Assembly: GCA_016209905.1 (NCBI GenBank)
Contig: JACQVG010000118.1
Location: 1 to 34,571 of the forward strand
Origin: Gemmatimonadota bacterium
GTDB taxonomy: Bacteria; Gemmatimonadota; Gemmatimonadetes; Gemmatimonadales; JACORV01
Length of the DNA stretch: 34,571 nucleotides
Reading direction: 5' to 3'
A program made the translations under genes and the position numbers. Every line of letters begins with the position of its first letter. Position 1 is the stretch's first letter. This document shows positions 1-34,571 of the stretch, piece after piece. The notes under the pieces are model-generated. The model saw only the letters and a list, made by a program, of their open reading frames with translations, made no database searches and was not told where the DNA came from.

Positions 1-95
1 CACACCCGTTCCCATCCCGAACACGGCAGTTAAGCCCGGCAGCGTCGATGGTACTGCCGACGGACGTCGGTGGGAGAGTAGACCGCCGCCAGCCT
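1..95 (+). rRNA. rrf: 5S ribosomal RNA, 3' part (5' end outside window)
   Basis: The first ~95 bases match the conserved 5S core: CCCATCCCGAACACGG, then TTAAGCCCGGCAGCG, GGTACTGCC and GGGAGAGTAG, ending in the GCCGCCAGC arm that closes helix I. About 20-25 bases of the 5' end lie before the window, so the 16S and 23S genes are presumably upstream. The exact 3' end (about 93-97) is estimated from the usual distance past the GGGAGAGTAG element. An intrinsic terminator follows within 15 bases, as expected for the last gene of an rRNA operon. Confidence 0.93.
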
Positions 96-106
96 CCCCT
101 ACGGAG

Positions 107-135
107 CCCCGCTCTGGTGCGCCAGGGCGGGGTTT
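107..135 (+). terminator. Intrinsic terminator of the rRNA operon
   Basis: An 11-bp stem (CCCCGCTCTGG pairing with CCAGGGCGGGG, with one G-T wobble) closes a TGCG tetraloop and is followed by TTT. It lies just after the 5S 3' end, where the rrn transcript should stop. The T-run is short, but the stem is very GC-rich. Confidence 0.8.
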
Positions 136-145
136 CGTGCTATTC

Positions 146-176
146 GGGGGACCGGGGAACCGGGGGACGGGGAACC
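146..176. repeat. Short GC-rich direct repeat in the spacer before the antiporter gene
   Basis: There are two near-identical consecutive units: GGGGGACCGGGGAACC (16 bp) and the same unit lacking one C (15 bp). They lie in the ~140-bp spacer between the rrn terminator and the antiporter start. I see no promoter consensus in the rest of this spacer. The repeat could be simple-sequence expansion or part of a dispersed family; one window cannot tell. Confidence 0.6.
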
Positions 177-275
177 TGCGCACGACCCAGGCGTCACCGA
201 TGGCCGCGGAGGTCTCGCACGCCGCGCGGCGACCCGCCGTGCGAGCGCCACCGATTTGCCGTAATTTCGGAGCCG

Positions 276-1523
276 ATGAGCATCGCCGTCGTCATCGTCT
301 TCGTGGGCCTCCTGATCTTCGTGGCCCACCTCTTCGCGGCGGTCTTCCAACGCACCCGCGTGCCGGACGTGCTGTTCCTCATCGTCATAGGCCTGGTCCT
401 CGGTCCGCTCAGCGGCGTGGTCGCCCCAGACGACTTCGGCGCCGTGGGTCCCGTGTTTACCACCGTCACGCTGGTGGTGATGCTTTTCGAGGCGGGCATC
501 GGTCTCGACGTGCGGCAGCTGGCGCGCGCCCTCACCGGCACACTGGTCGTCTCCCTGGTCGGCTTCGCGGCCAGCGTCGTGGTTGTCGGCGCCGTGGGGT
601 ACGGCATCTTCGACCTCGGCCTGCGCCGCTCCATCCTCCTCGGCGCCATCCTGGGCGGCACGTCCTCGGCCGTCGTCATCCCCATGATCCAGCAGCTGCG
701 CATGGGCGAGTTAGCCCGCACCATCCTGGCCATGGAATCGGCGGTCACCGACGTGCTCTGCATCGTCGTGGCGCTGGCCTTCCTCGAGGCGCTCAAGCTC
801 GGGTCTCTCGACGCGGGGGTCATGGTGGGGCGCATGGTCGCGGCGTTCGTGCTGGCCACCGCCCTCGGCACCGCCGCCGGGTTGCTCTGGTCGGCCTTGC
901 TGCTGCGGGTGCGCGAGATCAAGAACTCGGTCTTCACGACCGCCGCCTTCGCCTTCGTGGTGTACGGGATGGTGGAGGTGCTGGGTTACAGCGGCGCCAT
1001 CGCGTCACTAGCCTTCGGGGTGACGCTCGGCAATCCCGAGGTCTTCCGCGTCCCGGCGCTTCGGCGCGTCCTGCCGCGCGAGCCCGTCACGCTCACCGAT
1101 ACCGAGAAGGCGTTCTTTGCCGAGGGGGTGTTCCTGCTGAAGACGTTCTTCTTCGTGTACATCGGCCTGTCGCTGGTGCTGCGGGACGTCGGCCTACTGG
1201 CCGCAGGAGCGCTGATCACCTTGCTCCTGTTCGCCGCGCGGGCGCCGGTGGTGCGGCTCACCGCGCCCCGGTCCCTCACCATCGACGACGCGGCCGTCTG
1301 CGCCGTCATGGCCCCCAAGGGGCTCGCGGCGGCGGTCCTCGCTTCCCTCCCCATCCAGCAGGGCATCGCGGGCGGCGACATCATCCAGGCTGTGACCTAC
1401 GCCGTCGTTCTGTTCTCCATCGTGGCGACGTCGGCCCTGGTGGTCCTGCTCGAGCGGACGGGGCTGCGCGACATCTACCGCAGGGGCTTCCTCGGCTTCG
1501 CGCCCCCGGAGCCGGCGGCGTAG
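276..1523 (+). CDS. Cation/proton antiporter, CPA family (Na_H_Exchanger domain)
   Basis: A 415-residue polytopic membrane protein of the Na+/H+ exchanger superfamily, expected to swap protons for Na+ or K+ across the inner membrane. Roughly 11-13 hydrophobic segments fill the chain. Family-like stretches include GGTSSAVVIP (about residue 126), ESAVTDV (about 154, keeping the Asp of the TM5 ion-binding pair but with Thr where CPA1 proteins have Asn), FFFVYIGLSL, and APKGLAAAVLASLP near the C-terminus. There is no C-terminal TrkA-N/RCK domain, unlike KefB/C. The ORF-track start at 48 lies inside the 5S gene, so I use the ATG at 276, which opens directly into the first membrane helix. A GGAG lies just 3 nt upstream. 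The transported ion cannot be read from the sequence. Confidence 0.88.
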   Translation: MSIAVVIVFVGLLIFVAHLFAAVFQRTRVPDVLFLIVIGLVLGPLSGVVAPDDFGAVGPVFTTVTLVVMLFEAGIGLDVRQLARALTGTLVVSLVGFAASVVVVGAVGYGIFDLGLRRSILLGAILGGTSSAVVIPMIQQLRMGELARTILAMESAVTDVLCIVVALAFLEALKLGSLDAGVMVGRMVAAFVLATALGTAAGLLWSALLLRVREIKNSVFTTAAFAFVVYGMVEVLGYSGAIASLAFGVTLGNPEVFRVPALRRVLPREPVTLTDTEKAFFAEGVFLLKTFFFVYIGLSLVLRDVGLLAAGALITLLLFAARAPVVRLTAPRSLTIDDAAVCAVMAPKGLAAAVLASLPIQQGIAGGDIIQAVTYAVVLFSIVATSALVVLLERTGLRDIYRRGFLGFAPPEPAA

Positions 1524-1537
1524 CCGGCGCACCACCC

Positions 1538-2407
1538 ATGCGGTGCGGCATCGTCGCCCTCGCCGGCGCACCCAACGTCGGCAAGTCCTCGCTGCTCAAC
1601 GCGCTGGTCGGCGAGCCGCTGGCCATCGTCTCCCCGAAGCCGCAGACCACCCGGGAGCCGGTCCGCGGCCTGCTCACCGACGAGGCGACGCAGATCATCT
1701 TCGTGGATCCCGCGGGCCTGCTGAATCCCGGCTACCCGCTCCAGAAGGCGATGGTGCACGCCGCGGTGGCGAGCCTCAACGACGCGGACCTGGTGCTGCA
1801 CCTGCACCCGCTGCCTGAGTTCCCAGCGCCCCCGCTGCCATCGCTGCTGCCGGACGGCGCGAGGCTGCGCTCGCCGCCGATCACGGTGTACACGAAGGCC
1901 GATCTCGTTCCGCCGTCCCGCCGTCCCGCCGTTCCGCCGGAGGCGCTCAGGGTCTCCGCCGCCACGCGTGAAGGCCTCGATGCGCTGCTCGCCCGGACCC
2001 GCGCGCGGCTGCCCGAGGGCCCCTTCCTCTACGACGCCGCCGACCTCGGCACCCAGCCGCTGCGCTTCTTCGCCGCGGAGTTCGTTCGCGAGGCGGCGTT
2101 CGGCGTCCTGGAGCAAGAGCTGCCGTACAGCCTTGCCGTGGAGATCGAAGCATTCCGCGAGCAGGAGACGCCGGTATATATTCGGGCCACCCTGGCCGTC
2201 GAACGGGAAAGCCAGAAACCGATCGTCCTCGGCCGAGGCGGCCGCACCATCAAGGCCATCGGCGTCGCGGCTCGCCAGCGCATCGCGGCGTTCATGGACC
2301 GGCCGGTCTACCTCGATCTGTGGGTGACGGTGTGGCCGAAGTGGCGAAAGAACCGGGCAGCGCTGGCGCGCCTGGGCTTCCCCCTCCCCTCGGAGCCCCG
2401 ATCATGA
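1538..2407 (+). CDS. era: GTPase Era (ribosome assembly), unusual G3/G4 motifs
   Basis: A 289-residue Era: an N-terminal GTPase domain followed by a type II KH RNA-binding domain. Era binds the 3' end of 16S rRNA and acts in 30S maturation. G1 is GAPNVGKS (residues 10-17), and the switch I stretch KPQTTRE resembles Era's QTTR. The KH loop is [12 protein letters not shown] (from 231), followed by the Era tail [16 protein letters not shown]. Two motifs depart from consensus: G3 reads DPAG (57-60) instead of DTPG, and G4 reads TKAD (119-122) instead of NKxD. The longer ORF start at 137 is a frame extension through the antiporter; the ATG at 1538 puts G1 at the usual distance. The gene starts 14 nt after the antiporter and overlaps the next gene by 4 nt. 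Confidence 0.9.
1910..1939 (+). repeat. 8-bp tandem repeat inside era
   Basis: Three full copies of CCGCCGTC (the third ending TT) plus a 6-base partial copy lie just after the G4 codons, encoding a Pro/Arg-rich linker. The unit is not a multiple of three, so gain or loss of one copy would shift the frame of era. Confidence 0.75.
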
Positions 2408-2574
2408 CCTTGCCGAAGGACCTGCTCGAGATCCTGGTGTGCCCCCAGTGCAAGGGTGACCTCGAGTACCGCACGGCGCCCTCCGAGGAGTTGGTGTGCC
2501 ACGCCTGCCGCCTGCGCTATGCGGTGGACGACGGCATCCCGATCATGCTCGTCGATGAGGCGAAGCCGCTCTAG
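2404..2574 (+). CDS. Trm112/UPF0434-family small zinc protein
   Basis: A 56-residue protein of the Trm112/YcaR type. It has one zinc-knuckle fold with CPQC near residue 13 and CHAC near 34, and a Trm112-like end in which [14 protein letters not shown] follows the second Cys pair. Eukaryotic and archaeal Trm112 activates methyltransferases; the bacterial short form has no settled role, so none is assigned. The ATG overlaps the era stop (ATGA), which decides the start over the in-frame codon at 2320. The 3' end overlaps the PorV-like gene by 20 nt. Confidence 0.85.
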
Positions 2575-3541
2575 CTTCGTCGCCGGCCTCGCGCTGGTCG
2601 CTGTCTCGCGCGCGGCCGCGGCGCAGGCGATCCCGACGGTGGAAGGCGGCGCCTTCCTCCTGCTCCCCGTCGGCGCTCGCGCCGTCGCTCTCGGCCAGGC
2701 CGCCGCGGCGGACGGTGGGACGAGCGAATCGCTGTTCTGGAACCCCGCCGGCCTCGCCGCGCTCCCCGGCGCCGAGTTCGCCGTCCACCACTACACCCTG
2801 TTCTTCGGCACCGGCGACGCCGCCGTCCTCGCCGTTCCCTCGGCGAGCCTCGGGACGTTTGCGGCGAGTGCGTACATCGTGGACTACGGTGACCTCGACG
2901 TTACGCGCGGCGATATCGGCCCCGATCCGGTCGGCCAGATCCGCCCGCGCAACATCGTACTGTTGGGCAGCTACGCCACCGACGTCGTCGCGGGGTTCGC
3001 CGCGGGGGTGACTTACAAGCTCATCCAGTTTCGGGTGGACTGCGCGGGCGAGTGCAGCGGGGTGCCGGCCGCGACCGGGACTACGCACGCGGTGGACATC
3101 GGCATCCGATACGTCTCGCCCGCTGCGTTCCCGCTGGTGATCGGGGCCGCGCTGCGCAACGTCGGCTTCAGGCTGCAGGTGAACAACCAGGCCCAGGCCG
3201 ACCCGCTTCCCACGCGGCTTGCGGTCGGCGTCAGCTACGGCGTACTGCGACGGCCCGCCGGCGGCCAGGGATTTGACCTGCGCGTCCTCGCCGACCTCCA
3301 GGGCTCGCTGGGTCGAGGTACCCTGTCCCCCGTCACCTTGGTGGGCGTCGAATCCGGCGTCGGCGAATCGGTCCGGTTCCGCGGCGGCTACGCCTTCCTG
3401 GATTCGGAGGCGAAGGGGCCGAGCCTGGGCATCGGGCTCAAGTTGGGCACCGTGGCTCTCGACCTCGGGCGCGTCTTCTCCGCCAGAGCGAATCTGGGCG
3501 AGGACGAGCCGATCCACGTCTCCTTCCGCATGATCTTCTGA
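2555..3541 (+). CDS. PorV/PorQ-like outer-membrane beta-barrel protein
   Basis: A 328-residue exported protein. The ATG at 2555 gives a good signal peptide (MRRSRS, a hydrophobic core, then AAAAQA cleavage), while the longer ORF start at 2456 does not. The mature N-terminus, with [16 protein letters not shown] followed by FWNPAGLA, is the hallmark of the PorV/PorQ/UPF0164 group. Alternating hydrophobic strands run to the C-terminal Phe (SFRMIF), typical of a BamA-inserted barrel. In Bacteroidota PorV serves type IX secretion, but no T9SS gene is visible here and related proteins exist in T9SS-free phyla. Function beyond 'outer-membrane barrel' is therefore open. It is followed closely by the DUF5683-like gene. 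Confidence 0.8.
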
Positions 3542-3576
3542 GGTACCAGCCGACGCGCCGCTGGACGCCGATTCTG

Positions 3577-4449
3577 ATGCTGATCGCCGCGGCCCACGGC
3601 GGGCAGACACGCCCGGCCCGCGCGCAGGTGCCGGCGGAGGCGGTGCCGGGCGGGCCCGTGGACACGCTGGCCGTGCCGGCCCGGGTTGCGGCGGAGCGAA
3701 GCCGTCCTGCGCTCCTCGACCGGCCGGAGACGATTGCTCCCGCGGGCGCCGTCCCGCTCCACCGTCGGGCCTGGACGTGGCCGGTCGCGTCGCTCCTCGT
3801 CCCCGGCTCGGGGCAGGCTCTCGCGGGCCAGGGACGAGGGCTCGTGTACCTCGCCACGGAGGTGTGGGCGCTGACGCGCGCCGTATCGCTCGGGCGCGAG
3901 GGGCGCCGCGGGCGGGAGCACTTTCAGCAGCTGGCCTTCGCCGTGGCGCGCCGGGCCTTCGCGTCGCGCCGGCGGGATGGACCGTTCGACTACTACGAGA
4001 CGATGGGCCAATTCGTCGAGAGCGGGAACTTCGACGTCGATCCCGGCCCCGGCTTCGAGCCGGAGCCGGACACGACGACCTTCAACGGCTCGGTCTGGCT
4101 CGTCGCGCGGCGCACCTTCTTCCAGAACCCCGACTCGGTCCCGGATCCGACGTCACGTCCCTACCGCACGGCGCTGGCGTTCTACAGGGCGCGCGCCGTG
4201 GACGGCGAGTTCCGCTGGAGCTGGCGCGATGCGCGGCTCGAACAGGACGCCTTCCGGGCCGCGATTCACGCCAGCGACGAAGCGTTCCGCGCTGCGACCA
4301 ACTATCTCGGCGTGCTTGTCATCAACCACGTCGGCAGCGCGGTGGACGCACTGGTGATGTCGCGTCTCGGCAGGCGCGGGGCGGTCCCGCGCGTCGGCCT
4401 GGGCGACGGCCCGCTGTCCGTGACGCTCTCGTGGCACGCCGGCTTCTAG
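3577..4449 (+). CDS. DUF5683-like exported or membrane protein of unknown function
   Basis: A 290-residue protein. Around residues 68-90 it carries WPVASLLVPGSGQALAGQGRG followed by a hydrophobic segment. This resembles the DUF5683 signature (a helix with PGxGQ, often found with outer-membrane assembly proteins in the Bacteroidota/Gemmatimonadota sphere). A second hydrophobic stretch (TNYLGVLVINHVGSAVDALVM) lies near the C-terminus. The first ATG (3577) leaves a signal peptide with no positive n-region. Extending 13 codons to a CTG at 3538, which overlaps the porV stop as CTGA, gives [21 protein letters not shown] and an ARAQ cleavage site, so CTG may be the real start. No function can be assigned. 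Confidence 0.7.
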   Translation: MLIAAAHGGQTRPARAQVPAEAVPGGPVDTLAVPARVAAERSRPALLDRPETIAPAGAVPLHRRAWTWPVASLLVPGSGQALAGQGRGLVYLATEVWALTRAVSLGREGRRGREHFQQLAFAVARRAFASRRRDGPFDYYETMGQFVESGNFDVDPGPGFEPEPDTTTFNGSVWLVARRTFFQNPDSVPDPTSRPYRTALAFYRARAVDGEFRWSWRDARLEQDAFRAAIHASDEAFRAATNYLGVLVINHVGSAVDALVMSRLGRRGAVPRVGLGDGPLSVTLSWHAGF

Positions 4450-4476
4450 GCGTGGCCTTCGGGACACGGGTCCACG

Positions 4477-4494
4477 CGGCCGGCGTGCCGGCCG
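4477..4494 (+). terminator. GC-rich hairpin after the DUF5683-like gene, possible terminator
   Basis: CGGCCGGC-GT-GCCGGCCG is a perfect 8-bp inverted repeat about 28 nt after the stop codon. It is preceded by a second pairing arm (GCGTGG at 4450 with CCACGC at 4472). No clean T-run follows, only scattered Ts (CTCTTGGTTT), so termination would be inefficient or factor-dependent. Its place directly before a promoter-like sequence supports a transcript boundary. Confidence 0.4.
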
Positions 4495-4510
4495 GCGTCG
4501 CGCTCTTGGT

Positions 4511-4539
4511 TTGACACCTCGTTTGACGAGGGCTAAGTT
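4511..4539 (+). promoter_or_regulatory. Sigma70-type promoter for the REC-GGDEF gene
   Basis: A perfect TTGACA -35 box (4511-4516), an exact 17-nt spacer and TAAGTT as a weak -10 (4534-4539, 3/6 to TATAAT). The expected start of transcription is near 4546. The ORF track translates the TTG of this box as a start codon, but reading it as a -35 element fits better with the GTG and Shine-Dalgarno sequence downstream. Confidence 0.6.
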
Positions 4540-4546
4540 GAGCGTT

Positions 4547-4567
4547 TCTCGCGCGTTGCGAGAGGAG
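4547..4567 (+). promoter_or_regulatory. Leader hairpin abutting the ribosome binding site
   Basis: TCTCGC (4547-4552) pairs perfectly with GCGAGA (4558-4563) around a 5-nt loop. The 3' arm runs into the AGGAG ribosome binding site (4563-4567) that precedes the GTG at 4571. In the RNA this stem could limit ribosome access. Inferred from sequence only. Confidence 0.45.
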
Positions 4568-4570
4568 ACG

Positions 4571-5530
4571 GTGCGGACGCGGCCCACGATCATCTTCTTC
4601 TCCTCCGCGGGTCGCCCGGTGCCCGGCCTAGTGGCAACCTGGCTGGCGCGGAAGGGACTCCTCTCGGTGGAGATCAGCGACGCGGCGCAGATCGAAGCCA
4701 TGACCCAGCGCGCGCTCCCAGCCATGGTCCTGGTGGACGGGAACGCGGACCCGGCGCCCGGACTGGCGCTATGCCGTCACCTCAAGGCGGATCCGTATTC
4801 GGCCATCGTCCCGGTCGCCTTCCTCGAGGACGCGCACGCCGGAGATCGCGTGCACCAAGCCTTCGGCGCCGGCGCCGATGAGGTCCTGACCCCGATCTTC
4901 GATCCGGAGGAGCAGCGGTCGCGGCTCGATGTGCTGCTGACGCGCACCGAACGCAACGTGGCCGTGCATCCCTCGACGCGCCTCCCCGGCACGAGTGAGA
5001 TCGAGCGCGAGATCAAGCGGCGCATGGCCGCGGCGGAGCCCTTCGCGGTGTGCTATGCGGACCTCGACCACTTCAAGGAGTACAACGACCGATATTCGTA
5101 CGGCGACGGGGACCGGGTGATCCTGAACCTGTCCCGGATTCTCCATGACGTGGTGAAGGGGCTGTGCGGCGCGCGAGGGTTCGTCGGGCATATCGGCGGC
5201 GACGATTTCATCTTGGTTTTGCCCGTCGCGATAACCGACCAGTGCTGCCGCGAGATCATCACGGCTTTCGACCTCCTGATCCCCTTGCAGTACTCGGAGG
5301 CGGATCGCCGCACCGGCTATTTCTTCGGGAAGGACCGGCAGGGCCAGCTGCACAAGGTGCCGTTCATGACGCTGTCGATCGGGATCGTCACGAGCGAGCG
5401 CCGGATCTTCACCCATCCGGCGCAGGTGAGCGCCCTCGCGACGGAGATGAAGAACTACGCGAAGACCCTGGCGGGTTCCGTGTTCGTCGAGGATCGGCGC
5501 CAGAAGGTCGCGGACGGGAAGGCGGGCTGA
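4571..5530 (+). CDS. Receiver-like domain + GGDEF domain protein (divergent diguanylate cyclase)
   Basis: A 319-residue cytoplasmic protein. Residues ~5-130 have a receiver fold: TIIFFSS strand, phospho-acceptor-like Asp in LVDG near 55, and GADEVLTP near the end. However, the acidic pocket on strand 1 and the conserved Lys (KP, here TP) are absent, so normal phosphorylation is doubtful. Residues ~155-310 form a GGDEF domain with metal-site DLDHFK and signature GGDDF (209-213). GGDDF replaces the fourth-position Glu with Asp; activity in c-di-GMP synthesis is possible but unproven. An insertion containing FFGKDRQGQLHKVPF precedes LSIGIV, a feature of orphan GGDEF proteins. I prefer the GTG at 4571 (AGGAG upstream, opening into strand 1) over the TTG at 4511. 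The gene has its own promoter. Confidence 0.82.
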   Translation: MRTRPTIIFFSSAGRPVPGLVATWLARKGLLSVEISDAAQIEAMTQRALPAMVLVDGNADPAPGLALCRHLKADPYSAIVPVAFLEDAHAGDRVHQAFGAGADEVLTPIFDPEEQRSRLDVLLTRTERNVAVHPSTRLPGTSEIEREIKRRMAAAEPFAVCYADLDHFKEYNDRYSYGDGDRVILNLSRILHDVVKGLCGARGFVGHIGGDDFILVLPVAITDQCCREIITAFDLLIPLQYSEADRRTGYFFGKDRQGQLHKVPFMTLSIGIVTSERRIFTHPAQVSALATEMKNYAKTLAGSVFVEDRRQKVADGKAG

Positions 5531-5533
5531 AGG

Positions 5534-6262
5534 TTGAACGCGACGTGCCCCGGCTGCGACACGGTGTTCCGGATCGATCCGGCGAAGGTGCCGGCCGGCG
5601 GCGTGCGCGCCCGTTGCTCGGTGTGCGCCACGGTGTTCGCAGTCGGCGCGCCAGCGGCGATTGCGCGCCCGGAGGCGGTCGCCGTGCTGGCCCCCCCCCC
5701 GGTCGCCTCCGAGGCGGCCCCTAGCCCAGCCCCCGCGGCGCCGCTTCCGGTGGCCCCGCCCGTGGCTCCACCGGTTCCGGTGGCGCCGCCGCGCCGCCCT
5801 GCGGCTCCGGTCGCGTCGCCCTTCGCCGGGGCGCGTGGCGTCGCCCCTGCGGCTCCGGCCGGCACGCCTCCGAGTGCGCGGCCGCCCTTGGCGGTCAGGC
5901 CCGCCGTGGCCCCGCGCTCCCCGCGGCCGGCCCCGACCGTGCCCGTCCCGCAGCCCCCTCCGGAACCAGCGGCGCCTGCGCCGCCGCCTGCCGCCCGGGT
6001 CATCAATCCCTTCCTGGTGCAGGACCCGCAGGTCAAGGCCCGCCGCCTGGCGCGCGCCCTGATCTCGGATCTGGTGTCCTACCACCCCGCCAAACGGGCG
6101 CAGGGTTTGAAGGACGGGACCATCAAGGAGATCTTTGCCGAGGAGATCAAGAAGAGCTACGAGGAGTACGTCGGGCAGATCGGGCCCGAGACGGCGCAAT
6201 CCACGACGCACTTCCAGGACGCTCTCAACGAGATCCTCGCCGGCGGACAGAAGATCTTTTGA
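5534..6262 (+). CDS. MJ0042-type zinc-ribbon protein with Pro/Ala-rich linker
   Basis: A 242-residue protein in three parts. Residues 1-37 are an MJ0042/zinc_ribbon_4 motif (CPGC...CSVC, with VPAGGVRARC between). Residues ~40-155 are a low-complexity Pro/Ala/Val linker that includes a C10 tract in the DNA. Residues ~156-242 are a compact helical domain (KARRLARALISDLVSY, then KEIFAEEIKKSYEEYV). Myxobacterial and Gemmatimonadota zinc-ribbon proteins show a similar layout, often near signalling genes; the function is unknown. The first possible start after the upstream stop is TTG at 5534, three nt downstream of that stop. The 3' end overlaps the next gene as TTGA. Adjacency to the GGDEF gene suggests co-transcription. 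Confidence 0.75.
   Translation: MNATCPGCDTVFRIDPAKVPAGGVRARCSVCATVFAVGAPAAIARPEAVAVLAPPPVASEAAPSPAPAAPLPVAPPVAPPVPVAPPRRPAAPVASPFAGARGVAPAAPAGTPPSARPPLAVRPAVAPRSPRPAPTVPVPQPPPEPAAPAPPPAARVINPFLVQDPQVKARRLARALISDLVSYHPAKRAQGLKDGTIKEIFAEEIKKSYEEYVGQIGPETAQSTTHFQDALNEILAGGQKIF
5691..5700 (+). repeat. C10 homopolymer inside the zinc-ribbon gene
   Basis: Ten consecutive C residues encode part of the Pro-rich linker (LAPPPV). A one-base slip would shift the frame after the zinc ribbon and remove the C-terminal domain. It is also a likely place for a sequencing indel, although the frame shown is intact. Confidence 0.85.
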
Positions 6263-6798
6263 TCTCGATTGTGGGGCTGGCCGCGGCGTCCTACTTGCTT
6301 GGCTCGCTGCCCACCGCCAGCCTCCCGGCACGGCTGGTCTCGACCCTCGGGTCGCGAGGGACCGAAGCACTCGTCCGGCTGCTTGAGCTGCTGAAAGGAG
6401 TGCTGGCGGTGAGCCTGGTCGGGGCGGGAGCCGACCCAGTCGCGCAGGCCATGGCGGCGACCGCCGTGGTGGCGGGCGATCAGTGGCCGTTCCGGGGTCA
6501 GGGTCGCCGTGGCACGGGCCTGGCCACCGCGGCGGGGGCCCTCACCGTCGTCACCCCCTTGGCGGTCCCGGCCTGGGGTTTTCTGTGGGCGCTCGGCTAC
6601 GTCGCCTCGGGCTACCGCGCTGCCGGCACCGTGGCGGCGACGCTGCTGCTGCCCCTGCTCCTCGGTGTCGTGGCGGGATGGCCGTTTGGCCTCATCGTTC
6701 TGCCAGCGTGCCTGATGGTTGCTGAGCGCCGTCGCGATTCCCTGCGGCGCATCCTGCTCGGGACGGAGCCCAAAGACCACTGGCGCAGCGGGTCCTAA
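6259..6798 (+). CDS. PlsY-like membrane protein lacking key acyltransferase motifs
   Basis: A 179-residue protein with about five hydrophobic segments, matching the frame of PlsY (acyl-phosphate:glycerol-3-phosphate acyltransferase). It begins SYLLGSLPTASLPARL like PlsY motif 1 and ends with RRRDSLRRILLGTEPK, like PlsY's RHReNIkRLl-GtE tail. The conserved GSGNxGATN stretch after motif 1 is missing, and the GHxFP...GGKGVAT loop reads GDQWPF...RGTGLAT, losing His and Lys. It is also shorter than the ~200-residue family norm. It may be a non-catalytic paralogue or have a changed substrate. TTG 6259 overlaps the preceding stop (TTGA); GTG 6271 is an alternative. prfB follows after 44 nt. Confidence 0.68.
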   Translation: MISIVGLAAASYLLGSLPTASLPARLVSTLGSRGTEALVRLLELLKGVLAVSLVGAGADPVAQAMAATAVVAGDQWPFRGQGRRGTGLATAAGALTVVTPLAVPAWGFLWALGYVASGYRAAGTVAATLLLPLLLGVVAGWPFGLIVLPACLMVAERRRDSLRRILLGTEPKDHWRSGS

Positions 6799-6842
6799 CC
6801 TCTTAGTTTTCCGCGCGTTACTGACCTCGGGACTGCTGCCGA

Positions 6843-7953
6843 ATGATCGCCACCGAAGTACGCGACAGGCTGAGGGAGCTCGATCGCCGGCTCACCGAAC
6901 TTCGAGGCTACCTTTGACGTCGATGCCAAGGTAGCTCGCCTCGCGGCGCTCGATGCGGCCATGGCCGCCCCGGGTTTCTGGGACCAGCCCGACGCCGCCC
7001 GCCAGACCGTCACGGAAGTCAAGACCCTGAAGCGCTGGACGCAGCCGTACCACGAGCTGCGCCGGCGCTTGGATCATGCCCTCGAGCTGTGCGACCTGCT
7101 CGACCAGGAATCGGACGCCGCGATCGAGCGGGAGCTGGAGGCGGAGGCGACGGAGCTGGCGGCCGCAGTTGAGCGTCTCGCCCTCGAGACGTTGCTCCAG
7201 GACCCGGAAGACGCGCTCGGCGCTCTGCTCACGATCCACCCGGGCGCGGGGGGCACGGAATCGCAGGACTGGGCCGAGATGCTGATGCGGATGTACCGGC
7301 GCTGGGCCGAGCGGCGCGGCTTCGGCGTCAGCGTGCTCGACCTGGTGCCCGGCGAGGAAGCCGGGATCAAGTCGGCGTCGGTGGAGATTAAGGGGCCATA
7401 CGCCTGCGGGTTTCTCAAGGCCGAGAAGGGGGTGCACCGGCTGGTGCGCATCTCGCCGTTCGACGCCCAGGCGCGTCGCCACACGTCGTTCGCGTCGGTC
7501 TTCGTCTATCCTCTCGTGGATGAGACGATCGAGATCGAGCTCCGGGAGGAAGACATCCGGATGGACGTGTTCCGCGCCTCCGGGGCAGGCGGCCAGCACG
7601 TGAACAAGACCTCGTCGGCGGTGCGCCTGACGCATCTGCCTACGGGAATCGTCGTCTCATGCCAGCAGGAGCGGTCCCAGCACAAGAACCGGGCGGTCGC
7701 GCTGAAGATGCTGAGGGCGGCGCTCTATCAGCGGGCGTTGGACGAGCGCGAGAAGAAGCGCCAGGCGCTCGAAGCGACCAAGACCGACAATTCGTGGGGG
7801 AACCAGATTCGCTCCTACGTCTTCCAGCCGTACACGATGGTGAACGATCACCGGACGGAGCTCAAGGTGAGCGACGTGCACCGGGTGATGGACGGAGACC
7901 TTGACCCCTTCATCGAAGCGTACCTCAAGAAGTCCGGCGGGACGAGGCGATGA
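6843..7953 (+). CDS. prfB: Peptide chain release factor 2 with programmed +1 frameshift
   Basis: RF2 reads UGA and UAA stop codons and triggers peptide release. The gene is split: 24 codons from ATG 6843 end in TAC CTT TGA (stop at 6915-6917). Skipping T6915 continues in the long frame (GAC at 6916), giving LRGYL-DVDAK as in E. coli RF2, 369 residues in total. The stop-recognition tripeptide SPF is at 204-206 and the catalytic GGQ at 249-251, nearly the same numbers as E. coli. The ORF track starts at the internal ATG 6961 and misses the first ~39 residues. The join is 6843..6914 with 6916..7953. lysS overlaps the end by 4 nt, an arrangement known from other bacteria. No clear Shine-Dalgarno precedes the ATG. 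Confidence 0.95.
6900..6918 (+). promoter_or_regulatory. Programmed +1 ribosomal frameshift site of prfB
   Basis: CTTCGAGGCTACCTTTGAC lines up codon for codon with the E. coli site (CTT AGG GGG TAT CTT TGA C): a slippery CTT, an in-frame TGA and the following C that weakens termination. The SD-like stimulator is weaker here (GAGG against AGGGGG) but correctly placed. Low RF2 leads to pausing at UGA and slippage, which is autogenous control. Confidence 0.93.
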
Positions 7954-9455
7954 GCGGCAGATCGGACGGGCCCTCGCCGGTGGAGCAGGCGCGGCGGGAC
8001 AAGCTCGAGGCGCTGAGGAGCGGCGGGGTGACGCCGTTCGCTTACCGGTTCGTCCGGACCCACACGGCGGCCGAGGCTGTCGCGGTGTCGAGGGACGGCG
8101 CGGATGCTCCGGAGGTCGCCCTGGCCGGGCGCGTGGTCGGGCTGCGCTCGCACGGCAAGGCCACGTTCGCGCACCTGGCCGATGCCTCGGGCCGCATCCA
8201 GCTCTATTTCCGGAGCGACCATCTGGGCCACGCCGCCTATGCGCTCGTTCCGTTGCTCGATCTGGGCGATCACCTCGGCGTGCGGGGCCGGCTGTTCCGC
8301 ACCCGCACGGGCGAGGTGACGGTGCGTGTGGGCGGGTTCGAGCTGCTCGCGAAAGCGCTGCGGCCGCTTCCTCTCGGCAAGAGCGCCCCGCGTCCCGACG
8401 GCACCGTCGCGCACTACTCGGAGCTCGCCGATCCCGAGGTCCGCTACCGGCAGCGGTACGCCGATCTCGCGGTTCACCCGGAGCGGCGCGCGGTCTTCGA
8501 GCGGCGGGCCGCGATCACGCGAGCCATCCGTCGCTTCTTGGACGACCGGGGGTTCCTGGAGGTCGAGACGCCCATCCTCCAGCCGCAATACGGCGGGGCC
8601 TCGGCGCGCCCCTTCGTCACCCGCTACCACGCGCTTGACGCCGACTTTTACCTCCGCATCGCTGACGAGCTCTACCTCAAGCGCTTGATCGTCGGGGGCC
8701 TCGAGCGGGTGTACGAGATCGGCAAGGACTTCCGGAACGAGGGGATGGATCGCCTGCACAACCCCGAGTTCACGATGCTCGAGTGCTACCAGGCGTACGC
8801 CGACTACACCGACATCATGGAGCTGTGCGAGGCGCTGGTCAGGCGGGTCGTGCGCGAGGTGACGGGAGGGGACGTCGTCCTGGCGCGCGGGCGGCCGGTA
8901 GACCTCGGCCCACCATGGCGCCGGGTCGGCTACGTCGAGCTGCTCGCGGAGCGGAGCGGCATGGACGTCGGGCGTTCCGACCGCGCCGCGCTCGCGGCGG
9001 CCCTGCGGGAGCGCGGCCTCGAGGCCGACGCGAGCCAGAGCAGGGGCCGGCTCATCGACCAGCTGTTCGGGCTCACCGTGGAGCCTCACCTCGAGGGGCC
9101 GACCTTGGTGCTGGACTACCCGATCGAGCTCTCTCCGCTGGCGAAGCCGAAGCGTGGGGCCCCGGCGCTCGCCGAGCGCTTTGAGCTCTACATCGGCGGG
9201 TACGAGCTGGCGAACGCGTTCTCGGAGCTCAATGACCCCGACGATCAACGGGCCCGCTTTGCGGCCCAGGCGGCGCTGGGCGCGGCGGGGGACGATCGGG
9301 CACAGGCGATGGACGAGGACTACGTTCGCGCCCTCGAGTACGGCATGCCGCCGACGGGCGGCCTCGGCCTGGGCGTGGACCGGCTGACGATGCTCGTCAC
9401 GGGTGAACGGTCGATCCGCGACGTCGTGCTCTTCCCGGCGCTGAGGCCCGAGTGA
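7950..9455 (+). CDS. lysS: Lysyl-tRNA synthetase, class II
   Basis: A 501-residue cytoplasmic enzyme that charges tRNA-Lys. The N-terminal OB-fold anticodon-binding domain spans ~55-160 ([21 protein letters not shown]). The class II catalytic core follows: motif 1 in [15 protein letters not shown], motif 2 in [21 protein letters not shown], and motif 3 in [13 protein letters not shown] close to the C-terminus. Length matches the ~500-residue family. The ATG overlaps the prfB stop (ATGA), and the next gene starts as GTGA on the lysS stop, so translation is probably coupled on both sides. No missing catalytic residue was noticed. Confidence 0.96.
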
Positions 9456-10702
9456 GGCGCGTCGAGTGGTGGGTCGCCGCCCGGTACCTGAGGAGCCGGC
9501 GGGCTTCGCGATTCTTCTCGCTCATCACGCTGATCGCGACGACGGGGGTGGCGCTGGGCGTGATGGCGCTCATCGTGGTCACCGGCGTGATGAGTGGGCT
9601 CCAGAAGGACTTGCGCGAGAAAATCCTGGTGGCCAATCCCCACGTGCGCGTCCTGACGTACGGTGAAGGCCTCCGCCTGGAGGACTGGAGACGCGTTCTG
9701 GGGGTGGCGGCGGAGGCGCCCGACGTGGTGGCGGCGGCGCCGTTCGTGCTCTCACAGGGGCTGATGTCGGCGGGACACGACTACGCCGAAGGCGTCGCGG
9801 TGATCGGCATCGAACCGGACACGGGAACGGTGGCGGTCACGGGGCTCGCCCGGACGTTCGCGGCGGGCGACCTCACTTTCGGTACCCGTGCAGCCGACGT
9901 GGACGGCGGGGTGGTCCTGGGACGCCGGCTGGCCGATCGCTTCTCCGCGTTCCCGGGCACGGTGATCACCCTGGTCTCGCCGGCCGGCTCCTCGTTCAGC
10001 GCGGCGCTCGGCGCGTACGTGCCGCGGTTCTACCGCTACGAGGTGAGCGGCGTGTTCGACACCGGGATGTACGAATACGACAACACCTACGTGGTGATGT
10101 CGCGCGGGGCGGCGCAGCGGTTCGCCGGCCTCGACTCGGCGGTGAGCGGCGTGGAGCTGCGCGTCCGGGACCCCTGGCATGCCGACCGGGTGGCGCGCGC
10201 ACTCGAGGAGCGGCTCGGCTTCCCGTACCGGGCGCTCGACTGGACGGCCCAGAACTCGTCGCTGTTCTCGGCGCTCAAGCTGGAAAAGCTGGCGATGAGC
10301 GTGATCCTTCTGCTCATCGTCCTGGTGGCGGCGTTCAACATCGTGAGCACCCTGACGATGGCTGTGAGCGACCGCACCAAGGAGATCGGGATCCTGCGCG
10401 CCATGGGGATGACGGCGGCCCAGATCCGGCGGATCTTCATGGCGCAGGGGATCGTCGTGGGCGTGGCGGGTACCGCGCTCGGTGCGCTGGGGGGCGTCGC
10501 GCTCGCGCTGGCGGTGGACCGTTACCGGCTCGTCGCCCTGAACCCGACGGTCTACTTCATCGACCACCTGCCCGTGGAGCTCGCGGTGACCGATGTCGGC
10601 GCAGTCGTCGGGGCCAGCCTCCTCATCGCCGCGGTGGCCACCTTGTACCCGGCCGGCCGGGCCGCCGGTCTCGAGCCGGTCGAAGCGATACGGCACGAGT
10701 GA
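9452..10702 (+). CDS. lolC: Lipoprotein-releasing ABC transporter permease, LolC/LolE family
   Basis: A 416-residue inner-membrane protein. One N-terminal membrane helix follows the family opening VAARYLRSRR...SLITLIATTGVALGV. A long periplasmic domain (~50-265) follows, then three C-terminal helices of the FtsX domain with SVILLLIVLVAAFNIVSTLTM and DRTKEIGILRAMGMT. With LolD it extracts outer-membrane lipoproteins and hands them to LolA. The GTG start overlaps the lysS stop. Only one permease gene sits here, so it may act as a homodimer as in LolDF systems; a second permease elsewhere cannot be excluded. The LolC/LolE distinction is not resolvable from this sequence alone. Confidence 0.9.
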   Translation: MRRVEWWVAARYLRSRRASRFFSLITLIATTGVALGVMALIVVTGVMSGLQKDLREKILVANPHVRVLTYGEGLRLEDWRRVLGVAAEAPDVVAAAPFVLSQGLMSAGHDYAEGVAVIGIEPDTGTVAVTGLARTFAAGDLTFGTRAADVDGGVVLGRRLADRFSAFPGTVITLVSPAGSSFSAALGAYVPRFYRYEVSGVFDTGMYEYDNTYVVMSRGAAQRFAGLDSAVSGVELRVRDPWHADRVARALEERLGFPYRALDWTAQNSSLFSALKLEKLAMSVILLLIVLVAAFNIVSTLTMAVSDRTKEIGILRAMGMTAAQIRRIFMAQGIVVGVAGTALGALGGVALALAVDRYRLVALNPTVYFIDHLPVELAVTDVGAVVGASLLIAAVATLYPAGRAAGLEPVEAIRHE

Positions 10703-11400
10703 CGCCGCTGCTGGAGGCGCGGGGGCTCCGGAAACGGTTTCCCTCCGGTGACGCGGGATGGCTGGACGTCTTGGTCAACCTCGACCTTATGCTGGCGCGC
10801 GGCGAGGTCGTGGCCATCGTGGGAGCGAGCGGCGCGGGGAAGAGCACGCTGCTCCATCTGCTGGGCGCCCTTGACCGCGCCACCGCGGGGGAGATCGCGC
10901 TGGATGGCGTCGCGTACGGCAGGCTCGACGCCGCGGCGCTGGCCGAGCTCCGCAATCGGCGGCTCGGCTTCGTCTTCCAGTACCACCACCTCCTGCGCGA
11001 GTTCAGCGCGCTGGAGAACGTCATGATGCCGCTTCTCATCGCGGGTCGGTCCCGGGATCGGGCCCGTTCAAGGGCCGAGCAGCTCCTCGCCGAGGTGGGG
11101 CTCGCCGGCAGGATGACGCACCGGCCGGCGGCGCTGTCGGGCGGCGAGCAGCAGCGCTGCGCGGTGGCGCGGGCCCTGGTGCACGACCCCGACGTGGTCC
11201 TGGCGGACGAGCCGACCGGCAACCTCGACCACGGCAACGGAGTGATGCTGGCCGACCTGTTCTTCCGGCTCGCGCGCGAGCTGGAGACGGCGGTCGTGAT
11301 CGTCACGCACAATCGTCAGCTCGCCGCACGGGCCGATCAGATACTGCTGCTGGAGGACGGCCGGCTCACGCCGGTGCGCGAGGTGGAGGCGCTGCCCTGA
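10699..11400 (+). CDS. lolD: Lipoprotein-releasing system ATP-binding protein LolD
   Basis: A 233-residue ABC ATPase of the MacB/LolD group that powers the adjacent permease. Walker A is GASGAGKST, the Q-loop is FQYHHLLREFSALENVMMP (the HHLLxEF stretch is typical of LolD), the signature is LSGGEQQR, Walker B is VVLADEPTGNLD and the switch His is in VTHN. The GTG start overlaps the permease stop by 4 nt and the gene ends one base into mcsA. Local partnership with the LolC/E permease makes LolD a firmer call than a generic ABC protein. Confidence 0.93.
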   Translation: MTPLLEARGLRKRFPSGDAGWLDVLVNLDLMLARGEVVAIVGASGAGKSTLLHLLGALDRATAGEIALDGVAYGRLDAAALAELRNRRLGFVFQYHHLLREFSALENVMMPLLIAGRSRDRARSRAEQLLAEVGLAGRMTHRPAALSGGEQQRCAVARALVHDPDVVLADEPTGNLDHGNGVMLADLFFRLARELETAVVIVTHNRQLAARADQILLLEDGRLTPVREVEALP

Positions 11401-11903
11401 TGCTCTGCGAGCACTGCCGCGAGCGCGACGCGGTCGTTCACCTGACCCAGATCGTGGACAACGCGGTGACGACGACGCACCTGTGCGAACCGTGCGCGGC
11501 GGCGAAGGGGGTCGAGACCGGGGCGGGGGTCGCGAAGTTCCCGCTGGGCGATTTCCTCGCCACGCTGGGCAAGTCGGGGCCGGCGGAGCAGGCGGAGGCG
11601 GGGTCCGACATCCCGTGCCGGTTCTGCGGCGCTACGCTGCGCGATTTCCGGCAGTCCGGACGGCTCGGCTGCGCGCGCTGCTACGCCAGCTTCGACGCGC
11701 ATCTGAGGGATCTGCTGCGGCGACTCCACGGCAGTTCCCAGCACGTCGGGGAGATGTACCGGCTGTCCTCCGCCGCCGCACCGGCCGAGTCGGAGACGCA
11801 GCGCCGGTTGGGAGACCTGCGGGAGCAGCTGCGGCGCGCCGTCGACGCGGAGAACTTCGAGCTGGCCGCCGAGCTGCGCGACCGCATCCGGGTGCTGGAA
11901 TGA
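11400..11903 (+). CDS. mcsA: McsA: zinc-finger/UVR-motif activator of McsB
   Basis: A 167-residue protein with two Cys-pair zinc modules (CEHC and CEPC in residues 3-32; CRFC and CARC around 64-86). It ends in a UVR motif (LREQLRRAVDAENFELAAELRDRIR). This is the McsA architecture; McsA binds and stimulates the protein-arginine kinase McsB. The next two genes are mcsB and clpC, as in Firmicutes, but the usual first gene ctsR is absent and lolD sits in its place. The ATG shares one base with the lolD stop, and mcsB starts inside the mcsA stop. Excinuclease UvrB/C C-terminal-type proteins share the UVR motif; the neighbours favour McsA. Confidence 0.88.
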   Translation: MLCEHCRERDAVVHLTQIVDNAVTTTHLCEPCAAAKGVETGAGVAKFPLGDFLATLGKSGPAEQAEAGSDIPCRFCGATLRDFRQSGRLGCARCYASFDAHLRDLLRRLHGSSQHVGEMYRLSSAAAPAESETQRRLGDLREQLRRAVDAENFELAAELRDRIRVLE

Positions 11904-12982
11904 TGGATCTCACGCTCATCCCCGACGGCGGCCTGGCCTGGCTGGATGCCAGCGGCCCGCTGGCGCACGTGGTGCTGTCGAGCCGGATCCGGCTGGCCCG
12001 CAACCTGGAGGGGATCCGGTTCGCCGTCCGGGCTCGCGACGCGGACCGTCGGCGGGTGCTGGATCTCGTGGATGCCGCGTGGCAGCGCAGCGCTGCGGCG
12101 CGCGGCGGAGCGCGGTTCCTGCTCGACGACCTGGGTCCCGACGACCGGCAGCTGTTGCACGAGCGGCACCTGGTGAGCAAAGAGCTGGCCGCGGCGGGCG
12201 GCGAGCGGGGCGGCAGCAGCGGCGCGGCGGTGTACTTGGCGGGGTCGCTGGGCCTCATGGTGAACGAGGAGGACCACCTGCGGCTCCAGACGCTCCACTC
12301 CGGCTTCGGGTTGACCCAGGCATACGGCGCGCTGGAGCGCCTGGATTCGGAGCTCGGCGTGGCGCTTCCCGTCGCCTTCCACCCCGAGTTTGGCTATCTT
12401 ACGGCCTGCCCGACGAACGCCGGAACCGGGCTGCGCGCCTCGGTCCTCATCCATTTGCCGGGGCTGGTGCTGACCAAAGAGATCTCCAAGGTCCTTCAGG
12501 GGCTCTCGCAGGTCGGGCTGACGTTTCGCGGGCTCTACGGTGAGGGGAGCGAGGTCGTCGGCAACTTCTTCCAGCTGTCGAACCAGACGACGCTGGGGAA
12601 ATCCGAGGAAGAGTTGCTCGACCACCTCGGCAAGATCGTCCGCCAGGTGGTCGCGTACGAGGAGCAGGCGCGCCAGGTGCTGCTGCGCGACGCGCCCACG
12701 ATCATCGAGGACAAGGTCTGGCGCGCGTACGGCCTCCTGCGCCACGCGCGCAGCCTGTCGTTCGACGAGGCCATGAACCTGCTGTCGGGCGTGCGGTTGG
12801 GTGTGGGGCTGAAACTGATCGCCGGGCTGAGTGTATACACGCTGAACAAGCTGCTGATCTTCACGCAGCCCGCCCATCTGGCCGCTCTTGAGGTGCGCTC
12901 GGCGAACGATCCCGAGTTGCGTGCCACGCGGGCGGCCTATGTACGTCGGCTGCTGGACGCGGAGGCGGCGCCGCCGGCCTGA
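11900..12982 (+). CDS. mcsB: McsB: protein-arginine kinase (phosphagen kinase fold)
   Basis: A 360-residue ATP:guanido phosphotransferase-type kinase. In Firmicutes McsB phosphorylates Arg residues, marking proteins for ClpC/ClpP. Family features: LSSRIRLARNL near residue 30, VNEEDHLR near 116, the nucleotide-site CPTNAGTG with the conserved Cys near 172, and RASVLIHLP. Later blocks such as GEGSEVVGNFFQLSNQ match McsB. There is no N-terminal domain typical of creatine/arginine kinases. Two ATGs are adjacent: 11900 gives a 4-nt overlap with mcsA and fits local style; 11903 is the alternative. The ORF extending back to 11483 is a shadow of mcsA. clpC follows after 39 nt. Confidence 0.9.
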   Translation: MMDLTLIPDGGLAWLDASGPLAHVVLSSRIRLARNLEGIRFAVRARDADRRRVLDLVDAAWQRSAAARGGARFLLDDLGPDDRQLLHERHLVSKELAAAGGERGGSSGAAVYLAGSLGLMVNEEDHLRLQTLHSGFGLTQAYGALERLDSELGVALPVAFHPEFGYLTACPTNAGTGLRASVLIHLPGLVLTKEISKVLQGLSQVGLTFRGLYGEGSEVVGNFFQLSNQTTLGKSEEELLDHLGKIVRQVVAYEEQARQVLLRDAPTIIEDKVWRAYGLLRHARSLSFDEAMNLLSGVRLGVGLKLIAGLSVYTLNKLLIFTQPAHLAALEVRSANDPELRATRAAYVRRLLDAEAAPPA

Positions 12983-13000
12983 CCGGTCGGGTCCCCGCAG

Positions 13001-13012
13001 GAGGAGGAGAGG
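13001..13012 (+). promoter_or_regulatory. Strong Shine-Dalgarno of clpC
   Basis: GAGGAGGAGAGG ends 9 nt before the clpC ATG. It is one of the few strong ribosome binding sites in a window where most starts rely on overlap with the upstream stop codon. Confidence 0.75.
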
Positions 13013-13021
13013 TCCGAGGTC

Positions 13022-15499
<2,478 letters not shown>

Positions 15500-15539
15500 C
15501 ACGCCGCTCCCCGGGTGGGGGGCGATCGTCGCGGCCGCG

Positions 15540-17933
15540 GTGGCCATCGTCCTCGCGGTCGCCTCGCCACCGGCGCCGCTGCGAGCCCAGGAGCCGTCGG
15601 ACGGGGCGGCGACGGTCGACTCCGTCGAGGTGGTCGGTAACCGCCGCACGTCGCGCGAGGCGATCGTCAATACCGCCGGGATTCCGATCCGCGCGCCCAT
15701 CGGCTATCGCGACATCCAGCGGGCACTCCGCGCCCTCTACGCGCTGGCGCAGTACGACGACGTCGCGATCCACCGCTATACGGGCAGCGAGGGGGAAGAG
15801 ATCGTCGTCATCAGCGTGCGCGAGCGGCCGCTGCTGTCGCGCACCGTGGTGCGCGGGGCGGAGAAGGTTTCGGAGCGGAGTGTCCGCGACCTGATCGAGA
15901 CGCCCACCGGTCGCCCGCTGGACCCCGGGCTCGTCGAGCGGGCGCGAATCCGGATCGACTCGCTCTACGAGGCTCACGGCTACTACCTCGCGGCCGTCCG
16001 GCCGATGCTGCTGCCGCAGGACAGCGACCACGTGGTGCTGCTGTTCGACGTCAGCGAAGGACGCCGCGTCGCCATCGCGGCGATCCGCATCGAAGGGAAC
16101 CGCGACTTCACCGACGCGCAGGTCGTCAGCCATTTCAAGACGCGGCCGGAGGGGTTCTGGTGGTTCCGACGCGGCGACTACGGCGAGGAGCGGCTCCGCG
16201 AGGACCTCGAGCAGCGGCTGCCGGCGTTCTACGGCGGCCGGGGGTACATTGATTTCCGCGTGGTCCACGATACGCTGATCGTGGATCGGGGCAGCGGCAA
16301 GGCCACAGTGGTCGTGACCGTGGAGGAAGGACGGCCCTACCGGGTCGGCACGGTGACGACAGACGGGAACCACCTCTTCTCCACCGACCAGGTGCTCTCG
16401 CTCAGCCCGTTCAGCGATAGGCCTGGGGGCGGCCTCCGCTGCCTCATCGGCGGCTGCGGGGACCGCGACGTGCAGTGGTTCGACCAGGGCGCCTGGGAAG
16501 CCGCGACCCAGCGGCTGCGCACCCAGTACGCCAACGAGGGGTACATTTACGCGGAGATCCGGCCCCGGATGGAGCGGGTCGAGTCGCCCGACTCCGCCGA
16601 GCCGCCGCGCCTGCAGCTCAGCTGGGAGATCGCGGAGGGCCGGCCCGCCATCATCAACCGGGTGGACATCCTCGGCAACGAGGTGACTCACGAGCGCGTG
16701 ATCCGCGAGGCGATCGTCATTCTTCCCGGCGACGTCTTCGCGCAGGACCGGGTGCTTCGCTCGTACCAGAACATCTCCAACCTCGGGTTCTTCCAGCAGC
16801 CGCTGCCGTTTCCCGACACGCGGCCTGCCAACGATCAGGGGGACATCGACCTCGTCTTCCGCGTGCAGGAACGCCACACCGGCAATGTCAATTTCGGCGC
16901 GTCCATGGGGCAGGGCACCGGAGTCGGGGGCTTCCTCGGGCTCGACGAACCGAACCTCTTCGGACAGGGCAAGCGCGGGCGCCTGCAGTGGCAGTTCGGC
17001 CGAAACATCAACGACTTCGATCTGAGCTACAGCGACCCGGCCCTCTACGGAAGCCGGGTTTCAGGCACCGTCGCCGTGCACAATTCGCGGATCCGGTACA
17101 CCGTCGCCGACCTCGGCCGCATCACGACGCGCGGCGGCTCGCTCCAGCTGGGCTTCCCGCTGCCGCGCAGCCGCTACAGCCGCGTGTTCGGGTCCTACGC
17201 CCTTGAGTTCGAATCGTATTCAGGATCGTCGCGCGGTCTCGCCGGCACTTTCCGGTGCGCCAACTGCGTCCGGTCCACCGTCGGGCTCTCCTTCCTGCGA
17301 GATACCCGTGTGGACCTGCCATTTGCGACCGCCGGCGCCATGCACCAGGTCGGCGCCAGCTTGACCGGCGGCGTTCTCGGGGGCTCGGCCGCCTTCCAGC
17401 GCTACGACGTCGAGACGCGGTGGTACGCGCCGGCGGGGCAGGTCGGCGGCGGCCCGGCGAGCAGCGGCGTCCGGTTCGTCCTCGGCCTCGCCACCAAGTC
17501 CGGGTTCGTATTCGGCAACGCGGGACCGTTCTTCCGCCAGCTCTTCGCCATGGGCGGCACGCAGTACGGGGTGCCGCTGCGCGGCTACGACGAGTTCTCC
17601 ATTACGCCCGAAGGATTCAACCCTGCCGCCTCGCTCGGCGGCGTCCCCCGGAGCGCGTTCGGTCACTCGTACTTCGCCGCGACGGCCGAATTCGGCGCGC
17701 GGTTCAGTCAGCAGATCTACGCCTCGCTCTTCTACGACGCCGGAAACGTCTGGGCCAGCGCCAGAGGATTCAATCCGACCCGGCTGTTCCGCGGCGCCGG
17801 CCTCGGCGTGGCGGTAATCACGCCGTTGGGACCGCTCGGGCTCGACTACGCCTACGGCTTCGACAGAACCGATCTCTTGGGTCGGCCGGCCCCGGGCTGG
17901 AAACTCCACTTCAAGATCGGCAACTTCTTTTAG
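15540..17933 (+). CDS. bamA: Outer membrane protein assembly factor BamA (Omp85)
   Basis: About 797 residues from the GTG at 15540. After a hydrophobic signal segment (AIVLAVASPPAPLRAQ) come five POTRA domains, recognisable by VDSVEVVGNRR, RTVVRGAEKVSE, IAAIRIEGNRDF, VGTVTTDGNHLF and INRVDILGNEVT. An Omp85 barrel follows with the loop-6 RGY (PLRGYDE), ending in the Phe-terminal strand FKIGNFF. BamA inserts beta-barrels into the outer membrane. The start is uncertain: GTG 15540 gives a signal without positive charges, while GTG 15423 gives an Arg-rich n-region but overlaps clpC by 77 nt. The ORF start at 15240 is inside clpC. skp follows, the common bamA-skp-lpxD order. Confidence 0.93.
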   Translation: MAIVLAVASPPAPLRAQEPSDGAATVDSVEVVGNRRTSREAIVNTAGIPIRAPIGYRDIQRALRALYALAQYDDVAIHRYTGSEGEEIVVISVRERPLLSRTVVRGAEKVSERSVRDLIETPTGRPLDPGLVERARIRIDSLYEAHGYYLAAVRPMLLPQDSDHVVLLFDVSEGRRVAIAAIRIEGNRDFTDAQVVSHFKTRPEGFWWFRRGDYGEERLREDLEQRLPAFYGGRGYIDFRVVHDTLIVDRGSGKATVVVTVEEGRPYRVGTVTTDGNHLFSTDQVLSLSPFSDRPGGGLRCLIGGCGDRDVQWFDQGAWEAATQRLRTQYANEGYIYAEIRPRMERVESPDSAEPPRLQLSWEIAEGRPAIINRVDILGNEVTHERVIREAIVILPGDVFAQDRVLRSYQNISNLGFFQQPLPFPDTRPANDQGDIDLVFRVQERHTGNVNFGASMGQGTGVGGFLGLDEPNLFGQGKRGRLQWQFGRNINDFDLSYSDPALYGSRVSGTVAVHNSRIRYTVADLGRITTRGGSLQLGFPLPRSRYSRVFGSYALEFESYSGSSRGLAGTFRCANCVRSTVGLSFLRDTRVDLPFATAGAMHQVGASLTGGVLGGSAAFQRYDVETRWYAPAGQVGGGPASSGVRFVLGLATKSGFVFGNAGPFFRQLFAMGGTQYGVPLRGYDEFSITPEGFNPAASLGGVPRSAFGHSYFAATAEFGARFSQQIYASLFYDAGNVWASARGFNPTRLFRGAGLGVAVITPLGPLGLDYAYGFDRTDLLGRPAPGWKLHFKIGNFF

Positions 17934-17956
17934 AGTGACGCGATGAGGAGAGAAAC

Positions 17957-18604
17957 ATGGCTCGCTTGACCGGGGCGGTGATCGTCGTGGTGCTGCTGGC
18001 GGGGTTGGCTGCCGCCCCCGCGGCGCAGCGAACGCCGACTCCCCAGCAGGGACAGGCACTGCGGCTCGCCTACATCAACTCGCAGTACATCCTGGCCAAT
18101 ACGCCCGGCCGGGCGGCGGCGGAGTCCACGTTCAGCGCCGAGATGCAGGGGCTCCGGAGCGAGGTGCAGCGGATGCAGCAGCAGCTCGATTCGGCCATCG
18201 CCGAGTACAACCGGACCTCGCTCGTGATGAGCGCGGCGGCGAAGCAGCAGCGGGAGACCGAGCTGCGGCAAATGGAGCAACGCACCCGTCAGCGTGCCGC
18301 GGAGCTCGAGCAGCAGGCGGGCCAGCGCGAACAGGAGCTCACGGCGCCCATCATGCGGCGCGTCAACGCGGTCATCGAGGGCGTGCGGGCCGAGTTCAAC
18401 TATGCGATGGTTTTCGACGCGGCGGCCCCGTCGGGGACGCTGGTGACGGCCGATCGCTCCCTGGACATCTCGGCCCTCGTGATCCAGCGTCTCCAGGCGG
18501 GCGCCGCTGATGCGCCGGGCGTGCCGCCGCCGCCCCCGATGCGGCCGGCGGCGGACTCGGCGGCGCGGCCGCAGCAGACGCCGCTGCGACCTCGGCGCCC
18601 CTAG
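17957..18604 (+). CDS. skp: Skp/OmpH-family periplasmic chaperone
   Basis: A 215-residue exported protein. The signal peptide (MARLTG, hydrophobic core, APAAQ) is followed by RLAYINSQYILANTPG, matching the Skp strand that reads 'iayVdsqki...'. Residues ~45-135 are a long Gln/Glu-rich coiled coil (EVQRMQQQLDSAIAEYN; LEQQAGQREQEL), as in Skp tentacles. The body closes with FNYAMVFDAAA...LDISALVIQRL. A Pro-rich tail of ~35 residues is extra to E. coli Skp. Skp holds unfolded outer-membrane proteins for BamA, encoded just upstream. AGGAG lies 6 nt before the ATG, a strong ribosome binding site. Confidence 0.9.
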   Translation: MARLTGAVIVVVLLAGLAAAPAAQRTPTPQQGQALRLAYINSQYILANTPGRAAAESTFSAEMQGLRSEVQRMQQQLDSAIAEYNRTSLVMSAAAKQQRETELRQMEQRTRQRAAELEQQAGQREQELTAPIMRRVNAVIEGVRAEFNYAMVFDAAAPSGTLVTADRSLDISALVIQRLQAGAADAPGVPPPPPMRPAADSAARPQQTPLRPRRP

Positions 18605-18629
18605 CAGGCGTCGGCCTCCGGGTCGCCGG

Positions 18630-19664
18630 ATGACTGCGCCGCTGTCGGCCGTCGAGGTCGCCGCGCTGGTGGGGGGCTGGCTCATCGGCGACGGCTCGGT
18701 GCGCCTGGGCGCCGTGGCTCCGCTCGACCGCGCCGGCCCGGGCGACCTTTCGTTTCTCGCCGGTGGCCGCTACCTCCCGTCCTTCCACGCGACCCGCGCC
18801 GGCGCCGTGCTCTGTAGCCCCGAGCACCAGAGCGCCGAGCCCGGTCCCGCGACGCGGATCATCGTGGAGGATCCGCACCGCGCCGTGCAGCGGGTGCTGC
18901 GGGCGCTGTTCCCACCGCCGCCGCGCCGATCGGGAGTGGACCCAAGCGCCACCGTGGGCCGCGGCGCGGTGCTGGGCCGGGACGTTTATCTCGGCCCGCA
19001 CGTCGTGATCGGCTCCGGCGCCGCGCTCGGCGATCGTGCCGACGTGATGGCCGGAGCCGTCATCGGCGCCGGAGTACAGATCGGCGACGATGTGACGATC
19101 CACCCGCACGTGGTGTGCTATCCCGGCACCACGGTCGGGAGTCGCGTGATCCTGCACGCCGGCGTGCGCCTCGGCGTCGACGGCTTCGGATACGTCCCGG
19201 GCCCGACGGGACACGAGCGGGTGCCGCACGTGGGGCGGTGCGTGATCGGGGACGACGTGGAGATCGGCGCCAATTCCACGGTCGATCGCGGCAGCGTCGA
19301 CGACACGGTCGTGGGCGCCGGCACCAAGATCGACAACCTGGTGCACATCGGGCACAACTGTCGCATCGGCCAGCGATGCCTCATCATGGCCCAGGTGGGA
19401 ATGGCGGGCTCGACGTACGTGGAGGACGACGTGATCCTCGCGGGGCAGGCGGGACTTGCGGGGCACCTGACGGTGGCTCGGCGCGCCCGGATCGGGGCCC
19501 AGAGCGGCGTGATCGGCGATGTTTCGGCCGGCGCGACGGTGTCCGGCTACCCCGCCCGCGCTCACCGCGACGTGATGCGCGCCACGTCCGCCATGTACCG
19601 GCTGGCGGAGATCGTGGACGAACTCGAGGCGATGGTGGAGCATGGCCGGCGCGCCGCCGAATAG
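18630..19664 (+). CDS. lpxD: UDP-3-O-(3-hydroxyacyl)glucosamine N-acyltransferase LpxD
   Basis: A 344-residue enzyme for the third step of lipid A synthesis (N-acylation). The N-terminal uridine-binding domain (LSAVEVAALVGGWLIGDGSVRLGAVAPLDRAGPGDLSFLAG) is followed by a left-handed beta-helix of hexapeptide repeats from ~110 to 315. The conserved GVDGFGYV and NLVHIGHNCRIG (catalytic His) are present. A C-terminal helix ends the chain. The ATG at 18630 is the natural start; the ORF extension to 18510 runs through the skp tail and is Arg-rich noise. The 3' end overlaps the lpxC-fabZ ATG by 23 nt. Confidence 0.95.
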   Translation: MTAPLSAVEVAALVGGWLIGDGSVRLGAVAPLDRAGPGDLSFLAGGRYLPSFHATRAGAVLCSPEHQSAEPGPATRIIVEDPHRAVQRVLRALFPPPPRRSGVDPSATVGRGAVLGRDVYLGPHVVIGSGAALGDRADVMAGAVIGAGVQIGDDVTIHPHVVCYPGTTVGSRVILHAGVRLGVDGFGYVPGPTGHERVPHVGRCVIGDDVEIGANSTVDRGSVDDTVVGAGTKIDNLVHIGHNCRIGQRCLIMAQVGMAGSTYVEDDVILAGQAGLAGHLTVARRARIGAQSGVIGDVSAGATVSGYPARAHRDVMRATSAMYRLAEIVDELEAMVEHGRRAAE

Positions 19665-20967
19665 CCTCCCCCTCCCCCCCCTCCCCCCCCTGCCCAGGCG
19701 GTCGGTTCGCAGGGCGGTCTCGCTCGACGGCGTGGGAATGCACACCGGTGTCGCCACGCGGGTCACCTTCCGGGCGGCGGCCCCGGGCGACGGGGTCGTG
19801 TTCCAGCGCACCGACCTGGCGGGCGCCCCGACGATCCCGGCGCGGCTCTCGAGCGTTACCGCGGTCGACCGCCGCACCACCCTGGGCATGAACGGCGCCG
19901 AGGTCCACACCGTCGAGCACCTCCTCGCCGCGGTGGCGGCGCTGGAGCTCGATGACCTCCTCATCGAGGTCAGCGGTCCGGAGCCGCCGATCCTCGACGG
20001 CTCGTTCGCCCCGTTTCTCGATGCGCTCCGGGACGCCCAGCCGGTCGAGCACGGCGGCCAAGCGCAGCAGTTCGCGGTCAAGGAGCCGTTCACCGTGACC
20101 GAAGGAGGCTCCTCCTACCTGGTCGGGCCCGCGCCGACTTGGCGTGTCTCGGCGACGATCGAGTTCCCCCATCCGCTCATCGGTCGCCAGTCGGGCAGCT
20201 ACGACATCACGGCGGACGCGTTCGCCCGCGAGCTCGCGCCGGCTCGCACCTTCGGGTTCATGGACGAGGTCGAGGTGCTTCGCGCCAAGGGGTTGATCGT
20301 CGGTGCCTCGCTGCGGAACGCGATCGTGCTGGACGCCGCGTCGGTCGTCGGCACCACGCTCCTGTGGCCGGACGAGTTCGTGCGGCACAAGGCTGCCGAC
20401 CTGGTCGGCGACCTCGCACTCCTTGGCGGTCGCCTGAGAGCGCACGTGGTGGCCGAGCGGCCGAGCCACCAGGGCAACGTGGCGTTGGGCCACGCCATCC
20501 GCCAGCGGGCAGGTCGTTCCGTGAGCTCCGCGCTGGATATCCGCCACATCCTCGACGTCATCCCCCACCGGTATCCGATGCTGCTGGTGGATCGCATCAT
20601 CGAGGTCGAGGAGCGGAAGCGGATCGTCGGCATCAAGAACGTCACGATCAACGAGCCCTTCTTCCAGGGCCATTTCCCGGGCCATCCGGTCATGCCCGGG
20701 GTGCTGATCATCGAAGCGATGGCGCAGGTCGGCGGCATGCTGCTGATGTCGTACGTGGCGAAGGACGACCATCGCAACAAGGTCGTCTACTTCATGTCGT
20801 TGGACAACGTGAAGTTCCGCCGCCCCGTGATCCCGGGCGACCAGATTCGCTTCGAGATCGAGATGATCCAGTTCCGGGGCAAGACCTGCCGCATGAAGGG
20901 CGTAGGGTACGTGGACGGCCACGTGGTCGCCGAAGCCGAGATGATGGCCGCCATCGTGGACAAGTGA
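19642..20967 (+). CDS. lpxC-fabZ: LpxC-FabZ fusion: UDP-3-O-acyl-GlcNAc deacetylase + 3-hydroxyacyl-ACP dehydratase
   Basis: A 441-residue bifunctional protein. Residues ~20-290 are LpxC, the zinc-dependent deacetylase that commits to lipid [10 protein letters not shown] (zinc His, ~89), [30 protein letters not shown] (zinc His and Asp) and the catalytic-loop SHQGNVAL. Residues ~298-441 are Fab[11 protein letters not shown] (catalytic His), [23 protein letters not shown] split across the Glu helix, and a C-terminal hot-dog fold. The fusion is known in Bacteroidota and several other phyla. It joins lipid A commitment to the enzyme that competes for 3-hydroxyacyl-ACP. The ATG at 19642 is followed by C-rich codons (two TC8 units); no better start lies downstream. 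Confidence 0.95.
19669..19690 (+). repeat. Poly-C tandem tract (two C8 runs) near the start of lpxC-fabZ
   Basis: Shortly after the start codon the DNA reads C5-T-C8-T-C8-T, a 9-bp TC8 unit repeated twice and encoding [10 protein letters not shown]. Loss or gain of a 9-bp unit would keep the frame, but a single-base slip in a C8 run would shift it. Confidence 0.85.
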
Positions 20968-20973
20968 CGTAGG

Positions 20974-21753
20974 ATGGGCGGGACGAAGATCCACCCCACC
21001 GCCATCGTCTCAGCCGACGCGGCGCTCGCTGCCGACGTGGAGGTCGGGCCGTACGCCTTGATCGGCGCCGGGGTTTCGGTTGCTGCGCGATCGGTGATCG
21101 GCGCGCACGCGATCCTCGAGCGCAACGTCCGCCTCGGGACGGAATGCCGGATCGGGCCGGGAAGCATCCTGGGCGGCGACCCGCAGGACTTGAAGTTCAA
21201 GGGCGAGGAGACATGGGTCGAGATCGGCGACGGCACGGTGGTGCGCGAGTACAGCACCATCAACCGGGGTACCACTCGGTCGGGATGCACGACGGTCGGA
21301 AAGGACTGTCTGCTCATGAGCTACGTCCACGTCGCCCATGACTGCCATATCGGCGATGGGGTCGTCCTCTCGAACGGCGTCCAGCTCGCCGGGCACGTGA
21401 CGATCGATGCGCGGGCGAGTGTCGGCGGCATGACCGGTGTGCACCAGTTCGTTCGGATCGGCACGCTCGCGTTCGTGGGCGGATTCTCCAAGGTGGCCAA
21501 GGATGTTCCGCCGTACACGAGGGCGGACGGGAACCCGTCCCGGCTGTATGGCTTGAACACCGTCGGCCTCCGACGCCACGGGATGCCGCGCGAGACGGTT
21601 GACGAGCTCAAGAAAGCCTACCGGCTCTTCTTCCGCTCCGATCTCAACATCAGCCAGGCGCACGAGCGGGCGCAGACCGAACTGGCCTGGCCTCCGGAGG
21701 TCGCGACCTTCGTCCGTTTCATCGAGGGCAGCGAACGCGGGGTTCTGGTGTGA
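20974..21753 (+). CDS. lpxA: Acyl-ACP:UDP-GlcNAc O-acyltransferase LpxA
   Basis: A 259-residue trimeric left-handed beta-helix enzyme for the first step of lipid A synthesis. It shows hexapeptide repeats over residues ~5-185, the LpxA-specific LGGDPQDLKFKGEETWVEIGD and VREYSTINRGT, the catalytic His region YVHVAHDCHIG and HQFVRIG, and the C-terminal helical domain LRRHGMPRETVDELKKAYRLFF. Length equals the usual ~260. It starts 6 nt after lpxC-fabZ, with a weak ribosome binding site, and the next gene overlaps as GTGA. Confidence 0.96.
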   Translation: MGGTKIHPTAIVSADAALAADVEVGPYALIGAGVSVAARSVIGAHAILERNVRLGTECRIGPGSILGGDPQDLKFKGEETWVEIGDGTVVREYSTINRGTTRSGCTTVGKDCLLMSYVHVAHDCHIGDGVVLSNGVQLAGHVTIDARASVGGMTGVHQFVRIGTLAFVGGFSKVAKDVPPYTRADGNPSRLYGLNTVGLRRHGMPRETVDELKKAYRLFFRSDLNISQAHERAQTELAWPPEVATFVRFIEGSERGVLV

Positions 21754-22733
21754 GCGCTGCGCCGCTCCCCGTCGGGGTCGTCGGGGTGGGCAGTCTGGGG
21801 TTCCATCACGCGCGGCTCTACGCGACCATCCCCGAAGCCAGGCTGGTGGGCGTCTACGACACGCGCCGTGATCGCGCGGCCGAGGTGGCTGCGCAGGTCG
21901 GCACGACCGCCTATCCCTCCCTGAACGCGCTCCTCGCGGACGTCGAGGCGGTCTCCATCGCCGTACCGACGCCTGCGCACCACGAGGTGGGGCTGACGGC
22001 ATTGGAGCGGGGGCGCCACGTGCTCATGGAAAAGCCCATCGCGGTGACGATCACCGAGGCCGAGGAGCTCGTCGCGGCAGCGGGGCGGGCGGCCGTGGTG
22101 CTTCAGGCGGGGCACATCGAGCGCTTCAATCGCGCGGTGCGAGCGGCCGCGCCGTACCTCGAGGCGCCGCGCTTCATCGAGTCGGACCGCATCGCGCCGT
22201 TCGGGGTCCGCGGGAGCGAGGTGGCGGTCATACTCGACCTCATGATTCACGACCTCGACCTGGTGCTCGCCCTGGTCCGCGAGCCCGTTGTGGATCTGCG
22301 GGCCTCGGGTACCGGGGTGCTGACGCCGAACGTGGATATCGCGAATGCGCGTCTGGAGTTCGCCTCCGGGGCGGTGGCAAACCTCACGGCGAGCCGGTTG
22401 GCGCGCGAGCGGCTTCGCAAGCTGCGGATCTTTCAAGCCTCCGGGTACTTCTCCCTGGACCTCGCGGCCGGCACGGGCGAGTTCCTCCGATTGCGCCGGG
22501 ACGGAGCGCCATCCGTGGCAGCGGGTCCGGTCGATCTTGGCTCGATCGTCGAGCGCGTTCCCCTCGAGGCGCCGGAAGGTGAGCCGCTGGCGCTGGAGCT
22601 CACGAACTTCGTGCGGGCGGCGCATGGTACGGAGTCGTCGGCCGTGACGGGTGAGGACGGTCTCCGTGCGCTGAAGCTGGCCTACCGGGTCATCGAGGCG
22701 GTCGGCTCGCCCAGAGTGGAGCCGGTGACGTGA
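21750..22733 (+). CDS. Gfo/Idh/MocA oxidoreductase in lipid A operon (GnnA-like candidate)
   Basis: A 327-residue NAD(P)-dependent oxidoreductase. The N-terminal Rossmann fold has VGVVGVGSLGFHHARLY (~8-24) and VYDTRRDRAAEVA. EKPIAVT (~97) is the family's EKP motif and HIERFNRAV the following substrate-side motif; the C-terminal alpha/beta domain holds LDLMIHDLDL. It lies between lpxA and lpxB with 4-nt overlaps on both sides. GnnA, a member of this family encoded beside lpxA in Acidithiobacillus and Leptospira, oxidises UDP-GlcNAc at C3 for amide-linked lipid A; the role here is inferred from position. The partner aminotransferase GnnB is not in the window. No LpxH or LpxI is seen either, but this protein does not resemble them. 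Confidence 0.75.
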   Translation: MSAAPLPVGVVGVGSLGFHHARLYATIPEARLVGVYDTRRDRAAEVAAQVGTTAYPSLNALLADVEAVSIAVPTPAHHEVGLTALERGRHVLMEKPIAVTITEAEELVAAAGRAAVVLQAGHIERFNRAVRAAAPYLEAPRFIESDRIAPFGVRGSEVAVILDLMIHDLDLVLALVREPVVDLRASGTGVLTPNVDIANARLEFASGAVANLTASRLARERLRKLRIFQASGYFSLDLAAGTGEFLRLRRDGAPSVAAGPVDLGSIVERVPLEAPEGEPLALELTNFVRAAHGTESSAVTGEDGLRALKLAYRVIEAVGSPRVEPVT

Positions 22734-23848
22734 ACGGCGCCACGGTGCTGGTTTCGGCTGGCGAGCCGTCCGGGGACGAGCACGCGGCGGCACTCGTCAC
22801 CGCCCTCCGGCGCCTGGTGCCGAACGTCGCGATCGAGGGTGTCGGCGGCCCGAAACTCGCGGCCGCCGGCGCGAAGCTGATGGCGCGGATCGAAGATCTC
22901 ATGGTCATCGGTCTGGTGGAGGTGGTTCGGAAGCTCCCGACCCACTTGCGTCTGCTGCGCACCGTCGAACGGCGGCTGGCCCGAGGCGATGTGCGTCTCA
23001 TCGTGCTGGTGGACTACCCGGGATTCCACCTTCGCGTGGCGGAAGTGGCGCGGCGCGCCGGCGTGCCGGTCCTCTATTACATCGCGCCCCAGCTCTGGGC
23101 GTGGGGGGAGCGCCGCGTGGCGCGGATGGCGCGCGACGTCACGCGACTCGCCGTGATCCTCCCGTTCGAGGAGGCGTTCTTCAGCGAGCGGGGCGTCGCC
23201 GCCACGTTCGTCGGCCATCCTCTCCTCGACCGCGAGCCGCTCGCCGGAGATCGTCGCGCTGTCAAACGGGCCCTCGGTCTCGATCCGGACCGGCCCCTCC
23301 TGGGCCTCTTTCCCGGCAGCCGACCGCAGGAGGCGGCACGACTGTGGCCGGTGTTTCGCGACGCCGCCAGCCTGATTCACCGTCGTCGGGCCGACGCGCA
23401 GTTTCTGGTCGCCGCCACCGCCGGCGCCCACTACCCGGAGCCGGGTGCCGTCCGGGTCATCGCCGGGCGCCCGCGTGAATGCTTCGCGGCGGCGGACGCG
23501 GCGCTCTGCAAGTCGGGTACGGGCACGCTCGAGGCGGCACTCGCGGACACGCCCCTGGTCGTGGCCTATCGGCTGCATGCGGCGTCCTACCTCCTGGCGC
23601 GGCGCCTGGTACGGGTTCCGTGGATCGGGTTGGTGAACCTGGTCGCCGGACGGCAAGTCGCTCCCGAACTCGTGCAGCGCGCGGTGACCCCGACTCGGCT
23701 GGCGGACGCCGCGCTGCCGTTGCTCGACGTCCGGACCGGCGAGCGCGCGGCTCAGCTGGAGGGGCTCGCCGAAGTGCGCCGCCGCCTGGGCGGGCCCGGC
23801 GCGGCGAGCCGCGCGGCCGAGCTTGCCCGCGGCCTGCTCGCTGCGTGA
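22730..23848 (+). CDS. lpxB: Lipid-A-disaccharide synthase LpxB
   Basis: A 372-residue GT19 glycosyltransferase that joins 2,3-diacylglucosamine-1-P with its UDP form. Family features: VSAGEPSGDEHAA at the N-terminus, GVGGPKLAAAGAKL, VDYPGFHLRVAEVAR, YYIAPQLWAWGERR, LPFEEAFF, VGHPLLD, the PGSR block (FPGSRPQEA) and CKSGTGTLEAAL near the UDP site. It acts at the inner membrane's cytoplasmic face. The GTG start overlaps the oxidoreductase stop, and the lpxK start overlaps the lpxB stop. Length is normal (~380). Confidence 0.95.
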   Translation: MNGATVLVSAGEPSGDEHAAALVTALRRLVPNVAIEGVGGPKLAAAGAKLMARIEDLMVIGLVEVVRKLPTHLRLLRTVERRLARGDVRLIVLVDYPGFHLRVAEVARRAGVPVLYYIAPQLWAWGERRVARMARDVTRLAVILPFEEAFFSERGVAATFVGHPLLDREPLAGDRRAVKRALGLDPDRPLLGLFPGSRPQEAARLWPVFRDAASLIHRRRADAQFLVAATAGAHYPEPGAVRVIAGRPRECFAAADAALCKSGTGTLEAALADTPLVVAYRLHAASYLLARRLVRVPWIGLVNLVAGRQVAPELVQRAVTPTRLADAALPLLDVRTGERAAQLEGLAEVRRRLGGPGAASRAAELARGLLAA

Positions 23849-24930
23849 GCGGCGGGCTCGACTGGGGCGCGCTGGCGCGATGGATCTGGCGGTCGCAGTC
23901 GCCGTGGGCGAGCCTGAGCCGCCTGGCGCTCCTTCCGCCGGCGGCGCTGTATCGCCTGGGTGTGCTGGTCCGAAACGTCGCCTACGACGCCGGGGCGCTC
24001 ACGGCTCAGCCGCTGCCCCTGCCGTCGGTGGGAGTCGGAAACCTGGTCGTAGGGGGCGTCGGCAAGACGCCGTTCGCCTCCTTTCTCGCCGCCGAGCTGG
24101 TGCGGCGCGGTGTGAAGCCGGGCATTCTCCTGCGGGGCTACGGGGCGGACGAGGAGCGCGAGCACGCCGCGGCTGTCTCCCTCGCGGTTGTGGTGGTCAA
24201 TCCGGATCGCCGTGCTGCGGCGGAACGGGCCGCGCGATCCGGGGCGCGGGCGCTGGTCCTGGATGATTGTCTCCAGCGGCGCGACGTGGTCGCCGACCTG
24301 ATGCTGGCGATGGTGAGCGCGGAGAGCACGGCGCCGCCGCGCTGGCCGCTGCCGGCCGGGCCGTGGCGCGAGGGCCTCGGAGCGCTGGGCCGGGCGGACG
24401 CCGTGGTCGTCAGTCACAAGACTGCTGCGGCCGCGGATGCGGCGGCGCTTGGCGCCCGCCTCGCTCCTCGCACCCGGCTCGGCGCCGCCTGCGCGGTGGA
24501 GCTGGCTGTGGGAGAGTTCCGACCCATCCGCGGCGGCCCCGCGATGGGCACCGCGGCGGTGGCCGGCCGGAGCGTGGTCGCGGTGTGCGGCATCGGCGCC
24601 CCGGAGCTCTTTGCGGCGCAGTTGGGCCGGCTCGGCGCTCGGGTGCGGCTCCTGGCCTTCGGCGATCATCACGACTACCGCTCGTCCGACGTGCAGGCCG
24701 CGCGGTCGCTGGCGGGCGAAGGCGGACTGGTGGTCACGACCGCCAAGGATGCCGTGAAGCTCGCGCCGCTCTGGCTCGACGCCGCGCCGTCCTGTTGGGT
24801 GGCCACCCTCGTCGCGCGCATGACGGCGGGCGGGGAAATGCTGAGCCGGCTGCTGGATCGCGTCGCGACGGCGGCGCGTTCGACACCTCGACCTGGAGAG
24901 GCGGAGGCGCCGCCTTCGGGAGTCTCATGA
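23845..24930 (+). CDS. lpxK: Tetraacyldisaccharide 4'-kinase LpxK
   Basis: A 361-residue membrane-anchored P-loop kinase adding the 4'-phosphate of lipid A. An amphipathic/hydrophobic N-terminus ([26 protein letters not shown]) precedes [14 protein letters not shown] (Walker A) and LLRGYG. The usual DDGFQH motif reads DDCLQRR, keeping both Asp. The C-terminal half has [18 protein letters not shown] and [11 protein letters not shown], all typical of LpxK. GTG 23845 overlaps the lpxB stop (GTGA); the ORF extension to 23479 is a shadow of lpxB. Two acidic/Pro-rich turns end the chain. The next gene starts within the lpxK stop. Confidence 0.92.
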
Positions 24931-26219
24931 CCGACGCCAAGCAGTTGATTCGACCCGAGAGAGACCGGTTCCTGGCCGACGAGAACCCGTTCGAGGCGAT
25001 GATGTCGCGGTTCGATTACGCCGCGCAGCTGCTCCGGCTGGACGGGGGCCTGTACAAGGTTCTCCGGAATCCGGAGAAGCAGATCATCGTGTCCGTACCC
25101 GTGGCGATGGACTCCGGGGAGGTGGAGGTGTTCACCGGCTATCGGGTGCTCTACAACACGTCGCGGGGCCCAGCCAAGGGCGGGATCCGCTTCGACCTGG
25201 GCGTGACGCTCGAGGAGGTCAAGGCGCTGGCGGCGTGGATGACCTGGAAGTGCGCCGTGGTCAACATCCCCTTCGGAGGCTCCAAGGGCGGCGTCGTGTG
25301 CGATCCGACGACGATGTCCGCGAGCGAGCTCGAGAAGCTGACCCGCCGCTACACGGCCAGCATCATCGAAACGCTGGGGCCCGACTCGGACGTGCCGGCG
25401 CCGGACATGAATACCAACGAGCGGGTCATGGCGTGGGTCATGGACACCTACTCCATGCACAAGCGCCACACCGTCACTGCCGTGGTCACGGGCAAGCCGA
25501 TCGAGATGGGCGGCTCGGCCGGCCGGCGGGAGGCGACGGGGCGCGGCTGCATGATCTGCACCCGAGAGGCTCTCCGGCATCTGGGCATGCCCCTCGGGGG
25601 GGCGGCGGCGGTCGTGCAGGGGTTCGGCAACGTCGGCTCGGTGACCGCCGAGCTGCTTCGTCGCGAGGGATGCCGCATCGTCGGGGCCAGCGATGTGTCT
25701 GGCGGCGTCTACAACGCGAAGGGCCTCGACCCCCAGGACCTGGTGGCGTGGCGCCAGGCGCACCGCTATTTGTCGGGGTACCCGAAGGGCGAGCGGGTGA
25801 CCAACGAGGAGCTGTTGACGGCGGAGTGCGACGTCCTGGTGCCGGCCGCACTCGAGAACGTCATCACCGCCCGCAACGCCGGCGACATCAAGGCGAAGGT
25901 GATCGTCGAGGGCGCCAACGGGCCGACGGCGGCGGGCGCCGACGACATCCTCGACCGCAAGGGAATCTTCGTGGTTCCCGATATCTTGGCGAACGCGGGC
26001 GGGGTGACGGTTAGCTACTTCGAATGGGTGCAGGACCGTGGCGGCTATTTCTGGTCCGAGGAGACGGTGAACAACCGCCTCACCGAGATCATGGTGCACA
26101 GCTTCGGCCACGTCCTGGAGGTCTCCAAGCGTTACAGCGTGAACATGCGGATCGGCGCCTACACCCTCGCCATCGACCGGGTGGCCGCCGTCCACCGTCT
26201 GCGCGGTTTGTACGCCTGA
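24927..26219 (+). CDS. gdhA: Glu/Leu/Phe/Val dehydrogenase (glutamate dehydrogenase)
   Basis: A 430-residue cytoplasmic enzyme interconverting glutamate and 2-oxoglutarate plus ammonia. The substrate domain carries [19 protein letters not shown], then [17 protein letters not shown] with the catalytic Lys near 117. The Rossmann domain has [14 protein letters not shown], and [10 protein letters not shown] and [13 protein letters not shown] follow, as in hexameric GDHs of the GudB/GDH-II type. Length is normal. The ATG at 24927 overlaps the lpxK stop and gives the family N-terminus ([15 protein letters not shown]); the ORF's 24267 start is a shadow. Coenzyme preference cannot be read reliably. 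Its place after the lipid A genes looks like operon packing rather than function. Confidence 0.93.
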
Positions 26220-26291
26220 GGTGCCAGGCGCCGTCGCCGGGCCGGAGCTGCCGGCTTCCGGGCGCGGGCTGAGGCAGGGGCCCGCTGCCGC

Positions 26292-27011
26292 GTGAGCGAG
26301 TGGTTCGAGCGCTGGTTCGGCGAGGAGTACCTCAACCTTTATCCCCACCGCGACGATGAGGAGGCGGAGCGGCTCGTGGAACTGCTGTGGGAGCGGGGGC
26401 TCGCCCGGCACGGCGACCGCGTGCTCGACCTCGCCTGCGGGCCCGGCCGCCACTCGGCGGCGCTGCGCCGGCGCGGAGCGCTGGTAGTCGGCCTCGATCT
26501 CTCGATGCCGCTGCTCCTCACCGCCCGGCACCGGGGCGCCGCGCCTCTCCTGCGAGGCGATATGCGCGCGCTGTCGCTGCGCGGCGAGAGCTTTGACGTC
26601 GTCCTCAATCTCTTCACGAGCTTCGGGTACTTCGGCAGCGACCACGAACACCATCGCGTCCTTCGGGAGGTGGCGCGGGTGTTGCGGCGGGGCGGCGTCT
26701 TCGTTCTGGACTTCCTGAACGCCCCGGCCGTGCGCGGGTCGCTCGTGCCACGCGACGATCTGCGGCTCGGCCGATCTGTGGTGGTGCAGGAGCGCCGGCT
26801 CTCGGCGGACGGCCGCTTCGTGGTGAAAACCATTCACCTCGGCGGGGATGGCCGGAGCTTCATTGAGCGCGTGCGCCTCTACGAGCGGCCGGACCTCGAA
26901 GGGATGATGCTGTCGGCGGGCTTGGTTCCGGAGGCCGCGTTCGGCGACTACGACGGCCGGCCGCACGCTCCGGGGAGTCCGCGCCTGCTCCTGCTGGCGC
27001 GCCGGCAGTGA
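26292..27011 (+). CDS. Class I SAM-dependent methyltransferase
   Basis: A 239-residue protein with the class I methyltransferase fold: motif I VLDLACGPGRHSAAL (~44), the acidic end of strand 2 in VVGLDLS, RGDMRALSL, FDVVLNLFTSFGYF (motif IV region) and VLRRGGVFVLDFLN. The substrate is unknown. The opening SEWFERWFGEEYLNLY is shared by a group of methyltransferases found beside bshC in related genomes, as far as I recall. It starts at GTG 26292, 72 nt after gdhA; that spacer holds only weak GC-rich inverted repeats. bshC overlaps its stop by 4 nt, so the pair is probably translationally coupled. Confidence 0.85.
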   Translation: MSEWFERWFGEEYLNLYPHRDDEEAERLVELLWERGLARHGDRVLDLACGPGRHSAALRRRGALVVGLDLSMPLLLTARHRGAAPLLRGDMRALSLRGESFDVVLNLFTSFGYFGSDHEHHRVLREVARVLRRGGVFVLDFLNAPAVRGSLVPRDDLRLGRSVVVQERRLSADGRFVVKTIHLGGDGRSFIERVRLYERPDLEGMMLSAGLVPEAAFGDYDGRPHAPGSPRLLLLARRQ

Positions 27012-28552
27012 CGCTCCGCTTCGCGTCCGCAGCGCCGACGGGTCCCGCACAGGGCGACGTCGAGTCCGCGTGGGCGGCGCAGAGGGCGCGCCGTTTCCCG
27101 GCGAGCGCCGCGCCGGCGCTGCTGGCGGAAGGCCGGGCCACTGCCGGCCTGGAGCAGCTTCAAAGCGGCGGCGCGCTCGCCGTCACCACCGGCCAGCAGG
27201 CTTGTCTTTTCACGGGCCCCCTGTACACGGTCTACAAGGCGCTGAGCGCGGCTGCCTTCGCCGAGGCGCTTGCCGCGCAGCGGCGGAGGCCGGTCGTGGC
27301 CGTTTTCTGGGTCGCTGGCGACGACCACGATTTCGCCGAGATCAACCATTGCAGCGTTCTCGGTGCGGATGGCCGTCCCGCGCGCATCACGCTGCGGGAG
27401 AGAGTCTCCGGCGCGCCGATGCTCCCGGCCTACCGGGAGGCCGTCGGCTCGGAGGGCGCGTCCGCGCTGGAGGCCCTCGAGGCGGCCCTGCCGCCCAGCC
27501 AGTTTCGCGCTGAAACCGTCGCGTGGCTGCAGCGGGCATACCGCGCCGACCGGTCGCTCGCGGAGGCGAGCGCGGTCGCGCTGGCCGAGCTGCTCGGCCC
27601 GCTGGGGATCGTGATCTGCCGGGGCTGGCACCCCTCGCTCAAGGCCGCCGCGCGGCCCACGATGCTGCGGGCGCTGCGGGCTGCCGCCCTGCTGGGTGAC
27701 GCGCTGCAGGCCGAAGCCGGGCAGGTGCGCGGGGCCGGGGCGACGCCGGCGGTCGAGGTCGCTCCGGGCATGACGCTGCTGATGATCGAAGGGCGTCTGG
27801 GCCGCGATCGGCTGCGACTGGCGGACGGCGGCCGCTTCGTGACACGGCGCAGCGGCGAAACCTTTACGCTCGACGAACTGGAGGCGATTGCGGCCGCCGA
27901 GCCCGAGAAGATCTCGGCGAGCGTGCTCCTGCGGCCTGCGGTCGAGGCGGACCTCCTGCCGACGGTCGCCTACGTCGCCGGTCCCGCTGAGCTCGACTAC
28001 CTGGCCCAGGCGGGGCCGGTTTTCTCGACGCTGGGGGTACCGCGCCCGGTCCGCCTCCCGCGGCTCTCGGGCTTCCTCGTGGAGGCGAAGGTGGACCGCG
28101 TGCTCGGGCGCTATCAGATGGCGCCCGAGGCCCTCGCCTCCGAGCGGGAGTTGGACGCCGTCGTGCGCGATACGCTGCCCGCCGGCGCCGCGGAGGCGCT
28201 GGCGGCCTTGCGCCGCGCGCTGAGCGAGAGATATGAGGTGCTCATCGCCGAGGCCGTCGCGATCGAGCGGACCCTTCAGAAACCGGTCGAGTCGGCCCGG
28301 AATCAAGCGCTGGCGACCGCGCAGGAGATCGAGAAGCGGCTGCTCGCGCATCTCAAGCGGCACAATGAGACGGCCCTTCAGCAGGTCAGCCGGGCCCGCG
28401 AGCAGCTCTTCCCGGACGGCCGACCGCAGGAGCGCGTGCTCAGCGTCGTCTCGTTTCTCGCCCGCCACGGCACGGCGGCACTCGGGCTGATCTTCGACGC
28501 CGCCCGAGCGCACGTGCGGCGCCTACTTGAAGCGCCTCTGCCGCCGACCTAG
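27008..28552 (+). CDS. bshC: Bacillithiol biosynthesis cysteine-adding enzyme BshC
   Basis: A 514-residue putative cysteine ligase for the last step of bacillithiol synthesis. Signature: VTTGQQACLFTGPLYTVYKAL (~60) and VAVFWVAGDDHDFAEINH (~97), then the Rossmann-like core and a C-terminal coiled coil (YEVLIAEAVAIERTLQKPV; AQEIEKRLLAHLKRHN). Length is slightly below B. subtilis BshC (~540). BshC implies a thiol cofactor better known from Firmicutes and Bacteroidota; bshA and bshB are not in the window. GTG 27008 overlaps the methyltransferase stop. Confidence 0.9.
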   Translation: MTLRFASAAPTGPAQGDVESAWAAQRARRFPASAAPALLAEGRATAGLEQLQSGGALAVTTGQQACLFTGPLYTVYKALSAAAFAEALAAQRRRPVVAVFWVAGDDHDFAEINHCSVLGADGRPARITLRERVSGAPMLPAYREAVGSEGASALEALEAALPPSQFRAETVAWLQRAYRADRSLAEASAVALAELLGPLGIVICRGWHPSLKAAARPTMLRALRAAALLGDALQAEAGQVRGAGATPAVEVAPGMTLLMIEGRLGRDRLRLADGGRFVTRRSGETFTLDELEAIAAAEPEKISASVLLRPAVEADLLPTVAYVAGPAELDYLAQAGPVFSTLGVPRPVRLPRLSGFLVEAKVDRVLGRYQMAPEALASERELDAVVRDTLPAGAAEALAALRRALSERYEVLIAEAVAIERTLQKPVESARNQALATAQEIEKRLLAHLKRHNETALQQVSRAREQLFPDGRPQERVLSVVSFLARHGTAALGLIFDAARAHVRRLLEAPLPPT

Positions 28553-28561
28553 GTTACCCCG

Positions 28562-28849
28562 ATGGTCTGGCTCGTGATCTTCGTCGCGCTCATGATCCCG
28601 CTGACCGCGGTCGTGTTGGACTCGCCGGTGGTGCGGGCGTGGGTCGAGCGGATGCACGGAGGCGGCGCCGACGCACCGACCGACGTGAAGGAGCTGGACA
28701 AGAAGGTTCGTGTGCTCGAGGCCGAGCTCGAAGCGATGACCCGGCAGCTGGTCCAACTCCAGGAAGAGCATCAGTTCCTCCAGCGGCTGCTCGAAGATCC
28801 GGCGCACCGCCAGGACGCCGCGAAGCCGCTCCCCAAGTCCGGCGCCTAG
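28562..28849 (+). CDS. Small membrane-anchored coiled-coil protein (PspB-like)
   Basis: A 95-residue protein: one N-terminal membrane helix (VWLVIFVALMIPLTAVVL), a short spacer, and a charged coiled coil (VKELDKKVRVLEAELEAMTRQLVQLQEEHQFLQRLLED). The order and size match PspB, the phage-shock partner of PspC, but identity is weak and no pspA or pspC is adjacent. It sits 9 nt after bshC and 3 nt before murJ, so it is likely co-transcribed. A general envelope role is possible. The call is by architecture only. Confidence 0.65.
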   Translation: MVWLVIFVALMIPLTAVVLDSPVVRAWVERMHGGGADAPTDVKELDKKVRVLEAELEAMTRQLVQLQEEHQFLQRLLEDPAHRQDAAKPLPKSGA

Positions 28850-28852
28850 CCG

Positions 28853-30397
28853 ATGGCGCGTGCGGCGGGGCGCGCTGCGGCGCTCGTCGCCGCGGGCATC
28901 TTCGTGTCCCGCATTCTCGGCTTCGTCCGCGAGCGGGTCTTCGCACACTACTTCGGCAACGCCGCCGCCGCCGACGCGGTGCGCGCGGCGCTCAAGATCC
29001 CCAACCTCATCCGTAATCTGCTGGGCGAAGGGACGCTGTCGGCCTCGTTCATCCCCGTGTACGCGCGGCTGCTCGAATCGGAGGATCCGCGCGCGGCCCG
29101 TGCGCTCGCGGGAGCAGTGGCGTCGCTGCTGCTCGTCGCGACGGGCGTCGCCGCATTGCTCGGCCTCGCCTTTGCGCCCCTGATCACGGCGGTCGTGGCG
29201 CCCGGCTTCGACCGCGAGACCAGGCGGCTGACGGTCACCCTGGTGCGCGTCCTCTTTCCGATGTCCGGGCTGCTGGTCCTGGCGGCGTGGTGCCTCGGCG
29301 TGCTGAACTCCCACCGGCGCTTCTTCCTGCCCTACGCGGCGCCGACGCTCTGGAACGTGGCGCAGATCGCGGTACTGATCGCGCTGGGTGGGGTGACGGC
29401 GGGCGGCGAGCTGGCGGTGTGGCTCGCGTGGGGCACGCTCGCGGGCGCCGCGCTCCAGCTCGCCATCCAGGTGCCCACGGCGCTCGGGCTTGCCGGGAGC
29501 GTGGACTTCCGGCCGTCGCTCGCCGTGCACGGCGTGCGCGATGTGCTGCGTGCCTGGACCCCGGTCGTCATCGGTGCCGGGGTGGTGCAGATCTCGAGCC
29601 TCGTGGACACGCTGCTCGCCAGCCTGCTTGAGCCGGGGGCCGTGGCCAGCCTGGGCTACGCGCAGCTCCTCACCAACTTGCCGATCGCCCTCTTCGGCGT
29701 CTCGGTGGCGGCTGCCTCGCTGCCCGAGCTGTCGCGGGAGGCCGCCGGCCCGGAAGCGCGTGAGGCTCTGCGGGCGCGTCTCGCCGATGGTTTCCGACGC
29801 ATCGTTTTCTTCGTGCTGCCGTGCGCTTTCGCATTCGCCGTGCTAGCCGAGCCCATCGTGCGCCTGCTGTTCCAGACCGGCCGCTTCGGCGCGCGCGACA
29901 CGACTCTGGTGAGCGGCGTCCTGGCGGCGTACAGCCTCGGCCTGGTCGGATACGCGACTGTCAAGCTCTTCGCCTCGGGCTTCTACGCCCTCCAGGACAC
30001 GCGGACGCCGGTGACCATCGCCGCCAGCTCGGTCATCATTTCGGCTCTGCTCTCCTTGATGCTGATGCCGTACTTCGGGCCGGCGGGTGTCGCGTTGGGT
30101 TCGGGCCTCGCCGCCACCTACAACATGGTGATGCACCTGGTCCATCTCGAACGCCGCACCGGCGCGGTCTTTCGGCACGCCGACCGACGGGCGCTGGCCG
30201 TCGCCCTGGTCGCGAGCGGCGTGGCGAGCGTGGTCGGCCTGGCCGGCGCCCGCCTGGGAGCGTCGATCGGGCCCATCGGCGCGGCGCTCGTCGCGCCGGT
30301 CGCCTTCGCAGCCGCCTATCTCGGCGTGGCGCGAGGGGCCGGCCACCCCGACGCGGCGCGGCTGGCGGCCATCCTGGGGCGCTGGCTCTCACCATGA
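28853..30397 (+). CDS. murJ: Lipid II flippase MurJ (MviN family)
   Basis: A 514-residue inner-membrane protein with ~13-14 hydrophobic helices, moving lipid II to the periplasmic face for peptidoglycan synthesis. The N-terminus has SRILGFVRERVFAHYFG and AALKIPNLIRNLLGEGTLSASFIPVY, including the charged residues conserved in MurJ. Further matches are LFPMSGLLVLAAWCLGVLNSHRRFFLPYAAPTLWN (in parts) and QTGRFGARDT. Length is typical (~510-525). ATG 28853 follows the small coiled-coil gene by 3 nt, and the uvrC ATG overlaps the murJ stop by 4 nt. Confidence 0.94.
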   Translation: MARAAGRAAALVAAGIFVSRILGFVRERVFAHYFGNAAAADAVRAALKIPNLIRNLLGEGTLSASFIPVYARLLESEDPRAARALAGAVASLLLVATGVAALLGLAFAPLITAVVAPGFDRETRRLTVTLVRVLFPMSGLLVLAAWCLGVLNSHRRFFLPYAAPTLWNVAQIAVLIALGGVTAGGELAVWLAWGTLAGAALQLAIQVPTALGLAGSVDFRPSLAVHGVRDVLRAWTPVVIGAGVVQISSLVDTLLASLLEPGAVASLGYAQLLTNLPIALFGVSVAAASLPELSREAAGPEAREALRARLADGFRRIVFFVLPCAFAFAVLAEPIVRLLFQTGRFGARDTTLVSGVLAAYSLGLVGYATVKLFASGFYALQDTRTPVTIAASSVIISALLSLMLMPYFGPAGVALGSGLAATYNMVMHLVHLERRTGAVFRHADRRALAVALVASGVASVVGLAGARLGASIGPIGAALVAPVAFAAAYLGVARGAGHPDAARLAAILGRWLSP

Positions 30398-32208
30398 TGC
30401 CGCCGCCGGCGGTCCAGGCGAAGCTTGCGGCGCTGCCCGACACCGCCGGGGTTTACCTGTGGAAGGATGCCGAGGGCGCCGTGCTCTACGTCGGCAAGGC
30501 GAAGGGCCTGCGCACCCGCGCGCGGTGGTACTTCGGCGACGAAGTGGACGACAACCCGCGTCTCAAGCTCCTCCAGCGCCGTATCGCGGACGTGGAGACC
30601 ATCGTGGTGCAGAGTGAGGCGCAGGCGCTGCTGCTCGAAAACAACCTCATCAAGGAGCACCGGCCGCGGTTCAACGTGACGCTGCGGGACGATAAGCGCT
30701 ACCCGTGGCTCGCCGTGACCGTGCAGGAGCCGTTCCCGCGCATCTTGGTGAGGCGTGCTGCGGCCGACGACGGCGCCCGCTACTTCGGGCCGTACACCGA
30801 CGTGGGCGCTCTTCGCCAGACGCTGCGCGTCATCCGGCGCATCTTCACGGTCCGCTCCTGCCACTACGACCTGCCGAGCGACGCCCCCGACCGCCCGTGC
30901 CTCGACTACCACATCCGCAAGTGCAAGGCGCCTTGCGTGGGATGGGAGAAGGCCGAGTCGTACCGTCGCATGATCCAGGACGTGCTGCTGTTCCTGGAGG
31001 GGCGGACGCTGGAGGTCCGTGGGCGGTTGCGGGAGAGGATGCAGCAGGCCTCCACGGCACTGGATTTCGAGGGTGCGGCGGAGCTGCGCGACGTGCTGCG
31101 GCGCCTGGATCAGATCGAAGAGCCGCAGACGGTCGAGCGGGTCGGCGGCGGCGACTGCGACGCCGTGGGGATGGCGCGGGACGAGGACGATGCGTGCGCC
31201 GTGGTGCTGCGGATCAGGGATGGGAAGGTGATCGGCCGCGAGCACACCTTTCTCGTGGGCGCGCGCGGCGTGGCCGAGGCCGAGGTGGTGACGGCGTTCC
31301 TGGTGCGCTACTACCTCTCCCGCCCGTGGCGCGCGCGGCTGGCCCTCTTGCCCTGTCCGCCGGCAGACGAAGAGGCGCTCCGGGAGACGTTCGGCGAGGG
31401 ACGGTGGGCCGTGCCGCAGCGTGGACTGGGGCGGCGCCTGGTGGATCTCGCGGACCAGAACGCGAGGCACCTGCTCGAGACGCTTCGCCTCGAGACCTTC
31501 GAAGGAGCCGAGCGGGCCGACGACCCGGTCTACGCCTTGGGCCGCGACCTGGGGCTGGCCGCGGTGCCCCGCGAGCTCGCCTGCGCCGACATCAGCACGG
31601 CGCAGGGCAGGGACACCGTGGGCGCGATCGTCTGGTTCGAGAACGGACGCCCCAAGCGGAGCGAGTACCGCACCTACAAGATCAAGACGGTCGAGGGCCA
31701 GGACGATTTCGCCTCGATGGGCGAGATCGTCGCGCGGTTCCTGCGGCGACGGCTCGCCGAGTCAAGACCGCTGCCCGACCTGTTCGTCGTGGACGGCGGT
31801 CGCGGCCAGCTGGCCGCGGCCCGGGCGGCGGCGAGCGAACATGCGGGAACGGCCGCTCCGCCGTTCGTCGGCCTGGCCAAGCGCGACGAGGAGATCTACC
31901 TGCCGGATCGCGCCGAGCCCCTGTCGCTCTCACGTCGCAGCCCCTCGCTCCGGCTGCTGCAGCGCGTGCGGGACGAGGCGCACCGGGTGGCGGTGACGTT
32001 CAACCGGAAGCGACGCACGGCGCGCACGATCACCTCGTCGCTGCTCGAGATCCCCGGCGTAGGCCCCGCGCGGCGGCGCGCGCTGCTGGAGCGGTTCGGC
32101 TCCCTGGCCGGCGTGGAGTCGGCGAGCGTTGCGGAGCTGGCCGCCGTCGCAGGAATCGCGCGCGGCCTGGCCGAGCGCATTCACGGCCGCCTGCACCGAC
32201 AAGGCTGA
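30394..32208 (+). CDS. uvrC: Excinuclease ABC subunit UvrC
   Basis: A 604-residue nucleotide-excision-repair nuclease making both cuts. The N-terminal GIY-YIG domain (GVYLWKDAEGAVLYVGKAKGLRTR, ~19-42) makes the 3' cut. A Cys-bearing region (CLDYHIRKCKAPCVG) and a UVR motif (ALDFEGAAELRDVLRRL, ~220) follow; UVR contacts UvrB. The C-terminal RNase H-like domain has ELACADISTAQG, VDGGRGQL and DEAH with the catalytic His, and two helix-hairpin-helix units (IPGVGPARRRALLERFG) end it. The ATG at 30394 overlaps the murJ stop; the ORF extension to 29821 is a shadow. Length is normal (~600). Confidence 0.96.
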   Translation: MMPPPAVQAKLAALPDTAGVYLWKDAEGAVLYVGKAKGLRTRARWYFGDEVDDNPRLKLLQRRIADVETIVVQSEAQALLLENNLIKEHRPRFNVTLRDDKRYPWLAVTVQEPFPRILVRRAAADDGARYFGPYTDVGALRQTLRVIRRIFTVRSCHYDLPSDAPDRPCLDYHIRKCKAPCVGWEKAESYRRMIQDVLLFLEGRTLEVRGRLRERMQQASTALDFEGAAELRDVLRRLDQIEEPQTVERVGGGDCDAVGMARDEDDACAVVLRIRDGKVIGREHTFLVGARGVAEAEVVTAFLVRYYLSRPWRARLALLPCPPADEEALRETFGEGRWAVPQRGLGRRLVDLADQNARHLLETLRLETFEGAERADDPVYALGRDLGLAAVPRELACADISTAQGRDTVGAIVWFENGRPKRSEYRTYKIKTVEGQDDFASMGEIVARFLRRRLAESRPLPDLFVVDGGRGQLAAARAAASEHAGTAAPPFVGLAKRDEEIYLPDRAEPLSLSRRSPSLRLLQRVRDEAHRVAVTFNRKRRTARTITSSLLEIPGVGPARRRALLERFGSLAGVESASVAELAAVAGIARGLAERIHGRLHRQG

Positions 32209-32211
32209 GCC

Positions 32212-33366
32212 GTGGACTGGACGTTGGAGTGCTCGGGATGCGCGGACGTGAGCGGGCCTGGCGGTCTGCCGACCGTCTGCCCGGTCTGCGGCTCGCCATA
32301 CCTGGTGCGCTATGCGAGGCGGCCGGCGCCCGGGCCGCGCGAGGCGCTGGCCGGCCGCGCGCACACCATGTGGCGCTTCCTTGAGTTCCTCCCCCTGGCC
32401 GCCGGCGAGGAGCCGGTCTCGCTCGGTGAGGGCGGAACACCGCTCCTCCGGGCGGAGCGCCTCGGCGCCGCACTCGGCATGTCGGATCTCTGGGTCAAGG
32501 ACGAGGCGGCCAATCCGACGGGATCGTTCAAGGCGCGCGGCTTGGCCGCGGCGGTAACCCGCGCGGTGCGGGGCGGCGCCCGCCACTTCGTGCTTCCGAG
32601 CGCCGGAAACGCCGGGGTGGCGGCTGCGGCGTACGCGGCGCGCGCCGGCGCACGCGTTCGCGTGTACGCCCCGACCAGCACGCCGCCGCCGCTGTTGGCG
32701 CAGATCGTAGGGCACGGCGCCGAGCTGATCACGATTGACGGCCACATCGGGGATTGCGGGCGGCTGGCCAACGACTACGCCGTCCACACACGGGCGATGA
32801 ACCTTTCGACGTTCCGGGAGCCGTATCGCGTCGAGGGAAAGAAGACGCTCGGCCTCGAGATCGCCGAGCACTTCGGGTGGAGACTGCCCGCTGCCATCGT
32901 GTACCCGACGGGAGGAGGTACCGGGCTCATCGCCCTCTGGAAGGTGTTCCGAGAACTCGTCGATGCGGGGTGGGTCGCGGGGCCGACACCGCGCCTGTTT
33001 TCCGTCCAGGCGGCGGGGTGTGCGCCCGTCGTGGCGGCTTTCGCGCGTGGGGCCGAGCGGTGCGAGCCGTGGCCGGACCCTGAAACCGTTGCGAGCGGGC
33101 TCCGGGTTCCCGGGCCCGTAGGAGGAGCTCTCATGCTGAGGGCGCTGCGGGATACGGCGGGCAGTGCGGTCGCGGTCTCGGACGAGGAGCTTCTCGCCGG
33201 TGCCAGGCAGCTCGCTACCCTGGAGGGCGTCGACGCGTCACCCGAGGGGGGCGCCACGGTCGCCGCCACACGGAAACTGGCGGCGGCCGGGACCATCGCC
33301 CGGGAGGAGGAAGTGGTTCTCCTCAACACGGGGGCGGGAGTCCTGTACGGAGCGGCCTTAAAGTAA
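32212..33366 (+). CDS. thrC: Threonine synthase (PLP-dependent)
   Basis: A 384-residue fold-type II PLP enzyme converting O-phosphohomoserine to threonine. An N-terminal zinc-ribbon-like segment (CSGC...CPVC) is followed by LGEGGTPLL, the PLP Lys in NPTGSFKARG (~107), the substrate/phosphate loop SAGNAGVA and the PLP-phosphate loop PTGGGTGLI. SPEGGA near the C-terminus is also typical. Threonine synthase of the thermophile/plant-like class fits best; related threonine-dehydratase-like enzymes lack the N-terminal Cys pairs. It starts at GTG 32212, 3 nt after uvrC, and is the last gene before a likely transcript boundary. The gene is not with other Thr genes. Confidence 0.88.
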   Translation: MDWTLECSGCADVSGPGGLPTVCPVCGSPYLVRYARRPAPGPREALAGRAHTMWRFLEFLPLAAGEEPVSLGEGGTPLLRAERLGAALGMSDLWVKDEAANPTGSFKARGLAAAVTRAVRGGARHFVLPSAGNAGVAAAAYAARAGARVRVYAPTSTPPPLLAQIVGHGAELITIDGHIGDCGRLANDYAVHTRAMNLSTFREPYRVEGKKTLGLEIAEHFGWRLPAAIVYPTGGGTGLIALWKVFRELVDAGWVAGPTPRLFSVQAAGCAPVVAAFARGAERCEPWPDPETVASGLRVPGPVGGALMLRALRDTAGSAVAVSDEELLAGARQLATLEGVDASPEGGATVAATRKLAAAGTIAREEEVVLLNTGAGVLYGAALK

Positions 33367-33370
33367 CCTG

Positions 33371-33399
33371 TTGACGTCGGGCCTTAACTTGTGGAGATT
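33371..33399 (+). promoter_or_regulatory. Possible promoter for the TPR gene
   Basis: TTGACG (33371-33376) matches a -35 box at 5/6. Seventeen nt later is GAGATT (33394-33399), a poor -10 at 3/6. It lies in the 84-nt gap after thrC, one of the longer gaps in the window, and precedes a gene with its own ribosome binding site. Low confidence because of the -10. Confidence 0.35.
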
Positions 33400-33450
33400 C
33401 TTCAACTTCGGCTCGTGGCAAGCCAGATAGCATGAGGGGGGGAGACCAGG

Positions 33451-34571
33451 ATGCTTCGGCGCTGTTTTGCATGGCTCGCACCGGTCAGTGTGCTCATCCT
33501 TGGCGCTGCCGCCGCGGCGGCCCAGCGAGCTGAGCAGCGGCAGGAGACACAGCAGCCTCAGTGCCGGAGCCTGAGCATCCGGGGAAGCTCTCGGCTGGAC
33601 GCGGCGCTGCAGGCGCTGGTCCGGGCCGATGAGGCGTCGGCGCCGGAGGTCAGGCGCCGATTCCTCGGCGACGCCGTGCGGGCGCTGGGCGAGGCGGTAC
33701 GCGATGGTCGGGGCGACCCGCTCACCATCTGGCACTTCTTCGGGCAGGCCTACGCGCTCCAGGGCGACCTGGCGGGCGCGGATTCCGCGTTCCGCCGGGC
33801 GGAGACCCTGGCCGATTCGGAGTGCGTGGCGGAAATCGCTCAGCGCCGCCGCGCCCGGTGGGCGCCGTTCGTGCGTGAAGGGAGCGCGCAGAGCCAGGCG
33901 GGCAACGTGGATTCGGCGCTCGCGCTGTACCGCCTGGCGAACACGATCTATCGGGGCGCGCCGTTCGCTTTCATCAGCATGGGGAACATTTTTCTGAATC
34001 GGACGCAGACGGACAGCGCGATCGTCTACTTCCGCTTGGCCGGCCGAGCGTCCGACGAGGCCGACTACTTCCCCTACCGCTGGCGGGCGCTCCTGAACGT
34101 GGCGCATCTCCTGGTGCGTGAAAACCGGTTGCCCGAAGCCGATTCCGCCTTCCGCGAGTACCTGCGCCTCAGGCCGTACGATCTGTCGGCGCAGGCGAGT
34201 CTGGCCGGCGCGCTGCTGCAGTCGAACCGGCCGGCGGAGGCGCAGGCGGTTTACGACTCGCTCTTCGTGGGCGCCGATTCCGCGTCGTCATTCGAACTCT
34301 TCGACACCGGAGTGGTCCTGTTCCAGCAGGAGCGCTTTCCGCAGGCTGCCCGCGCCTTCGAGCTGGGGCTCGCGAAGAACCCGAGCCATCGGGACGGGCT
34401 GTTCAACCTGGCCAATTCCTACATCGCGGCGAACGATTCCGCACGGATCCTCCCGGCGGCACAGCGGCTCGTCGCGCTCGACTCGATGAATCGGCAGTCG
34501 TTGCAACTGCTCGCGGCAGGCTACTTGGCGCGCGGAGACGCGAACAGCACGGTGGAGGTGCTGCTGCGCCG
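33451..34571 (+). CDS. Secreted TPR-repeat protein (3' end outside window)
   Basis: An open frame from ATG 33451 runs to the window edge without a stop (~373 residues visible), so the ORF track missed it. It begins with a signal peptide (MLRRCFAWLAPVSVLILGAAAAAAQ). Repeated helical TPR-like units follow: WHFFGQAYALQGDLAGADSAF, GNVDSALALYRLANTIY, ENRLPEADSAFREYLRL, NRPAEAQAVYDSL, QERFPQAARAFELGLAKNP. The recurring 'AxSAF/DSA' pattern at helix ends is consistent. TPR arrays scaffold protein complexes, here in the periplasm. GGAG lies 6 nt before the ATG. The function and partners are unknown. Confidence 0.85.
   Translation, partial: MLRRCFAWLAPVSVLILGAAAAAAQRAEQRQETQQPQCRSLSIRGSSRLDAALQALVRADEASAPEVRRRFLGDAVRALGEAVRDGRGDPLTIWHFFGQAYALQGDLAGADSAFRRAETLADSECVAEIAQRRRARWAPFVREGSAQSQAGNVDSALALYRLANTIYRGAPFAFISMGNIFLNRTQTDSAIVYFRLAGRASDEADYFPYRWRALLNVAHLLVRENRLPEADSAFREYLRLRPYDLSAQASLAGALLQSNRPAEAQAVYDSLFVGADSASSFELFDTGVVLFQQERFPQAARAFELGLAKNPSHRDGLFNLANSYIAANDSARILPAAQRLVALDSMNRQSLQLLAAGYLARGDANSTVEVLLR

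Follow-up and report, generated by a model that had tools for sequence, protein, structure and literature searches.

A conserved PlsY-like membrane protein that lacks the PlsY active site, probably a pseudoenzyme, in one small family of Gemmatimonadota

Here, we describe PlsY2, a membrane protein predicted to have the PlsY fold but not the PlsY active site, encoded at positions 6259 to 6798 of the forward strand in the window (the entire 34,571-nucleotide stretch of Gemmatimonadota DNA that was analyzed). PlsY, which is widespread among bacteria, catalyzes the entry step of phospholipid synthesis and has a strongly conserved substrate site. The best explanation of the comparisons described below, and in our judgment a reasonably probable one, is that PlsY2 is a conserved, non-catalytic PlsY-fold paralog, that is, a pseudoenzyme, seen in this analysis in a single small family of the phylum.

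The PlsY2 gene, its neighbors, and the canonical copy

The PlsY2 reading frame is open over 179 residues from a TTG start, which overlaps in the sequence TTGA with the stop codon of the preceding gene (5534 to 6262, forward strand), encoding an MJ0042-type zinc-ribbon protein with a conserved C-terminal domain. The intact frame and its TTGA coupling had been described in the initial annotation of this DNA, and the junction is the same, TTTTGATC, in the congener G001; in the three sister-genus orthologs (G004, G005, and G006) it reads TGATG. Given this translational overlap, the arrangement suggests that PlsY2 is co-expressed with the zinc-ribbon protein and is perhaps its partner. The C-terminal domain of the zinc-ribbon protein (INPFLVQDPQVKARRLARALISD...LNEILAGGQ) is strongly conserved and is also retained alongside prfB in further families of this order. 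Upstream of it, a gene at 4511 to 5530 (forward strand) encodes a receiver-like protein with a GGDEF domain (GGDDF). Downstream of PlsY2 is prfB (release factor RF2; 6843 to 7953, forward strand) with a programmed +1 frameshift, the site of which, CTTTGAC at 6912 to 6918, is of the usual type and the same in the three family relatives that were read.

Compared with the Pfam profile G3P_acyltransf (PF02660), PlsY2 scored 54.1 bits, above the gathering cut-off of 24.1, with the match spanning only profile positions 42 to 164 of 164. Against the NCBIfam equivalog profile for PlsY (TIGR00023), its score of 45.1 bits was below the cut-off of 137.2, and the canonical copy from the same genome reached 163 bits. 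By homology and predicted fold, PlsY2 is a member of the PlsY family. A practical caution is that annotation by family profile will name this gene plsY.

The initial annotation had taken the protein for a paralog, and the search of the genome (89.5% complete) bore this out, recovering a canonical PlsY on another contig (C107; 166 bits) with the motifs GSKNLGATN, GGKGVAT, and THRGN, along with one PlsX. Because the canonical PlsY and PlsX are encoded elsewhere in the genome, PlsY2 is a paralog, and the possibility that it is the sole PlsY of the genome was ruled out by the copy on C107. Genomes with two plsY genes have been described before, for example, that of Lactobacillus johnsonii (PMC11625735).

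Loss of the PlsY active site

The key residues of Aquifex PlsY are Ser35, Asn37, Thr41, Arg45, His92, Gly102, Gly103, Lys104, Ser142, His177, and Asn180 (PMC5700162), and these were transferred to PlsY2 through an alignment that included 33 rows of canonical Gemmatimonadota PlsY, a few of them duplicates. These residues were invariant in the canonical rows, with Ser35, Arg45, His92, Gly102, Gly103, Lys104, Ser142, His177, and Asn180 among those present in all 33, apart from Thr41, which was present in 32 and replaced by serine in one.

All three PlsY motifs are affected in PlsY2. The loop between transmembrane helices 1 and 2 (TMH1 and TMH2; residues 21 to 34, positions 6319 to 6360, forward strand) lacks the entire motif 1, GSGNxGATN...R, with Ser35, Thr41, and Arg45, so that about 18 to 19 residues are gone. 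In the former motif 2 and phosphate-hole loop (residues 73 to 86, 6475 to 6516, forward strand), GH...GGKGVA has become GD...RGTGLA, with aspartate in place of His92 and RGTG in place of GGKG. Both changes had been pointed out in the initial annotation, and the alignment agrees with it. The former motif 3 (residues 154 to 163, 6718 to 6747, forward strand) reads RRRDSL where canonical proteins have HRxNxx, with arginine at the position of His177 and either serine or aspartate, depending on the alignment, at that of Asn180. The initial description of a preserved PlsY tail therefore holds for the GTE sequence and the LRR arginine, which are still present, and fails for His177 and Asn180, the replacement of which it had overlooked. 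As remnants of the active site, one or two loop glycines can be recognized and possibly the serine of LGSRG, which aligns to Ser35 in a region where the alignment is unreliable.

In Aquifex PlsY, single substitutions leave little activity: 4.8% for S35A, 1.1% for R45A, 2.4% for H92D, 7.4% for K104A, 1.0% for H177Q, and 4.6% for N180A (PMC5700162). By analogy, the combined losses should abolish the activity of PlsY2. Of the two functions proposed initially, lipid sensing is conjectural, and altered acyl transfer appears unlikely for this copy because the contacts to glycerol-3-phosphate and acyl-phosphate are gone. PlsY2 might also be a PlsY of low activity in which the missing loop is supplied otherwise, for example, by a heterodimer with the canonical copy (PlsY1). 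The retention of the fold in the structural model is compatible with such an arrangement, but PlsY2 no longer has the motif 1 loop, His92, GGKG, His177, or Asn180, any one of which the Aquifex enzyme cannot lose without forfeiting most of its activity (PMC5700162), and a weak second enzyme is unneeded given the canonical copy, so we consider this reading very improbable.

Orthologs and distribution

The gene order zinc ribbon, PlsY2, prfB, with a PlsY2 ortholog, was found in four of the six family relatives (G001, G004, G005, and G006). The assemblies of the other two, G002 and G003, are without the locus, the zinc-ribbon neighbor included, and a true loss of PlsY2 cannot be read from them. 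Four loci from other families of the order could be read, and in each of them prfB follows the zinc-ribbon gene without a PlsY in between. Among 395 Gemmatimonadota genomes, PlsY2 matches at an E-value of 1e-35 were obtained in five, all from one family, and a phylum-wide distribution was ruled out at this threshold. Weak matches to the PlsY profile (approximately positions 20 to 57; E-values of 0.002 to 0.007, under the cut-off) were observed within a long frame in many genomes of the order (G008 to G039), for example, at G012:C11:123567-123677; these may reflect a shared short motif or chance.

The ortholog in the congener G001 occupies the same place and is 57% identical to the window protein; motif 1 is missing from it as well, and GGKG is replaced by DELG, but His92 is kept. 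A lone mutation or a misassembly was ruled out by this independently assembled genome with the same motif 1 deletion and a lost GGKG. The sister-genus orthologs (G004, G005, and G006) are 50 to 54% identical to the window protein and retain SGSVGALNAFR and GHN.P...GKGGKG and, according to the alignment, Ser35, Arg45, His92, and Lys104; in these proteins, Thr41 is replaced by leucine, Asn180 by lysine, and residue 177 is glutamine in two and histidine in one. Two sister-genus orthologs are available as public records (PMIK01000315.1, Gemmatimonadetes bacterium fen_1246, our L060, and JADGQW010000079.1, Gemmatimonadales bacterium Chersky.24_23, our L061), and these, like that of G005, resemble the window copy in place and at about 50 to 54% identity but differ from it in keeping both motif sequences, with Thr41, Asn180, and mostly His177 gone.

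Neither of the two outcomes that the initial annotation had named as refuting its reading was fully obtained: the congener shares the motif losses in kind, and the sister genera keep motifs 1 and 2, though without Thr41 and Asn180. As judged from these sequences, the loss of motifs 1 and 2 is specific to the window genus, and Thr41 and Asn180 are already gone in the sister genera. Because both congeners lack motif 1 at nearly equal length (33 and 34 residues from GSLP to LKG), we take the deletion as ancestral to the two, with constraint acting later; the alternative is two independent deletions.

Selection on the PlsY2 frame

The fully gutted form of PlsY2 is represented by two genomes only, that of the window and G001. 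Between these congeners, the differences per codon position were 0.31, 0.21, and 0.51 (49, 33, and 79 differences; chi-square p = 4e-5), and the NG86 estimate of dN/dS was 0.31 for PlsY2, close to the 0.25 obtained for the canonical gene in the same two genomes. In a codon model fitted to five orthologs, omega = 1 was rejected on the two congener branches with a likelihood ratio statistic of 104. We rely on this rejection of neutrality alone, because saturation of the synonymous sites drives the fitted omegas to the bound or close to it, so that their size is meaningless. Neutral simulation, run at a third-position divergence below that observed, yielded approximately 28% identity and left the frame open in both copies in 2% of the runs, compared with the 98 identical residues of 176 (56%) that were observed. 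Comparison of the two gutted copies indicates that the PlsY2 frame is under purifying selection, in agreement with the initial proposal that the gene is retained rather than decaying.

Slow decay, in which the protein lost its importance and the active site went first, with the frame still open by chance and through the overlap with its neighbors, would account for the apparently stepwise loss of the active site from the sister genera to the window genus and for the fast evolution of PlsY2 (faster than the neighboring genes; the two congeners differ at 40% of the amino acids in PlsY2 and at 15% in prfB). We nevertheless regard decay as unlikely: at an amino acid divergence above 40%, the frame is open in both congeners with a pronounced codon-position asymmetry, omega = 1 is rejected, and the neutral simulations end at far lower identity with few open frames.

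The conservation is unevenly distributed along the protein. At the former active-site positions (residues 21 to 34, 79 to 86, and 155 to 161), 6 of 29 residues are identical between the congeners, compared with 92 of 147 in the rest (Fisher p = 6e-5, indicative only, as the regions were picked with the motifs and the congener differences known); in the TMH1-TMH2 loop itself, the count is 2 of 14. Between the sister genera G004 and G005, 19 of 20 motif 1 positions and 7 of 8 positions of the GGKG loop are kept. The most conserved PlsY2 segment in the congener comparison is TMH4 (residues 87 to 98, 6517 to 6552, forward strand), with 11 of 12 residues identical. In PlsY, this helix contributes to both the acyl-chain groove and the phosphate hole (PMC5700162), and its constraint in PlsY2 would fit either retained acyl-chain binding or a structural role.

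The same conservation of TMH4, together with that of the segments flanking the former phosphate loop and the presence of Ser35, Arg45, His92, and Lys104 in the sister-genus proteins, could be taken to mean that PlsY2 has gained a new enzymatic activity, as a remodeled acyltransferase or a phosphatase working with other residues. Such an enzyme seems to us rather improbable, as the low identity at the former active-site positions leaves no shared replacement site there and no new cluster of conserved polar residues was noticed.

Predicted structure

Modeling of the structure, proposed in the initial annotation, predicted a PlsY fold: the AlphaFold2 model of PlsY2, built with 42 relatives, has a pLDDT of 90.8 and a pTM of 0.85, although the input alignment contained canonical PlsY and is biased toward this fold. 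The five best solved matches identified with Foldseek were all PlsY chains (TM-scores of 0.76 to 0.79, rmsd of 3.6 to 4.0), the best being 5xj7 with a TM-score of 0.78. For a control model of a sister-genus PlsY2, the pLDDT was 95.8, with TM-scores of 0.79 to 0.85 and rmsd of 2.3 to 3.0. Hence, the body of the PlsY fold is predicted to be retained in PlsY2, which is less like PlsY than the loop-keeping sister copy. Compared with Aquifex PlsY (PF02660, TIGR00023; 5xj5 to 5xj9), PlsY2 is alike in its profile match, predicted fold, and C-terminal GTE but differs in having no motif 1, His92, GGKG, or motif 3 histidine and asparagine and in scoring far below the NCBIfam cut-off.

Origin and other PlsY-like proteins

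In the trees, which have long branches, PlsY2 clustered with moderate support with PlsY-like paralogs of Ignavibacteria and Bacteroidota (support of 91 and 76), and a common clade of PlsY2 with Gemmatimonadota PlsY1 was not rejected (p-AU = 0.083), so PlsY2 may have originated by local duplication of PlsY1 or by transfer.

The second copies of Ignavibacteria and Bacteroidota (L066:5920-6612, L071:2108-2764, L115:3884-4498, L118:5998-6618, L096:890-1513, and L105:5965-6615, as well as L108 and L134) resemble PlsY2 in having partly lost the active site. Unlike PlsY2, they keep Ser35, His92, and His177, with GGRG for GGKG and no Asn180, and their neighbors are different, gpsA and HtrA-like genes. 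All eight aligned copies have lost Asn180 and carry GGRG, and Arg45 is mostly replaced. In L066, L071, L115, and L118, the PlsY-like gene directly follows gpsA, several of the copies precede an HtrA-like gene, and a canonical plsY precedes gpsA in L066, L071, and L115. These copies may represent a further line of PlsY pseudoenzymes or neo-enzymes. Separately, PlsY-like proteins of Dehalococcoidia (L103:1990-2628, L117:5965-6591, L119, L121, and L126) carry GGGNxGA(V/L)N, and the two that were read, from L103 and L117, have GGQG in place of GGKG and lack the histidine and asparagine of motif 3.

Implications

In the scenario that we propose, one small Gemmatimonadota family has a second plsY copy, located between the zinc-ribbon gene and prfB. 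Its glycerol-3-phosphate site would have been damaged first, through the loss of Thr41, Asn180, and usually His177, and in the window genus the motif 1 loop would then have disappeared in its entirety, as would the phosphate loop GGKG, an order of losses that we infer. Because the seven-helix body appears to be still maintained, the product is most likely a non-catalytic PlsY-fold membrane protein. The role that we consider most likely would be that of a regulatory or binding partner produced along with the zinc-ribbon protein; in this role, PlsY2 might still hold an acyl chain or act on PlsY1 or PlsX. More speculatively, and with considerable doubt on our part, the zinc-ribbon-coupled PlsY2 and the related line in Ignavibacteria and Bacteroidota might together form a class of non-catalytic PlsY-fold membrane proteins controlling the initial step of phospholipid synthesis by binding either acyl chains or the active PlsY or PlsX.

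The comparison of these sequences, in two genomes, points to the combination that characterizes a pseudoenzyme, namely lost catalytic residues, purifying selection, and a paralog of the active type. No report of a PlsY pseudoenzyme was found in the literature searched, and a conserved paralog without the PlsY substrate site would be such a protein. The series from canonical PlsY through the sister-genus PlsY2 to the PlsY2 of the window makes it possible to test what part of the fold carries out a second function.
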